Origin: Thioalkalivibrio sp. ALJ24
GTDB lineage: Bacteria; Pseudomonadota; Gammaproteobacteria; Ectothiorhodospirales; Ectothiorhodospiraceae
Direction: 5' to 3'
Length of the DNA: 64,000 nucleotides
Assembly (NCBI RefSeq): GCF_000377785.1
Contig: NZ_KB898726.1
Span: 27,801 to 91,800, forward strand
In this document: one piece after another, positions 1-64,000 of the stretch
Position numbering within the stretch: the first letter of the stretch is position 1
How the letters are laid out: each line of letters begins with the position of its first letter
Made by a program: the position numbers and the translations under genes
The notes under the pieces: generated by a model
Seen by the model: the letters and a program-made list of their open reading frames with translations, nothing else
The model's database searches: none
Told to the model about the DNA's origin: nothing

Positions 1-30
1 AGCGGGAAGAGGCCGAGCGGGAAGAGGCCG
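1..30. repeat. two perfect 15-bp tandem repeats
   Basis: The unit agcgggaagaggccg occurs twice in direct succession. It lies inside the reading frame of the truncated protein that follows and encodes the charged stretch REEAEREEA. Because the window starts here the array may extend further upstream; only two copies are visible. Confidence 0.8.
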
Positions 31-344
31 ACCCGGCCACACTCCTGGCCGAGGCACGAGCCGCTTTCAGAGCGGAGGGGCGCGAGGCCGCGCAGGAGAT
101 CCTGAGCGAAGGCCTCGACCAGTTGCCCGAGGACAGCCGGGCGCGCGTTGACGTGCTGGGCGAACTGGGAAATCTGCAATACGCCGGGGGAGACGTGGCT
201 ACTGCCATGGAAACCTGGGACCGGGCGCTGGAAAAGCTCCCCGCGTCAGAACGGCCGGCGTGGATCGAACCCCTGCGCCCGATCTATGGACGCCACCATC
301 CCGATGGTGCCGCCCACCTGGACCGCTTCCGCCCGAATCGGTGA
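3..344 (+). CDS. C-terminal fragment of a TPR-like protein
   Basis: The frame is open from the window edge to the TGA at 342-344, so the true start lies upstream. The visible 113 residues begin with a Glu/Arg-rich charged stretch. They continue into helical, Ala/Leu/Glu-rich sequence with tetratricopeptide character, such as LGNLQYAGGDVATAMETWDR, in which the A/G-W/Y spacing of a TPR helix pair can be seen. TPR proteins usually act as protein-protein scaffolds. It ends 42 bases before the next gene on the same strand, so it is probably the upstream member of the coiled-coil/dynamin operon. The repeat class is inferred from pattern only. Confidence 0.6.
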   Translation, partial: REEAEREEADPATLLAEARAAFRAEGREAAQEILSEGLDQLPEDSRARVDVLGELGNLQYAGGDVATAMETWDRALEKLPASERPAWIEPLRPIYGRHHPDGAAHLDRFRPNR

Positions 345-386
345 CTGGAAGCGGGCCGATTACCTGCGGCGATCACGGGAGTTCGC

Positions 387-980
387 ATGACTAACAACCA
401 CGAAAACTCTTTCGAGCACGAAGAAGACTATCGCGAAGTAAAGGAGGAGGCCACTGACGCGCAGAGGCGGGCCCATCGCCTCGAACTGATCGTTTACGCC
501 TCACTGGCCGCATTCGCCGTGCTGGCGGTGTACGGTTTCTGGCTGATCACCAGCCTGACCCGGGACGTTTCCCAGCTGACCGTCGAGATCGCCGAGGTGC
601 CACGGGTGGTGGATCGTGACATGTCGGCGATTGTGCGCCACATGGATGCAATGGAGGGCCACATGGTGGAGATTTCCGGTAGTACGACGAAGATGGAGGG
701 CCATATGGCGACGATTGCCGGAACGATGGGAGGGATGGAGCAGGGAATCGCGTCCATCGACGAAGACATCGCGAAGATGAGCACGGATATCTCGTCCATG
801 ACCCAGGATACCGAGGTCATGGCCGGTTCCGTGATCGGTATGCAACGTGACATGTGGAGCCTGAATCGCAACGTGGGCGGTCCTATGGGTATGATGAACA
901 TGTTCAACCCATTCTCGGGGCAGGGCGGCCCATATCCGGGCTCGGGCGGCCACTACCGTCCGAGTCCGGGCCCGCAGTAG
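387..980 (+). CDS. membrane-anchored Met-rich coiled-coil protein
   Basis: A 197-residue protein of no family I recognise. An acidic cytoplasmic N-terminus (about residues 1-30) precedes one transmembrane segment at about 33-56. Next comes a long heptad-like region (about 57-160) in which Met recurs at regular spacing, with two MEGHM copies followed by TMGGMEQ, KMSTDISSM and GMQRDMW. The last 35 residues are Gly/Pro-rich and probably disordered. The single anchor plus long helical domain suggests an oligomeric membrane rod or a partner for the dynamin-like GTPase 45 bases downstream. A cgggag motif precedes the ATG. The function is unknown; partnership with the GTPase is inferred from adjacency only. 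Confidence 0.8.
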   Translation: MTNNHENSFEHEEDYREVKEEATDAQRRAHRLELIVYASLAAFAVLAVYGFWLITSLTRDVSQLTVEIAEVPRVVDRDMSAIVRHMDAMEGHMVEISGSTTKMEGHMATIAGTMGGMEQGIASIDEDIAKMSTDISSMTQDTEVMAGSVIGMQRDMWSLNRNVGGPMGMMNMFNPFSGQGGPYPGSGGHYRPSPGPQ

Positions 981-1025
981 CGGGAGCGGCGTTCGGTCCG
1001 GACCCGAATCAATACGGAGATCGGA

Positions 1026-2597
1026 ATGTTCAATCGACCTGGCAGCCGCGTCCGCAAGCAGCTCAAGCTCCTGAGCGATCGTCTGGCGGAGGAAAACCCG
1101 GTTCTCGAGGGTGTGGTCAACCCGTTTCGGGAACTGGATCGTGTCGGATATGCCTCGGGTCTGCTGGACCCGGAAGAGGAGTCCTACGCCTTCACCATTT
1201 CCTGGTGGCCGATGATCTCGGTGCTGGGAACCTTCTCCTCCGGCAAGTCCACGTTCATCAACGAGTTCGTGGGCGATACGGTACAGCGCAGCGGCAGCCA
1301 GGCGGTGGACGACAAATTCACCGTGATTTCCTACGGCGGCAGCGAACGGGTTCAGGAGCTACCCGGGCTGGCGCTGGACGGGGACCCGCGATTCCCGTTC
1401 TATCGGGTGTCCGACGAGATCGAACGCATTACCGATGGTGGCGGCCGTACGGTGGATCATTTCCTGGCGATGAAAACCGCACGCTCGGAGCAGCTGCGCG
1501 GGCGGATCCTGATCGACTCGCCCGGATTCGATGCCGACGAGCAGCGCACCACCATCCTGCAGCTGACCGATCACATCATCGACCTGTCGGACCTGGTGCT
1601 GGTGTTCTTCGACGCCCGACACCCCGAACCCGGCGCCATGCGAGACACCCTCGAGCACCTGGTCAATCGCGTGGCCGAACGCAACGACTTCACCAAGCTG
1701 GTGTTCATCCTCAACCAGATCGACACCACCTGGCGCGAGGACAACCTCGAGGAAGTGGTGGCCGCGTGGCAGCGCGCGGTTGTGCGTCAGGGCAATGCGA
1801 CCGGGCGGTTCTACTGCATCTATAACGAGAGTGGCGCCGTCGAGATCGAAGACCCGCAGGTACGCAGCCGTTATCAGGAGAAATCGGCCCAGGATCGCGA
1901 AGAGATCCACGCCAAGATCCGGGAGATCAGCTCTTCGCGTTCCTATCGCATCATCGGCGCCCTGCAGGCGATCGCCGAATCGATCGAGATGGACGCACTC
2001 CCGGCCATCAAGCGCAGTCTTGACCGCTGGCGTCGGCGGGTATTGCAGTTCGACGCCGGCATGATGGGCCTGCTGGTCGTCCTGCTTGCAGTGGCCGCGT
2101 ATCAGGCCACCGACGGGCTGGGTCCCTGGCTGGACGGCCGGGTGTGGCAGACCCTGCTCGACAACCCGGCCTGGACGTCGCTGGGGGCCGTGCTGATCGC
2201 CGCCGCGCTGGGCGGTATCCATTTCTTCAATCGGCACTGGCTGGCGCGGCGGATTGCGCGGGAACTGCCCAAGGAATCCGCCGCCGGAAACTGGCAGGCG
2301 GCGTTCCTCAAGAGCACCCGGCCGATGCGTTTCCTGTTCGCCCGCGGGCCGCGCGGTCTGGGGCGGCGGAGTCGGGCACGGCTGCATCGCCTGCGTGATC
2401 AGGCGGAGGCCTACATCCAGAAACTCAACAACCAGTTCGTGGACGCCAGCCCCGTGGACCCCGGCAGTGGCCGGGCCTCGGCGGCCGATGTCCATCGCCC
2501 GGCGGAACCGGCCACACGGCCGGCAGCGTCGGAACCCGGTACGGCCACGGAGGCGGCCGGCGAGAGCAGTGATGCAGGGAGCAGCGGAACGCGGTAG
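1026..2597 (+). CDS. dynamin-family GTPase with two membrane segments
   Basis: A 523-residue large GTPase. The P-loop GTFSSGKST is at residues 68-76, G2 Thr in DDKFT near 99, G3 DSPG at 164-167 and G4 NQID at 230-233. The order and spacing match the dynamin/EHD class, in which GTP hydrolysis drives membrane binding or remodelling. Two hydrophobic segments at about 345-360 and 385-402 probably form a membrane hairpin. A basic helical stretch and a disordered Pro/Ala/Ser-rich tail (about 470-523) follow. The start is supported by ggaga a few bases upstream of the ATG. It sits between the membrane coiled-coil protein and a tiny membrane peptide. Bacterial dynamin-like proteins have been tied to membrane repair, cell division, vesicle formation and phage resistance; nothing here decides which applies. 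Confidence 0.88.
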   Translation: MFNRPGSRVRKQLKLLSDRLAEENPVLEGVVNPFRELDRVGYASGLLDPEEESYAFTISWWPMISVLGTFSSGKSTFINEFVGDTVQRSGSQAVDDKFTVISYGGSERVQELPGLALDGDPRFPFYRVSDEIERITDGGGRTVDHFLAMKTARSEQLRGRILIDSPGFDADEQRTTILQLTDHIIDLSDLVLVFFDARHPEPGAMRDTLEHLVNRVAERNDFTKLVFILNQIDTTWREDNLEEVVAAWQRAVVRQGNATGRFYCIYNESGAVEIEDPQVRSRYQEKSAQDREEIHAKIREISSSRSYRIIGALQAIAESIEMDALPAIKRSLDRWRRRVLQFDAGMMGLLVVLLAVAAYQATDGLGPWLDGRVWQTLLDNPAWTSLGAVLIAAALGGIHFFNRHWLARRIARELPKESAAGNWQAAFLKSTRPMRFLFARGPRGLGRRSRARLHRLRDQAEAYIQKLNNQFVDASPVDPGSGRASAADVHRPAEPATRPAASEPGTATEAAGESSDAGSSGTR

Positions 2598-2677
2598 GCT
2601 TCGGTTGCCCGAGGCCGCCGACAACAACAATGCGGTCCCCGGACGGTCTGCGCCGTTCGCACCGAAGGAGGAGAACG

Positions 2678-2827
2678 ATGATGACCGTGCTGGCGTGGGT
2701 CATGTTTGTTCTGGCGATGATTCTGGTGCCGATCTCGATTTGGGCCAGTCTTGCTGCCCTGGGCATTTGCGCGGGTTGCGCCTTCATCCGGGACTGGCGG
2801 CGCGGCCGCCAGAATGCCGGGAACTGA
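2678..2827 (+). CDS. 49-residue single-pass membrane peptide
   Basis: A short open frame beginning MMTVLAWVMF with an excellent Shine-Dalgarno (aaggaggag) just before the ATG. Residues 3-35 are strongly hydrophobic and span the membrane, possibly as a hairpin broken by Gly/Cys (ICAGCAF). The C-terminus is basic (RDWRRGRQ), so it probably faces the cytoplasm. A frame opening 48 bases earlier has a basic, unlikely N-terminal extension, and the ribosome site points to this ATG. It follows the dynamin gene by 80 bases and may be a cofactor of it. No known family recognised. Confidence 0.6.
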   Translation: MMTVLAWVMFVLAMILVPISIWASLAALGICAGCAFIRDWRRGRQNAGN

Positions 2828-2850
2828 CACCCGCAGTTAGAGGCGTTCGG

Positions 2851-2882
2851 GGCCGGGGGGCGCAGGGGGGCGCTCCCCGGCC
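2851..2882 (+). other. GC-rich hairpin upstream of the DsrE2-like gene
   Basis: GGCCGGGG at 2851-2858 pairs with CCCCGGCC at 2875-2882 around a 16-base G-rich loop. There is no U-tract, so it is not a clear intrinsic terminator. A TATAAC box (2891-2896) and an aggaggaag ribosome site follow before the ATG at 2914. Confidence 0.5.
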
Positions 2883-2913
2883 TCGCCATGTATAACAACA
2901 GGAGGAAGACTCA

Positions 2914-3387
2914 ATGAGCGACGAACAGAAGAAACTGGCCATCATCGCAACCAAGGGCAGCCTGGACTGGGGCTATCCCCCGTTCATCCTGGCCTCTACC
3001 GCGGCGGCCCTGGGTTACGAATGCGAGATCTTCTTCACCTTCTACGGTCTCAAGCTGCTGGAGAAGAAGCTGGATCTGCAGGTGACCTCGCTGGGCAATC
3101 CGGGCATGCCCATGCCAATGCCCATGCCGGTGCTGCTGCAGGCCTTGCCTGGCATGCAGAAGATGATGACCGTGATGATGAAGAACAAGATGAAGGCGAA
3201 GGGGGTCTCCGATCTGGAGGATCTGCGCGAGCTTTGCCAGGAGGCCGAGGTGCGCATGATCGCCTGTCAGATGACGGTCGACCTGTTCGAGATGGACACC
3301 AGTCATTTCATCGACGGCGTGGAATATGCCGGGGCGGCGGCATTCTTCGAATTTGCGGGTGATTCCGACATCTGCCTGTTCATGTAA
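2914..3387 (+). CDS. DsrE2-like (DsrE/DsrF/DrsH-like) protein
   Basis: 157 residues with the look of the DsrE2 group: N-terminal IIATKGSLDWGYPPFILA, a hydrophobic middle and the conserved cysteine motif MIACQM with Cys118. Other cysteines are at 36, 108 and 154. DsrE-fold proteins transfer sulfane sulfur on cysteine persulfide, and DsrE2 is usually encoded with TusA and rhodanese in sulfur oxidisers; neither is next to it here. An unusual run GMPMPMPMPMPV (residues 64-73) and a Met/Lys-rich stretch MQKMMTVMMKNKMK form a likely flexible or membrane-contacting segment. The start has a strong aggaggaag ribosome site, and a perfect hairpin terminator follows the stop. The family call is firm; the sulfur substrate is unknown. 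Confidence 0.82.
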   Translation: MSDEQKKLAIIATKGSLDWGYPPFILASTAAALGYECEIFFTFYGLKLLEKKLDLQVTSLGNPGMPMPMPMPVLLQALPGMQKMMTVMMKNKMKAKGVSDLEDLRELCQEAEVRMIACQMTVDLFEMDTSHFIDGVEYAGAAAFFEFAGDSDICLFM

Positions 3388-3411
3388 AGGCCACGGCCCG
3401 TTGGCCGTCGG

Positions 3412-3440
3412 GGCCCCGGAGGATTCTCCGGGGCCTTTTT
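3412..3440 (+). terminator. rho-independent terminator after the DsrE2-like gene
   Basis: A perfect 9-bp stem GGCCCCGGA/TCCGGGGCC with a 6-base loop is followed directly by TTTTT and then GTTTG. It ends the 1-3387 transcription unit and insulates it from cysM. Confidence 0.9.
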
Positions 3441-3499
3441 GTTTGTGTGAACCGTGCCCGTCGTACGGGGCGCGGACCCGCAAGCCCGGCGCGAGCCGT

Positions 3500-3505
3500 T
3501 ATACT
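3500..3505 (+). promoter_or_regulatory. -10-like TATACT immediately upstream of cysM
   Basis: TATACT lies 8 bases before the cysM ATG. If it is a real -10 box, transcription would start within a few bases of the start codon, giving a leaderless or near-leaderless mRNA; no Shine-Dalgarno is visible. I see no good -35 at 16-18 bp spacing. Confidence 0.45.
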
Positions 3506-3513
3506 CTGCGGCC

Positions 3514-4422
3514 ATGAAACGACTGCACCCTGATTCCTTCCCCACCCTCGAGGACTTTGTCGGCAACACGCCGCTGGTGCGCCTGCAGCGTCTGGCCGCG
3601 GATCTGCCGTCGACCGTGCTGGTCAAGCTCGAGGGCAACAACCCCGCCGGCTCGGTCAAGGACCGTCCCGCGGTCAACATGATCCGGGCGGCCGAGCAGC
3701 GTGGCGACATCCGCCCCGGCGACACGCTGATCGAGGCCACCTCGGGCAATACCGGGATCGCGCTGGCGATGGCGGCGGCGATCAAGGGCTATCGCATGGT
3801 CCTGATCATGCCGGACAATATGTCGGCCGAACGGCGTGCATCGATGAAGGCCTATGGCGCGGAGCTCAGGCTGGTGTCGCGCGAGGAGAGCATGGAAGGG
3901 GCGCGGGACCTGGCGCAGCGCATGGCGGATGCGGGCGAGGGCGTCCTGCTCAACCAGTTCGGCAATCCGGACAACCCGGATGCCCATTACCAGGGCACCG
4001 GGCCGGAGATCTGGCGCGACACCGAGGGTACGGTCAGCCATTTCGTGTCGTCCATGGGCACCACGGGGACCATCATGGGGGTCTCGCGCTACCTGAAGGA
4101 ACGCAATCCGGAGATCGAGATCGTCGGCGTGCAGCCCGGAGAGGGCGCGTCGATCCCGGGGATCCGGCGCTGGCCGGAGGCGTATCTGCCGACGATTTTC
4201 GACGCCGCACGCGTGGACCGCACGGTGGACGTGACCCAGGAAGAGGCCGAGACCACCATGCGCCGGCTGGCGGCCGAGGAGGGCATCTTCGCCGGGGTCT
4301 CCTCCGGCGGCGCGGTGGCGGCGACCCTGCGCCTGGCCGCGCAGGTCGAGGGCGGGACCTTCGTGGCGATCATCTGCGACCGTGGTGATCGCTATATCTC
4401 CACCGGCGTCTATCCCGACTGA
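3514..4422 (+). CDS. cysM: cysteine synthase B (O-acetylserine sulfhydrylase)
   Basis: 302 residues, the usual CysM length. It makes L-cysteine from O-acetylserine and sulfide or thiosulfate, using pyridoxal phosphate. The PLP lysine is K49 in SVKDRPA, the substrate loop TSGNTG is at about 76-81, and the phosphate-binding Gly/Thr loop is GTTGTIMG. The N-terminus (LEDFVGNTPLVRLQRL) is typical. The shorter length and the RRWPEAYLP segment favour CysM over CysK. The ATG at 3514 is chosen over an in-frame ATG 60 bases upstream because that extension has no family similarity and overlaps the -10-like element. It heads a long plus-strand run; the next gene begins 7 bases after its stop. Confidence 0.93.
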   Translation: MKRLHPDSFPTLEDFVGNTPLVRLQRLAADLPSTVLVKLEGNNPAGSVKDRPAVNMIRAAEQRGDIRPGDTLIEATSGNTGIALAMAAAIKGYRMVLIMPDNMSAERRASMKAYGAELRLVSREESMEGARDLAQRMADAGEGVLLNQFGNPDNPDAHYQGTGPEIWRDTEGTVSHFVSSMGTTGTIMGVSRYLKERNPEIEIVGVQPGEGASIPGIRRWPEAYLPTIFDAARVDRTVDVTQEEAETTMRRLAAEEGIFAGVSSGGAVAATLRLAAQVEGGTFVAIICDRGDRYISTGVYPD

Positions 4423-4429
4423 GGCAGGC

Positions 4430-5221
4430 ATGTCCGCTCCCGTACTGGTTTTCGACCTGGAAACGGTGCCCGATATCGAGGGCGCGCGCCGGCTGCACGA
4501 CTTTGACGGCCTGACCGACCGGGAGGTCGCCGATGCGCTGTTCGCGATGCGTCGGGCGCAGACCGGCTCGGAATTCCTGCGCCACCCGCTGCACCGCATC
4601 GTGTCCATCGGCGTCCTGTATCAGGGCGGGGACGCGCTCAAGCTGTCGGCCTTCGGGCGCGACGGCGAGGACGGGCACACGCCGGACGAGGCCGAGCTGC
4701 TGCGCCAGTTCTTCGGCGTGATCGACCAGCGCACCCCGACCCTGGTGAGCTGGAACGGCAGTGGTTTCGACCTGCCGGTGCTGCATTACCGCGCGCTGGT
4801 CAACGGCGTGCAGGCGCCGCGCTACTGGGAACAGGGCGACGACGACCGCGAGTTCCGTTACAACAACTACCTCTCGCGTTTCCACTGGCGCCACGTCGAC
4901 CTGATGGACGTGCTCGCGGGCTTCCAGGGCCGGGCGGTGACCGGCCTGGACACCATGGCGAGTCTGCTGGGCTTTCCCGGCAAACTGGGCATGGACGGAT
5001 CCATGGTCTGGCCGGCCTGGCGTGACGGGCGCGCCGGCGAGATCCACGACTACGTGGAACACGACGTGCTCAATACCTATCTGGTGTGGTTGCGGTTCCA
5101 GCACATGCGTGGCCATCTGACCGACGATGCCCTGAACGCGCGGGAGGACCAGCTGGCGGATTACCTGGCCGCCAGCCCGGCCGAACATCACCTCGAATTC
5201 CTCGAAGCCTGGCGGGGCTGA
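4430..5221 (+). CDS. predicted PolB-like 3'-5' exonuclease (DEDDy)
   Basis: 263 residues resembling the stand-alone exonuclease domain related to family B polymerases. Motif I is DLET with D9 and E11, motif II is the NGSGFDLP segment with D114, and motif III is DYVEHD with Y208 and D212, which together give the DEDDy metal-binding set. The expected activity is 3'-5' degradation of nucleic acid; the physiological substrate is not established for this family. The ATG at 4430 directly starts the first beta strand (VLVFDLE). It is 4 bases from rlmD and 7 from cysM, so co-transcription is likely. Both neighbours of the same strand are housekeeping genes. Confidence 0.85.
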   Translation: MSAPVLVFDLETVPDIEGARRLHDFDGLTDREVADALFAMRRAQTGSEFLRHPLHRIVSIGVLYQGGDALKLSAFGRDGEDGHTPDEAELLRQFFGVIDQRTPTLVSWNGSGFDLPVLHYRALVNGVQAPRYWEQGDDDREFRYNNYLSRFHWRHVDLMDVLAGFQGRAVTGLDTMASLLGFPGKLGMDGSMVWPAWRDGRAGEIHDYVEHDVLNTYLVWLRFQHMRGHLTDDALNAREDQLADYLAASPAEHHLEFLEAWRG

Positions 5222-5225
5222 CGGC

Positions 5226-6551
5226 ATGAGCAAAAAGTTCGACCGCACCCCATTCGAAGCCGTGATCGAGGACGTGACGCTGGATGGCCAGGGTGTGATC
5301 CGTCGCGACGGCAAGGCCTGCTTCGTGCACGGGGCACTGGCCGGCGAACGGGTGCGCGCGGTGCAGACCGGGCGCAAGCGCCGTTTCGATCTGGCCGAGG
5401 TGGTGGAGGTGCTCGAGCCCGCTGCCGGTCGGGTGGATCCGCCTTGTGCATACTTCGGCCTGTGCGGCGGCTGCAAGCTGCAGCACGCTTCGGTCGAGCT
5501 GCAGCGCGGGATCAAGGAACAGGCCCTGTTCGACGCGCTGGAACGCATCGGGCACGTGACCCCCGAGGCGCGGTTCGAGCCGCTGACGGGGGCAACCCTG
5601 GGCTATCGGCGTACCGCGCGGCTGGGCGCCAAGCACGTGCCGAAAAAGGGCGGGACCCTGGTCGGATTTCGCGAACGCGGCAGTCCCTATCTGGCGGAGA
5701 TGGACCACTGCGAGGTGCTGCATCCGGCGGTGGGGCACCGCATCCGTGCGCTGCGGGAGTTGCTGGACGGCCTGCAGGCCCGTGACCGGATCCCGCAGAT
5801 CGAGGTCGGCGTGGATGACGACGACCGCGTGGCCCTGGTGTTCCGTCACCTCGACCCGCTGGACGAGGCGGATCAGGCGCGCCTGACGACCTGGGCCGAG
5901 GGGGAAGGCATCGACGTGTTCCTGCAGTCGGGCGGGCCGGAGACGGTGGTGCATCTCGCAGGCCCGGACATGCCCCTGGTCTACCGGCACCCGGATTTTG
6001 GCGTGGAAATCGGTTTCACGCCCATGGATTTCGTCCAGGTTCATCCCGAGGTGAACCGGGCCATGGTGCGCCAGGCGGTAGCGGCACTGGAGCTGGAGCC
6101 GGACCATCGGGTGCTGGACCTGTTCTGCGGGCTGGGCAACCTGACCCTGCCACTGGCCACCCGGGCGGCCGAGGTGACCGGGATCGAGGTGGATGACGCG
6201 ATGCTCGCGCGGGCGGCGGACAATGCGCGCGGGCAGGGCATCCGCAACACCCGCTATGCACGCGCCGATCTGGACGACGCCGAGGCGCTGACGCGGGCCG
6301 ACTGGCTGCACGAGGACTGGGACCGGGTTCTGCTTGACCCGCCCCGTACCGGCGCCGCAGCTGCAGTGGAGGCGCTGGGGCCGCGCCGAATCGAACGTCT
6401 GGTCTACGTGTCCTGTAACCCGGCGACCCTGGCGCGTGACGCCGAACGCCTGGTACATCATCATGGCTACCGGCTGGAGCGCGCCGGGATCATGGACATG
6501 TTCCCGCATACGGCGCATGTGGAATCCATGGCCGTCTTCGCTCGATCCTGA
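5226..6551 (+). CDS. rlmD: 23S rRNA (uracil-1939-C5)-methyltransferase
   Basis: 441 residues. An N-terminal TRAM domain (about 10-65) is followed by the [4Fe-4S] cysteines C74, C80, C83 and C162, matching the E. coli RlmD spacing. The SAM-binding motif is DLFCGLGNLTLPLA, and LDPPRTG precedes the catalytic cysteine C397 in YVSCNPATLARD. The enzyme methylates U1939 of 23S rRNA during ribosome maturation. It begins 4 bases after the exonuclease stop. Relatives RlmC and TrmA are shorter or lack the TRAM/cluster arrangement, so RlmD is the best assignment. Confidence 0.94.
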   Translation: MSKKFDRTPFEAVIEDVTLDGQGVIRRDGKACFVHGALAGERVRAVQTGRKRRFDLAEVVEVLEPAAGRVDPPCAYFGLCGGCKLQHASVELQRGIKEQALFDALERIGHVTPEARFEPLTGATLGYRRTARLGAKHVPKKGGTLVGFRERGSPYLAEMDHCEVLHPAVGHRIRALRELLDGLQARDRIPQIEVGVDDDDRVALVFRHLDPLDEADQARLTTWAEGEGIDVFLQSGGPETVVHLAGPDMPLVYRHPDFGVEIGFTPMDFVQVHPEVNRAMVRQAVAALELEPDHRVLDLFCGLGNLTLPLATRAAEVTGIEVDDAMLARAADNARGQGIRNTRYARADLDDAEALTRADWLHEDWDRVLLDPPRTGAAAAVEALGPRRIERLVYVSCNPATLARDAERLVHHHGYRLERAGIMDMFPHTAHVESMAVFARS

Positions 6552-6575
6552 GGGCGGTTTTCAAGGAGGCAGTGA

Positions 6576-7214
6576 ATGCTCGAGATCGTGAAAAGTGGCG
6601 GCTGGCTGATGCTGCCGATCCTGCTGTGTTCGGTGCTGGCGCTGGCGATCGTGCTGGAGCGTTTCATCTCGCTGCGCCGCGGGCGGGTGGTTCCGCGCGG
6701 GCTGCTGGGCCGCGTGTGGGAACAGATGCGCGAGCACGGGCTGTCGATGGAGGACATCGAACGGCTGCGCGAGAACTCGCCGCTGGGCGCGGTGCTGGCC
6801 GCCGGTCTGGCGACCCATGACCGCACTCGCCAGATCACCCAGGAGAGCATCGAGGAGGCGGGTCGCCGCGTCACCCATGAACTCGAGCGTTACATGAACA
6901 CCCTGGGCACGATCGCGATGATCACCCCGCTGCTGGGGCTGCTGGGCACGGTGGTGGGGATGATCGAGGTGTTCACGGTGGTGACCGAGATCGGTGTCGG
7001 CAGTCCGCGGGATCTGGCCGGCGGCATCTCCCAGGCCCTGATCACTACCGCCACCGGGATCGGCATCGCGATCCCCGCCCTGATCTTCCATCGGTATTTC
7101 CGCGGCCGGATCGACGAGCTGGTGCTGGAGATGGAGCAGGAGGCCACCAAACTGGTGGAGATCATGCACGGCGAACGCAGCGCCAGCAGCGTCGAGGCCG
7201 GGGGGCAGGCGTGA
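6576..7214 (+). CDS. exbB: MotA/TolQ/ExbB-family proton channel protein
   Basis: 212 residues with three membrane segments (about 10-28, 107-133 and 150-172) separated by the usual cytoplasmic loop. The second carries TPLLGLLGTVVGM and the third GGISQALITTATGIGIAIPAL, the core signatures of ExbB/TolQ. With ExbD it converts the inner-membrane proton gradient into mechanical work, classically for TonB. No tonB gene follows, and the pair is embedded before lpxK, an arrangement common in gammaproteobacteria. Its stop overlaps the next start in a GTGA, indicating translational coupling. The Shine-Dalgarno is aaggaggc before the ATG. Confidence 0.9.
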   Translation: MLEIVKSGGWLMLPILLCSVLALAIVLERFISLRRGRVVPRGLLGRVWEQMREHGLSMEDIERLRENSPLGAVLAAGLATHDRTRQITQESIEEAGRRVTHELERYMNTLGTIAMITPLLGLLGTVVGMIEVFTVVTEIGVGSPRDLAGGISQALITTATGIGIAIPALIFHRYFRGRIDELVLEMEQEATKLVEIMHGERSASSVEAGGQA

Positions 7215-7651
7215 ATTTCCGCCCGCGCAACCGGCGCGAGGAGGAACCCGGCGTCAACCTCACGCCGCTGATTGACGTCGTATTCCTGCTGCTGATCTTC
7301 TTCATGGTCTCCACCACGTTCGACCGCCACGCGGATATCGACATCACCCTCCCGTCGGCGGACCGCGAGGCCGAACAGGTGGACGACCGCGCCTGGATCG
7401 ACATCGTGGTGGATGCCGACGGCCACTATTTCGTGGATGGCCAGGAGCTGGTCAACCGCCGCTCCGAGACCCTGGAGCAGGTCCTGGGCGAGGTGCTGGA
7501 GGTCCGCGGGGACGACCCCGTGGTGATCCGCGCCGATGCCAGCGCCAGCCACCAGTCGGTTGTGCGCGCTCTGGACGTCGTGGGGCGTTTGGGGATCAGT
7601 GCGGTGTCGATCGCCACTCTGGGCGACGACGGCAGCGGCGCGGACGACTGA
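7211..7651 (+). CDS. exbD: ExbD/TolR-family biopolymer transport protein
   Basis: 146 residues starting at GTG inside the exbB stop. A short basic cytoplasmic segment precedes one membrane helix, PLIDVVFLLLIFFMV, whose Asp22 is the conserved proton-carrying residue. The periplasmic C-terminal domain (about 50-140) has the TolR/ExbD alpha/beta character. It forms the energy-transducing complex with the upstream ExbB. ExbD and TolR are hard to tell apart from sequence alone; the context before lpxK favours the ExbD name. Confidence 0.9.
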   Translation: MNFRPRNRREEEPGVNLTPLIDVVFLLLIFFMVSTTFDRHADIDITLPSADREAEQVDDRAWIDIVVDADGHYFVDGQELVNRRSETLEQVLGEVLEVRGDDPVVIRADASASHQSVVRALDVVGRLGISAVSIATLGDDGSGADD

Positions 7652-7656
7652 GCGCG

Positions 7657-8805
7657 ATGTACGCGACGGAGCCCGGATACGATGCTGGCCTTTTGGGGGT
7701 CTGGCGCGGTGTCGCGCGGGACTGGCGGCGCGGGGAACGCACCCGTGCGCGTGCGCGGCTGGGATTCCTGACCCCGCCGCAGGAGCGCGGGCGGCTGATC
7801 TGGATCCGCGCCGGGGCGGACGCGGAAAGCCTGCGGCTGGGGATCGAGCTCCTGGGGTTCGTGCGTCACAAGCGGCAGGACGTGCGCATTGTGCTCACCT
7901 TCGAGCGTGACTGGCCGGAGCTGTTCGAACGTCACATGCAGCCATTTCGCAAGGTGGGCGTGGGCTACGGACCCTGTGACCGACCGCGCGTGGTGCGCCG
8001 AGTGCTGGAGCGCTTTCAACCGGCGGGGATCATCCTTGCGGGCGGGATGGCCCCGCGCCATTTGCTGGAGGCCGCCGCCGCGCCGGTGATCGCGGTGAAC
8101 GCGGCGCCGCCGGACCCGGCGCCCACCCGGGGTCCGGTCCTCGGATGGCCGCGTGATCCGGACGAGCAGCGACGCTGGAACGATGCGACGGGAGAGGCCG
8201 TGTCCCCGCGCTGGCTGGAACCGGCGGATCCGATGGCACGATTCGTCGAGGCTCAGGCGGATGTCGTGCTGCGCTCGCTGGTGGGGGGCGAAGTGCGGCG
8301 CCTGTGGTGGTGGCACGGGACTCGGGGCGCCTGGCCGGCCTGGCACGAGGCCTGGCAGGCGTCCGGATTCGCCGCCGAAGACATCCTGCTGGCCAGCGTG
8401 GAGGACGATCCGGAACAACCGCTTGCCGGTCGTACGCTGCGCGTCAGCGAATGGGACCGCGAACCGCGTGCCCCCGGAGACGTGTTGCAGCTGGACGATC
8501 CGCGCTGGTTTGCCGCGGCCGCCAGTGCGGCGCAGGCGGTTCATCTGGATGCCCCCGGTTCGCGCGTGCTGTGGCAGGCCCTGGCCGGCGGTTCCGCGGT
8601 CAGTGTGGGGAAACACGGTACGCTCGAGCTGCCGGTGGAGGTCCATGCCAACCCGGCGGAGGTATTCACCGGCTGGGCGTCGCTGCGCGATGATGCGGCG
8701 GTGCGCCGTCAGCGAGGGGATGCCGCGCGCCGGCGTTTCTGGGACGAGCGCCGGCGCGTGGACGCGCACTTCGAGACGCTGCTGGCGGAGGTGTGGGACT
8801 GGTGA
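7657..8805 (+). CDS. degenerate WaaA/KdtA-like glycosyltransferase homologue
   Basis: 382 residues. The N-terminus aligns by eye with Kdo transferase: ARLGFLTPPQERGRLIWIRA then GADAES, where E57 falls at the position of the catalytic base Glu of KdtA (WIHAVSVGE). Further on, VVRRVLERFQPAGIILAGGM matches the KdtA segment before METELWPN, but that motif is replaced by AGGMAPRH. Near the C-terminus the CMP-Kdo loop (GGHNPLEPA in KdtA) is replaced by VGKHGTLELP. The N-terminal membrane anchor of KdtA is missing. It lies between exbD and lpxK, next to kdsB, so a role in Kdo/lipid A chemistry is plausible, but the active site looks altered. It could be a pseudo-enzyme, a regulator, or a transferase with another donor. 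Confidence 0.7.
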   Translation: MYATEPGYDAGLLGVWRGVARDWRRGERTRARARLGFLTPPQERGRLIWIRAGADAESLRLGIELLGFVRHKRQDVRIVLTFERDWPELFERHMQPFRKVGVGYGPCDRPRVVRRVLERFQPAGIILAGGMAPRHLLEAAAAPVIAVNAAPPDPAPTRGPVLGWPRDPDEQRRWNDATGEAVSPRWLEPADPMARFVEAQADVVLRSLVGGEVRRLWWWHGTRGAWPAWHEAWQASGFAAEDILLASVEDDPEQPLAGRTLRVSEWDREPRAPGDVLQLDDPRWFAAAASAAQAVHLDAPGSRVLWQALAGGSAVSVGKHGTLELPVEVHANPAEVFTGWASLRDDAAVRRQRGDAARRRFWDERRRVDAHFETLLAEVWDW

Positions 8806-8848
8806 CGTCCGTCGGCCGTGATCGATCCACGGGGAAGGGAGTCCGCCG

Positions 8849-9862
8849 ATGAACGGGGCCTGGCTCAGTGAATGGTGGTGGCGCCAGTGGATGCAACGGG
8901 GCCCTTTGGCCGCCGCGCTGTATCCGCTGTCGCTGGCGTACGCGGGGCTGGCGGAGTACAACCGCATGCGTCTGGAAGACGTGCGACGCAATACCCGGCT
9001 GCCGCTGAAGGCCGTGATCGTGGTGGGCAATCTGACGGTCGGCGGCAGCGGCAAGACGCCGATGACCGACTGGCTCGGCCGGCGCCTGACCGAAGCCGGC
9101 TATCGGCCGGGGATCGTCTCGCGTGGTTATGGGCGGCGGGGCGATGCCGGACAGGCGGTGTATCCGGGCTCCGATCCGCGCGAGGTCGGGGACGAGCCAG
9201 TCCTGCTGGCCCGCCGGACCCGGCTTCCGGTACAGGTGGATCGCGATCGCGTGCGCGGGGCGCGGGCGCTGGCCGAGCGCGGGGCGGACGTGGTGATTGC
9301 CGACGACGGCATGCAGCATCACCGCCTGCCGCGCGATCTGACCGTGCTGATGGTGGACGGACGGCGGGGACTGGGGAACGGTCTGTGCCTGCCTGCGGGG
9401 CCATTGCGCGAGCCGCGCGCGGCGCGGGAACGCGCGGATTTCATTGTGCGCACCGGAGGGGAGCCCGCCGGCGGCGAGATCCCGATGCAGCTGGTACCGG
9501 CTTCGCGCCTGCGCCGGGTGGACGGCAGCGACGAGACCATGCGTCCGCGGATGCTGGGTGGTCGCGAGGTGCACGCGGTCGCCGGGATCGCGGATCCGGA
9601 GCGTTTCTTCTCCATGCTCGAACAGCGCGGGATCTATGCCATCCGTCACCCGTTCCCTGACCACCACCGCTTTCGCGCGCGCGATCTGCAGTTCGATGAT
9701 GATCTGCCGGTTCTGATGACCGAGAAGGATGCCGTAAAATGCCGGTCGTTCGCGCAATCCCGCCACTGGTACTGGCCCGTGGCGGCCAGCCTTCCAGCCA
9801 CTTTCGAGCCGGCCCTGCTGCAGCGTCTGACGACCAGCATCCGGCTCCGCCACCTGGGGTAA
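8849..9862 (+). CDS. lpxK: tetraacyldisaccharide 4'-kinase
   Basis: 337 residues. LpxK phosphorylates the 4' position of the lipid A disaccharide at the inner membrane. A hydrophobic N-terminal helix (about 20-36) anchors the protein, and the P-loop [13 protein letters not shown] is at about 59-71. The lid and catalytic region includes SRGYGR, GDEP and the DDGMQHHRL segment. The start has gggaagggag upstream. It is 43 bases after the Kdo-transferase-like gene and 7 bases before the Trm112-like gene. Together with kdsB it forms the LPS precursor part of this run; msbA is not adjacent. Confidence 0.93.
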
Positions 9863-9869
9863 GTACAAC

Positions 9870-10064
9870 ATGGACAACCGCCTGCTCGACATCCTCGTCT
9901 GCCCGGAGACCAAGGGCCCGCTGAAGTACGACCGCGAGAATCAGGAACTGATCTCGGTCCAGGCCGGCCTCGCGTATCCCATCCGGGACGAGATCCCGGT
10001 GATGCTGGTGGACGAGGCCCGACGCATGTCCGACGAGGAAAAGGAACGCTGGCGCGACGTGTGA
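9870..10064 (+). CDS. Trm112/YcaR-family small protein
   Basis: 64 residues of the Trm112 family ([14 protein letters not shown], then [20 protein letters not shown]). Zinc-binding members have CPxC and a later Cys; here the second Cys is Thr (CPET) and LIC is LIS, so only C11 remains and zinc binding is unlikely. Such variants are common next to kdsB in proteobacteria. The eukaryotic/archaeal relative activates methyltransferases, but the bacterial role is not settled. It is 7 bases from both lpxK and kdsB. Confidence 0.88.
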
Positions 10065-10071
10065 GCCCGGC

Positions 10072-10851
10072 ATGGCCCCGTGGACAGATCCGTTTGTTGT
10101 CGTGATCCCGGCGCGGCTGGCGTCCAGTCGGTTGCCGGACAAGCCGCTGGTCCCGATCGCCGGGCGTCCGCTGATCGCGCACGTGGTCGAGCGCGCCCGC
10201 GAGAGTCGGGCGAGTCGCGTGATCGTGGCGGCGGATGACGAACGGGTGCTGAGGGTCGCGCGCGACGCTGGCGCGGAAGCCGTGTTCACCGACGCGGACC
10301 TGCCCTCGGGGACCGACCGCATCGCCGCGGTTGCGGCCGCCGAGGGCTGGGGCGACGAATCTCTGGTGGTCAATCTGCAGGGAGACGAACCCCTGACGCC
10401 CGGAGACCTGCTGGACGATCTGGCGGCTCTGCTGGCGGAAAGCCCGGAGGCCGAGATGGCGACCCTGGGGGTACCACTGACAAGCCCGGCGGATCTGCAT
10501 GACCCCAACCAGGTCAAGCTGGTGACCGACGACCGGGGTCGGGCACTGTATTTCTCGCGCGCTCCCATCCCGTTCGATCGTGAGGCGGAGCGCGCCGGGC
10601 GCGCGCCCGATACGTCCGCCGCCGTACGTCATCTGGGCCTGTATGCCTATCGTGCCGGCTTCCTGCGGCGCATGAGTGCGACCGCACCTTCGCGTCTGGA
10701 ACAACTGGAACAGCTGGAGCAACTGCGGGCGCTTGCGATGGGTGCCTATATCCGGGTTGGGCTTCGCGGCGAGGCTCATCCGCCCGGTGTCGATACCCCG
10801 GCCGATGTACAGCGCGTGGAGGCCGCCCTGGCCGGGGCCGCGGACTCATGA
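10072..10851 (+). CDS. kdsB: 3-deoxy-manno-octulosonate cytidylyltransferase
   Basis: 259 residues. It activates Kdo with CTP to CMP-Kdo in the cytoplasm, the donor for lipid A core synthesis. The N-terminal nucleotide loop IPARLASSRLPDKPL (about 12-26) and the LQGDEPL motif are both intact. The C-terminus contains a short EQLEQLEQL repeat that is normal for KdsB. Its ATG follows the Trm112-like gene, and its TGA overlaps the next start (ATGA), so translation of the RND adaptor is coupled to an LPS gene. Confidence 0.94.
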   Translation: MAPWTDPFVVVIPARLASSRLPDKPLVPIAGRPLIAHVVERARESRASRVIVAADDERVLRVARDAGAEAVFTDADLPSGTDRIAAVAAAEGWGDESLVVNLQGDEPLTPGDLLDDLAALLAESPEAEMATLGVPLTSPADLHDPNQVKLVTDDRGRALYFSRAPIPFDREAERAGRAPDTSAAVRHLGLYAYRAGFLRRMSATAPSRLEQLEQLEQLRALAMGAYIRVGLRGEAHPPGVDTPADVQRVEAALAGAADS

Positions 10852-12197
10852 ACGGGTGGTACTCCGGCTCGGTGCGGCGGGTAGCGGGTGCCCTGCTGCT
10901 GGCATTGCCGATGGCATTGTTGCTGGGCGGGTGCACGGACGACCCCGGGGAAAGTCCGGAACCGGAACGCCCGGTCAAACTGGTCACCGTGGGTGAACAG
11001 GATGCCCTGGTCCAGCGGCGTTTCTCGGGGCGGACGCAGGCCGCGGAGCGGTCCTGGCTGGCCTTCCGGGTGGGCGGCGTGGTGGAGGCCGTGGACGTGG
11101 AGCGGGGCGACCGCGTGGAGCAGGGCGAACGTCTGGCACGTCTGGATCCGCGCGATTTCGAACGCCGCGTGCGTGAACTGGAAGGGGCCCTGGTGGAGGC
11201 GCGCGCGGAACAGCTGATGCTGGAGCGCGGCGCGCGCGAGGAGGAGCGGCGTCAGCTGGAAGCAGCGCTGGAGGCCGCCGAGGCGCGCGAGGAGCAGGCC
11301 GAATCCGAATACCGCCGCGTGGCGCGCATGCGCGAAGACGGTCACGTGAGCCAGTCGGAATACGACCGCGCGCGGCGTTCCCTGCGCGAGGCCGCGGCCG
11401 ACCGGCGTTCGGCGCGGGAGGCCCTGGCCATCGCGCGGGCGGGTGGTCGCGAGGAGGAGCGCGAGGCGGCGCGCGGCCGGATCAGCCGCCTGCAGGCCCA
11501 GCTGGATCAGGCCCGGGATGCCCTGGGGGACAGCGAGCTGAAGGCCCCGTTCACCGGTTTCGTCGCCGAGCGGGATCTGGAACCGCACGAGCCGGTGCAG
11601 GCGCATCATCCGGTCATCCTGTTCGAGGATCTGGATGCCATCGAGGTCGAGGTGGGGGTGCCCGAAGGCCTGCTGGCGTGGCGGGACCGGCTGGAGGCGG
11701 TGGAAGTCCGCATTCCGGCACTGGGGGGCACTCGCTTCGCTGCACACATCCGTTCCGTGGGCGTGGATGTGCTGCCGGGGCGTCAGACCTACCCGGTCAA
11801 GGTCCGGCTGGAGCCCCCCCACCCGCTGACCCTACCGGCGACGGCCGTTGTGCCCGATCGGGTGTTGCCGGGGATGACCGCCGAGGTGATGTTCCGTGCC
11901 CGACCGCAGTCGGGTGAGGGGATCATGCTCCCGCCCTCGGCGCTGGTGGAGCACGACGGAAGACACGCGGTGTGGGTGCGTGACCCGGAAGACGGGCGGG
12001 TGGCGCCACGGCAGGTCGAGGTGCTGGGCACCGACAGCCTCGGGGTTCGGGTTCAGGGCGATCTGGAACCGGGAGACGAGGTGGTCTCGGCCGGTGCGGG
12101 GCAACTGCGCGAGGGGCAACGCACCCGCCGTTTCAATGACGACGTCCCGACCTCCGGGCGCATCCGCCATCCCGACGACGGGGGCGACCCGCGGTGA
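10848..12197 (+). CDS. RND efflux periplasmic adaptor lipoprotein
   Basis: 449 residues. The signal peptide ends in the lipobox LLGGC with Cys29, so the mature protein should be lipid-anchored. A lipoyl half-motif (GGVVEAVDVERGD) precedes a long alpha-helical hairpin of Arg/Glu-rich coiled coil (about 105-215). The second lipoyl half (LKAPFTGFVAERD), a beta-barrel domain and the membrane-proximal domain follow. This is the HlyD/AcrA-type adaptor linking the inner-membrane pump to an outer-membrane channel; no channel gene is next to it. It overlaps the permease start by 4 bases (GTGA). The exported substrate cannot be read from the sequence. Confidence 0.9.
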   Translation: MNGWYSGSVRRVAGALLLALPMALLLGGCTDDPGESPEPERPVKLVTVGEQDALVQRRFSGRTQAAERSWLAFRVGGVVEAVDVERGDRVEQGERLARLDPRDFERRVRELEGALVEARAEQLMLERGAREEERRQLEAALEAAEAREEQAESEYRRVARMREDGHVSQSEYDRARRSLREAAADRRSAREALAIARAGGREEEREAARGRISRLQAQLDQARDALGDSELKAPFTGFVAERDLEPHEPVQAHHPVILFEDLDAIEVEVGVPEGLLAWRDRLEAVEVRIPALGGTRFAAHIRSVGVDVLPGRQTYPVKVRLEPPHPLTLPATAVVPDRVLPGMTAEVMFRARPQSGEGIMLPPSALVEHDGRHAVWVRDPEDGRVAPRQVEVLGTDSLGVRVQGDLEPGDEVVSAGAGQLREGQRTRRFNDDVPTSGRIRHPDDGGDPR

Positions 12198-15100
12198 CAC
12201 CCCCCGGCGGAGACAGCGCCGGCACGGGGTTCAATGCCGCGACCTGGGCGATCCAGCGTGCCCGCCTGGTGGTCTTCCTGACTGCCCTGCTCGTGCTTGG
12301 CGGGACCTGGGCGTTCATCGACATGGGCAAGCTCGAGGATCCCGAGTTCACCGTCCCCACCGCGCTGGTGCAGACCGGCTACCCCGGGGCCCGGGCCACC
12401 CGGGTGGAGGAGGAGGTCACCGAGGTGCTGGAGCGCCATATCCAGCAGCTCGACGAGCTGGATGAACTCGAGTCGGTCAGCCGCCACGGCGAGTCGGTGA
12501 TCTTCGTCCACGTCGACGAGGCCCTGGGGGATCAGGCCCAGCGTCAGGTCTGGGACGAGCTGGAACGCACCGTGCGTGCGGCGGTGCCGGATCTTCCCGA
12601 CGGGATCCGCGGCCCGCTTGTGGACGACGACTACGGCGACGTCTTCGGCACCCTGATGGCGATCCACGGAGAGGGCTACAGCCACCGCGAACTGCACGAC
12701 TATGCCGATGAACTGCGGCGCGAACTGCTGCGCCTGCCCGGGGTGGCGCGGGCGGAGGTGTTCGGCGATCGTGGCGAACGCATCTTCGTCGAGACGCGGC
12801 GCGCCCGCCTGGCGGCGCTGGACCTGCATCCGGGGCAGATCATCCAGGCACTGGAACGGCAGAACGTGGTGGCGCCCGGCGGGGCGATCGAGCTGGAAGA
12901 CGACCGCGTGCGCCTGTTCGTCTCCGGGGTGTTCGAATCGGTGGATGACGTCCGCAATCTGGCCATCCACAACCCCGAAACCGGGGAGCGTTTCCAGCTG
13001 CGCGATGTGGCCGAAGTACACCGCGGTGACGCCGAGCCGCCGGAACGCATGTTGCGCTATAACGGCCAGCCGGCGGTGGCGCTGGGGGTGAGCCCGACCG
13101 AGGGGACCAACGTGGTTGCCCTGGGTGACGACGTCCTGGAGCGCATCGAGGCGTTGCGCGGGGATCGTCCGGTGGGGATCGAGATCGACACGGTCAACTT
13201 CCAGCCGGAGACCGTGCGTGCGGCCATCCTCGATTTCGGGGGCAACCTGGCCACGGCCGTGGTCATCGTGCTGGGGGTGCTGCTGGTGGCGCTGGGCTGG
13301 CGCACCGGGCTTATCGTCGGCATGGGCGTCCCGCTGACCATCCTGGCGACCTTCTTCGTGATGTGGGTGGCGGGGATCGAGCTGCACCGGGTCTCGCTGG
13401 GGGCCCTGATCGTGGTCCTGGGGATGCTGGTGGACAACGCCATCGTCGTCGCCGAGCTGATGATGACCCGCATCCAGCGCGGCACCGAGCGACTGCAGGC
13501 GGCGCGCGAGGCGGTCAGCGAGACCGGAGGACCACTGCTGATCGGGACCCTGATCGCCGCCCTGGCGTTCTCGCCGATCAGCATGACGCCCACTCTGGTG
13601 GGCGAGTTCACCCGCTCGCTGTTCTGGGTGGTGGCGATCGCGCTGGGCCTGTCCTGGCTGCTGGCGGTGACCCTGACGGCCCTGCTGGCCTGGCGCTGGC
13701 TGCCGCAGCCCCGCAGGGACGAGCCATCCGATACCGATGAGCCGGGCCCGGGTGCCCGGGTGCTGGCCCTGTACCGTCAGGCGCTGACGGCCATGTTGCG
13801 CCATCGCCGTCGGACCCTGGCGGCGGTGGCTGGACTGATGCTGGTCGCGGTCGGGGCGTCGGCCCTGATCCCGCAGATCTTCTTCCCGCCCGCGGACCGG
13901 GCCCAGTTCATGGTGGACCACTGGAGGGGAGAGGGGACGCGGATCGAGACCACCGCGGCCGATGTGGCGCGGCTGGAGGCGTGGCTGTCGCAGCACCCCG
14001 AGGTGGAAAGCCATACGGCCTTCATCGGGGAAGGTTCGCCGCGCTTCTATCTGCCGATGATGCCCGAGCTTCCCAACCCGGCCCTGGCCCAGATCCTGGT
14101 GCAGGTGTCGGACGTGGACCGGCTGCACGAGGTGATCGCCGAGACCCGCGAATGGATGGACGGGCGTTTCCCCGGTGCGGACCCGCGGGTGCGGCCGATG
14201 CAGCTGGGCGAACCGGTGCGCTATCCGGTGGAGCTGCGCCTCTCCGGGCCGCAGGACCGGGGCGAACTGCGCGCCACCGCCGACCGCGTGCTGGAGTGGA
14301 TGGAAGATCACCCCGACCTGGAGCGGCCTCGGCATGACTGGCGCGAACGCACGTTGACGCTGGACGTGCAGGTGGATCAGGACCGGGTACGGGCGGCCGG
14401 GCTGTCCAGCGCAGAGGTGGCCGAGACCCTGGAGGCCGGTGTCAGCGGCATGCCGATCGGCATCTTCCGCGACGGCGATCAGGCCCTGCCGGTCCTGTGG
14501 CGGTTCCCGGAAGACGAGCGCCGCGATCTCGCGCAGCTGCAGACCCTGGAGATCTGGCCGCGTGACGGCGGCGCGGCGGTGCCGCTGGGTCAGGTGGCCG
14601 CGGTGGAACCGGTGTTCGACGAGGCGGTGATCTGGCGCCATGACCGACGGCCGACGGTAACCCTGCAGGCGGATCTCGCCCCGGGGGCGACCGCCAGCGG
14701 ATTCGTGCGCGAGGCAAACCCGGTGATCGACACGCTGCTGCAGGGAACCGGCAACGCCGAACGGGTGGAGCGCGAATGGGGCGGCGAGTTCGAGGCTGCC
14801 GCCGATGCGCAGGCCAGTGTGCTGGCGCCGGTGCCCATCGTCATCGGGCTGATGCTGATCCTGCTGCTGTGGCAGTTCAACAGCTTCCGCAACACCCTGG
14901 TGGTGGCACTCAGCGTTCCGCTGGCGGTGGTCGGCGTGGTCGCGGGGCTGCTGCTGTTCCGCCAGCCGTTCGGCTTCATCGCGCTGCTGGGCGCGATGAG
15001 CCTGGGCGGGATCCTGTTGCGCAACGCCATCGTGCTGGTGGAACAGGCCGAGCTGGAGCGCCGCCGCGGTCTGGAGCCGCTGGACGCCCTGATCGAGGCC

Positions 15101-15301
15101 TCGGTCAATCGTTTCCGCCCGGTTCTGCTGACCGCGCTGACCACCATCCTCGGGATGATCCCGCTGGCACTGTCGGGGCCCTTCTGGGCGCCGCTGGCGA
15201 TCGCGGTGATGAGCGGGCTGGCCGCCGGGACGGTGCTGATCCTGGGAGTGGTACCGGTGCTATACGCGACCCTGCACCGGCTGCCACGCCCGACCTCCTG
15301 A
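12194..15301 (+). CDS. RND-family efflux permease (AcrB-like)
   Basis: 1035 residues, full length for an RND pump, from a GTG inside the adaptor's stop. The first membrane helix (about 23-40) precedes a large periplasmic loop. Helices 2-6 include LIVVLGMLVDNAIVVAELMM, the proton-relay region, here Asp-Asn rather than the Asp-Asp of AcrB. After the second periplasmic loop, helices 8-12 contain SLGGILLRNAIVLVEQ and FRPVLLTALTTILGMIPLAL. It forms a tripartite exporter with the upstream lipoprotein. The VDN motif is seen in a subgroup of RND pumps, so function is probably retained. Substrate unknown. Confidence 0.92.
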   Translation: MTPPGGDSAGTGFNAATWAIQRARLVVFLTALLVLGGTWAFIDMGKLEDPEFTVPTALVQTGYPGARATRVEEEVTEVLERHIQQLDELDELESVSRHGESVIFVHVDEALGDQAQRQVWDELERTVRAAVPDLPDGIRGPLVDDDYGDVFGTLMAIHGEGYSHRELHDYADELRRELLRLPGVARAEVFGDRGERIFVETRRARLAALDLHPGQIIQALERQNVVAPGGAIELEDDRVRLFVSGVFESVDDVRNLAIHNPETGERFQLRDVAEVHRGDAEPPERMLRYNGQPAVALGVSPTEGTNVVALGDDVLERIEALRGDRPVGIEIDTVNFQPETVRAAILDFGGNLATAVVIVLGVLLVALGWRTGLIVGMGVPLTILATFFVMWVAGIELHRVSLGALIVVLGMLVDNAIVVAELMMTRIQRGTERLQAAREAVSETGGPLLIGTLIAALAFSPISMTPTLVGEFTRSLFWVVAIALGLSWLLAVTLTALLAWRWLPQPRRDEPSDTDEPGPGARVLALYRQALTAMLRHRRRTLAAVAGLMLVAVGASALIPQIFFPPADRAQFMVDHWRGEGTRIETTAADVARLEAWLSQHPEVESHTAFIGEGSPRFYLPMMPELPNPALAQILVQVSDVDRLHEVIAETREWMDGRFPGADPRVRPMQLGEPVRYPVELRLSGPQDRGELRATADRVLEWMEDHPDLERPRHDWRERTLTLDVQVDQDRVRAAGLSSAEVAETLEAGVSGMPIGIFRDGDQALPVLWRFPEDERRDLAQLQTLEIWPRDGGAAVPLGQVAAVEPVFDEAVIWRHDRRPTVTLQADLAPGATASGFVREANPVIDTLLQGTGNAERVEREWGGEFEAAADAQASVLAPVPIVIGLMLILLLWQFNSFRNTLVVALSVPLAVVGVVAGLLLFRQPFGFIALLGAMSLGGILLRNAIVLVEQAELERRRGLEPLDALIEASVNRFRPVLLTALTTILGMIPLALSGPFWAPLAIAVMSGLAAGTVLILGVVPVLYATLHRLPRPTS

Positions 15302-15307
15302 GGCCGG

Positions 15308-16567
15308 TTACCCGGCGGCATCCTGCAGCTTGGGCAACCATTCGCGCACTGCGTCGGGCAGCGCCGCGTCCGGGTCATGCAGCTGGCGGGCCAGCAGCCG
15401 CAAGCGATAGCGGGTATCGTTCTGCAGGGCCTCGATCTCGACCTGCAGGGAAGGGTCGCCGGCGACGCTTTCCCGGATCAGATCCAGCGGCAGGCCGCTC
15501 AGGCCGGCGCGGTCCAGCAGTCGGGTCAGGGGATCGAGATGGCGTCCCAGCAGGGCATCCCAGTAAGGGTCGGCCCGCTCACGCAGCGCCTGGCCCGCTT
15601 CCACGCAATCGATGGCGGCACGCAGAGCGGACCAGTCAATGTCCGCCTGCGGCGTCGTGGCGCCGTCGTCCGGATACACCGGACAGTGATCCACGGCCTG
15701 CAGCATGACCCGCAGCGCGGCGCTGTCGAGCTGGTCCGCGTGCCCCTTGAGCACGGCGGCGAATGCGTCCGGGTCCTGGCGCCCGCACAGCGCGGTGGCC
15801 AGCTCCATCACTGCGAGGCAGCGACCCGCCGGTTCCAGCGCGTCGCCCGCGTGACCGCGCGGGTAGCCGCTCCCGTCCAGACGTTCGTGGTGCTGCAGGA
15901 CCGCATGACTGGCCCCCGGATGACACGCAGGGAAACGCTTGAGCGTGAGCCAGGCGATCACCGGGTGGCTGCGCAGCTGGCGCTCCTGTTCCGCGCTCAG
16001 CGGGGCGTGCGAGGTGAAGATCGCGGGATCGATATGCAGATAGCCGATGTCGTGGAACAGCCCGGCCGTGGCCAGGTCGCGGGCGAAGGCGGTGTCCGGG
16101 GGACGCAGTTCCATCCCCAGCGCACTGGCGCCTACCGCGACCTGAACCGCATGGTCGAAGGCATCGGGCATGCGCTCCTGGAGAATGGACAGTTTGCCCG
16201 CCAGCAGGGGGTCCAGCGCCAGTGAGGCCGGCATGGCCACTGCCTCACGCGGGCGTGAGGTCACGGCCAGCAGCGCGCGTGTCAGCGGGTCTTCCTCGGC
16301 GAGGCGCTCGGCGGTGGCGCGCAGGGCCTCACGATCCACCGGCGCGGCCACGTCGATACTGGCATCCAGTGGCCGCAGCAGCTTGTGTGCGGTCAGCCGA
16401 TCGAACAGACGCCGATCCACCCGTTGCCCGGCCTCGATCAACTTTTGCCCGTGGGCGTTATAGACCGCCTCGCGGGTGTGCACGTCACGGGTTTCCCCGA
16501 CCTGCGTCACGTGGTGAACGAAGTGTTCGGTATCGGGTGGCCCGGCGTGTTCGGAGGGTTCCTGCAT
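15308..16567 (-). CDS. HD-GYP domain protein, probable c-di-GMP phosphodiesterase
   Basis: About 419 residues. The HD-GYP domain spans about 125-330, with the metal pair HD at 172-173 (FHDIGYLHID) and the diagnostic HHERLDGSGYP at 226-236. HD-GYP proteins hydrolyse cyclic di-GMP. The N-terminal 100 residues resemble the small beta domain often preceding HD-GYP (EAVYNAHGQKLIEAGQRVD). The ATG at 16567 is preferred; an in-frame GTG lies 36 bases further upstream. It converges with the RND permease, leaving only 6 bases between stops. Confidence 0.87.
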   Translation of the reverse strand: MQEPSEHAGPPDTEHFVHHVTQVGETRDVHTREAVYNAHGQKLIEAGQRVDRRLFDRLTAHKLLRPLDASIDVAAPVDREALRATAERLAEEDPLTRALLAVTSRPREAVAMPASLALDPLLAGKLSILQERMPDAFDHAVQVAVGASALGMELRPPDTAFARDLATAGLFHDIGYLHIDPAIFTSHAPLSAEQERQLRSHPVIAWLTLKRFPACHPGASHAVLQHHERLDGSGYPRGHAGDALEPAGRCLAVMELATALCGRQDPDAFAAVLKGHADQLDSAALRVMLQAVDHCPVYPDDGATTPQADIDWSALRAAIDCVEAGQALRERADPYWDALLGRHLDPLTRLLDRAGLSGLPLDLIRESVAGDPSLQVEIEALQNDTRYRLRLLARQLHDPDAALPDAVREWLPKLQDAAG

Positions 16568-16619
16568 GAAGGGGAGTCTAATGCCTGAAACGGCCGGGCG
16601 CACCCGTTCCGGTCATGGT

Positions 16620-17489
16620 TCAGCGCGCTTCGTCACGCCAGCTCGCCAGGGCGTGCAGGGCAAGGGTGACGAGCACCGCGGTACCGGCGATGAGGGTCAT
16701 CGTCGCCGGGGCCTCGGCCAGCAGCAGCCATACCCACAGCGTGCCCAGCACCGCCTCCAGCACCAGGAACAGCGCAACCTCCCCGGCCGGGAGATAGCGG
16801 GTCGCAAGCGCGATCATCACCAGTGCCAGTGGGAGCTGGACCACGCCCATCAGCAGCAGGGTGGCCAGACCGGTCGCGGAGACGGCCAGCGGGGTGGCGA
16901 AGAACACCGCCACCGCCGCGCCCATCAGGCCCCCGGCGGCGATCACCGCGAGGCGATCGATCTGCGGCGAACGGCGCAACAGGGTCAGCTTGAGCCCGAC
17001 CACCATGGCCGCGCCCAGCGCGAACAGGTCCCCCAGCCAGCCGCCGGTCTCCAGCGAACCGGCGAACACGCCGAAGATGCCGGCCAGGCTGACCAGGATG
17101 GCCATCCAGGTCCGCAGCGGGATCCATTCGCGCAGAATCAGGCCGGAAAACAGCGCCGCGAACAGCGGCGAGGCCGCGAGAATCACCACCGCATTGGCCA
17201 CGGTGGTATGCAGGACCGCGAGCACGAACAGGTAATTGGTGGTGGCGAATCCGGCTGCGGTCCACCAGGCGTCCCTGCCACCGCGGCGCATGCAGGCCCA
17301 GGTCCAGCGTCCGTTCAGCAGACGCAGCACCACGGTCAGCGTGATGGCCATGAACAGGCCGCGCCAGAACAGGATGTCCGGGGCGGTGGTGTCGGCCAGA
17401 CGTACCAGCAGGCCGTCGAAACTGATGGCCACCACGCCGATGAAGGCGAACAGGGCACCGGTGGCGTGCGTACCGAGGTTGCGGATCAA
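16620..17489 (-). CDS. EamA/DMT-family transporter
   Basis: 289 residues made of ten predicted membrane helices in two repeated EamA halves, with the usual family ending LIAGTAVLVTLALHAL. DMT exporters move small metabolites or drugs; the substrate cannot be predicted. The only sensible start is TTG at 17489, with a good aaggag six bases upstream. Upstream ATG codons would overlap the divergent dehydrogenase gene and add a non-membrane, low-quality extension. It ends 52 bases before the HD-GYP start. Confidence 0.83.
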   Translation of the reverse strand: MIRNLGTHATGALFAFIGVVAISFDGLLVRLADTTAPDILFWRGLFMAITLTVVLRLLNGRWTWACMRRGGRDAWWTAAGFATTNYLFVLAVLHTTVANAVVILAASPLFAALFSGLILREWIPLRTWMAILVSLAGIFGVFAGSLETGGWLGDLFALGAAMVVGLKLTLLRRSPQIDRLAVIAAGGLMGAAVAVFFATPLAVSATGLATLLLMGVVQLPLALVMIALATRYLPAGEVALFLVLEAVLGTLWVWLLLAEAPATMTLIAGTAVLVTLALHALASWRDEAR

Positions 17490-17544
17490 TGCGCTCTCCT
17501 TGTTTGTTCTGCTAACTTGCCGGGACTTCCAGTCCGAGGATTTC

Positions 17545-18450
17545 ATGATGTCATCGACGGCGATCCCCGCCGCGCTGCAGCCGGTGGGCTGCGTCGGCCT
17601 GGGCATCATGGGCGCGCCCATGACCCGCAACCTGCTGGCGGCCGGTTCCGAGGTCCATGTATGGGCACGGCGCCCGGAGCAGGCCCGGGCGCTGGCCGCC
17701 GAGGGTGCTACGGTGCACGAGAACTTCGCCGATCTGCTCGAGCGGGTCCGCGTGCTGGTGCTCAATGTTTCCGACACCCCGGATGTCGCGGCCCTGATGG
17801 AAGGGCCGGGCGGGGTGCTGGACCGGGGTCGCCCGGGTCTGATCGTGATCGATCACAGCACGATCGAACCCGTACGCAGCCGTGAACTGGCGATGGCGGC
17901 GGCCGGGCACGACATGGTGTTCATCGACGCCCCGGTGTCCGGCGGCGAGCCCGGCGCTCGAGCCGGGACCCTGAGCCTGATGATCGGGGGGCCGGCGGAG
18001 GCAGTCGATCGGGTCCGGCCTCTGCTGGAAGCCGTGGGTTCCACCCTCACGCATGTGGGCGACAGCGGGGCCGGACAGGTCGCCAAGGCCTGCAACCAGC
18101 TGGTGGTGGGCGAGACCCTGGCGGCGATCGGCGAGGCCTTTGCCCTGGCCGAGGGGCAGGGCGTGGATCCCGCCCGCATCCGCGAAGCGCTGCTGGGTGG
18201 CTTCGCCGGTTCGCGCATCCTCGAGGTGCACGGCCAGCGCCTGCTGGACAATGACTTCACCCCCGGCTTCCAGCTGGGACTGTACCAGAAGGATACGGCC
18301 ATCGTGGCGGAGCTGGCACGCCGCACCGGCCTCGAGCTGGACGGGGTGCGGCGTATCGTGGACGCGGTGAATGCGGCGTGTGCCGACGGCCGGGGCGAGG
18401 CCGACGTGTCTCTGCTGGCGCGCTACAGCGCCAGAGGCGTGCCCCGGTAG
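17545..18450 (+). CDS. NAD(P)-dependent beta-hydroxyacid dehydrogenase (HIBADH/GarR family)
   Basis: 301 residues. The Rossmann motif VGCVGLGIMG ends near residue 23, the substrate loop is DAPVSGGEPGARAGTL and the catalytic lysine is K181 in GQVAKACNQL. These are the signatures of 3-hydroxyisobutyrate, tartronate-semialdehyde and related dehydrogenases; which acid is oxidised or reduced is not decidable here. The GAGGA ribosome site supports the ATG at 17545. It is divergent from the DMT gene with 55 bases between, and its last 28 bases overlap the 3' end of the convergent mltF. Confidence 0.88.
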   Translation: MMSSTAIPAALQPVGCVGLGIMGAPMTRNLLAAGSEVHVWARRPEQARALAAEGATVHENFADLLERVRVLVLNVSDTPDVAALMEGPGGVLDRGRPGLIVIDHSTIEPVRSRELAMAAAGHDMVFIDAPVSGGEPGARAGTLSLMIGGPAEAVDRVRPLLEAVGSTLTHVGDSGAGQVAKACNQLVVGETLAAIGEAFALAEGQGVDPARIREALLGGFAGSRILEVHGQRLLDNDFTPGFQLGLYQKDTAIVAELARRTGLELDGVRRIVDAVNAACADGRGEADVSLLARYSARGVPR

Positions 18451-19928
18451 CCCTCGGGTTCGGGCTCCTTGCGGTCACCGGGCTCCGGGAACCGCTGCAT
18501 CAGCTTGTCATAGTAGCTGCGGATGTTCCGGGTATAGCTCACCGGCTCCCAGCCGCGCGCATAGCCATGGCGGGTCTGTTCGTACCAGCGGGATTCGGCG
18601 AGGCGTGGCAGCCAGCGCTTCACGTCGACCCAGCGGTCCGGGTCGTCGCCGTTGGCGGCGGCCAGCGCGCGGGCGTCGTTCACGTGTCCCAGTCCCACGT
18701 TGTAGGCCGCCAGGGTCATCCAGGTGCGGTCGGGCTCGGGGATGCTTTCCGACAGGCGTTCGCGCATCTGCAGCAGGTAACGGGTGCCGCCGTCCACGGA
18801 GTCGGCGGGGTCGGTTCGGTCGGGGATCCCGAGATCCTGTGCGGTGTTGCGGGTGAGCATCATCAGGCCCCGTACCCCGGTCGGCGAGACGGCGTCCGGA
18901 TTCCAGTGGGATTCCTGGTAGGCGACCGCCGCAATGAACCGCCAGTCGAGGTCGTACTGCTCGCCGGCCCGCTCGAACAGTTCACGGAAGCGTTCGAGGC
19001 GGTTGTCCACCCGGCGTTCGAACGTGAGGGTGTCGACCAGATCATGGGTCTCGAGGTGACCGAGATAACGGTCGAGGACCCGTTCCAGCTCACCGTTTCC
19101 CCGCAGTTCGTCCAGCAGCCTGCCCGCCTCCCGTTTCAGGCTGGCATCCCCCCGTGAGGGAAACAGCCAGACCACCGGGGTCGCCTCGGCCATGCGGTGG
19201 GCCGTGCGCAGTTCGGGGTGCAGGCGCTGCAGGCGCCGGTGTTCCAGCGAGGTCAGGAGCGCGAAGTCAACCTCTCCACGGGCCAGGGCCTCACGCAGGG
19301 CATCCGGGCCGGACAGGGGGATGATCTCCGGAGGTTGGTCGATCGCTTCCCGCTCGTCGTCTCGATCTGCCTCTTTGTCTTCGGCAGGGAACTCGCCGGG
19401 GATGCGCAGGGCCGGCGGCAGGCTCGTTCCCCGGGGTACGCCCACGCGGCTCCCGGACGGGATCTCCAGCACCGACAGCAGGGGCGCGCCCCGTTCCGAA
19501 CCCTGCCAGTACGCCAGCACCCGCTGCATGTCGACGATTTCCGGGCCGGCCCGCAGTCCGTTGTCCTCGTCCGGGGGTACCAGCAGGCCGGCGCCGAGAT
19601 CGACCCGGCCGGCGTGCAGCAGGGCCTCGACATCCTCCGGGCGTTCCACCCGGCGGATCTTCAGGGTGACTCCCAGGCGCGCGGCCAGGCGGTCCAGGAG
19701 ATCCAGTTCCAGCTGCTCGCGACCGCCGTGGTCGGCGAGGTCGGAGCGCCCGAGGTCACGTTCCACGATGGCGACCCGCAGCTCCTCGCGGAACTGCACC
19801 TGATCCACCACCGGCGCGGGATCGAGCCAGACCCGCAGGGCCAGGGCCACCAGCAGCACGATGAACACGCTCAGCTCGATCTGCTGGCGCGTGTTGATTC
19901 CGGGACGGAGACGGCGAGGAGAGGGCAT
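18423..19928 (-). CDS. mltF: membrane-bound lytic murein transglycosylase F
   Basis: 501 residues. An uncleaved or cleaved N-terminal signal helix (about 19-36) is followed by a periplasmic solute-binding-like domain (about 45-290). The C-terminal lysozyme-like lytic transglycosylase domain carries the catalytic Glu339 in AAVAYQESHWNP, then SPTGVRGLMMLT and LAAYNVGLGH. MltF cuts peptidoglycan glycan strands to 1,6-anhydro products at the outer or inner membrane. The binding domain has an acidic insertion (EDKEADRDDERE) not usual in the family. The 3' end runs 28 bases into the convergent dehydrogenase gene. Confidence 0.92.
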   Translation of the reverse strand: MPSPRRLRPGINTRQQIELSVFIVLLVALALRVWLDPAPVVDQVQFREELRVAIVERDLGRSDLADHGGREQLELDLLDRLAARLGVTLKIRRVERPEDVEALLHAGRVDLGAGLLVPPDEDNGLRAGPEIVDMQRVLAYWQGSERGAPLLSVLEIPSGSRVGVPRGTSLPPALRIPGEFPAEDKEADRDDEREAIDQPPEIIPLSGPDALREALARGEVDFALLTSLEHRRLQRLHPELRTAHRMAEATPVVWLFPSRGDASLKREAGRLLDELRGNGELERVLDRYLGHLETHDLVDTLTFERRVDNRLERFRELFERAGEQYDLDWRFIAAVAYQESHWNPDAVSPTGVRGLMMLTRNTAQDLGIPDRTDPADSVDGGTRYLLQMRERLSESIPEPDRTWMTLAAYNVGLGHVNDARALAAANGDDPDRWVDVKRWLPRLAESRWYEQTRHGYARGWEPVSYTRNIRSYYDKLMQRFPEPGDRKEPEPEGYRGTPLAL

Positions 19929-19985
19929 GGACGGGATCTTAGGTCAACTCGCCCGGAAGTACACGCCCGGCGGAAGGCCGGCGGG

Positions 19986-20846
19986 TCAGCGCCAGTGCAG
20001 GACCAGGCCCTGTTCCCGCAGTACCTGCAGCGCAGGGTCCACGCAGTCATCGATGAACGCGGCCCGCTGCGGATTGTTGCGGGCGATACGGCGGTAGTCC
20101 GGCCCCTCGGGCAGGCGCGCCAGCTGGTAGATGTCCGCGGTGGGATAGTAGAAGGCGTGCACGAACTGGCGGAACACCCGGCGCATCAATGGCCGGTACA
20201 GCGCTTTCTGCCAGCCGGGCAGGCCCTCCATGTGCTGCTCCAGGGTATCACGCGCATGCGCCATGTGCCGCGCCTCGTCGATCATGTGCGCGGTGACCAC
20301 GTCATGCACCGTGGGGCTGATCGTATCCGGGTGCCGGCGGATCAGCCGGTTCATGCGGTCCGGCACCTCCTCGCCGATCATCACCGCGATCCAGAACATC
20401 GCGGATTCGAACGGGGCAAAACGGCCCACCAGGGTTGCCATGCGCGGCTTGGGGAACCGGCGGACTGGCAGTTCCAGCCCGCTGCGGCGCATGAATTCGA
20501 TGAACATCAGACTGTGCCCGGCCTCTTCACGCAGCTCGTGCAGGCGGTAGTTGAGGCGGTCGAGGCGGTCGGCGGAGTGCATGGAGATGCGCGCGATGCG
20601 TTCCATGAACAGGCCTTCCAGCCACAGGGCACCGCTGATGAAATAGATGAACTCGTACTGCGACAGACGCCGCTTGATGGCCGCGGGCAGCTGATCGTAC
20701 TCCGGTGTGCCGTACAGCGAGATGGCCGGTTCCGGGATCCAGAAATCATCCAGGGACAACGCGTCCCAGTCCACTCGCAGGAGAGGATCCTCGTAGGGCG
20801 CGCTGTTGCGGCTCAGATGGTCGAGCAGCTCCTGCGACGAGTTCAT
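19986..20846 (-). CDS. AurF-like diiron oxygenase/ferritin-like protein
   Basis: 286 residues, all-helical. The carboxylate and histidine pairs of a diiron centre are visible: ELREEAGHS (Glu107/108 and His111), a second Glu pair in IGEEVPDRM (159-160), and HMIDEARHM (Glu191 and His194), with Glu78 as a further candidate ligand. This arrangement resembles the p-aminobenzoate N-oxygenase (AurF) family, whose characterised members oxidise arylamines. The substrate here is unknown and no biosynthetic cluster surrounds it. It is transcribed away from maf, 87 bases apart; a TATGAT box lies upstream of the ATG. Confidence 0.8.
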   Translation of the reverse strand: MNSSQELLDHLSRNSAPYEDPLLRVDWDALSLDDFWIPEPAISLYGTPEYDQLPAAIKRRLSQYEFIYFISGALWLEGLFMERIARISMHSADRLDRLNYRLHELREEAGHSLMFIEFMRRSGLELPVRRFPKPRMATLVGRFAPFESAMFWIAVMIGEEVPDRMNRLIRRHPDTISPTVHDVVTAHMIDEARHMAHARDTLEQHMEGLPGWQKALYRPLMRRVFRQFVHAFYYPTADIYQLARLPEGPDYRRIARNNPQRAAFIDDCVDPALQVLREQGLVLHWR

Positions 20847-20933
20847 CAGGGGTCACCGGGTGAAGGCTGCGGTCAATCGCGCGAATCATACTCGCAAACG
20901 GGCGTCGGACCAATCTCCGCGGCGGTTCTGCGG

Positions 20934-21542
20934 TCAGTCCCGCGGGGGCACCGCTATCCCGGCATCGCGCAGCAGGGCGGCCAGGCGGATCAGCGGCAGG
21001 CCGATCAGCGCGGTGGGGTCATCGGTCTCCATGCGCTGGAAGAGGCTGATGCCGAGGCCCTCGGAACGGAAACTGCCGGCGCAGTCCAGCGGCCGGTCCC
21101 GGCGCACGTAGGCGGCGATCTCCGCGGGGTCCAGGTCGCGGAAGGTCACGCGGCAGGGTACCTCCTCGACCCGCGCCTCGCCGGTGGCGGTGTCCAGCAG
21201 GCACAGCCCGGTGTGGAAGGTCACGGTTCCGCCGGACAGCCGGCCCAGCTGGGCGCGGGCCCGTTCCTCGTCTCCCGGCTTGCCGAGGATCTGTCCGTCG
21301 TGGGCGGCGTTCTGGTCGGAGCCGATGATCAGGGCGTCGGCGTGCGCCGCGCCGGCGGCCCGCGCCTTGGCCTCGGCCAGGCGGCACACCAGCGTCGCGG
21401 GGTCCTCGCCGGGACGCGGCGATTCGTCGATCGCGGGGGTGGCCGTGGTGAACGGGACTGCGAGCCGCTGCAGCAGTTCGGCGCGGTACGGCGAGCCCGA
21501 GGCCAGGATCAGGGTGCGAGGGTGCGCTTCGGCGTACGACAC
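20934..21542 (-). CDS. Maf/YceF-type nucleoside triphosphate pyrophosphatase
   Basis: 202 residues. The Maf signature ILASGSPYRAELLQRL is at the N-terminus, and the EAKARA helix, GSDQNA with the catalytic Asp and KPGDEERARAQL follow. The position near yceD-rpmF-plsX-fabH fits the YceF subgroup, whose E. coli member hydrolyses 7-methyl-GTP, removing non-canonical nucleotides. In E. coli yceF neighbours yceD directly; here two carboxylase genes intervene. Three bases separate it from the upstream carboxyltransferase gene on the same strand, so it is probably the last gene of that operon. Confidence 0.87.
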   Translation of the reverse strand: MSYAEAHPRTLILASGSPYRAELLQRLAVPFTTATPAIDESPRPGEDPATLVCRLAEAKARAAGAAHADALIIGSDQNAAHDGQILGKPGDEERARAQLGRLSGGTVTFHTGLCLLDTATGEARVEEVPCRVTFRDLDPAEIAAYVRRDRPLDCAGSFRSEGLGISLFQRMETDDPTALIGLPLIRLAALLRDAGIAVPPRD

Positions 21543-21545
21543 GGT

Positions 21546-23408
21546 TCAGGTCTCCGGGGCGGCCGCGGTGTCGATCGCCACCAGCAATGCCCCGGCCGCC
21601 ACCGCCGCACCGCGTTCACAGTGGATGGCGGTGACCGTGCCGGCCGCGGGCGCCGTCAGCTCCGACTCCATCTTCATCGCCTCGATCACCAGCACCGCCT
21701 GTCCGGCGGCCACCGCGTCGCCGGGGGCGACCAGGATGTCGACCACGGTGCCGGGCATGGTGGTGGTCACGTCGGCCGGGCCGGGTGCGTCCCCGGCCAC
21801 GGCCCCGGACGTCGCATCGACCGCTGCCGGCCCATGGCCAATTCCGCCGCCGGACGCCGCCGGGTTCATGTGCACGCTGTCCAGCACCCGCAGGTCGATC
21901 TCCTCCGGGCGCCCGTCCACGCTCAGGAACAGGGTGCGGGCGCCGTCGCCGGCCGTGCCGCTGCCGCGCACCTCGATCTCGTGGTCACGCCCGTCCAGGC
22001 GCATGCGGAAATGCCGCGGGGCAGGGCAGCCGGGACGGTCATCACCCGCTTCCTCCAGCGGCTCGGGCATGAGGGTGCCGGCCCGGCGGTCGGCAAGAAA
22101 GCGCCGGCCGATCTCGGGGAACAGGGCACAGGTCAGTACGTCTTCGGACGATTCGGCCAGCTCGCCGGCCTCGGTGGTGAGCCGCTCCATCTCGGGTTCC
22201 AGGTGATCGGCGGGGCGTTCTTCCAGCACCGGCTCATCCCCGATGGCCAGGCGCCGCACGTCCTCGTTGACCGGACCCGGTGCCCGCCCGTAATGACCAC
22301 CGAGATAGCGCTTCACCTCGTTGGTGATGCGTGCGTAGCGTTCGCCGCCCAGCACATTCAGCACTGCCTGGGTCCCGACGATCTGCGAGGTCGGAGTGAC
22401 CAGCGGCGGGTAGCCGAGATCCTCGCGTACCCGGGGGACTTCCTCCAGCACCGCATCGAAGTGCTCCAGGGCCCCCTGGTCGCGCAGCTGACTGGCGAGG
22501 TTGGAGACCATCCCGCCGGGCACCTGATTGACCTGGACCCGGGTGTCGACCCCGGTGAAGCGGCTCTCGAACCGGTGGTATTTCGGCCGTACCTCGTGGA
22601 AATGGCGGGCCACGGCCTGCAGGGCCTCCAGGTCGAGGCCGGTATCGTGTTCGGTGCCGGCCAGCGCGGCGACCATGCTCTCGGTGGGCGGGTGACTGGT
22701 GCCGCCGGCGAACGGGGTCAGCGCGGTTTCGATGTGCCGGCAGCCGGCGCGGATCGCTTCCCAGTGGCACAGCTCGGACAGACCCGAGGTTGCATGGGCA
22801 TGCAGATGTACCGGGACATCCAGGGCCTCCACCAGCTCGCCAACCAGTTCGCGCGTCGCCTGCGGGGTGAGCAGGCCGGCCATGTCCTTGATCGCGATGC
22901 TCTGCGCGCCCATGGCGGTCAGCTCGCGGGCCAGCGCCACGAACTGGGCGCTGTCGTGCACCGGCCCGGTGGTGTAGCAGAGCGTCCCCTGCGCATGAGC
23001 CCCGGCCTCGCGCGTCGCCTCGATCGCCACACGCAGGTTGCGCGCATCGTTCATCGCGTCAAAGATCCGGATGATGTCGATGCCGCCGGCCACTGCGCGC
23101 GCCACAAAGGCCCGCACCACGTCGTCGGCGTAATGGCGATACCCCAGCAGGTTCTGGCCACGCAGCAGCATCTGCAGCGGGGTGCGCGGCAGGGCGGCCT
23201 TCAGGCGGTGCAGTCGTTCCCACGGGTCCTCGCCCAGATAGCGCAGGCAGGCATCGAAGGTCGCGCCGCCCCAGACCTCCAGGGAATGAAAGCCGATGGC
23301 GTCCAGCTGCGCGCAGGCCGGCAGCATGTCCTCGGTTCGCAGGCGGGTCGCGATCAGGCACTGATGCCCGTCGCGCAGGGTCACGTCGGTCAGACGAACG
23401 GGATCCAT
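21546..23408 (-). CDS. pyruvate carboxylase subunit B / OadA-like biotin carboxyltransferase
   Basis: 620 residues. The N-terminal carboxyltransferase domain starts LTDVTLRDGHQCL and contains the metal and lysine motif IKDMAGLL and the histidine pair VHLHAHAT. A conserved middle domain and an Ala/Pro linker follow. The C-terminal biotinyl domain has the biotin lysine K579 in EAMKM. With the biotin carboxylase encoded next to it, this should carboxylate pyruvate to oxaloacetate (two-subunit pyruvate carboxylase). The alternative, a sodium-pumping oxaloacetate decarboxylase, would need beta and gamma membrane subunits, which are absent here. Confidence 0.85.
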   Translation of the reverse strand: MDPVRLTDVTLRDGHQCLIATRLRTEDMLPACAQLDAIGFHSLEVWGGATFDACLRYLGEDPWERLHRLKAALPRTPLQMLLRGQNLLGYRHYADDVVRAFVARAVAGGIDIIRIFDAMNDARNLRVAIEATREAGAHAQGTLCYTTGPVHDSAQFVALARELTAMGAQSIAIKDMAGLLTPQATRELVGELVEALDVPVHLHAHATSGLSELCHWEAIRAGCRHIETALTPFAGGTSHPPTESMVAALAGTEHDTGLDLEALQAVARHFHEVRPKYHRFESRFTGVDTRVQVNQVPGGMVSNLASQLRDQGALEHFDAVLEEVPRVREDLGYPPLVTPTSQIVGTQAVLNVLGGERYARITNEVKRYLGGHYGRAPGPVNEDVRRLAIGDEPVLEERPADHLEPEMERLTTEAGELAESSEDVLTCALFPEIGRRFLADRRAGTLMPEPLEEAGDDRPGCPAPRHFRMRLDGRDHEIEVRGSGTAGDGARTLFLSVDGRPEEIDLRVLDSVHMNPAASGGGIGHGPAAVDATSGAVAGDAPGPADVTTTMPGTVVDILVAPGDAVAAGQAVLVIEAMKMESELTAPAAGTVTAIHCERGAAVAAGALLVAIDTAAAPET

Positions 23409-23459
23409 GGGCGCTCCGTGGTTGGCTGGATGAGGGACGGGCCGGCCATGGCGCGGATG

Positions 23460-24878
23460 CTACAGCCCGTGGTGAGCGACGACCGCCGCCGCCACCAGGG
23501 CGGCCTGCCGGCACGGGTCGGAGTGCGACGGGACCCGGGCCAGACCGGGTCGGGCCGGGATGAAGCCGGTGTCGAACACCCCGTGGCGGAAATCCGGGTC
23601 GGCGAGGATCGCCCGATGGTAGGGCACGGTATGGTGCACCCCGCGCAGCTCCAGATCGTCGAGGGCGCGCTCGCAGCGCGCCAGCAGCGCTGTCCAGTCA
23701 TCGGCATGGACAATCAGCTTGGCGCACATCGAATCGAAGTTCGGCGGGATCACGTAACCGTCGTACAGCGCACTGTCGGTGCGGACCCCGGGGCCGCCCG
23801 GCGGCAGGAAGCGGGTGACCCGGCCGGTGTCGGGGCGGAACTCGTTCGCCGGGTCCTCTGCATTGATGCGGAATTCGATGGCCACGCCGTGCGGCCGGAT
23901 GTCCGCCTGGGTGAAGCCCGGCGCCTCTCCGGCGGCCACACGCAGCTGGGCCTGAACCAGATCGACACCGGTGATCGCCTCGGTGACCGGATGTTCGACC
24001 TGAAGTCGGGTGTTCATCTCCATGAAATAGAACGACCCGTCTCGATCGAGGAGGAACTCGACCGTTCCCGCGTTGCGGTACCCCGCGGCCTCGGCGGCGC
24101 GCACCGCGAGCGCCCCGAGCTCCTCGCGCCGGGAGGCCGTCAGGGCCGGAGAGGGGGCAATCTCCAGCAGTTTCTGATGACGCCGCTGGATGGAACAGTC
24201 GCGCTCGTACAGATGCACCGCACGGCCCTCGGCGTCGGCGAGGATCTGGACCTCGATGTGGCGGGGGTTCACCACCGCCTTCTCGAGGAAGATCCCGGTG
24301 TCCCCGAATGCCCGCGTAGCCTCCGAGCGCACCCGCTCGAACTGTTGTTCCACCGCAGCCCCGTCTTCGCACAGCCGGATCCCGCGCCCGCCGCCACCGC
24401 CGGTGGCCTTCAGCATCACCGGATAGCCGATCTGATCGGCCACCGCGCGGGCCTCGCCGGCATCGGCAAGATTGCCGTCGGAACCCGGGGTGACCGGGAC
24501 CCCGGCCGCCTGCATGGTGGTACGCGCGGCCACCTTGTCGCCCATGCACCGGATGACCGCGGCCGGCGGGCCGACCCAGGTCAGGCTGGCTGCGGTGACG
24601 GCCTCGGCAAAACTGGCGTTCTCGGAGAGGAAGCCATAGCCCGGGTGCACCGCATCACAGCCCGCGCTGAGTGCGGCCCGGATCAGCCGCGGGATGTCGA
24701 GATACCCGGATTCCGCATCCGGCCCCAGGTCCACGGCTTCCTCGGCGCGCTGCACGTGCAGGGCGTGACGGTCGGCGTCGGTGTACACGGCCACGGACGT
24801 GACGCCCAGTTCACGACATGCGCGGATGATGCGGATGGCGATTTCGCCGCGATTGGCGATCAGGAGTTTGCGGACCAC
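23460..24878 (-). CDS. biotin carboxylase subunit of acetyl/pyruvate-type carboxylase
   Basis: 472 residues from a GTG with ggag upstream, beginning VRKLLIANRGEIAIRIIRACRE. The ATP-grasp Gly-rich loop GGGGRGI and the EMNTRLQVEHPVTE catalytic segment are intact. It carboxylates biotin on the partner subunit using ATP and bicarbonate. The gene is 51 bases upstream of the carboxyltransferase on the same strand, the order of two-subunit pyruvate carboxylases. The same fold serves acetyl-CoA carboxylase (AccC), but accB is not adjacent and the OadA-like neighbour decides the assignment. Confidence 0.88.
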   Translation of the reverse strand: MVRKLLIANRGEIAIRIIRACRELGVTSVAVYTDADRHALHVQRAEEAVDLGPDAESGYLDIPRLIRAALSAGCDAVHPGYGFLSENASFAEAVTAASLTWVGPPAAVIRCMGDKVAARTTMQAAGVPVTPGSDGNLADAGEARAVADQIGYPVMLKATGGGGGRGIRLCEDGAAVEQQFERVRSEATRAFGDTGIFLEKAVVNPRHIEVQILADAEGRAVHLYERDCSIQRRHQKLLEIAPSPALTASRREELGALAVRAAEAAGYRNAGTVEFLLDRDGSFYFMEMNTRLQVEHPVTEAITGVDLVQAQLRVAAGEAPGFTQADIRPHGVAIEFRINAEDPANEFRPDTGRVTRFLPPGGPGVRTDSALYDGYVIPPNFDSMCAKLIVHADDWTALLARCERALDDLELRGVHHTVPYHRAILADPDFRHGVFDTGFIPARPGLARVPSHSDPCRQAALVAAAVVAHHGL

Positions 24879-24951
24879 GACGGCTCCCGGGCCGGGCTGG
24901 AAACCGCAGTATCGACATGGTGGGGGGATGGCCGCAAGTTTCTGTTTCCGT

Positions 24952-24980
24952 TTGACGCATTTCCGGCACGCGCGCATAAT
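24952..24980 (+). promoter_or_regulatory. sigma-70 type promoter for yceD-rpmF-plsX-fabH
   Basis: TTGACG (24952-24957), a 17-base spacer, then CATAAT (24975-24980). This is one of the best -35/-10 matches in the window and points at yceD with a leader of about 180 bases. It lies 74 bases upstream of the divergent biotin carboxylase start. Confidence 0.65.
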
Positions 24981-24986
24981 CCGCGC

Positions 24987-25166
24987 CTTCGGGAATCGCC
25001 GGGCAACGCTGCATTCGCGCGGGTGCGCCTGTAGCCGAACCTGTGCATTGCGGCATCTCTGGTGAGGATCACTGGGCCACGGCCGCCATGCCGGTCCCCG
25101 GGCTGCTGCGACGCGAGCACGAACGTGCACGTGGAGCCGCGTTTTCCTTATACAAGATTCTGATTT
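24987..25166 (+). other. long 5' leader before yceD, no gene seen
   Basis: About 180 bases between the predicted start site and the yceD ATG. No convincing protein frame, terminator or riboswitch class that I recognise is visible. A TATACA box at 25149-25154 just before the ATG could be a second -10. The yceD start itself has no clear Shine-Dalgarno. Confidence 0.4.
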
Positions 25167-25691
25167 ATGAGCCGCGTCCCCGTTTCCCTCGATCCGCAGC
25201 AACCTCGCTTCCAGCAACGCGAGTTCGTCATGGACGCACCGCTGGAAGCCACGGATTTCCCGCGTCTGCGGGCCGAATCCCTCGCGGGCCATCCGCTGCG
25301 GGTCGTGGCGCGCTTCGAGATCCGACGGGGCGCGCTGGGCGAGCTGCGCGTGGCCGGGGCGATCGAGGGCGAGCTGTGGCACGAATGCCAGCGCTGCCTG
25401 CAGCCGATGGCCTGGCGGTTTCACCTGACACCCGATGCGGTGCTGGTGCCACTCGAGGGATCCATCGAAAGGCTCGATGCCGGCGATGACTTCGTCGAGC
25501 TGGATGCCGAAGGCCTGCTGCGACCGCATGAATGGCTCGAGGAAGAGATCCTGCTGGCCTGGCCGCTGGTGCCGCGGCACGAGGACTGCGACGCCGGCCG
25601 GGCGGATGAATTCGCCGCGGGTGAGGGGCGCGAGAATCCGTTCGCGGTGCTCGCCGGCCTGAAGGACGATCTGCCCGGTCGCAACGACTGA
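25167..25691 (+). CDS. yceD: YceD/DUF177 family protein
   Basis: 174 residues. The diagnostic motif is CQRCLQP near residue 73, with a later acidic segment [12 protein letters not shown] and RHEDC, the standard YceD layout. The family is linked to 23S rRNA accumulation and ribosome biogenesis in bacteria and plastids, and is almost always encoded before rpmF, as here. The promoter at 24952-24980 would drive it. The gap to rpmF is 136 bases, with a further TATACT box at 25742-25747, so rpmF may also have its own transcript. Confidence 0.9.
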
Positions 25692-25827
25692 CCGCGGACC
25701 GGGCCCGGTACCGCGCACGGGCATTCCGCGCGGCGAAACGCTATACTGCCGCCCGCTTACGCGGGTGACCCGCAGAAACCGGGCAACCACTGGCTTCAAT
25801 ATTCTGGCTTCAATCTGGAGATTCATC

Positions 25828-26025
25828 ATGGCCGTTCAGCAACGCCGCAAGACCCGTTCCAAGCGCGACATGCGCCGTGCCCACGACGGGCTGAAGGGCG
25901 CGACCCTGTCCACCGACCCGACCACTGGCGAGATCCACCGCCGCCACCATGTGACCCCGGACGGTTTTTACCGTGGCCGTCAGGTCGTGCAGCAGCCGGT
26001 CGAAGTTGACGACGACGAAGACTGA
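25828..26025 (+). CDS. rpmF: 50S ribosomal protein L32
   Basis: 65 residues beginning [20 protein letters not shown], the canonical L32 start, with [17 protein letters not shown] in the middle. Gammaproteobacterial L32 often lacks the zinc cysteines, and none are present. The ATG at 25828 follows a ctggag ribosome site; an in-frame upstream ATG would add an unrelated leader. The acidic tail VEVDDDED is longer than in E. coli L32, in keeping with the acidic proteome elsewhere in the window. Confidence 0.96.
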
Positions 26026-26042
26026 GTTGTACGGGATGCAGG

Positions 26043-26078
26043 GGCCACGGGGTGACGGGCTTCGTGGCCTCGTTGTTT
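26043..26078 (+). terminator. weak hairpin between rpmF and plsX
   Basis: GGCCACG (26043-26049) pairs with CGTGGCC (26063-26069), followed by TCGTTGTTT. The tail is only moderately T-rich, so partial termination that lowers plsX relative to rpmF is more likely than a full stop. Confidence 0.4.
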
Positions 26079-26118
26079 CCGGGGGAACCCGGTCGCGGCA
26101 GCCACAACGGGACTTGGC

Positions 26119-27147
26119 ATGAGCAGCAGCTACGTCATCGCCCTCGACGTGATGGGCGGCGATCACGGTGCTTCCGTGGTGATTCCGGCAGCCCGCCGGG
26201 CACTCAAGGGGCAGGGCGATTTCCGGCTGCAGCTGGTCGGCGATCAGGCGGTGATCGAGCCCGAACTCCAGGCCTGGTCCGCGACCGAGCGCGAGCGCGT
26301 GGAGATCGTCCATGCCTCGCAGGTGGTGGGCATGGAGGAGCTGCCGGCGGTGGCCCTGCGTACCAAGCGGGACTCGTCGATGCGGGTCGCGATCGAACAG
26401 GTGCGCAAGGGCGAGGCGCAGGCCTGCGTCAGCGCCGGAAACACCGGCGGGCTGATGGCCACAGCGCGCTATGTCCTCAAGACCCTGCCGGGGATCGACC
26501 GGCCGGCCATCGCCACCGCGCTGCCATCGATGAATGCCCACACCCACATGCTGGATCTGGGTGCCAATGTCGACGTGGAGGCCGCGCATCTGTACCAGTT
26601 CGCGGTCATGGGCTCGGTTTTGGCGAAGGCCGTGGATGGCGTGGACAGTCCGCGTGTCGGGCTGCTGAACATCGGTTCGGAGGCGATCAAGGGCAACGAC
26701 CGGGTGCGCGAGGCCGGGCGCATGCTCGAGGACTCGTCGCTGAACTACGTGGGCTTCGTCGAGGGCAACGACGTCTACTGCGGCGATGTGGACGTGGTGG
26801 TCTGTGATGGCTTCGTCGGCAACGTGGCGCTGAAAACCAGCGAGGGCGTGGCGAAGATGATCACCAGCAACATGAAGGCCGAGTTCCGGAGCTCGCTTTA
26901 CTCGCGCCTGGCCGGACTGATGGCCCTCCCGGTCCTGCGCCGCCTGCGTCACCGGTTCGACCACCGGCGCTACAACGGTGCCTCGCTGCTGGGACTGCAG
27001 GGCATCGTCATCAAGAGCCACGGCAGCGCGGATTCGCTGGCCTTCGCCAATGCCATCCGCATTGCCCGGATCGAGGCCGAGGCCAACATCGCGACCCGTA
27101 TCGACAAGCAGCTGGAACGGCTGCTGCGGCAGGAGACGCCGGAGTGA
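26119..27147 (+). CDS. plsX: phosphate acyltransferase
   Basis: 342 residues. PlsX converts acyl-ACP to acyl-phosphate for phosphatidic acid synthesis. The start [20 protein letters not shown] is diagnostic, followed by [10 protein letters not shown] and the conserved [16 protein letters not shown] loop. The protein is peripheral at the membrane. Its TGA overlaps the fabH GTG (GTGA), giving translational coupling. This is the usual rpmF-plsX-fabH order. Confidence 0.95.
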
Positions 27148-28106
27148 ATCACGCCCGTATCGCCGGAACCGGGAGCTACCTCCCGGAGCGCATCCTCACC
27201 AACGAGGAACTGGAGGCCATGGTGGACACCTCCGACGCATGGATCCGCGAGCGCACCGGCATCCACGAACGCCACATCGCCGCGGACAACGAGCTGACTT
27301 CCGATCTCGCTCTGAAGGCCTCGGAGCGCGCTCTGGAAGCCGCAGGTCTGCAGGCCTCCGATCTCGATCTGATCCTGGTGGCGACCACCACGCCCGACCA
27401 GATCTTTCCCAGCACCGCCTGCATCCTGCAGGCCAAACTGGGGGTGGGGGGCTGTGCCGCGTTCGACGTCCAGGCCGTATGCAGCGGGTTCGTGTATGCG
27501 CTGGCGACTGCCGATCGCTTCATGCGCAATGACGGGCCGCGGCACGTGCTGGTGGTGGGGGCGGAGACCCTGTCGCGCATCACCGACTATACCGACCGCT
27601 CCAACTGCATCCTGTGGGGCGACGGCGCCGGTGCGGTGGTGCTCTCGCGGGCGACCGATCCCGGCATTATCTCCACCCATCTGCATGCGGACGGGCAGCA
27701 CCGGTCGCTGCTGGAGGTCCCGGGCGGGATCTCGCAGCCGGATGATAACCCGGACCTGGACTTCATCCGCATGGAGGGCCGGGCGGTCTTCCGGGTTGCA
27801 GTGAACACCCTGGACCAGATCGTCGACGAGACCCTGGAACACAACGGGATCGACAAGTCGGAACTCGACTGGCTGGTGCCGCATCAGGCGAACATCCGCA
27901 TCATCCAGGCCACCGCGAAGAAATTGAACATGTCCATGGACCACGTAGTGGTTACCGTGGACCGTCACGGGAATACCTCGGCGGCCTCGGTGCCGCTGGC
28001 ACTGGACACCGCGGTGCGGGACGGGCGCATCAAGCGCGGGGATCTGATCCTCACCGAGGCGTTTGGCGGCGGCTTCACCTGGGGCTCGGCCCTGATCCGC
28101 ATGTAA
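27144..28106 (+). CDS. fabH: beta-ketoacyl-ACP synthase III
   Basis: 320 residues starting at GTG within the plsX stop. The catalytic triad is C113 (QAVCSGF), H247 (VPHQAN) and N277 (HGNTSA). FabH condenses acetyl-CoA with malonyl-ACP to start fatty acid synthesis. All catalytic residues are present and the length is standard. In E. coli fabD, fabG and acpP follow; here they do not, and a CYTH protein comes next, 11 bases on. Confidence 0.95.
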
Positions 28107-28117
28107 GGGAAGCGGGG

Positions 28118-28594
28118 ATGGGACGCGAGATCGAACGCAAGTTCCTGCTGGCGGGCGATGGCTGGCGCGAGCAGGCGCATCGTTCCTGCTACATGCGTCA
28201 GGGCTACCTGTGCGGCAACGAGCGGGCGTCCATCCGGGTGCGGGTCGAACCCGATTCGGCCAACCTGAACATCAAGAGCGCGACCCTGGGCGTGGAACGC
28301 GACGAGTACCAGTTCGCGATCCCCGAAGAAGAGGCGCACGCGATGCTCGATACCCTGGCCGGTGCGCAGGTGGAGAAGACCCGCCACTGGGTGGATCACC
28401 GGGGATGGGTGTTCGAGGTCGATGAATTCCACGGCGCGAATGCCGGGCTGATCGTCGCGGAGCTGGAGCTGGCCGACGCGGACGCCGAGTTTCCCCGACC
28501 CGAATGGCTGGGCACCGAGGTCTCGCACGACCCGCGCTACTACAACACCGAACTGGCGCGCCACCCCTATCGTGAGTGGGAGCGGGGTGAGTAA
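28118..28594 (+). CDS. CYTH-domain protein, possible triphosphatase
   Basis: 158 residues. The ExExK signature EIERKFLL (about 4-11) and alternating charged strands (RASIRVRVEP, VFEVDEFHG, IVAELELAD) give the CYTH triphosphate-tunnel fold. The single-domain size resembles bacterial inorganic triphosphatases and class-IV-like members. Which triphosphate it cleaves is unknown. It follows fabH by 11 bases, and its 3' end overlaps the next gene by 8 bases. Confidence 0.87.
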   Translation: MGREIERKFLLAGDGWREQAHRSCYMRQGYLCGNERASIRVRVEPDSANLNIKSATLGVERDEYQFAIPEEEAHAMLDTLAGAQVEKTRHWVDHRGWVFEVDEFHGANAGLIVAELELADADAEFPRPEWLGTEVSHDPRYYNTELARHPYREWERGE

Positions 28595-29264
28595 CGCGAG
28601 CGCGTCGGGGCCGGGTACGGAATCGGCCGCGGGAAAGGATGCGGGCTTCGACCCCCACTGCCGGCGCTGTGCCCGCCTGGCGCGGTTCCTCGACGAGGTG
28701 CGGGCCGGGCACCCCGGCTACCATGCCGCACCGGTGCCGTCGTTCGGGCCGGCGGATGCCGGCTTGCTGATCGTCGGTCTGGCGCCGGGGATGCACGGGG
28801 CCAACGCCACCGGTCGGCCCTTCACCGGCGATTATGCCGGCATCCTGCTGTACGCCACCCTGCATGAATACGGCTTCGCCAGCGCCCCCGACAGCGAACG
28901 CGCGGACGACGGGCTGGAGCTGTACGACTGCCGCATCACCAACGCCGTGAAATGCCTGCCGCCGCAGAACCGGCCGACGACCGCCGAAATCCGCGAATGC
29001 AACGGCTATCTGGCCACCGAGATCGCGGCCGTGCGCCCGCGGGTAATCCTCGCGCTGGGCAAGGTGGCGCACGATGCGGTGCTGCGCACCCGCGGGCTGG
29101 CGCTCGCGCGGCATGCCTTCGGCCATGCGGCGGAGCACCGGCTGGACGACGACACCCTGCTGGTGGATTCCTACCACTGTTCGCGCTACAACACCCAGAC
29201 CGGCCGACTGACCCCGGAGATGTTCCGGAGGCTGTTCGCGCGGATCCGGGAGCGGATATCCTGA
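28587..29264 (+). CDS. family 5 (UdgB-type) uracil-DNA glycosylase
   Basis: About 225 residues. The cluster cysteine pair CRRCARL near residue 30 and two further cysteines suggest the [4Fe-4S] site of family 4/5 enzymes. The motif GLAPGMHGANATGRPFTGDYAG is the family 5 active-site loop, lacking the Glu/Asp of other UDGs, and VDSYHCSRYNTQTG is the C-terminal His motif. It excises uracil or other deaminated bases from DNA. The start is ambiguous: GTG at 28587 has gggagcggg upstream, and another in-frame GTG lies 15 bases earlier. It sits 7 bases before uvrC, giving two DNA-repair genes in tandem. Confidence 0.86.
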   Translation: MSNASASGPGTESAAGKDAGFDPHCRRCARLARFLDEVRAGHPGYHAAPVPSFGPADAGLLIVGLAPGMHGANATGRPFTGDYAGILLYATLHEYGFASAPDSERADDGLELYDCRITNAVKCLPPQNRPTTAEIRECNGYLATEIAAVRPRVILALGKVAHDAVLRTRGLALARHAFGHAAEHRLDDDTLLVDSYHCSRYNTQTGRLTPEMFRRLFARIRERIS

Positions 29265-29271
29265 TTGCGCC

Positions 29272-31098
29272 ATGAGCGCGCCCGAAACAGGATTCGATCC
29301 GGAACCCTTCCTCAGGAACCTGACCCAGTCCCCCGGCGTTTATCAGATGCTGGATGCGGAAGGGAAGGTGCTCTACGTGGGGAAGGCCCGCAACCTTCGC
29401 AGTCGCGTCACCAGCTATTTCCGCGGCGGTGACGACCGTGGCCCGCGCATCCGCTCGATGGTGCGCCAGATCGCGGACATCCGCATCGTCGTCACCCACA
29501 CCGAGTCCGAGGCGCTGCTGCTGGAGGCGAACCTCATCAAGCAGCACCGGCCGCGCTACAACGTGCTGCTGCGGGATGACAAGAGCTATCCCTACATCTT
29601 TGTCTCCGGCCACGAATATCCGCGTCTGGGTTTCCATCGCGGGGCGAAGAAGAAGGGGATCCGCTATTTCGGCCCCTATCCCTCGGCCGGGGCGGTGCGC
29701 GAGAGCCTCGCGCTGTTGCAGAAGCTGTTTCAGGTGCGCCAGTGCGAGGACAGCGTGTTCGCGCATCGCAGCCGCCCGTGCCTGCAGTATCAGATCGGAC
29801 GCTGCACCGCACCCTGCGTGGACTACATCTCGCCGGAGGACTATGCCCGCGACGTGGAGGCCAGCGTGCGCTTTCTCGAGGGCGACAGCGAGGCTGTGAT
29901 CGGCGACCTGCTGGAGCGCATGGAGGCGGCCTCGGCGGCGCTGGAGTTCGAAAAGGCGGCGCGCCTGCGTGACCAGATCGGGCGGCTGCGCGAGATCTCG
30001 CAGCAGCAGTTCGTCGCCGGCGGCGAGGGGAATGCCGACGTGATCGCACTGGCACAGTCCGGCGGGAGCTTCGCGGTGGAGGTGTTCTTTGTCCGCAACG
30101 GGCAGAATCTGGGCAACAGCGAGCTGTTCCCGGACGTGCCGGAGGCGGCGGATCACGACGAGATCATGGCGGCCGTGCTGGCGCAGTACTATGCCGAACG
30201 CGAGCCCCCGCCCCAGGTACTGCTGTCGCACCAACCCGAAGGGGCCGAGGCCCTGGAAACCCTGCTCGGTGAACGCCGCGGGGCCCGGGTGAAGCTGGCC
30301 TGGTCGCTGCGCGGCGAACGCGCCCGCTGGCTGGACATGGCCCGGCGCAACGCAGAGCAGGCGCTGAAGACGCGGCTGGCCAGCCAGGCCGGGCAGGCCG
30401 CGCGCCTGCAGGCCCTGACCACCGAGCTGGATCTGGAAGAGGCACCGCAGCGCATGGAGTGCTTCGATATCTCCCACACCCGCGGGGAGGGCACCGTCGC
30501 CTCCTGTGTGGTGTTCGGTCCCGACGGGCCGATCAAGTCGGATTACCGACGGTTCAATATCGAAGGGATCGAACCCGGCGACGACTACGCCGCCATGCAT
30601 CAGGCGCTCAGCCGGCGTTTCGCGCGGCTGAAGAAGGGCGAGGGCCGCGAACCGGACCTGCTGTTCATCGACGGGGGCAAGGGGCAGGTCACCCAGGCCC
30701 TGAACGTGCTGGCCGATCTCGGGCTGGATCACATCCGGGTGGTGGGCGTGGCCAAGGGCGAGGAACGCCGCGCGGGGATGGAAACCCTGGTGTTGAGCGG
30801 GGTGGAGGCGCCTTCTATACTGCCGGCGCATTCAAGTGCGCTGCACCTGATCCAGCAGATTCGCGACGAGGCGCACCGCTTCGCGATTACCGGCCATCGG
30901 GCGCGGCGGGCGAAGACCCGCAAGGAGTCCACCCTGGAGTCGATCCGTGGCCTGGGGCCCCGACGGCGCAGCGCGCTGCTGAAGCACTTTGGCGGCCTGC
31001 GCGGGGTATCCCGCGCGGGCGTGGAAGAACTGACCAAGGTGCCCGGGATCAACCGTCGCCTGGCGCAGGCGATATACGACCAGTTCCACGAGGCCTGA
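29272..31098 (+). CDS. uvrC: excinuclease ABC subunit C
   Basis: 608 residues, full length. It has an N-terminal GIY-YIG nuclease (SPGVYQM ... LYVGKARNLRSRV, about 22-45), a UvrB-interacting UVR motif (LEFEKAARLRDQIGRL), a central RNase H-like endonuclease domain (MECFDISHTRGEGTVAS, LLFIDGGKGQ) and C-terminal helix-hairpin-helix repeats (GLGPRRRSALLKHFGG, KVPGINRRLAQAIYD). UvrC makes both incisions in nucleotide-excision repair. It is followed 6 bases later by pgsA, the usual gammaproteobacterial arrangement. Confidence 0.96.
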   Translation: MSAPETGFDPEPFLRNLTQSPGVYQMLDAEGKVLYVGKARNLRSRVTSYFRGGDDRGPRIRSMVRQIADIRIVVTHTESEALLLEANLIKQHRPRYNVLLRDDKSYPYIFVSGHEYPRLGFHRGAKKKGIRYFGPYPSAGAVRESLALLQKLFQVRQCEDSVFAHRSRPCLQYQIGRCTAPCVDYISPEDYARDVEASVRFLEGDSEAVIGDLLERMEAASAALEFEKAARLRDQIGRLREISQQQFVAGGEGNADVIALAQSGGSFAVEVFFVRNGQNLGNSELFPDVPEAADHDEIMAAVLAQYYAEREPPPQVLLSHQPEGAEALETLLGERRGARVKLAWSLRGERARWLDMARRNAEQALKTRLASQAGQAARLQALTTELDLEEAPQRMECFDISHTRGEGTVASCVVFGPDGPIKSDYRRFNIEGIEPGDDYAAMHQALSRRFARLKKGEGREPDLLFIDGGKGQVTQALNVLADLGLDHIRVVGVAKGEERRAGMETLVLSGVEAPSILPAHSSALHLIQQIRDEAHRFAITGHRARRAKTRKESTLESIRGLGPRRRSALLKHFGGLRGVSRAGVEELTKVPGINRRLAQAIYDQFHEA

Positions 31099-31104
31099 CC
31101 CGAG

Positions 31105-31656
31105 ATGTTTCCCCGACTTCCCACCTGGCTGACCTGGTCGCGCATCGTGATGATCCCGCTGATGATCGGGGTCTTTTACACGCTGCCGATGCCGGCGGCG
31201 GGCATCACGGCCGCCATCATCTTCGCGCTGGCAGGCATCACCGACTGGCTGGATGGCTATCTGGCACGGCGCTGGTCAGTGACCAGCCGTTTCGGGGCCT
31301 TCCTCGATCCGGTGGCGGACAAGCTGATCGTGGCCGCCGCGCTGGTGCTGGTGGTGGATCACAACCCGGGGCTGGGACTGGCCCTGGCGGCGATCGTGAT
31401 CATCGGCCGCGAGATCGCGATCTCGGCCCTGCGCGAATGGATGGCCGAGGTCGGCGCCAGCGCGAAGGTGGCCGTGTCCTGGGTGGGCAAGGTCAAGACC
31501 AGTGCGCAGATGCTGGCCATCTTCCTGCTGCTGTGGGCGGAGCCGGTGGCCGGTCTGCCGCTGTTCGTGATCGGCGAATGGCTGCTGTATCTGGCCGCGC
31601 TGCTGACCCTGGTCTCGATGGTGCAGTACATGCTGGCCGCGGCGCGCGACGCCTGA
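31105..31656 (+). CDS. pgsA: CDP-diacylglycerol--glycerol-3-phosphate 3-phosphatidyltransferase
   Basis: 183 residues, hydrophobic, with about four to six membrane helices. The CDP-alcohol phosphotransferase motif is complete: DWLDGYLAR followed by FGAFLDPVADK, giving the four metal-binding aspartates. It makes phosphatidylglycerol-phosphate at the inner membrane. The 6-base gap to uvrC indicates an operon. The promoter of tRNA-Gly lies 33 bases past the stop. Confidence 0.95.
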   Translation: MFPRLPTWLTWSRIVMIPLMIGVFYTLPMPAAGITAAIIFALAGITDWLDGYLARRWSVTSRFGAFLDPVADKLIVAAALVLVVDHNPGLGLALAAIVIIGREIAISALREWMAEVGASAKVAVSWVGKVKTSAQMLAIFLLLWAEPVAGLPLFVIGEWLLYLAALLTLVSMVQYMLAAARDA

Positions 31657-31689
31657 GTGAAAGGGCGGCGTGAATTTTCACCAGAGGTG

Positions 31690-31717
31690 TTGACGACGCC
31701 GTTACGGCCTGTAGAAT
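31690..31717 (+). promoter_or_regulatory. promoter of tRNA-Gly
   Basis: TTGACG (31690-31695), a 16-base spacer and TAGAAT (31712-31717), 17 bases before the mature tRNA 5' end. The position and quality fit a dedicated tRNA promoter. Confidence 0.7.
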
Positions 31718-31733
31718 ACGCACCTGTCGACGG

Positions 31734-31809
31734 GCGGGAATAGCTCAGCTGGTAGAGCACAACCTTGCCAAGGTTGGGGTCGCGAGTTCGAATCTCGTTT
31801 CCCGCTCCA
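31734..31809 (+). tRNA. tRNA-Gly (GCC)
   Basis: 76 bases including an encoded CCA. The acceptor stem GCGGGAA/TTCCCGC is perfect. The D-arm TAGCTCAGCTGGTAGAGCA, anticodon stem-loop ACCTTGCCAAGGT with anticodon GCC, and T-arm with GTTCGAATC are all canonical. Confidence 0.97.
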
Positions 31810-31821
31810 AACGATTTCCCG

Positions 31822-31851
31822 AAGCCCCGGCACCGCCGGGGCTTTCTGTTT
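31822..31851 (+). terminator. hairpin terminator between tRNA-Gly and tRNA-Cys
   Basis: AAGCCCCGGC/GCCGGGGCTT forms a perfect 10-bp stem around ACC, followed by TCTGTTT. It should stop most tRNA-Gly transcription, leaving tRNA-Cys 33 bases on to depend on read-through or its own promoter. Confidence 0.75.
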
Positions 31852-31884
31852 CGGCACAACCGGCAGCCGCCGGGCATGCCCCCG

Positions 31885-31958
31885 GGCTGGGTGGCAGAGT
31901 GGTGATGCAGCGGACTGCAAATCCGCGTACCTCGGTTCGATTCCGGGCCCAGCCTCCA
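31885..31958 (+). tRNA. tRNA-Cys (GCA)
   Basis: 74 bases with encoded CCA. The acceptor stem GGCTGGG/CCCAGCC is perfect, the anticodon loop CTGCAAA carries GCA, and the T-arm contains GGTTCGATTCC. No clear -35/-10 is visible between the preceding terminator and the gene. Confidence 0.96.
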
Positions 31959-32257
31959 TTTCCCTGTTTCCCCGTCTCCTTCCCCGTTTCCCGTGGGCGT
32001 CTGATGCTGCGCCGAACACCGGTTTTTTGGGGCGAGGATTCAGGTCGTCTCGTCTCTGTCCCCCAAGAAGAAAACGAGGCCCGGCCCGATGCCGAAGGGC
32101 CGTGCGGGACGGCGGCCGAACTGCCGCGTCTGGCGCGCGAACGGAAGGTGATGAACGGATGCTACCGGGGATGACCCGGTGCCTTCAGGCGGGGTGGATC
32201 GGCCAGAGCGGACGTCAACGACAGCGCGGGACGTTTGTCCGAATCAGGCCCGCAGCC
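31959..32257. other. 299-base intergenic stretch without a gene
   Basis: Lies between tRNA-Cys and the minus-strand Ala-rich protein. It starts with a pyrimidine-rich tract (tttccctgtttccccgtctc). No frame with protein-like composition and a ribosome site is visible, and no RNA family is recognised. Confidence 0.5.
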
Positions 32258-32758
32258 TCAGGCCTGAATGTCCAGGGTGGATCCGGCGGTATTGATGCCG
32301 CGATTATCCATGGTGCCGTCCGGCATTACGGTGGCGGCCAGATCGTTCTCGGAGAGATCGCCATCCTCGAGGGCGGCCTCATCGTCGGTGATGCGGGCCG
32401 CCGTGGATTCGCCGGCTTCGGCGCGCGCCTCGGCGGTCGCGGAGGTTGCCGCACCGGCCTCCGGTCCATTGACGGCGCCGGTGGCCGTCGCACCGGCCAG
32501 AGAGTTGGTCTCCGGATTGCCGGTGGCCTGTTCGACTCCGCGGGCGGCGGTTGGGTTGTCCACGGCCTGTGCGGCCTGGGCCCCTGCGGCGGCACTGGCC
32601 TGCGGAGAGGCCTGGCCGGTCTGGGTCGCGCCGGGCTGCTGGGCGGCCTGAGCGGGGTTCTGTGCCGCGGCAGCCGAATTGGCATTCCCCGCGTTCATGG
32701 CTGCCGTCTGGCTGGCCATGGCGGCGGGGTTGGGTCCGGTACCGTTGATCATGGTCAT
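32258..32758 (-). CDS. Ala/Gln/Gly-rich low-complexity protein, function unknown
   Basis: About 166 residues from the ATG at 32758 (gcgggag about ten bases upstream). Residues 10-110 are dominated by Ala, Gln, Asn, Gly and Thr with no hydrophobic core, signal peptide or membrane segment. The last 45 residues are more complex and acidic (ITDDEAALEDGDLSENDLAATVMPD) and end NTAGSTLDIQA. It is likely disordered and may be a surface, linker or stress-type protein. An upstream in-frame ATG would extend it by 31 residues but has no ribosome site. I do not recognise a family. Confidence 0.6.
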   Translation of the reverse strand: MTMINGTGPNPAAMASQTAAMNAGNANSAAAAQNPAQAAQQPGATQTGQASPQASAAAGAQAAQAVDNPTAARGVEQATGNPETNSLAGATATGAVNGPEAGAATSATAEARAEAGESTAARITDDEAALEDGDLSENDLAATVMPDGTMDNRGINTAGSTLDIQA

Positions 32759-32904
32759 GGGGAAACTCCCGCTGATCGTACTGCGGGCCGGGGGTACAGA
32801 GTGAGCGCCCTCGAGCCCGAAACTGTTTGTATTGACGTGATTATAGAGCATGTGGCCGGTGACGCGGGCAACGACCCGCGGACTCTGGGGTAGAATCCGC
32901 GCGC

Positions 32905-34119
32905 ATGAACGATACGGACCAGGTCTTCGATGTCGCGGTGATCGGCGCCGGTGCCGCCGGCATGATGTGTGCGGCGGTGGCCGGCCGGAGGGGCCGGCGG
33001 GTCGTGCTGCTGGATCATGCCGGTCGCCCGGGCAAGAAGATCCTGATGTCCGGCGGCGGGCGCTGCAACTTCACCAACCTCGACTGCGGGCCGGAACATT
33101 TCCTGTCCGCCAACCCGCATTTCGTGAAATCCGCGCTGGCGCGCTGTACCCAGTGGGATTTCATCGCGCTGGTGGAGGCGCACGGGATCCCCTGGCACGA
33201 AAGGAAGCTCGGTCAGCTGTTCTGTGACCGTTCGTCGAAGGACATCGTGCGCATGCTGCTGGACGAATGCGAGGCGGCCGGGGTGGCGTTGCGCACGTCC
33301 ACGCCGGTGGAGGTGCAGACGGACGGACAGCCGCCGTCCGATACTGCGAGCGGGTCTCGCTGGCAGCTGGATACCCCTCACGGGCGCATCGAAAGCGAGT
33401 CTCTGGTGATCGCGACCGGGGGCTACCCGATCCCGCGGATGGGCGCCACCGGGTTCGGCCTGGATCTGGCGGCGCGCCTGGGGATCCCGGTGCAGCCGAC
33501 CCGCCCGGCCCTGGTCCCGCTGACCCTGGACGGGGAGGCATACCAGGCGGTGGAAGGGCTCTCCGGGATTGCCCTGGATGCGGTGGCCGAGGCCGGGGAT
33601 GCGGGTTTCCATGAGAACGTGCTGTTCACGCATCGCGGTGTAAGCGGCCCGGCCATCCTGCAGGCATCGTCCTACTGGCAGCCGGGCGCGCCGGTGGCGG
33701 TGGATTTCTTCCCCGGGGATTCACTGGAGCAGCGCCTGCGCAGCGCGCGTGATGCGACCCCGAAACGCCAGCTGGGCACGGTGCTGGGGGAATGGCTGAC
33801 ACGTCGAGTGACCCGCCACTGGCTGGAGGCCGGGCTCGCCGACCGTCCGCTGGAACGCCTGACCGAGCACGAGATGGCGCAGGTGGCCGCGCGGCTTCAG
33901 CCGTGGCGGTTCGTACCGTCCGGCACCGAGGGCTATGCCCGCGCGGAGGTGATGGCCGGGGGCGTGGATACCCATGCCCTGTCGTCGCGCACCTGCGAGG
34001 CGCGCGATTTCCCGGGTCTTTATTTCATCGGCGAGGTGGTGGACGTGACCGGGCATCTGGGCGGCTACAACTTCCAGTGGGCCTGGGCGTCCGGGCATGC
34101 AGCTGGCGAGGTGGCCTGA
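32905..34119 (+). CDS. HI0933/BaiN-type FAD-dependent oxidoreductase
   Basis: 404 residues. The FAD-binding GAGAAG is at about 14-19, followed by GRPGKKILMSGGGRCNFTN, the hallmark of the HI0933/YhiN flavoprotein family, and a C-terminal FAD-closing segment GLYFIGEVVDVTGHLGGYNFQWAWASG. One member is linked to bile-acid reduction, but most have no assigned substrate. It is transcribed alone and converges on the motB-like gene with 38 bases between. Confidence 0.92.
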   Translation: MNDTDQVFDVAVIGAGAAGMMCAAVAGRRGRRVVLLDHAGRPGKKILMSGGGRCNFTNLDCGPEHFLSANPHFVKSALARCTQWDFIALVEAHGIPWHERKLGQLFCDRSSKDIVRMLLDECEAAGVALRTSTPVEVQTDGQPPSDTASGSRWQLDTPHGRIESESLVIATGGYPIPRMGATGFGLDLAARLGIPVQPTRPALVPLTLDGEAYQAVEGLSGIALDAVAEAGDAGFHENVLFTHRGVSGPAILQASSYWQPGAPVAVDFFPGDSLEQRLRSARDATPKRQLGTVLGEWLTRRVTRHWLEAGLADRPLERLTEHEMAQVAARLQPWRFVPSGTEGYARAEVMAGGVDTHALSSRTCEARDFPGLYFIGEVVDVTGHLGGYNFQWAWASGHAAGEVA

Positions 34120-34157
34120 GAGCCGGGCCGGGTCGGCTGGAAGGCTTCGGATATGGC

Positions 34158-35012
34158 CTACGGGGCCGGGGTCTCCAGCACGATGGAGACGCGGCGATTC
34201 TCGGCCCGTCCCTCGGCGGTGTCGTTGTCGGCCACCGGCCGGGTATCGGCATGGCCCACGGCCCGCAGGCTGTCCGGATCGACGCCGTTGTCGGTGAGGT
34301 AGCGCACCACGCCACTGGCCCGCGCGGCCGACAGCTCCCAGTTGGACGGGAAGCGCGGGGTCGCGATCGGCACGTTGTCGGTATGGCCCTCGATGGTGAC
34401 CTGGCCGTCGTGTTCCTCCAGCAAAGGCAGGAGCTCTTCCAGCAGGGCCTGCCCGTCGTCGGCCAGATCCGCCTGTGCGGTCGCGAACAGGATGTCATCC
34501 TGGATGCGCAGCTCGATGCTGCCGGGCTGTTCGATGACGTCCACCCCCTCGGGGGCGCGATCGCGCATGTCGCGGACGGCTTCCGGGTCGGCGGGCGCGT
34601 CTTCTTCGTCCTCCGGCAGGGGCACCGGGGTCGGCGGGTCGGCGGCCAGGGGCGGATCCTCGACCGGACCGGGCGGCACTTCCGGGGCCTCGGGCGCGAC
34701 GCGGAACAGCCGCGGGTCGACCAGATTCGACAGGTCGCGATAGACCAGTTCCACCGGATCGTCGTCGGCCGCGCGGATGCTCTCGTCGCGGGGCTCGGCG
34801 AAGGTCAGCATGATCACGAATACCACGATCACCAGGGTCAGCACGTCGAGATAGGTGAGGATCCAGGCGTGTTCGTCCTCGCGCAGGCTCTCTGCGCTGC
34901 GTCCGGTCTCCACCGTCAGTGCGTCGCGCGGCAGTACGTGATCGCCCTCGCGGGCGGCCGTGGCTCCCCCGGCCGGGGGGCTGGCCGGTACCGGATCGCC
35001 GTTGCTGGCCAT
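34158..35012 (-). CDS. MotB-like OmpA-family stator protein
   Basis: 284 residues. An N-terminal cytoplasmic tail precedes one membrane helix containing the proton-binding Asp of MotB/PomB (ILTYLDVLTLVIVVFVIMLTF). A Pro/Glu-rich linker (about 105-150) leads to a C-terminal OmpA-like peptidoglycan-binding domain (IEGHTDNVPI ... NWELSAARASGVVRYL). With the MotA-like protein it forms an ion-driven stator. No flagellar genes are nearby, and an orphan pair may drive flagella encoded elsewhere or another process. The start is 2 bases after the motA-like stop. Confidence 0.9.
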   Translation of the reverse strand: MASNGDPVPASPPAGGATAAREGDHVLPRDALTVETGRSAESLREDEHAWILTYLDVLTLVIVVFVIMLTFAEPRDESIRAADDDPVELVYRDLSNLVDPRLFRVAPEAPEVPPGPVEDPPLAADPPTPVPLPEDEEDAPADPEAVRDMRDRAPEGVDVIEQPGSIELRIQDDILFATAQADLADDGQALLEELLPLLEEHDGQVTIEGHTDNVPIATPRFPSNWELSAARASGVVRYLTDNGVDPDSLRAVGHADTRPVADNDTAEGRAENRRVSIVLETPAP

Positions 35013-35014
35013 GT

Positions 35015-35830
35015 TCAGTGCCCGCCAGTCCCCGGCTGGTCGTCGGCGGCCGCCACCGGCGCCTGACGGATCTCGTCGTGGTGGTTTTCGGCGAACGAGC
35101 GCAGGGTCTCGCGGATATAGCCAGGCGTGCGGCCCTTGCGCATCAGCATGATGCCCTCCAGCACCATGGTCATCACCACCACCCGTTCCTCGGTGCGGCG
35201 TTCGAGCTTGATGGCGATCGGCCGGAACACCAGATTGGCCAGCAGGATGCCGTAGAAGGTGGTGATCAGTGCGATACCGAGGTTGACCGCGATCACTGCG
35301 AAGTCGTCGGTGTCGGTGGTCAGCAGCAGGTTGATCAGGCCCAGCAGGGTCCCCAGCATGCCGAAGGCCGGGGCGTAGGTGGCCATGGTGCGGTAGACCT
35401 GGGCCTCGGCCAGCTCGCGTGCCCGCAGCCGGGCCAGACGCCAGTGCAGCAGGTCGGAGACATCCTCCATCGGGGTATCGTCAATGACCAGCTGCACACC
35501 GGTGCGCAGGAACGGGTTGCGCAGGGTCTCCAGGCGCTCCTGGACCCGGCTCAGGTTCTGCGCGAACCACAGGCGCGAGACCTCGACGATCTCCTCCATG
35601 TCCTGGGTGACGTCGTAGCGTTCGTCGCGGATCACCGTGGCGGCCAGGCGGAAGACCCGCAGCAGCTCGTGCAGCGGGTAGCTGAGCAGGGTGGCCGCCA
35701 GCGTGCCCCCCACCACGATTCCGAGCCCGGGGAGGTTGAGAAACACCAGGAGATCCTGGCTGGTGAAGGCGATGATGCTGACGAACAGCAAGATGCCGCC
35801 GATCATGCCCAGCAGGGAAGACAGATTCAT
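35015..35830 (-). CDS. MotA/PomA-like stator protein
   Basis: 271 residues with four membrane helices: two at the N-terminus (SLLGMIGGILLFVSIIAF and LGIVVGGTLAATLLSYPL) and two near residues 150-210 (APAFGMLGTLLGLINLL and VNLGIALITTFYGILLANL). The cytoplasmic loop carries the Arg/Glu residues that contact a rotor in MotA. The double-hydrophobic signature and position before the motB-like gene identify it. The ATG at 35830 is chosen because the frame stays open far upstream through the antisense of the M48 gene. Confidence 0.9.
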   Translation of the reverse strand: MNLSSLLGMIGGILLFVSIIAFTSQDLLVFLNLPGLGIVVGGTLAATLLSYPLHELLRVFRLAATVIRDERYDVTQDMEEIVEVSRLWFAQNLSRVQERLETLRNPFLRTGVQLVIDDTPMEDVSDLLHWRLARLRARELAEAQVYRTMATYAPAFGMLGTLLGLINLLLTTDTDDFAVIAVNLGIALITTFYGILLANLVFRPIAIKLERRTEERVVVMTMVLEGIMLMRKGRTPGYIRETLRSFAENHHDEIRQAPVAAADDQPGTGGH

Positions 35831-35953
35831 GGGCGCGGTCTTCGCGAAAGCGTGAACATGTGCCAAGGATAAACCGCAAGCAACCGTGCGTCGCGCCAAC
35901 GGAGCGTAACGGGTACACTGCCAAGACCGTATTGCAAGCGAGGGAGAAGCGGC

Positions 35954-36538
35954 ATGGAATGGGTAATTCTCGCGATCGTGCTTCTGCTGGTGATCTGGGG
36001 GGTCTGGACCTACAACCGTCTGGTCACCTCGCGCAACCGCTATCAGAACGCGTTTGCCCAGATCGATGTCCAGCTGAATCGCCGCTATGACCTGATCCCC
36101 AACCTGGTCAAGGTCGCGGATCGCTACATGGCACACGAGAAGGACACCCTCGAGGCCGTGATCCAGGCGCGCAACCAGGCCCAGAGCAGCCTGCAGAAGG
36201 CCGCCGCCGACCCCTCCAACCCGGACGCGATGCGCGAGCTGTCGCAGTCCGAGCAGGGCCTCTCCGGTGCCCTGGGGCGCCTGTTCGCGCTGTCCGAGGC
36301 CTATCCCGACCTCAAGGCCAACGAGAACATGATGCAGCTCTCGGAGGAGCTCAGCAGCACCGAGAACCGCATTGCCTATGCGCGGCAGGCCTTCAACGAC
36401 GCAGTGATGAGTTACAACATCCTGCGCGAGATGTTTCCCAACAGCCTGGTCGCGAACAACTTCGGTTTTCGTCGTGCCGAACTGCTCGAGATCGAGGACC
36501 CGCAGCGTCGCGAAGCGGTCGAGGTCAGCTTTCAGTAA
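35954..36538 (+). CDS. LemA family protein
   Basis: 194 residues. A short periplasmic N-terminus and one membrane helix (about 1-20) are followed by the LemA helical bundle with YNRLVTSRNRYQNAFAQIDVQLNRRYDLIPNLVK. The family is widespread; its role is unclear. The next gene, 12 bases on, is an M48 metalloprotease, a conserved pairing. A TACACT box lies upstream of the start. Confidence 0.92.
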   Translation: MEWVILAIVLLLVIWGVWTYNRLVTSRNRYQNAFAQIDVQLNRRYDLIPNLVKVADRYMAHEKDTLEAVIQARNQAQSSLQKAAADPSNPDAMRELSQSEQGLSGALGRLFALSEAYPDLKANENMMQLSEELSSTENRIAYARQAFNDAVMSYNILREMFPNSLVANNFGFRRAELLEIEDPQRREAVEVSFQ

Positions 36539-36550
36539 GGCTGCCGGGGC

Positions 36551-38500
36551 ATGAACTTCTTCGAACAACAGGACCGGGCACAGCGCCGCACCCGGGTCCT
36601 GCTGGGCCTGTTCTCGCTGGCGGTACTCGCCATCGTGGTGGCGATGAACCTGCTCGCGCTGCTGTTCCTCGGGCACGATGCCACCGCGGCGCCGGATGAC
36701 CCGCTGTTCTCCCGCAGCATGTTCGAGGACAACCTCGAACTGATGTTCTGGGTGACCCTGTTCACCATCGTCCTGATCGGCGGGGCCAGCCTGTACCGGG
36801 CGTCCTCGCTGCGCGGTGGCGGGGGGCAGGTCGCGCAGGAACTCGGCGGCACCCGCATCGAACCCGACACCCGGGATCCGCTGCGGCGGCGTCTGGTGAA
36901 CGTCGTCGAGGAGATCGCGATCGCCTCCGGCGTACCGGTGCCGGAGATCTACGTACTGGAGCAGGAGAGCGGCATCAACGCATTCGCCGCGGGGCATTCC
37001 ACCGGTGATGCCGCGGTGGCGGTGACCCGCGGCGCACTGGAGACCCTCGACCGCAACGAGCTGCAGGGGGTAGTGGCCCACGAATTCGGGCACATCCTCA
37101 ACGGGGACATGCGCCTGAACATCCGTCTGGTCGGGATCCTCTACGGGATCCTGGTGCTGGCCCTGGTGGGGCAGCGGGTGATGGTCGCGATGCGCTTCTC
37201 GCGCGACAGCCGCAATGCGGCCGGTCTGCTGGCCGCCGGGCTGGCGCTGCTGATCGTGGGCTACATCGGGCTGTTCTTCGGCCGCTGGATCCGCGCCTCG
37301 GTGTCGCGCCAGCGCGAATACCTGGCGGATGCGTCGGCGGTGCAGTTCACCCGGCACCCCGACGGGATTGCCGGGGCACTGAAGAAGATCGGTGCGCGGC
37401 ATGCGCGCATGGATGCCGATTTCGAAGAAGTGGGACACATGCTGTTCGCCAGTGGCGGGCTGGGGCGGATGTTCGCCACGCACCCGCCGCTGGAGGATCG
37501 GATCCGTGCCATCGAGCCGAATTTCGATCCGACGGAGTTCGAAACCATCGCTCGACGCATGCGCGAGCAGACGGAGGCGGAACAGGCCGACGCCGAAACG
37601 GAAGAGGGCAGTGAGGAATCCCGGCGCGGTCCCGGCGGGCTGATGCTCGATGCGGACAACCTCGCGGACGGGATCGCCGATCCCGGGCTGGCGCAGATCC
37701 TGGGCGCCGGCATGCTGATGGCCGCGATGCCGGGTCCGCTGGAACAGGCTGCACACAGCGACGGCTGGGCCGCCGAGGTTATCCTCTACCTGCTGATGAA
37801 CGCCGATCCCGAGGTGCGCGAGCAACAGCGTCTGCTGGTCGCCGAGAAGCGCGGCGGTGACAGCGAACGGCGCGTGGGCCAGCTGCTGGACATGGTCCCC
37901 GAGCTGCGCGACGACCTGCGCATCCCGCTGCTGGAGATCGCCTTCCCGGTGCTCCGGCGGCACCCGCGAGAGGAGCGCGAGGCCCTGCAGGAGCTGGTCG
38001 AGCAGCTGATCCATGCCGACGGACGGGTGTCGGCGTTCGAATACGCCCTCGGGCGTCTGCTGAACCGTCACCTGATGGATGTCGAAAAGCCGGGGGATGA
38101 CGGGGCAGGCGGGCGCGGGCGGCTGGAGCGCCACGGCGACGAGGTGCGCTTCCTGCTGGCGGTACTGGCACGTCACGGTCATCCGGGCGATCCGGATGCC
38201 GGCCGTGCGGCGCTGGCCGCCGGGATCGCCCGCATCGAGGAACGTGAACCGGCGACCGTGGATTTCCCCGAGGCATGGACCGAGTCCGAGGGCAGCCGGG
38301 CCTGGGCGAATGTCCTCGATCGGGTGCTGGAGAGCCTCGACGGCCTGCGCATGGCGGACAAGGAACGCCTGGTCCGCGCGATGCTGACGACCGTGACCCA
38401 TGGCGGGCAGGTGCGCACGGCCGAGGTCGAACTGCTGCGTGCGATGGCGGCTTCCATGCATGTGCCGCTGCCGCTGGCGGAATTCGCCGAGACCGGCTAG
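36551..38500 (+). CDS. M48-family metalloprotease with long C-terminal extension
   Basis: 649 residues, more than twice the length of HtpX. Two N-terminal membrane helices (about 17-41 and 65-81) precede the zinc motif HEFGH at 177-181. Two more helices follow, then the second metal region (REYLADASAVQFT). From about residue 340 a mostly helical extension begins; its segment IHADGRVSAFEYALGRLLNRH looks TerB-like. It is probably an inner-membrane quality-control protease working with LemA. The stop TAG ends at the first base of the palindromic element, so the insertion may define the C-terminus. Confidence 0.88.
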   Translation: MNFFEQQDRAQRRTRVLLGLFSLAVLAIVVAMNLLALLFLGHDATAAPDDPLFSRSMFEDNLELMFWVTLFTIVLIGGASLYRASSLRGGGGQVAQELGGTRIEPDTRDPLRRRLVNVVEEIAIASGVPVPEIYVLEQESGINAFAAGHSTGDAAVAVTRGALETLDRNELQGVVAHEFGHILNGDMRLNIRLVGILYGILVLALVGQRVMVAMRFSRDSRNAAGLLAAGLALLIVGYIGLFFGRWIRASVSRQREYLADASAVQFTRHPDGIAGALKKIGARHARMDADFEEVGHMLFASGGLGRMFATHPPLEDRIRAIEPNFDPTEFETIARRMREQTEAEQADAETEEGSEESRRGPGGLMLDADNLADGIADPGLAQILGAGMLMAAMPGPLEQAAHSDGWAAEVILYLLMNADPEVREQQRLLVAEKRGGDSERRVGQLLDMVPELRDDLRIPLLEIAFPVLRRHPREEREALQELVEQLIHADGRVSAFEYALGRLLNRHLMDVEKPGDDGAGGRGRLERHGDEVRFLLAVLARHGHPGDPDAGRAALAAGIARIEEREPATVDFPEAWTESEGSRAWANVLDRVLESLDGLRMADKERLVRAMLTTVTHGGQVRTAEVELLRAMAASMHVPLPLAEFAETG

Positions 38501-38782
38501 GGAAACACTGATCAATGTGCACGCTCGCGTTGGTGCTCGGGGTTTTCCGAGACCAGGCGCGGTGCGCAGCCGTTAGTGGTTCTACCGGCAAGGGCCGCAA
38601 CGCAGGATCGGGGAACCCGGATTGCCAACCCCTGAAGTGGCTCGGCCGCCCGTTGTTATCAAAAACGGGCGCGCGCGGCGTTGCGGCTCCCTTGTGCAGA
38701 ATGACTGCACGGCGGTCCCCGCGCCCTGTTCGCACGCAAAAGCGACTCGAGCGCGAGCGTGCACATTGACCAGTGTTTTCCC
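38500..38782. mobile_element. 283-bp MITE-like imperfect palindrome
   Basis: The ends are near-identical inverted repeats of about 30 bases: gggaaacactgatcaatgtg and, on the other strand, gggaaaacactggtcaatgt, both continuing into gcacgctcgcg. The complementarity continues less perfectly to 38603 on the left and 38678 on the right, ending in a shared aaggg..ccgcaacgc. The centre (38604-38677) holds a small hairpin CGCCCGTT/AACGGGCG (38647-38671). No protein is encoded. No clear target duplication is visible. A non-autonomous transposable element or large palindromic repeat is the best reading; the parent transposon is unknown. Confidence 0.6.
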
Positions 38783-38810
38783 GGGGAATGCCAGCGGCGC
38801 AATGAAGCGC

Positions 38811-38816
38811 TATCAT
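38811..38816 (+). promoter_or_regulatory. -10-like TATCAT before tRNA-Leu
   Basis: TATCAT lies 12 bases before the mature tRNA 5' end, a proper distance for a tRNA promoter. No convincing -35 is seen; the region upstream is the palindromic element, which would have replaced whatever lay there. Confidence 0.4.
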
Positions 38817-38828
38817 CCGCGCTTTCGT

Positions 38829-38915
38829 GGGGGCGTGGCGAAACAGGTAGACGCAGCAGACTTAAAATCTGCCGGCCGCAAGGCCGTGCCGGTTCGAGTC
38901 CGGCCGTCCCCACCA
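38829..38915 (+). tRNA. tRNA-Leu (TAA)
   Basis: 87 bases with encoded CCA. Acceptor stem GGGGGCG/CGTCCCC (one G-T pair), anticodon stem-loop GCAGACTTAAAATCTGC with anticodon TAA, long variable arm CGGCCGCAAGGCCG, and T-arm GGTTCGAGTCC. Class II structure fits tRNA-Leu. Confidence 0.96.
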
Positions 38916-39018
38916 GAATTCAACCAGCTCGGCCGGGTACCGGCGTGCTGCTTTCCCGTTCGGGCGATTCGGGGCATGATGGAACCGCAGGGTCCCGATG
39001 GCGGGAGGCATGTTGGTT

Positions 39019-41322
39019 ATGGATGAACCAACCGATGATCACTCCGGTTCGCGCGGTGGGCGGGGCCGTCGGGAGGGCCACCGACGGCCCGGTCTGCCGT
39101 TGCTGCTGGGCTTGCTCGCGACTCTGGCCTTCGCGGCCTTGTTTCTGCTGGTGGATCGCGCATGGGAACGACAGCTCGCGGAGCGCCACCATGCCAACCT
39201 GGCCAGCGAGGTCGCCAGCAAACGCACGCGCCTGGAGAGCACCATCAACAGTCTGGTGCATGCCACCATCGGGCTGTCGGCCTATGCCGAGGCCCGTCCC
39301 GGGCTGGATGCCGACGAGTTTGCCCGGGTTGCCCGGCGCCTCTACCGCCGCGACCCCGGGGTGTTTCGCTCACTGACCCTGCTGGCCGGATCACACATCC
39401 ATTTCATCTACCCGCTGGAAGGCAATGTCGAGGCCCTGGGCTTGGACGTGGCCAACCATCCCCAACAGGCCGAATCCTTCCATCGTGTACGCCAGAAAGG
39501 GCAGACGGTGGTGGCCGGGCCCTGGACCCTCGCACAGGGCGGAACAGGACTCCTGGTGCGCAGCCCGGTCGGCGACGGAGATCGGGGGGAGGAGCGGGCC
39601 TCGCAGCAGCTGCATCCGATGTCCTTGTACTCCATGTCCAGCGTGGCCCTGGACTTCGACGAGATCCTGCGTCGGGCGGGTTTCGACCGCGAAGCGAACG
39701 AACTGCAGTTTGCCCTGGAGGGGCGGGACGGTACCGGCCCCGGGGGAGAGGTCTTCCATGACCCGCACGGGATCGCGGACGGTGCGGTGGATTTCCGGCA
39801 GACGGTGAGCTTTGCCGGTGGCGAGTGGGGGCTGCTGGCCACCACCACGCCGGATGCGCAGGAACTGGCACGGCCGCCGGCCTGGTGGGTATTCGGTCTG
39901 GCCGGCAGCCTCGCCCTGGGCGCGCTGACCTGGCGCATGAGCGGCCATATGCGGGATCGTCATCGACTCCTCTCCCGGTACCACTCCCTGGTGAACAACC
40001 TCGAGGATGCGACCCTCGTGGTTCGGGGCGCTCGCGTGCTGTGGACCAATCCGGCATTTCGCCGCACGACCGGGCTGGCGGCGCCGCCTGAGGGGCGGAT
40101 CGAAGATTTCGGACTGTTCCATCCCGAGGATCGTGGTCAACTGCCGCGCGGGCTGGATTTCTCCGAGGACGATCCGGACCCGAACGGCCACCAGGTACGG
40201 GTACGCATGGCGGACGGGGCCTGGCGTTATCACCTGTTGCGCTGGGTGCCGATCCCGTGGGAGCAGGCCGGGGCAACTCTGCTGATCCTGGTGGATGTGC
40301 ACGAGAACCGCCTGCTGTTCGAAGCACTGGCCGAGGCGCGGGATCTGCAGCAGGCGATGTTCGAGGCGATGCCCGGACATGCCCTGGTGATCGGCGATGA
40401 CGGCGTGGTGCGCCGCACCTTCGGTGAGGGCCGGATGACCGAGGGTGGTGGTGCGGAGCCCTCCGGTGAACCCGACCTGGTCGGGCACGCGATCGAGGAG
40501 CTCCTGCCGGAGGATCTGGCGCGGCACTTCCGCGGCGTCGTGGCGAAATCGCTGGAGGAAAGGGCGCTGCAAACCACGGAATACTGCCTCCCGGCCGGCG
40601 TGCTGCACCCGGTGAGCGGCCGCTCGGATGTATTCGACGCCGACGCTGACGCCGGGGACACACGACGCTGGTTCGAGGCCCGCGTGCGTCCGATCGCTGC
40701 GCATTTCGAGGGACGCGGCGCGGTGGTGTGGCACGCCCTCGACGTAACCGACCGGCGCAATCTGGAAGAACGGCTGCAGACCCTCGCCTGGCAGGATCCG
40801 CTGACCGCTGCCGCCAACCGGGCCGCGATGGAGCGCGCCTTCCCGCGGATGGCTTCGCGTGCGCGCCGCTCTGGCGGCCACCTCGCGCTGATCTTCATCG
40901 ATCTGGACCGTTTCAAGCCGGTCAACGACGAATACGGCCATGCGGTGGGGGACCAGCTGCTGCGCAAGCTGTCCACGGAACTGGGCGCACGTCTGCGTGC
41001 CGAGGACCTGCTGGTGCGCCTCGGCGGCGACGAGTTCCTGGTCCTGACCGGGCCGCTGGATTCGCCCTGCGAGGTGCGACCGATCATCGAACGGCTCAAT
41101 GCGGTGTTCGAGACCGACCGGGAGCTGTCACTGGAGGGAGGCGAGTCGGTCCGCGTCTCGATCACGGCCAGCATCGGAGTGGCCTTCTACCCCGAGCACG
41201 GGGAACAGCTGCCAGGGCTGATTGCCGCTGCCGATCAGGCCATGTACCGGGTCAAGGGCGAAGGACGCAATGCGGTGGCCTGGGTCGACGAGCCCGGCGG
41301 CTCAATCCAGCCGCTGGAGTGA
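39019..41322 (+). CDS. membrane CHASE-PAS-GGDEF diguanylate cyclase
   Basis: 767 residues. An N-terminal helix (about 26-44), a periplasmic CHASE-type sensor (about 50-275) and a second helix (about 285-305) are followed by two PAS-like regions and a C-terminal GGDEF domain. The active site is GGDEF itself, and the inhibitory I-site RAED lies five residues before it, so product feedback is expected. The enzyme makes cyclic di-GMP from GTP in response to an unknown extracellular ligand. Start: the ATG at 39019 has gggagg ten bases upstream; earlier in-frame ATGs at 38998 and 39010 are possible. Its last 21 bases overlap convergent mnmC. Confidence 0.88.
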   Translation: MDEPTDDHSGSRGGRGRREGHRRPGLPLLLGLLATLAFAALFLLVDRAWERQLAERHHANLASEVASKRTRLESTINSLVHATIGLSAYAEARPGLDADEFARVARRLYRRDPGVFRSLTLLAGSHIHFIYPLEGNVEALGLDVANHPQQAESFHRVRQKGQTVVAGPWTLAQGGTGLLVRSPVGDGDRGEERASQQLHPMSLYSMSSVALDFDEILRRAGFDREANELQFALEGRDGTGPGGEVFHDPHGIADGAVDFRQTVSFAGGEWGLLATTTPDAQELARPPAWWVFGLAGSLALGALTWRMSGHMRDRHRLLSRYHSLVNNLEDATLVVRGARVLWTNPAFRRTTGLAAPPEGRIEDFGLFHPEDRGQLPRGLDFSEDDPDPNGHQVRVRMADGAWRYHLLRWVPIPWEQAGATLLILVDVHENRLLFEALAEARDLQQAMFEAMPGHALVIGDDGVVRRTFGEGRMTEGGGAEPSGEPDLVGHAIEELLPEDLARHFRGVVAKSLEERALQTTEYCLPAGVLHPVSGRSDVFDADADAGDTRRWFEARVRPIAAHFEGRGAVVWHALDVTDRRNLEERLQTLAWQDPLTAAANRAAMERAFPRMASRARRSGGHLALIFIDLDRFKPVNDEYGHAVGDQLLRKLSTELGARLRAEDLLVRLGGDEFLVLTGPLDSPCEVRPIIERLNAVFETDRELSLEGGESVRVSITASIGVAFYPEHGEQLPGLIAAADQAMYRVKGEGRNAVAWVDEPGGSIQPLE

Positions 41323-43173
41323 CAGGCGGCGGGAGACATCCCGTTCCAGCGACTCAGGCAGCTCCAGCATCCGGTCGGCCAGCAATTCCCCGCTGACCGG
41401 CGCATACAGCAGCCCGCGCGAACCGTGGCCCAGGCTCAGCAGGACCCGGCCCTCCGGATCCAGGCGTGACGCGCCCACCAGTGGCAGGCGGTCGCGATAC
41501 ACCGCACGCACCCCGGTCCAGCGTTCGTTGATCCGCGCTTCCTCCGGTGAAGGCATGCCCGCCACCCAGGCCAGATGCTCGAGATTGCGACGATCATCTT
41601 CCGCGGTGGGAGGAGGCGGGCGCGGGGGGGATCCCGGCGGCCCGTCATGGCGGTAGGTCGCCCCAATCCAGTGGTCGTCGTCGCCGCGCGGGATCCAGTA
41701 CCCCTGGCCGGTGCGGACCCGTCCGCCTTGATAGCCCGGAATGGCCTGGCTCAGGCGGCTCATCTGCCCGCCGACGGTCGAGAGCCGCGCCTGTTCCGGG
41801 CACAGAGGTGCTTGCGGATCCCCACCCGCGCTGGCAACCACGACCGCATCGTAGGTCGCCGTCACATCCCCCGGCGCCTCCAGCTCCAGGCAGATGCCAT
41901 CGGATTGCGGCCGGATTTCAACCACCGCCCGTGGGCAAACCGCCGGGAGACCGGCCGCCAGGGCCCGGCAAAGGGCCCCCATGTCGACCGCAACCCCGTC
42001 GGGATAATCGAGCACCGGCCCTGCGGCACCGGCGCCCGACGGGGTCGCGGGGTCAAAGAGATAGCCGCTTTCCGCCGGATCCCGGGCGCGCAAACGACGC
42101 ACCCGCTTGCGGGCGTGCTCCGAGACCCCGTGAAACGCGACGCCCCGGCCCAGTAGCGGGCCAGCGCGAGGATCCTCCGAGGGCGTGGCACGGGCGATCA
42201 GGGCATGGGCGTGCCGCATGCCGGCCAGCGCCAGCGCGTTGATCTCCGGATCGTGCGGGAGCAGATGCGGCAGCAGTACAGCGGCCGGGTTCCCGGAGGC
42301 CCCGCCCGCAGCACCCGCCGGATCGAACAGGGTGACCTCGCAACCGCGATCCTGCAGCGCCAGTGCCGCGGCCAGGCCGGCGATCCCGGCACCTACGACC
42401 GCGACCCGCTGCGGGCGCGTCGGACCATCCTCGGGGTCGGAGACCACGGTGCCGGGGGAGGTCGAGCCGGAGACCGGCATGTGCCCGCACAGGCGCTCAC
42501 GCTTGCGTCCGTGACCCGGCTCGCGGCGCACCTCGAAGCCGACGGCCTCCAGATCCCGCCGGACCTGGCCGGCGGCGGCGTAGGTACCGAAGGTCGCGCC
42601 GGGCCGGGAGATCCGCGCCATCTGCCGGAACACCCCGATGTTCCACAACCCGGGGTTGCGTCGTGGCGCGAAGCCATCCAGGTACCACGCATCCACGCGG
42701 GCCCGGAGCCGGGGCAGGGTGACCGCCGCATCGCCGAAAACCAGGGTCAGCACGGCACGGGCCTCGGGAAAATGAATGCGGTGCACCCCGGTCACCGGCG
42801 GCGGATAGGCTTCGCGCAGCCGCCGGGCTTCGGGACCATCGAGATCCAGCCGGCGATGCGCCAGAGCCAGATCATCCGGGTGCAGCGGACGTGATTCGAA
42901 ACCGATGAGTGACAGAAACCCGCCCGGCCGGGCGCGTTCCCGCCATTCGCGGAGGGTCAGCAGGGTGTTGAGGCCGGTGCCGAACCCCGTCTCGGCCACG
43001 ACGAGCCGGGCTCCCGGCCGGGCGAAGCGACGCGGGAGGTCGTTGGCTTCCAGGAAAACCTCGCGGGCTTCCTCCAGCGGCGTGACGGAGCCGAAGTAGC
43101 CGTCGCCGAACTCCGGCGAGACGGGCTGACCGTCCCGCCATTCGACGCGTGCGAAGGGCAGTGCCTCGGGCAA
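41302..43173 (-). CDS. mnmC: bifunctional tRNA mnm5U34 methyltransferase/FAD oxidoreductase
   Basis: 623 residues. The N-terminal MnmD methyltransferase half has VVAETGFGTGLNTLL and a C-terminal DAWYLDGFAPRRNPGLW segment. The FAD-dependent MnmC(o) half begins VAVVGAGIAGLAAALALQDRG (about 255) and ends LLSLGHGSRGLLYAPVSGELLAD. It removes the carboxymethyl group and methylates to make mnm5(s2)U34 in tRNA; MnmA at 62174-63295 performs the thiolation. The 3' end overlaps the GGDEF gene by 21 bases. Confidence 0.92.
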   Translation of the reverse strand: MPEALPFARVEWRDGQPVSPEFGDGYFGSVTPLEEAREVFLEANDLPRRFARPGARLVVAETGFGTGLNTLLTLREWRERARPGGFLSLIGFESRPLHPDDLALAHRRLDLDGPEARRLREAYPPPVTGVHRIHFPEARAVLTLVFGDAAVTLPRLRARVDAWYLDGFAPRRNPGLWNIGVFRQMARISRPGATFGTYAAAGQVRRDLEAVGFEVRREPGHGRKRERLCGHMPVSGSTSPGTVVSDPEDGPTRPQRVAVVGAGIAGLAAALALQDRGCEVTLFDPAGAAGGASGNPAAVLLPHLLPHDPEINALALAGMRHAHALIARATPSEDPRAGPLLGRGVAFHGVSEHARKRVRRLRARDPAESGYLFDPATPSGAGAAGPVLDYPDGVAVDMGALCRALAAGLPAVCPRAVVEIRPQSDGICLELEAPGDVTATYDAVVVASAGGDPQAPLCPEQARLSTVGGQMSRLSQAIPGYQGGRVRTGQGYWIPRGDDDHWIGATYRHDGPPGSPPRPPPPTAEDDRRNLEHLAWVAGMPSPEEARINERWTGVRAVYRDRLPLVGASRLDPEGRVLLSLGHGSRGLLYAPVSGELLADRMLELPESLERDVSRRLSLQRLD

Positions 43174-43188
43174 GGAGGGCGTCGCGGT

Positions 43189-44709
43189 TTACTGGCCCGC
43201 GAGCTCGCTGAAGGGCTGCATGGCCACCTGATCGTCGCTGCGGCCGTTCTCCAGTTGAGCGAACAGGACTTCGCCGATCTCGCGGAACTGCTCCAGCTCT
43301 TCGCCTTCCAGCGCGTCGCTTTCCGGAAGCTCCACCCGCATCGGATCCTTCGGCTGGCGGTTCACGTGGACCTCGTAGTGGAGGTGCGGGCCGGTACTGC
43401 GTCCGGTGTTGCCGGACAGTGCGATGCGGTCGCCGCGTTCGACTTCGTCGCCGGGGCTGACCAGGGCACGATCCAGGTGCAGATAGCGGGTGGAATAGCC
43501 CTGACCGTGCTCGATGACAATGAAGCGGCCAGCGTACTGGTCGTGTTCGACCCGCGTCACCCGGCCATCCGCCGGGGCCTGAATGGGCGTACCGATGGGC
43601 ATCGCGAAATCGGTGCCGTGATGCGGCGCGACGCGTCCGGTGACCGGATGGCGGCGCTGGGGGTCAAACGACGAACTGATGCGATAGTTGCCGGAGAACG
43701 GGCGCCGGTCGAACGGGGGTAGAAGGCTTTCACCGTCCTCGCGGTAGAAGCGATCGTTGACGTTGCGCGCGGCCTCTTCCTGGATGCGTTCACCGTTGTA
43801 TTCGAAGGCGAGCAGGCGCAGGTTGCGCGGCGTGTCATCACCCTCGATGGTTTCCTGTTCCACCAGCAGGGTGAACTCGTCCCCGGCACGCGCCTCCCGA
43901 CGTACCGGAAGGTGCCGGTCCATCAGCGCCGCGATCGCAGCCGCCGCACGCGGCGAGAGTTCGGTCTGGCGGGACAGGGCGGCCGAAATCGAGCCGTCGA
44001 TCTCGGCGCTGATGATCAAGTGCGAGGTCTCGCGGGCATTCTCGATCTCGTGGCGGTCGAAGTCCCAGCCGTCCTCCTCGCGCACCCATTCGTGACCGGA
44101 ACCATTGCGGCCCCACAGGCGCAGGCGGGTCAGATAGCCTTCGTCATCAACCTGCCACTCGAGCTCCTGTCCAGAACGAATGCGATTGAGGATCTCGGCG
44201 TTGTCGTCGTCGTCCAGCAGGCGGTAGAGGGTGGCCAGCGGCAGATCCCATTCGCGTTCCCACAGGCTGCTCAGCCGGTCGTCACTGCTCAGGGTGTGGC
44301 TCTCCCAGTCTTCCTCCTCTCCCAGTTCGGCTGTCTTGTCCGGCCCGTCGTCGTCCAGATCGAAGGTCTCGTAGGAGGTCGCGTCCTCGTCGAAACCCGT
44401 ACCGGCGCCCGCCGGGTCGTCGACCGGGGCATCCTCGCGGAGCGCGTCCTCCGCGAAGGCTACTTGCTGCGGTCCACCGGCGGGTGCCGGGTCATTCACC
44501 GGGAGGGCCGCAAGGCTGACCGGCTGTTCGGCGGCATACGGGGTGCCGTTGGCCGTGGACGCCGCCGAGGATACCGGAAGGGTGGAGATTTCGAGGGGCT
44601 GGGCCGCTTCCTGGGGTTTGGAAGCGAAGACCAGACCGGAACCTACCGCAAGGGCGAGGCCGGCCGTTCCCATGAAGCCGAGAGAGGTGAACCTGCGCTG
44701 ACCGTTCAT
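43189..44709 (-). CDS. M23 peptidoglycan endopeptidase (MepM-like)
   Basis: About 506 residues from the ATG at 44709. The N-terminal helix (FMGTAGLALAVGSGLVFAS) is a signal or anchor. A disordered acidic segment (about 30-150), a LysM/OapA-like region and the C-terminal LytM domain follow. The zinc ligands are in HHGTDFAMP and HLHYEVHV. Such enzymes cut peptide cross-links in the periplasm. A further in-frame ATG at 44817 forms an ATGA with the permease stop, which would suggest coupling. However, the promoter at 44737-44764 lies inside that extension, and the added basic residues precede a normal signal, so the shorter start is preferred. Confidence 0.85.
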   Translation of the reverse strand: MNGQRRFTSLGFMGTAGLALAVGSGLVFASKPQEAAQPLEISTLPVSSAASTANGTPYAAEQPVSLAALPVNDPAPAGGPQQVAFAEDALREDAPVDDPAGAGTGFDEDATSYETFDLDDDGPDKTAELGEEEDWESHTLSSDDRLSSLWEREWDLPLATLYRLLDDDDNAEILNRIRSGQELEWQVDDEGYLTRLRLWGRNGSGHEWVREEDGWDFDRHEIENARETSHLIISAEIDGSISAALSRQTELSPRAAAAIAALMDRHLPVRREARAGDEFTLLVEQETIEGDDTPRNLRLLAFEYNGERIQEEAARNVNDRFYREDGESLLPPFDRRPFSGNYRISSSFDPQRRHPVTGRVAPHHGTDFAMPIGTPIQAPADGRVTRVEHDQYAGRFIVIEHGQGYSTRYLHLDRALVSPGDEVERGDRIALSGNTGRSTGPHLHYEVHVNRQPKDPMRVELPESDALEGEELEQFREIGEVLFAQLENGRSDDQVAMQPFSELAGQ

Positions 44710-44736
44710 GGACAACGTTCCGTTTGGACTTGTGGC

Positions 44737-44764
44737 TTTATACCATGATTTGCTGCGCGGTGAA
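44737..44764 (-). promoter_or_regulatory. extended -10 promoter for the M23 peptidase
   Basis: On the minus strand TTCACC (44764-44759), a 16-base spacer ending TGG, then TATAAA (44742-44737) gives an extended -10 (TGnTATAAA). Transcription would begin about 23-28 bases before the ATG at 44709. Confidence 0.55.
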
Positions 44765-44813
44765 CCCGTGGCATGGATCCGTCGATTCTCGCGGTGTCGT
44801 TTGCCGAATGCCT

Positions 44814-45596
44814 TCATGAGCGGATACCCGTTCCCCGATTCAGAAGCCACAGTGCGAGACCATAGAGCAAAACAATGAACACGGCGATGATCGCAAAAGA
44901 AGCGGTGACGGAAAAGTCACTGGTTCCCAGGCTGCCGTAGCGGAAGGCATCCACCATGTAAAAGATCGGATTCAGCATGGACGCGCCCTGCCAGAAGTCC
45001 GGCAGCAGGCTGATGGAGTAGAACACGCCCCCAAGATAAGTCAGAGGCGTGAGAATGAATGTAGGAATCAATGATATATCATCGAAAGTTCGAGCAAATA
45101 CGCCATTGATAAGCCCCGCGAGCGCAAACAGGATGGAGGTCAGCAGGACAACCCCCAGCATGACGACCGGGTTGTGAACGCTCAATGGAGAAAAGAACAT
45201 CGAGACAATCAGAACCGCAACCCCGACGGTAAGGCCGCGCGCGACGCCACCGAACACGAATCCCAGGATGATGATGCCGTTCGGCATCGGCGAGACCAGC
45301 ATCTCTTCGATATGACGCTGGAACTTCGATCCGAAGAATGATGAAACAACGTTGGAATAGCTGTTGGTGATAACGGCGAGCATGATCAGGCCGGGGACGA
45401 TGAAGTCCATGTAGCGGTAGCCTTCCATCTCCCCGATCCGCTCGCCGATCAGGCCGCCGAATATGATGAAATAGAGCGCGGTGGTAACCACCGGCGGGAG
45501 AACGGTCTGCACCCAGATTCTGGCAAAGCGCAGTATCTCCTTGATGACGATGGTACGCAGAGCGGTAGTCCACAGTCGCAGATCCGCCGCATTCAT
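44814..45596 (-). CDS. ABC-2 type transport permease (YadH-like)
   Basis: 260 residues with six membrane helices and the ABC-2 pattern, including LPPVVTTALYFIIFGGLIGERIG near residue 35 and LTPLTYLGGVFYSISLLP near 190. With the ATPase encoded directly upstream (4-base overlap) it forms an exporter of unknown substrate, possibly a lipid or polysaccharide. The second half of the gene has visibly lower GC and codons such as ATA and TCA not used by its neighbours. The stop overlaps an in-frame ATG of the M23 gene. Confidence 0.9.
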   Translation of the reverse strand: MNAADLRLWTTALRTIVIKEILRFARIWVQTVLPPVVTTALYFIIFGGLIGERIGEMEGYRYMDFIVPGLIMLAVITNSYSNVVSSFFGSKFQRHIEEMLVSPMPNGIIILGFVFGGVARGLTVGVAVLIVSMFFSPLSVHNPVVMLGVVLLTSILFALAGLINGVFARTFDDISLIPTFILTPLTYLGGVFYSISLLPDFWQGASMLNPIFYMVDAFRYGSLGTSDFSVTASFAIIAVFIVLLYGLALWLLNRGTGIRS

Positions 45597-46570
45597 GCCT
45601 GACCCTCCTGCCGGTCGCTGGCGCCGCCGCCCCCCGGGGTGAGCGTGCTGCTGGTTGTCTCGCTGCGGGTCATGCGCACGAACAGTTCCTCGAGGCGGTT
45701 GGCCTTGTTCCGCATGCTCTGCACACGGATTCCTTGCTGATCAAGTAGCTGGAAGAGATCATTCAGGTTCTGGTTGGAATGGATGTCGGCCTCCAGGGTC
45801 AGATCATCGATCCGGCGCAGCGGAATGGGGCCCCCTTCGGGCACGGCCAGCGGTGGTTCGGCCAGATCCAGCACCATGGTCTCGGTTTCCAGCTTCGCCA
45901 GCAGCTGCTTCATGGTGGTGTTTTCGATGATCCGGCCGTCGTCGATGATCGCGATGTTGCGGCACAGCGACTCGGCCTCCTCGAGGTAATGCGTGGTCAG
46001 GATGATGCTGCGCCCGTCCTCGTTGATCCCCTGGAGGAAGTCCCACATGGACCGGCGCAGTTCGATGTCGACACCCGCGGTGGGTTCGTCGAGAATCAGC
46101 AGGCGGGGTTCGTGCACCAGGGCCCGCGCGATCATCAGACGCCGCTTCATGCCGCCGGACAGCATTCGCGCCATGTCCTCGCGCTTGTCCCACAGACCGA
46201 GTTCGTTGAGATAGTGGCCCGCACGCTCCCAGGCTTCGCGCCGCGGGATCCCGTAGTAGCCGGCCTGGTTGACGACGATCTCGCCCACCGGCTCGAACTG
46301 GTTGAAGTTGAACTCCTGCGGGACGAGGCCGATCGAGCGCTTCACGCCGCGGGGGTCGCGGTCGAGGTCGTGGCCGAACACCCGGACCTCGCCGGCGGAC
46401 TTGTTCACCAGCGAGGTGATGATGCCGATGGTGGTGGACTTGCCCGCCCCGTTGGGGCCGAGCAGGGCGAAGAAGCTGCCCGGGGAGACCTCGAGGTCGA
46501 TACCCTTGAGCGCCTCGAAACCGTTGTTGTAGGTCTTGCGCAGCCCGCGGATTTCCAGTGCTGGCGTCAT
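45593..46570 (-). CDS. ABC transporter ATP-binding protein (YadG-like)
   Basis: 325 residues. Walker A LLGPNGAGKSTT (about 37-46), signature LSGGMKRRLMIARAL, Walker B LLILDEPTAGVD and the H-loop TTHYLEEAE are all intact. The C-terminal extension past residue 235 is common in the DrrA/YadG group. It powers the permease downstream. Its codon use and GC are like the rest of the window, in contrast with the permease. Confidence 0.93.
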   Translation of the reverse strand: MTPALEIRGLRKTYNNGFEALKGIDLEVSPGSFFALLGPNGAGKSTTIGIITSLVNKSAGEVRVFGHDLDRDPRGVKRSIGLVPQEFNFNQFEPVGEIVVNQAGYYGIPRREAWERAGHYLNELGLWDKREDMARMLSGGMKRRLMIARALVHEPRLLILDEPTAGVDIELRRSMWDFLQGINEDGRSIILTTHYLEEAESLCRNIAIIDDGRIIENTTMKQLLAKLETETMVLDLAEPPLAVPEGGPIPLRRIDDLTLEADIHSNQNLNDLFQLLDQQGIRVQSMRNKANRLEELFVRMTRSETTSSTLTPGGGGASDRQEGQA

Positions 46571-46662
46571 GCGGCGTTCCCTGTCGAGAAGTTGGGGCCG
46601 GGCGTGCCGGCTGCAGGTGGCGTTATTATGGGGGCTTTCCCGCGAGCATGAGGAAGCCCCCA

Positions 46663-48057
46663 GTGGAATCCGTTTTTGTTGCCGATGCCCCCGCCGCCGT
46701 TGATTTGATCCCGGTCACACCGCAGTCGCTGGAGACGGTCCTGGAAGAACGACCGGCTCGTTACCGGCGCTGGGTGCGCGCGATGGATTTTGCCGCCGAG
46801 GCGGGAGAACTGCTGCGGATTGCGGACGAGGCGGGAGATCTGGAAGCGGTGCTGGTCGGCCATCGCAGCGACGAGCCGCTGTGGATGCTGGCCGCGGCGG
46901 CAGAGGGCCTGCCGGGCGGGATCTACCGGCTGGATACGCAGGGTCTGGATGCCCCGACGCTGGAACGGGCGGCGGTCGGCTGGGGCCTGGGCCGTTATCG
47001 TTTCCGCCGCTACCGCACTGACAACAAGGTGGAAGACCGGGCGGCGCGCCTGCTGTGGCCGGAGGGGGTGGACCGAGAACGGGTCGTGGCGATGGTGGAG
47101 GCCATCGGGCACACCCGGGACCTGATCAACACTGCCCCGGCTGACCTTATGCCGGGAGAACTGGCCGCCGAGGCGACGCGTCTGGCCCGGGCGCATGGCG
47201 GTACGGCGAAGATCGAGGAGGATCCGCAGATCCTGGCGCGCGACTGGCCCTGCATTCACGCCGTTGGCCGCGCCAGCGAACATGCCTCGCGGGTGATCGA
47301 ACTGAGCTGGGGCCCGGAAGATGCTCCGTCGCTGGTGCTGGTGGGCAAGGGCGTCTGCTTCGATTCGGGCGGGCTCAACATCAAGCCCGACAGCGCGATG
47401 CGGCAGATGAAGAAGGACATGGGCGGGGCCGCGACCGTGCTCGGGCTGGCCGGACTGATCATGCGTACGGGGCTGGCGGTCCGCCTGACGGTACTGATCG
47501 GCGCGGTGGAAAACGCGGTGGGGTCGCGTTCCTTTCGCCCCGGGGACGTGCTCACCGCGCGCAGCGGCCGGACCATCGAGATCGACAATACCGATGCGGA
47601 AGGGCGGCTGGTGCTGGCCGACCTGCTGGACCGGGCACGCGAACTGGAGCCGGCGCTGGTGGCCGATTTCGCGACCCTGACCGGGGCCGCGCGGGTCGCC
47701 GTGGGGCACGAGATCGCGGCGTTCTTCGCCTCCGACGACGACTGGGCACGGGCCCTGGAAGAGCCGGCGGCGAGCTGGGACGATCCGGTCTGGCGTCTGC
47801 CGCTGCACGCGCCCTACCGGCACATGCTGGAGAGCGACGTGGCGGATGTCGTCAACGCCAGCGCGGGCGGGCAGGCCGGGGCGATCACCGCGGCGCTGTT
47901 CCTGCAGGACTTCGTGCCGGCCGACACCCCCTGGCTGCATTTCGACATCATGGCCTTCAACACGAGGGCACGGCCGGGGCGGCCGAAGGGTGGCGAGGCG
48001 CTGGGGCTGCGCGCGCTGTTCGGCGCGCTGGAGAAGCGCTTCGGCCGGACCGGATGA
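46663..48057 (+). CDS. M17 leucyl aminopeptidase family protein
   Basis: 464 residues from a GTG with aggaag six bases upstream; an ATG at 46648 would add five residues but has no ribosome site. The metal and catalytic motifs are VGKGVCFDSGGLNIKP (Lys and Asp), MKKDMGGA and the family signature NTDAEGRLVLAD with Arg. It removes N-terminal amino acids from peptides in the cytoplasm. The N-terminal domain is divergent from PepA, resembling the shorter PepA-like group. It converges on the glutamate dehydrogenase gene with 7 bases between stops. Confidence 0.9.
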   Translation: MESVFVADAPAAVDLIPVTPQSLETVLEERPARYRRWVRAMDFAAEAGELLRIADEAGDLEAVLVGHRSDEPLWMLAAAAEGLPGGIYRLDTQGLDAPTLERAAVGWGLGRYRFRRYRTDNKVEDRAARLLWPEGVDRERVVAMVEAIGHTRDLINTAPADLMPGELAAEATRLARAHGGTAKIEEDPQILARDWPCIHAVGRASEHASRVIELSWGPEDAPSLVLVGKGVCFDSGGLNIKPDSAMRQMKKDMGGAATVLGLAGLIMRTGLAVRLTVLIGAVENAVGSRSFRPGDVLTARSGRTIEIDNTDAEGRLVLADLLDRARELEPALVADFATLTGAARVAVGHEIAAFFASDDDWARALEEPAASWDDPVWRLPLHAPYRHMLESDVADVVNASAGGQAGAITAALFLQDFVPADTPWLHFDIMAFNTRARPGRPKGGEALGLRALFGALEKRFGRTG

Positions 48058-48064
48058 CCTCGAG

Positions 48065-49498
48065 TCAGATGACGTTGAGGTCGGGGCGCGCGCGGATGAT
48101 CTTGCGCAGTGCGATCAGGTAGGCCGCGGTGCGGTAGTCCAGTACCTGTCCGTTGCTCTCCACCTCGCGCACTTCCTGCATCTCGCTGAAGGCCTCGCGC
48201 ATGGTGTCGTCCAGCCCGGAGCGCACCAGATCGATCTCCTCGGCGCCGCGCACGATGGAGTCGCGCAGCCACTCGGGGACATCCTGGTTGGTCATCATCT
48301 CGATCGCACTGACGATGTGCTGGCCCTGCGCCTGATCGTAGCGGCGCTCCATGCGGCCGAAGCGGATGTGCTGGATGTTGCGCACCCACTCGAAGTAGGA
48401 CACCACCACGCCGCCGGCATTGACGAACACGTCGGGCAGCACCGTGATCCCGCGCTGTTGCAGGATGCGGTCGCCCTCAAAGGTGCAGGGGCCGTTGGCG
48501 GCCTCCGCGACCAGTCGCGCCCGGATCCGCGGGGCATTGTACTCGTGGATCGCCCCCTCCAGCGCGGCCGGGACCAGCACGTCGCAGTCCTCTTCCATCA
48601 GCCGGTTGCCGTCACGCTCGAAGCGCACGCCGGGGTAGCCGTCGAGGGTGCCGGTACGGTTGATGTAGTCGTGCACGGCGTCGACGTCGAGACCCTCTTC
48701 GGAATAGATCCCGCCGTCGCTCTTGATGATGCCGACGATGCGCGCGCCGTCATCCTGCTGCAGGAAATGGGCGAGGTGATAGCCCACGTTGCCGAAGCCC
48801 TGAACGATCACCCGCTGATCGCCCAGACCGCCCTGAAGACCCGCCTCGGCCACCGCGGCCTTCGACCGGAAGAAGGCCTGCAGCGCATACTGAACCCCAC
48901 GCCCGGTAGCCTCCAGCCGCCCCCGCATGCCGCCCAGATCCACCGGTTTGCCGGTGACGGCGGCGACGTGGTTGATGTCATCCGGGCGCTGCTGCCGGTA
49001 GGTGTCGGCGATCCACGCCATCTCCCGCTGCGAGGTGCCGACATCGGGGGCGGGCACGTTCTGCGCCGGGGAGACGTAGTCACGCTGGATCAGCTCGTGC
49101 GCGAAGCGGCGGGTAATGCGCTCCAGTTCGGACTCGCTGTACCTGCGCGGATCGATCCGCAGTCCGCCCTTGGAACCCCCAAAGGGGATGTCGATGATGG
49201 CGCACTTGTAGGACATCAGCGCGGCCAGGGCCTCGGCATGGGCCTGGTCCATGTTGGGGGCGAAGCGCATCCCGCCCTTGACCGGCAGGCGATGGGCCGA
49301 GTGCACCGCCCGCCAGCCGTGGAAGACCTCGACCCGGTCGCGGAACTGGATGGGAAAGGACACCTGGATGACCGAGTCACAGGTCTGCAGCCCCTCGCGA
49401 GCCCCTTCCGGGATCTCGAGGAAATTCATCGCGCGGTCGACCATGCGCGCCACGGTCTGCTGGAAGTCGTCGGTCTGCGGAGATACGGGAGGGGTCAT
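48065..49498 (-). CDS. Glu/Leu/Phe/Val-type dehydrogenase, probable glutamate dehydrogenase
   Basis: 477 residues. The glutamate-binding segment LPVKGGMRFAPNM and the catalytic lysine motif PFGGSKGGLRIDP are present, as are the NAD(P) loop VQGFGNVGYHLAHFL and AEAANGPCTFEGD. The length and sequence fit bacterial NAD- or NADP-dependent glutamate dehydrogenases that link 2-oxoglutarate to glutamate. Cofactor preference is not clear from the loop. The ATG at 49498 is preferred to one 39 bases upstream that lacks family similarity. Confidence 0.9.
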   Translation of the reverse strand: MTPPVSPQTDDFQQTVARMVDRAMNFLEIPEGAREGLQTCDSVIQVSFPIQFRDRVEVFHGWRAVHSAHRLPVKGGMRFAPNMDQAHAEALAALMSYKCAIIDIPFGGSKGGLRIDPRRYSESELERITRRFAHELIQRDYVSPAQNVPAPDVGTSQREMAWIADTYRQQRPDDINHVAAVTGKPVDLGGMRGRLEATGRGVQYALQAFFRSKAAVAEAGLQGGLGDQRVIVQGFGNVGYHLAHFLQQDDGARIVGIIKSDGGIYSEEGLDVDAVHDYINRTGTLDGYPGVRFERDGNRLMEEDCDVLVPAALEGAIHEYNAPRIRARLVAEAANGPCTFEGDRILQQRGITVLPDVFVNAGGVVVSYFEWVRNIQHIRFGRMERRYDQAQGQHIVSAIEMMTNQDVPEWLRDSIVRGAEEIDLVRSGLDDTMREAFSEMQEVREVESNGQVLDYRTAAYLIALRKIIRARPDLNVI

Positions 49499-49557
49499 TG
49501 CTGCGGTCCGTGACGGAAAACGGACGTGATTGTACACGCCGCCGCCGGGCGACTGGC

Positions 49558-49596
49558 AAAAAAAGGCCGAAGCGCCCGGCAGGAACGCTTCGGCCT
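49558..49596 (-). terminator. rho-independent terminator after the repeat protein
   Basis: On the minus strand AGGCCGAAGCG/CGCTTCGGCCT makes a perfect 11-bp stem with an 11-base loop, followed by seven T residues (49564-49558). It ends the 49643-49969 transcript just before the glutamate dehydrogenase start region. Confidence 0.9.
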
Positions 49597-49642
49597 GTCG
49601 ATCCGCGGGCCGGCCGGCGTGGCCGGCCCGGTCAGCGCGGGA

Positions 49643-49969
49643 TTACCAGTCCGGCGCGTCGTCTTCGTCCTCGTCGTCATCTTCTTCCTCGCCCATGGCT
49701 GCGCCACCCGCCGCGGCACCGTCGTCGGCCGGCGGGGCGCCGCCTTCCGCACCACCCGCTTCGGGGGCGCCACCCGCTTCGGGAGCACCGCCCGCTTCGG
49801 GGGCGCCGCCTGCTTCGGGAGCACCACCCGCCTCAGGGGCAGCTTCTTCGGCCGGCGGGGCACCGCCTTCCTCGGCTCCGCCGCCACCCATGGCGCCGGC
49901 CGTTCCCATCGAACCGATGGCGAACAGGGAAGACAGGGCAAAGGCGATGGCCGTCTTGCGATATTTCAT
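49643..49969 (-). CDS. secreted hexapeptide-repeat protein with acidic tail
   Basis: 108 residues. A clear Sec signal peptide (MKYRKTAIAFALSSLFAIGS, cleavage probably after GTAGA) is followed by Gly/Glu-rich sequence and five consecutive APEAGG repeats. A run of Asp/Glu comes next (EEEDDDEDEDD), and the protein ends DAPDW. The ATG has an AGGAG ten bases upstream. The mature protein is almost entirely Gly, Ala, Pro, Glu and Asp, with no Cys or aromatic residue before the last Trp. It is probably disordered and exported; a metal-binding, adhesive or surface role is conceivable. No family recognised. Confidence 0.8.
   Translation of the reverse strand: MKYRKTAIAFALSSLFAIGSMGTAGAMGGGGAEEGGAPPAEEAAPEAGGAPEAGGAPEAGGAPEAGGAPEAGGAEGGAPPADDGAAAGGAAMGEEEDDDEDEDDAPDW
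49752..49841. repeat. five 18-bp tandem repeats
   Basis: Five head-to-tail copies of ccrcccgcttcgggrgcr (consensus) begin at 49752, 49770, 49788, 49806 and 49824. Copies 1 and 3, and 2 and 4, are most alike, suggesting a 36-bp duplication step. They encode the APEAGG array on the minus strand. Confidence 0.88.
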
Positions 49970-50293
49970 CGTTAAAAACTCCTGGGGTTTGCAAGCTCTG
50001 GGTTTTGAAAGCTCTGCAGGCCCGCTGGAAACCGGGAGCCCGGAATCTCCAGCGTCTGCACCCGAATAGATTGCAGTGACCATGCCAGGATGGCTGGTCC
50101 GCTCATAAAGGGGCGAATATCAATGGTTTCTGCATCCCCCTGTGAAATGGTTCGCGGCGATGTTCCGCGGGTCGTCCGGACACAGCGGGTCACGCTGACC
50201 CGTGTCGCATTGCCACAAGCCCGGTCCGGCGTTGCTGGACTCCGGAACACTCCGGGGGGACCATATGCGCGTGCTCCCAGCCTTGTTTCCAGG
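49970..50293. other. intergenic region between the divergent repeat protein and dusA
   Basis: 324 bases. Two near-identical 17-base direct repeats (GGGGTTTGCAAGCTCTG at 49984-50000 and GGGTTTTGAAAGCTCTG at 50000-50016) lie just upstream of the repeat-protein ribosome site. A perfect palindrome sits at 50186-50202. No gene is visible; the open frame leading into dusA has no protein-like character before about 50294. Confidence 0.5.
50186..50202. promoter_or_regulatory. 17-bp perfect palindrome, possible operator
   Basis: CGGGTCA cgc TGACCCG is fully symmetric and has no T-tract, so it is more like a protein-binding site than a terminator. It is 92 bases before the dusA start and 217 before the divergent gene. 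Confidence 0.4.
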
Positions 50294-51385
50294 ATGCCCG
50301 ATGCCCGTCCCAGTCAGCGCGCAGCTCCTGCCGTGACCTACCGCGCGCCGGTGCCCGCCGAGGGGCAGGGGTCCTGTGCGGGCACGCACCCGCCCGGGCC
50401 GCAGCGCTTCTCCGTGGCACCGATGATGGACTGGACCGATCGCTGGTGCCGTCGTTTCCACCGGCTGCTGACCCGGCGGGCCCTGCTGTACACCGAGATG
50501 TTGCACGCGAACGCGGTGGTGCAGGGCGATCGCCGGCACCTGCTCGGATTCGCCGACATCGAACACCCGGTGGCGCTGCAGCTGGGCGGGTCCGAACCCG
50601 CCACCCTGGCGCAGGCCGCGCGTATCGGTGAGGACTTCGGTTACGACGAGATCAATCTGAACGTGGGCTGTCCGTCGGACCGGGTACAGTCGGGCGATTT
50701 TGGTGCCAGCCTGATGGCCACGCCCGAACGGGTCGCCAGGGCCGTGGAGGCCATGCAGGCGGCGGTGAACATCCCGGTGACGGTCAAGCATCGCATCGGG
50801 ATCGACGACCAGGACTCGGACGCCGATCTGCGCGCCTTCGTGCGCACCGTGGCGGATGCCGGTTGCCGGCATTTCATCGTGCACGCGCGCAAGGCCTGGC
50901 TGCAGGGGCTCAGCCCGAAGGACAACCGCGATGTTCCGCCGCTGGATTACGCCCGGGTCCATCGCCTCAAGGCCGAATTCCCGGACTGCGTGATCGTGCT
51001 GAACGGGGGCCTGGACGACGTGGCCGGCGCGCGGGAACACCTGGCCACGCTGGACGGGGTGATGTTCGGGCGCCATGCCTATCACCGGCCGTGGAGCCTG
51101 GCGGAGGTCGATCGGCTGTATTTCGGCGAGGCCTGGCGGCCGGAGCGTGCCGAGGTGGTGCGCGGGCTGCTGGACATGGCCGAAGCGATGCGCCGTGACG
51201 GCGTGCCGCTGGCGCGGCTGACCCGCCATGTGCTGGGGCTGTTCCACGGCGAGCCGGGTGCGCGTCAATGGCGCCGGATCCTGACCGAGGGCGCCCATCG
51301 CCCGGATGCCGGCCCCGAACTGATCGAGCGCGCGGCCGCGGCCTGTCCGGCGGCGCAGGGCGGGGCGCCCGCCACGTCCGACTGA
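50294..51385 (+). CDS. dusA: tRNA-dihydrouridine synthase A
   Basis: 363 residues from the ATG at 50294. The FMN TIM-barrel begins RFSVAPMMDWTDRWCRRF. The catalytic cysteine is in NVGCPSDRVQSGDFGASLM, and KAWLQGLSPKDNR is the DusA-specific signature, distinguishing it from DusB and DusC. It reduces U20/U20a in tRNA D-loops. The first 40 residues are variable, and the true start could be slightly downstream. It converges on roxA with a symmetrical hairpin between them. Confidence 0.9.
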   Translation: MPDARPSQRAAPAVTYRAPVPAEGQGSCAGTHPPGPQRFSVAPMMDWTDRWCRRFHRLLTRRALLYTEMLHANAVVQGDRRHLLGFADIEHPVALQLGGSEPATLAQAARIGEDFGYDEINLNVGCPSDRVQSGDFGASLMATPERVARAVEAMQAAVNIPVTVKHRIGIDDQDSDADLRAFVRTVADAGCRHFIVHARKAWLQGLSPKDNRDVPPLDYARVHRLKAEFPDCVIVLNGGLDDVAGAREHLATLDGVMFGRHAYHRPWSLAEVDRLYFGEAWRPERAEVVRGLLDMAEAMRRDGVPLARLTRHVLGLFHGEPGARQWRRILTEGAHRPDAGPELIERAAAACPAAQGGAPATSD

Positions 51386-51386
51386 C

Positions 51387-51405
51387 GGCGGTCTGGATGA
51401 CCGCC
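51387..51405. terminator. hairpin between convergent dusA and roxA
   Basis: GGCGGTC/GACCGCC, 7-bp perfect stem with a 5-base loop, exactly in the 25-base gap between two convergent stops. There is no T-tract on either strand, so termination strength is uncertain. Confidence 0.4.
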
Positions 51406-51410
51406 CGCTC

Positions 51411-52577
51411 TCAGTCGTCGGGCTCCAGCCAGCCCTCGCGCAGGCCGTCTTCCAGCACCTGGTGAATCGACGGAAATCCGGCCTCCCAGTCTTCCGCGGC
51501 GAGCGTCTCCACCGTGCAGAAGGTCTCCAGCTGATCCGGTTCCAGCGCGGGCGCAGGGTGATCGTGGCCGGCGATGCACAGCACCGGGCCGTCCGGGCCG
51601 CGGAACCATGCGCGACGGATGCCCGGATGGATACGGTAGCGAACGCCCGGCCGGGGGTCCGGGGGCGGGGCATCCTCGTCCGGGGTTGCGAGTCCGGTAC
51701 TGGCCGTCGGGCGGGTGAGGAAACGGCCGAGATAGGCATCCAGATCGGCATCGTCCGCCGCCAGCAGGGCCCGCAGCGCGTCACGCAGTTCGCGCCGATC
51801 GCCCGCCGGCAGTTCCCCCGGCCAGGTATCTGCGGGGCGCCCCGGGTCCTCGAAGCGGGCCTGATCCCCGATCACGTTCGCGCGTTCCTCGAGAAAGCCG
51901 GTCAGCACGTCGAGGATGGCCGGGGCGCGGAAGCCGACGGACCAGGTCATGCATTCGCGATCCAGGGATTCACCGTAATGCGGCACGCCCGGCGGCAGGT
52001 ACAGCATGTCCCCGGGTTCCAGCTCCCAGCTGTCGGTGGGCCGGAAGTCCCGCAGGATCGCCAGCGGCAGGTCCTCGAAGCACTCCGGATTCCCGGGCGG
52101 ATCCTGAATCTGCCAGCGCCGCCGGCCCGCCGCCTGAAACAGGAAGACGTCGTACTGATCCATGTGCGGGCCCACCGAGCCGCCGGGCGGGGCGTACGAG
52201 ATCATCAGGTCGTCGCGCCGCCAGCGCGGGATGAAATCGAACTGCGCGAGAAACCCCGGGCCACCCGGCCAGAAGCGCTCGACGTCGCTGACCAGCAGGG
52301 TCCAGTCGCGTTCCGGCAGCCGGGCCAGGCGGTCCGGCTCGAACGGGCCGTATTCCACGTCCCAGTCGTTGCGCTCGCGGTGGCCAAGGACCAGCCGGCT
52401 GCCGGCCTCGGGATCGGTGGCCAGGCCGGCGAGGTCGTCGGCTTCAATGGGATTCTCGAATCCGGGGATCGCGCCGCGGATCAGCAGGGGTTTCTGCTGC
52501 CAGTAATCCCGCAGGAATGCGGCCGGCGTGAGTCCGCCCAGCAGGGTCAGCGGGGTGTCCGGGTCGGGCGCTGCCAC
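51411..52577 (-). CDS. roxA: ribosomal protein L16 arginine hydroxylase (JmjC/cupin)
   Basis: 388 residues. The Fe(II)/2-oxoglutarate facial triad is H138, D140 (GPHMDQYDVF) and H200 (PPGVPHYGES), preceded by FIPRWRRDDLMISYA. This fits RoxA/YcfD, which hydroxylates an arginine of ribosomal protein L16. The C-terminal winged-helix-like region (about 270-388) is present. It ends 7 bases after purB starts its own stop codon, so the two minus-strand genes are likely co-transcribed with purB first. Confidence 0.9.
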   Translation of the reverse strand: MAAPDPDTPLTLLGGLTPAAFLRDYWQQKPLLIRGAIPGFENPIEADDLAGLATDPEAGSRLVLGHRERNDWDVEYGPFEPDRLARLPERDWTLLVSDVERFWPGGPGFLAQFDFIPRWRRDDLMISYAPPGGSVGPHMDQYDVFLFQAAGRRRWQIQDPPGNPECFEDLPLAILRDFRPTDSWELEPGDMLYLPPGVPHYGESLDRECMTWSVGFRAPAILDVLTGFLEERANVIGDQARFEDPGRPADTWPGELPAGDRRELRDALRALLAADDADLDAYLGRFLTRPTASTGLATPDEDAPPPDPRPGVRYRIHPGIRRAWFRGPDGPVLCIAGHDHPAPALEPDQLETFCTVETLAAEDWEAGFPSIHQVLEDGLREGWLEPDD

Positions 52578-52584
52578 GGTCGAC

Positions 52585-55409
<2,825 letters not shown>

Positions 55410-55448
55410 TGGGGCGTGCGGTCGGCGGCCGGGCCGGGGGCGCAGGCG

Positions 55449-57416
55449 TCAGGTCTCGTCGGTGATGGTGCTGATACGCCCTTCGTTGACGATCATCTCG
55501 CGCAGCTGCTCGAACGGGACCGGTCGGGAATACAGAAAACCCTGCGCGTAGTCGCAGCCAAAATCCTTCAGCAGCCGAGCCTGCTCCACGGTCTCGACGC
55601 CTTCCGCGACCAATTGCATGCCGAGGCTGCGTGCCATCACCACAATGGCGCGTACGATCTTCGCGTCCTCATCGGTCTTTTCCAGATCCTTCACGAAGGA
55701 ACGGTCGATCTTGAGGGTGTCGGCGGGTAGCTGCTTGAGCTGGGTCAGGGATGCGTGCCCGGTGCCGAAGTCATCCACCGCCAGTGACATGCCGACCTCA
55801 CGCAGGCGCTGGAACACGCGCACCGCGGTATCCGCATCGTCCATGATCACGCTTTCGGTCAGTTCCAGCTCGATGCGGTCGGCGGGGATGCCGAACTCCT
55901 CCGTCGTGGCGAAGAACTCCTCGGCCAGATTGGGCTGGCGCAGCTGACGCGCCGAGACATTGACCGCGACCCTCGGCAGTTCACGGGCCGGACCCGGCAG
56001 GCTCGCCAGATCCCGACAGACCTGCTTCAGGACCCATTCCCCGATTTGCTCGATCAGGGTCATCTCCTCGGCGATCTCCATGAACTGCCCCGGGGGCATC
56101 AGGCCCAGGTGCGGATGCTCCCAGCGGATCAGGGCCTCCGCCCCGGATACGCGTCCGCTCTCAAGATCCACCTTTGGCTGGTAGTAGATCCGCAGTTCGT
56201 CATTTTCGATGGCACCGCCCAGATCGGTTTCCAGGCGGAAATGACGGAAGGTGCGCGAGTTGAGATCCTCGGTATAGAAACGAAAGCCGTTGCGCCCGCG
56301 TGCTTTGGCGTCGTACATCGCGGCGTCCGCGTTGGTGAGCAGGGTATCCGCCTCGTTACCGTCGTAAGGAAAGACCGCGATACCGGCCGAGCAGGAGGTC
56401 AGCACCGGGTGCTCGGCAACCGTACGCTCCACCGCCGTGGTGCGAACGATCTCCGTGACCAGCCGCACCACGGCCTCGAGACCCTGGATGCCCTCGATCA
56501 GGATGCCGAATTCGTCGCCGCCCAGACGCGACAGCGTGGGATTCAGGTCCTGACCGTCGCACCAGCGGGAACCCTCCAGCAGTGCAGAGAGGTCGGCGGC
56601 CACCTTGCGGATCAGCTCGTCCCCGGCGCGGTGCCCGAGGGCATCGTTCAGGCGCTTGAAATTATCCAGATCCAGCAGGATCAGGGCGACGTGGCTGGAA
56701 CCCTGCGCATGACGTTCCATGGCCTGCGCAAGCCGGTCGCTGAACAGCATCCGGTTGGGCAGGTTGGTGAGAGAGTCGTGCGACATGTGATGCAGGAGCT
56801 CGCGCGACTGCCGCTCGGTGATCCTCTGCAGAGCTTGCTGGCGCCGTTCCATCAGCTGGTGGAGGTCGGCGGATTCGAGCGCATAGGCGGCGTTGAACAG
56901 CATCAGGGTCAGGGCCGAGAGCGTCAGCTCGTGGCGCGCAGGTTCCTCTCCGCACGGACGCGCCGCGAACATGCCGCGCACCCGCGTCCGCGTGGAGATC
57001 ACGTGGAGCAGCACGGCCCCGCCATCTTCCCCGGCAGGCAGCAGGACAGGATGGTTCTCGTGCAGGGCCCAGGAAAACGAACCCTCCTCGATCAGTTGTT
57101 CCACCCGCTCGGGCAGGTCTCCGGGGGCCCCGTGTTCCCGGTCATGGCGCTCCAGACAGAACGAGGCATCGTTATCCAGCAGGTAGATCGCCGACTCCGA
57201 CAGAGGCAGCAGCCGGCGCGCGGCCTCCAGGGTGTTGCGCACAATGACCTCGGGGCGGCGATTACCCTCGGTGTCCCCGAAGATCGCGGTGGTGGAAGAC
57301 AGGACATCCATCACATAGGCACTGTTCTCCAGGGCCTGTTCGAGATACTGGATCCGCTCCTGGAGCCGTTCGGGGTCATCCGGAGTCAGGTGCGAAGGAC
57401 TCATGGGAATCGGCAT
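55449..57416 (-). CDS. GGDEF-EAL cyclic di-GMP turnover protein
   Basis: About 655 residues. An N-terminal GAF-like region (about 25-190) leads to a GGDEF domain with intact GGDEF but no RxxD I-site. The EAL domain has EALIRW, NVSARQL, ELTES, DDFGTGHAS, KIDRSFV and AEGVET. The complete EAL set predicts phosphodiesterase activity; the GGDEF may be regulatory or bind GTP. It is the last gene of a three-gene operon with the HDOD protein and the 141-residue protein. The start is ambiguous between 57416 and 57404. Confidence 0.9.
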   Translation of the reverse strand: MPIPMSPSHLTPDDPERLQERIQYLEQALENSAYVMDVLSSTTAIFGDTEGNRRPEVIVRNTLEAARRLLPLSESAIYLLDNDASFCLERHDREHGAPGDLPERVEQLIEEGSFSWALHENHPVLLPAGEDGGAVLLHVISTRTRVRGMFAARPCGEEPARHELTLSALTLMLFNAAYALESADLHQLMERRQQALQRITERQSRELLHHMSHDSLTNLPNRMLFSDRLAQAMERHAQGSSHVALILLDLDNFKRLNDALGHRAGDELIRKVAADLSALLEGSRWCDGQDLNPTLSRLGGDEFGILIEGIQGLEAVVRLVTEIVRTTAVERTVAEHPVLTSCSAGIAVFPYDGNEADTLLTNADAAMYDAKARGRNGFRFYTEDLNSRTFRHFRLETDLGGAIENDELRIYYQPKVDLESGRVSGAEALIRWEHPHLGLMPPGQFMEIAEEMTLIEQIGEWVLKQVCRDLASLPGPARELPRVAVNVSARQLRQPNLAEEFFATTEEFGIPADRIELELTESVIMDDADTAVRVFQRLREVGMSLAVDDFGTGHASLTQLKQLPADTLKIDRSFVKDLEKTDEDAKIVRAIVVMARSLGMQLVAEGVETVEQARLLKDFGCDYAQGFLYSRPVPFEQLREMIVNEGRISTITDET

Positions 57417-57435
57417 GCCTTTCCGCCGGGGCGGG

Positions 57436-58281
57436 TCAGTCAAGAAGGATGCGAGCCAGCTGGTCCAGCTGCTCGCGTGCATGGAGGGCCATTTCTTCAC
57501 ACTGGTCCATGTTCAGACCGATCCGTTCAAATGCCTCGCGACTCACCGGAGGCACCATGCGCTCGCCGGAGGAGCCCAGACGCATGGCATTGGCCAGCGA
57601 ATCGGCTACGTGCACGATGCTGGCCTCCACCGGAAAGGCGGGTGCTTCCAGCGGATCGTGATGGTAGCGGGTGGCTTCCACGTGCGCCGGGGTCATGTCC
57701 CACCGTTCCAGCAGGGCACTGCCGATCTGCGCATGATCAAACCCCATATAGCGACGTTCGGCCACGAACATCAGGTCACCCTCGCGTTCCCGCAGGTCGA
57801 TCAGTTCTTCCGCGTGCCGCCCGAGATAGAGGAACATCAGCAGTCGGCCGATGTCGTGCAGCAGACCGAACAGGTACAGCCGTTCCACGTTGGCCTCGCG
57901 GCGATAACGCGCGATCCCGCGTGCAAGCAGGGCCGTGGCAAGGCTGTGACGCCAGAAGGAAGCCATGTCCACGCCGATGACCGGCAGACCACGGAAGTGT
58001 TCGATCACCACCGTCGACAGCACGATCTGCCGGATCTGCTGGAGACCGATGATGGTCACCGCCCGATGCAGGGTTTCGATCTCGTGCGGGTAGCCGTAAA
58101 GCGAAGAGTTGGCGAGCCGCAGCGTCTTGGCCGCTACTGTGGGGTCCAGCTCGATCGCCTCACTGACGTTCGCGACACTGGCCGATGGGTCGTTGATGCG
58201 CTCGACGATCGCACGGAACGCACCGGAAAAGCTGCACAGTGAGTCGTCCGCGCGGAGAAAATCCTCGAGGGCGAAACTCAT
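57436..58281 (-). CDS. HDOD-domain signalling protein
   Basis: 281 residues. The HDOD pattern is clear: FRAIVERINDPSASVANVSEAIELDPTVAAKTLRLANSSLYG near the N-terminus and the HDIGRLLMFLYLG segment with the HD pair. HDOD domains are enzymatically uncertain HD relatives linked to c-di-GMP and stress signalling. The 4-base ATGA overlap with the upstream gene and a 19-base gap to the GGDEF-EAL gene support an operon. Confidence 0.88.
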   Translation of the reverse strand: MSFALEDFLRADDSLCSFSGAFRAIVERINDPSASVANVSEAIELDPTVAAKTLRLANSSLYGYPHEIETLHRAVTIIGLQQIRQIVLSTVVIEHFRGLPVIGVDMASFWRHSLATALLARGIARYRREANVERLYLFGLLHDIGRLLMFLYLGRHAEELIDLREREGDLMFVAERRYMGFDHAQIGSALLERWDMTPAHVEATRYHHDPLEAPAFPVEASIVHVADSLANAMRLGSSGERMVPPVSREAFERIGLNMDQCEEMALHAREQLDQLARILLD

Positions 58282-58703
58282 CTTCGCCCCCGGTGGTCAG
58301 CACGCTGCAGTTCTTCGAGCAGGACGCGCCGCGCGATGCGGAAGATGCCATCCATCGGGAATTGCCCGGTGTCGCAATGCCGGAAGCGCTCGGCCAGCAG
58401 CTCGTCGGCGGTGGCCTCCGGACACGCCCGGGCGCCCGCCGCGTCCGGTTCCTCTCCGTTGCCCGGGTCCAGTTCCGACCCGGACGTATCGGGATCGCCA
58501 TCTTCGGCACCATCTTCGGAAGCTGCGCCCCCATGTCCGGAGGCCACCGCGACCTCGGGCACTCCCCATGCACGCAGGATTCGCAGATGCTTGCTCTGCA
58601 GAGTCATGCCGGCCGGGACCAGGAGCCGGCCCGAGCGGTCGTGAACGGGCGCCGCGACGACCAGACCGGGCTCCAGCTCGGGGGTGGGGACGGTGCGTGC
58701 CAT
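58278..58703 (-). CDS. small protein resembling the HD-GYP N-terminal domain
   Basis: 141 residues. The first 50 (LVVAAPVHDRSGRLLVPAGM, then TLQSKHLRILRAWGVPEVAV) match the beta-domain found before HD-GYP domains. An acidic disordered linker (about 55-100) follows, and the last 45 residues form two helices. No catalytic motif. Probably a regulator or partner of the HDOD protein, to which its stop is fused by a 4-base overlap. Confidence 0.75.
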   Translation of the reverse strand: MARTVPTPELEPGLVVAAPVHDRSGRLLVPAGMTLQSKHLRILRAWGVPEVAVASGHGGAASEDGAEDGDPDTSGSELDPGNGEEPDAAGARACPEATADELLAERFRHCDTGQFPMDGIFRIARRVLLEELQRADHRGRR

Positions 58704-58712
58704 GCCGGAACC

Positions 58713-61466
<2,754 letters not shown>

Positions 61467-61482
61467 CTTGGGTTCGTCCGAA

Positions 61483-62112
61483 TCAGGTGTTGAGTCGTTG
61501 AAGGATCTGGGTGGCCTCGTTCATCAGGCGCTTGCGCCCGAACAGGAGCTTCCAGCGCGAACCGCCGGCCTGGCGCCACAGCACGGCACCGCGGATGCCG
61601 GCCAGCAGCAGGGCACGAATGCGTGCCGCGATGTCCGGGTTGGACAGATGGTTCTGTTCGCCCTGCACGATGATGCGCGGACCGAGCTCGGAGATGGTCT
61701 CCTTGTAGATCTCGCCCAGACGCGAGATCACGCTCTCGTGGGTCAGGGTGAAATAGTCGACCTGACGCTGGGCGCCCTGCAGGCCGTCGGCGAGCTGCTG
61801 CATCATGTCGCCGCGCTTCTGCAGCTTGCGCTCGAGGAAGATCAGGCCCACCGCGTAGCGGGTGATCTCCATGTCCGGCGGCTTGCCGCCGCTTTCCAGC
61901 TGGGTCCGGACCCGCTCCAGCCCGGTACGCAGGCTGACTTCGCCGCGATAGATCTCCTCGGGCGTTGTCGAGTCGAAGGCGAACAGGCTTCCGATCAGGA
62001 CCTCCAGCTCGTGTTCGTCGCAGGAGCCTCGCCAGGCCAGGTCCTTGACCAGGCTTGCGGCCTGGAAGATGGCCGCCAGTGCGAGGGTGCGGTTGTGATC
62101 GCTGCGCTCCAA
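61483..62112 (-). CDS. hflD: high frequency lysogenization protein HflD
   Basis: 209 residues, all-helical: [40 protein letters not shown], and a C-terminal [20 protein letters not shown] segment. In E. coli HflD is a peripheral inner-membrane protein that sequesters lambda CII; its housekeeping role is unclear. It is 61 bases downstream of mnmA, the standard neighbour. Confidence 0.92.
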
Positions 62113-62173
62113 GCCGTGTCCGTCCGGGTATGAGTATCAGGGCTCGCACTATACCGGAAACCGGCCACCGGAC

Positions 62174-63295
62174 TCATGCCCCGGCGGCCACCGGGGTGTC
62201 CGAGGGCAGGGTGCGGCGCGTGGCGATCACCCCCCCGCCGAGACAGGTGCCGTCGTGGTAGAACACTACGGACTGACCGGGTGTCGCCGCGCGTTGGGGC
62301 TGATCGAAGACCACCCGGGCGCGTCCGTCTGCCGCAAGGTGGATGCGGCAGTCCTGCAGCGGCTGGCGGTGACGCAGACGTGCCTGCAGGCGCTCGCCAT
62401 CGGCAGGCACGCGATGGATCCAGTGCACGGGTTCGGTCATCAGCTCCGGGCTCATCAGCAGCGGATGGGCCGAATCCTGGGCCACGATCAGACGATTCCC
62501 CGCGAGGTCCTTGTCGACCACGTACCACGGGGCATCGGCGGCACCCTCGACCCCGCCGATGCCCAGCCCCTGGCGCTGGCCCAGGGTGTAGAACATCAGT
62601 CCATGATGCCGCGCGATTGCCCGACCGTCCGGCGTACAGATGTCGCCTTCGCTGCCTTCCAGGTAACGAGCCAGGAATTCGCGAAACGGGCGTTCGCCGA
62701 TGAAACAGATGCCGGTGGAATCCTTGCGCGCATGGTTGGGCAGGCCGCGCTCGCGCGCGATCTCGCGCACCCGTTCCTTGGGCAGGTCGCCCAGCGGAAA
62801 GCGCGCCGGACGCAGCTGGGCCTGATCCAGGGCGTGCAGGAAATAGGTCTGATCCTTGTTGGCGTCCGCGGCCACCCGCAGTTCACTGTGGTCGGGACCG
62901 TGCCAGGCACGGGCGTAGTGCCCCGTGGCGATGGCCTCGCCGCCCAGGGCCTGCGCCTGCTCGAGGAAGGAACGGAACTTGATCTCGCGGTTGCACAGGA
63001 TGTCCGGGTTGGGGGTGCGCCCGGCGCGGTATTCGTGCAGGAACTGCTGGAACACGCGCTGGCGGTAGTCCTCGGCGAAGTTCGCCTTGTGCAGCGGGAT
63101 CTCCAGCGTGGCCGCAACCTCGCGCGCCATCGCGTAGTCGTCCTCGGCCGCACACTGACCGTCCGCGTCGTCGTCTTCCCAGTTCTTCATGAACAGGCCT
63201 TCCACGCGATGGCCCGCCTCCAGCAGGCGGGCGGCGGCCACCGCCGAATCCACGCCGCCGGAAAGGCCCACGATGATGCGTTCGGAGGCTGCCAT
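62174..63295 (-). CDS. mnmA: tRNA-specific 2-thiouridylase
   Basis: 373 residues. The PP-loop GLSGGVDSAVAA is at about 10-21, and the catalytic cysteines are C101 (ILCNREIKF) and C197 (STGICFIGER). It thiolates U34 of tRNA-Lys, Glu and Gln with sulfur from the Tus relay. It pairs functionally with MnmC at 41302-43173. Its ATG lies 1 base after the nudix stop, so co-transcription is near certain. Confidence 0.95.
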   Translation of the reverse strand: MAASERIIVGLSGGVDSAVAAARLLEAGHRVEGLFMKNWEDDDADGQCAAEDDYAMAREVAATLEIPLHKANFAEDYRQRVFQQFLHEYRAGRTPNPDILCNREIKFRSFLEQAQALGGEAIATGHYARAWHGPDHSELRVAADANKDQTYFLHALDQAQLRPARFPLGDLPKERVREIARERGLPNHARKDSTGICFIGERPFREFLARYLEGSEGDICTPDGRAIARHHGLMFYTLGQRQGLGIGGVEGAADAPWYVVDKDLAGNRLIVAQDSAHPLLMSPELMTEPVHWIHRVPADGERLQARLRHRQPLQDCRIHLAADGRARVVFDQPQRAATPGQSVVFYHDGTCLGGGVIATRRTLPSDTPVAAGA

Positions 63296-63296
63296 G

Positions 63297-63773
63297 CTAG
63301 CCGGCGCGCGACGGCGAGGGGAGATTGTCGACCAGTTCGCCGGCGGACTCCAGCGGCAGGCGCAGGCCGGATTCCCAGCGCCGCAGGGTGCGCGCCACCA
63401 GCGGGCTGCGCAGGGGCCAGTCGTTCAGGGCGGTGGCGGCATCCAGCCAGTGATTGGCGAGGATCGCCGGATCACGCTCCGGGGGGCGGGCCGGGGTGGT
63501 CACCGACCCGCTGAACGCCACGCGCAGGATCACGGCACCACCGGCCAGGCGCAGCAGATCGCAGCCCAGCGAGTACTGCGGGGCGAAGTCCAGCGCCGTC
63601 TCCTCGCGGACCTCGCGGCAGACCGCGCCGAGCAGGTCTTCGTCGGGGTCCAGGTGACCGGCCGGCTGGTTGAGCACGCACCGGCCGGCATCCTCTTCCT
63701 CGACGAACAGAAAGCGGCCGCGATCCTCGATCACGGCGGCCACGGTGATATGGCAGCGCAGGCGGTCATTCAT
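63297..63773 (-). CDS. nudJ: Nudix hydrolase, probable phosphatase NudJ
   Basis: 158 residues. The Nudix box [23 protein letters not shown] fits GX5EX7REUXEE. NudJ removes phosphate from nucleoside di- and triphosphates and thiamine pyrophosphate precursors in E. coli, where it also neighbours mnmA. The ATG at 63773 ([16 protein letters not shown]) is the usual start; the frame extends 30 residues upstream without similarity. Confidence 0.9.
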
Positions 63774-63820
63774 GCGCGCATGATACCCGCCGCCCGGCGG
63801 CGAAGGCCACGGACGCCATG

Positions 63821-63826
63821 TATAAT
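63821..63826 (+). promoter_or_regulatory. consensus -10 for icd
   Basis: TATAAT, perfect, about 49 bases before the icd ATG and divergent from the nudJ start. The -35 is weak (ggccac region), suggesting activator help or moderate strength. Confidence 0.6.
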
Positions 63827-63874
63827 CGGACGCAATCCCAACCCCATCTTCAGCGCGCTGCAAAAGGAGTCTTC

Positions 63875-64000
63875 ATGGCGTATCAGCACATTCGCATCCC
63901 GGAGAACGGCCAACCCATCGAGGTGGACAAGGACGGCGGCCTGGTGGTGCCCGACCACCCGGTGATCCCCTATATCGAGGGGGACGGCATCGGCGTGGAC
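63875..64000 (+). CDS. icd: NADP-dependent isocitrate dehydrogenase, N-terminal part
   Basis: The first 42 residues: [20 protein letters not shown] and then [17 protein letters not shown], matching E. coli-type Icd. A strong aaaggag precedes the ATG. The gene runs off the window. Icd converts isocitrate to 2-oxoglutarate; acnA lies 2.4 kb away and nudJ is its divergent neighbour. Confidence 0.93.

Follow-up and report, generated by a model that had tools for sequence, protein, structure and literature searches.

The 280-bp palindrome that separates a peptidase family M48 gene from a tRNA-Leu gene in the window (the whole 64,000-nucleotide stretch of DNA analysed here) is a non-autonomous transposable element, a MITE, and its interior, as recognised by covariance models, is the form taken in Thioalkalivibrio, a soda-lake bacterium, by a widespread two-arm core, in which two inverted hairpins of about 77 nt surround a small central hairpin. 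We hold the complete reading, that of a Thioalkalivibrio MITE inserted at YTAR targets, often CTAG, probably moved by an IS5-family transposase and carrying a version of this core, to be very probable. The features concerned are the following.

36551–38500, + strand: gene of a peptidase of family M48, 649 aa, ending in the TAG of the target
38497–38500, + strand: left 4-bp target copy CTAG, which contains the M48 TAG stop
38501–38780, + strand: palindromic MITE, 280 bp, one of five near-full-length copies in its own genome (copy alignment)
38501–38529, + strand: left terminal inverted repeat, 29 nt (inverted-repeat search and alignment)
38541–38617, + strand: arm I, a conserved hairpin with the motifs AAGGCG ... 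CAAG ... CAACGC (model R1, 80.3 bits, E 4.4e-20)
38629–38640: centre between the arms, degenerate in this copy, where other copies carry the small hairpin CCCCGAAGGGG
38649–38669: optional extension hairpin module of about 15 bp, present in some copies only (alignment of 139 copies)
38669–38737, − strand: arm II, the other conserved hairpin, in the opposite orientation to arm I (model R2, 40.8 bits, E 9.5e-9)
38752–38780, − strand: right terminal inverted repeat, 29 nt, with two differences from the left one (inverted-repeat search)
38781–38784, + strand: right target copy CCGG, probably decayed, two transitions from CTAG (judged from the alignment)
38785–38805, + strand: what is probably left of the ancestral C-terminal codons and their TGA (GGA ATG ... 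TGA), collinear with the nearest relative's locus, L170 (by-eye comparison)
38788–38816, + strand: promoter-like site for the tRNA gene (ATGCCA, 17 nt, TATCAT), outside the element (consensus match)
38829–38915, + strand: tRNA-Leu, anticodon TAA

Boundaries of the element and its insertion site

By aligning 32 copies and inspecting the ends, we placed the element at 38501–38780. A preliminary description, made from the letters of the window, had given it 283 bp, at 38500–38782; the palindrome is present as described, with boundaries that moved to the 280 bp just given, and the G at 38500, which had been taken for the first base of the element as well as the last of TAG, turned out to be part of the CTAG target. 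Likewise, the far end does adjoin the tRNA-Leu gene, at a distance of 48 nt from its start rather than 46. The near-identical ends at the close of the M48 gene are real: the 30-nt inverted repeat 38500–38529/38752–38781 is 93% complementary, and the two 29-nt ends of the element itself carry 2 mismatches, at positions 2 and 11. Folding prediction, proposed as a check, bears the palindrome out for both nucleic acids, since the RNA fold of 38490–38790, at −169 kcal/mol, is far more stable than the shuffled average of −126 (z −8.5) and was equalled by none of 100 shuffles, and the DNA fold of the element has a z of −9.6, equalled by none of 200. In the lowest-energy RNA fold, the two halves pair along their length, and each half is also able to fold separately. 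The element contains an 84-codon ORF, and its copies differ by single-base changes and by length changes of about 15 bp.

At the nearest relative's locus (L170, in genome G007), the M48 protein is 87% identical to that of the window and ends in ...EFDAGEEGMSSAD followed by TGA, 24 nt before the tRNA. The window protein ends in ...EFAETG followed by TAG, and on the 3' side of the element stands GGA ATG CCA GCG GCG CAA TGA, whose distance from the tRNA is likewise about 24 nt. Compared by eye, the two loci are collinear when the target is read as CTAG, the TAG of one facing GAG at the other. The sequences thus compared point, as the most likely course, to a nonsense change that shortened the M48 tail and created the CTAG that the element would later have used. 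Because the TAG lies within the CTAG that the transposon would duplicate, the stop should predate the insertion, and we consider it most likely that the TAG stop is the older of the two. The proposal that the insertion truncated the protease thus does not hold as it was worded, the TAG belonging to a pre-existing target, yet the window protein is indeed about seven residues shorter than its nearest relative's.

The position of the element directly behind a stop codon finds an explanation in its target sequence. In the window, YTAR sites number only 12 (3 CTAG, 2 TTAA, 4 TTAG, 3 CTAA), and CTAG occurs 3 times against 189 expected from base composition. Since YTAR targets are very scarce in this GC-rich stretch and are often stop codons, the element abuts a TAG. 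By a heuristic ORF test, a stop codon starts 2–4 nt before the element in 12 of 39 cases in one relative (G029) and in 2 of 5 in the element's own genome, the window copy included. As for an altered tRNA promoter, also suggested initially, this is mostly unsupported: the sole promoter-like site, at 38788–38816, is outside the element, a TATGAT or TATCAT box precedes the tRNA (comparison of nine relatives with a correctly oriented junction), and the insertion replaced just the sequence upstream of the presumed −35 of the tRNA promoter.

Copies, targets and a putative IS5-family partner

The search for further copies, which the preliminary description had called for, returned 12 matches in the element's own genome, five of them near full length. 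Matches were present in 17 of the 58 genomes searched, 16 of which are among the 30 genomes of its own genus (own genome counted). At least 39 copies, dispersed over unrelated sites, occur in G029, in which a 22-nt end pattern has 99 matches against 0 for the reversed control. From these 99 matches we assembled 39 inward-facing pairs; 21 matches stayed unpaired, of which 11, in 10 regions, were inspected. In named genomes, 108 stretches contained an exact 33-nt end pattern, and all 80 of those given with a name come from Thioalkalivibrio; as each of the 108 has at least one exact end, they were excluded from the count of end symmetry given below.

Among the 39 elements of G029, YTAR flanks were found on the left in 22 and on the right in 15. 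The left flanks comprise CTAG in 9, TTAG in 7, TTAA in 4 and CTAA in 2, and the 4-bp flanks are identical in 7 of the 39, which supports target-site duplication for the family; the window copy has the decayed pair CTAG/CCGG. Elements of G029 show no bias towards convergent gene ends (4 convergent, 5 divergent and 30 tandem of 39, from heuristic ORF output). At the orthologous site, an M48 match of near full length with tRNA-Leu(UAA) alongside occurs in 14 other genomes, and all of them leave too little space for the element, so that the empty site sought in relatives was found in 14 of 14. Together with the dispersed copies, the YTAR flanks and an IS5-family relative with similar ends, this bears out the identification of the palindrome as a MITE; the contrary outcome, a palindrome with no other copies that is conserved as a normal terminator, did not arise.

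The target copies of G029 (L224–L262) decay asymmetrically: CCAG stands on the left in 5 of 39 and CTGG on the right in 9 of 39, against none for CTGG on the left and one for CCAG on the right. Read outward, both decay forms amount to CTAGG becoming CCAGG, a change that Vsr very-short-patch repair would produce.

For the parent transposase with the same ends, which the initial description had proposed to look for, a candidate was found. The element's own genome encodes an intact IS5-family transposase ORF of 321 aa (L264:618-1583), which scores 317.3 bits with NF033581 (cut-off 140); PF01609 and PF05598 also match above cut-off, which identifies the putative partner as an IS5-type DDE transposase. 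The left end of the element is identical to the own-genome IS copies L051 and L264 at 16 of 17 terminal bases and to the IS5-family element L052 of a relative at 17 of 17, so that the 29-nt end has 16–17 of its first 17 nt in common with IS5-family elements. Comparison of the interior with L051 and L052 gave no convincing match beyond the ends. The agreement extends over no more than about 17 of the 29 end bases, so the IS is a candidate mobiliser, not a proven parent, and its transposase would probably move the MITE in trans. Near-full-length transposase matches occur in just 5 of the 30 genus genomes searched, and several MITE-rich genomes have none, so that many carriers of the MITE are without a visible partner.

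Some further arrangements of ends and arms were seen during these searches. A second MITE subtype in G029 (L286:1552-1861) has ends that are like the opposite end of the candidate IS, GGAGACGCTGATTGAATCGC, and a similar end is also present in L197. At L263:355-584, also in G029, inverted R1 arms (44.3 and 29.4 bits) adjoin an IS5-family element. We rejected a pair of end matches 4.9 kb apart in G029 (L286) as an autonomous element, because it encloses the other MITE subtype and none of the transposase matches of G029. In another genome (G157), with 87 matches of TATTAACCCGG ends, no pair lay 1–3 kb apart and no autonomous element was found within that range; pairs of these ends also exist at 3.4 and 4.9 kb.

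A two-arm core within and beyond Thioalkalivibrio

The interior was aligned for 139 of the 148 co-oriented copies, nine copies shorter than 260 bp being left out. The copies can fold into two inverted hairpin arms that flank a small central hairpin, and optional hairpin modules of about 15 bp bring their lengths to near 266, 281, 296 and 310. RNAalifold predicted 99 pairs on 35 copies, 16 of them with compensatory change. Sites were clustered by orthology, leaving out loci L006–L012 (partial or other matches), and in 16 of the 22 clusters the elements differ in length by at least 10 bp, often by 15 or 30, as if modules had been swapped without the element leaving its site. Inversion of the element at an orthologous site, apparent in one of the 22 clusters (L224/L093), was discarded because, at a flank identity of only 0.81, independent insertions on two occasions are more likely.

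The terminal stem of the 139 copies has 59 G-U against 60 A-C pairs when the count takes in the 27 of 28 positions at which a standard pair is the most frequent, and 61 against 122 over all 28, A-C being commonest at the 28th. Selection on an RNA strand in this stem was rejected, because the G-U excess among the pairs chosen by RNAalifold vanished when every helix position was counted. In arm II of the Thioalkalivibrio copies, the ratio of G-U to A-C is 97:11 (helix P4b), on the antisense strand of the arm and in a register picked by RNAalifold on that strand.

Within the class, 15 of 229 genomes, two of them Thioalkalivibrio, had matches to a 75-nt arm used as query. We fetched 17 regions from seven genomes and wrote out the arm layout for 12 elements of five of these; these five other genomes have the same layout with different ends, and it was not seen in the fetched regions of G137 and G182. 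Covariance models R1 and R2 were built from nine and eight arms, respectively. At E ≤1e-4, R1 has matches in 100 of 369 genomes from the class, in 76 of 271 genera, counting the genomes that supplied seeds. In the phylum sample it matched 65 of 398 genomes, in 44 of 213 genera, and 34 of these genomes are outside the class. The two samples overlap by a few genomes, and the E-values are rough owing to a short calibration, but in 77 of the 100 class genomes the best E is still under 1e-10. At 35 of 43 fetched loci, a favourable sample of best matches, the first arm is accompanied by another on the opposite strand, with a spacing of 26–30 nt in 22 of the 28 loci measured. The terminal repeats around these arms are of several unlike types (GGAAACACTGAT, TATTAACCCGGCAA, GCCCTGCCCTT, AGTACTC, GTGTCCTGTC/GTGTAGTG and others).

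The structure of the arms is well supported by their variation. In an alignment of 65 arms, standard pairs fill 94.7% of the pair cells, against 66.0% in shuffled and at most 42.0% in slid versions; both sides change in 26 of the 27 base pairs, and covariation is 0.772 against 0.202 in the control. Having been fitted to the model, this alignment leans towards structure, yet it stands well apart from both controls. The loop motifs AAGGC, AAG and AACGC are nearly fixed while the stems change with compensation: AAGGC is present in 60 of the 65 arms and AACGC or AACAC in 61, and among 34 partner arms that R1 had not chosen the figures are 28 and 32. The G-U:A-C ratio is 144:13 in the arms, 64:26 in those not selected by R1 and 115:11 in seedless genomes, all counted in arms found by models that favour G-U.

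No curated Rfam family matched the element at its gathering score. For 38300–39000, only the tRNA scored above it; MIR918 on the palindrome reached 33 bits (E 5.9e-4) against a gathering score of 268, and 11 loci from other genomes gave three matches, all below gathering scores.

Possible roles of the core and related elements

MITEs are usually regarded as a pair of ends around expendable filler. Here, across many genera, the core keeps its loops and refolds its stems even as the ends vary, and the role of a MITE interior thereby becomes a testable question. Since the ends of these MITEs differ, they probably depend on different transposases, and since the module rather than the transposon ends is conserved, it probably serves the element or the host. 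We lean somewhat towards an uncatalogued two-arm module that is found in many proteobacterial genera, forms the common core of differently ended MITEs and probably functions as folded RNA or single-stranded DNA. The preponderance of G-U over A-C in the modelled arms suggests that a folded single strand acts in the AAGGC...AACGC orientation; the G-U excess of arm II on the antisense strand speaks against a plain sense-strand interpretation. Since the arms are inverted, an arm may act whatever the orientation of the insertion: a single strand entering from either side would first meet an arm in the AAGGC...AACGC orientation. Such an arm, we infer, would act as RNA in read-through transcripts or as single-stranded DNA.

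Between these two forms, we rate an RNA role slightly above a role as single-stranded DNA, and retain the explanation that supposes no function. That the arms act as RNA, in stability, processing or read-through termination, with insertions tolerable either way round, is a tentative proposal, consistent with the sense arm being presented first from either side, with the G-U bias, and with the frequent position of elements directly behind stop codons; this position is, however, accounted for by the target sequence, ascertainment favours G-U, and the arm II excess of Thioalkalivibrio is on the opposite strand. In REP/RAYT and attC systems, a protein binds folded single-stranded DNA. By analogy, the arms may be recognition sites of a transposition or recombination protein of this kind, as the conserved bases of the internal loops, the REPIN-like pair of inverted hairpins and the wobble-pair bias would have it; the YTAR flanks of the Thioalkalivibrio copies, on the other hand, are those expected of IS5-type DDE transposition, and we consider this role rather unlikely.

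Equally doubtful is a plain IS remnant with a functionless interior, whose arms are kept paired by template-switch correction alone. Quasipalindrome (template-switch) correction copies one arm onto the other, and the ends of the G029 elements do resemble each other: over their 22 nt (position 13 omitted), 25 derived changes are common to both ends against about 4 expected for independent ends, with 48 one-sided changes; the ends of one element differ at 1.49 positions and those of different elements at 2.88, and none of 10000 permutations gave so low a within-element value. The terminal stem, moreover, is without G-U excess. The shared end changes nevertheless fit arm-to-arm correction or founder subfamilies, and the latter could account for many of them, as 22 of the 25 also occur in other G029 elements. 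Further against a remnant are the interior, without convincing match to L051 and L052 beyond the ends, and the loop motifs, which are kept across genera while the stems turn over; correction alone does not fix loops. Finally, an ordinary terminator or a structured 3' end conserved at the locus would agree with a strong hairpin right behind a stop codon, but it is extremely improbable: the hairpin is missing at all 14 orthologous junctions and copies are dispersed at other loci, which excludes a conserved terminator, and intrinsic terminator-like sites (a stem and then a T run) did not exceed chance, with 1 site against a shuffled mean of 0.7 (sd 0.9).

Several known systems share some of these properties. 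Integron attC sites are imperfect hairpins recognised by their structure; they are like the arms in being hairpins with conserved unpaired bases and differ in core sequence. MITEPsy1 of Pseudomonas syringae pv. phaseolicola is, in the part of its description available, a putative IS5-type MITE that duplicates CTAG or YTAA, with the related IS5-family ISPsy2 in the genome and homologues reported in other genera (PMC3189936). Our element is similar in its IS5 type, its CTAG duplication and the related IS5-family element in the genome, whereas MITEPsy1, compared by size, ends and description, measures 100 nt, has the ends GGAAGGTCTGAAAAAGCC and has no two-arm core in that part of the text (PMC3189936). 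The R0 and R2 repeats of Pseudomonas fluorescens SBW25 are likewise short elements with inverted repeats, for which a MITE nature and mobilisation by resident ISs have been proposed; they differ in size (89 and 110 bp) and were compared by description (PMC2718517). REPs and REPINs are, from partial texts, dispersed palindromes like the element (PMC3733652; PMC3116915), and the Thioalkalivibrio REPs GTAG-1 and GTAG-5 are on record; however, REPs are described there as being 20–40 bp long and RAYT-linked (PMC3733652), whereas the arms of the element measure about 77 nt and have different conserved motifs, and the target flanks are of the DDE type. The available portions of PMC3189936, PMC10969869, PMC2718517, PMC3733652 and PMC4465626 do not describe the two-arm core, and no description of the element or its core was found in the literature searched, which is weak evidence of absence, most subscription journals lying outside it.

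The arm model could let annotators mark a repeat that is unmatched in Rfam in about a quarter (100 of 369) of the sampled class genomes. A DNA search with one two-arm element returned four plasmid records, from Azotobacter (two), Pseudomonas and Halomonas. The Azotobacter chroococcum plasmid pAcX50f carries one R1 arm (72.6 bits), with no annotated feature there, and Halomonas sp. PA16-9, whose record is almost unannotated, carries both arms (72.1 and 44.9 bits). At another locus (L326:1501-1866), a two-arm element has a spacer of 210 nt between its arms, against the usual length of about 27.
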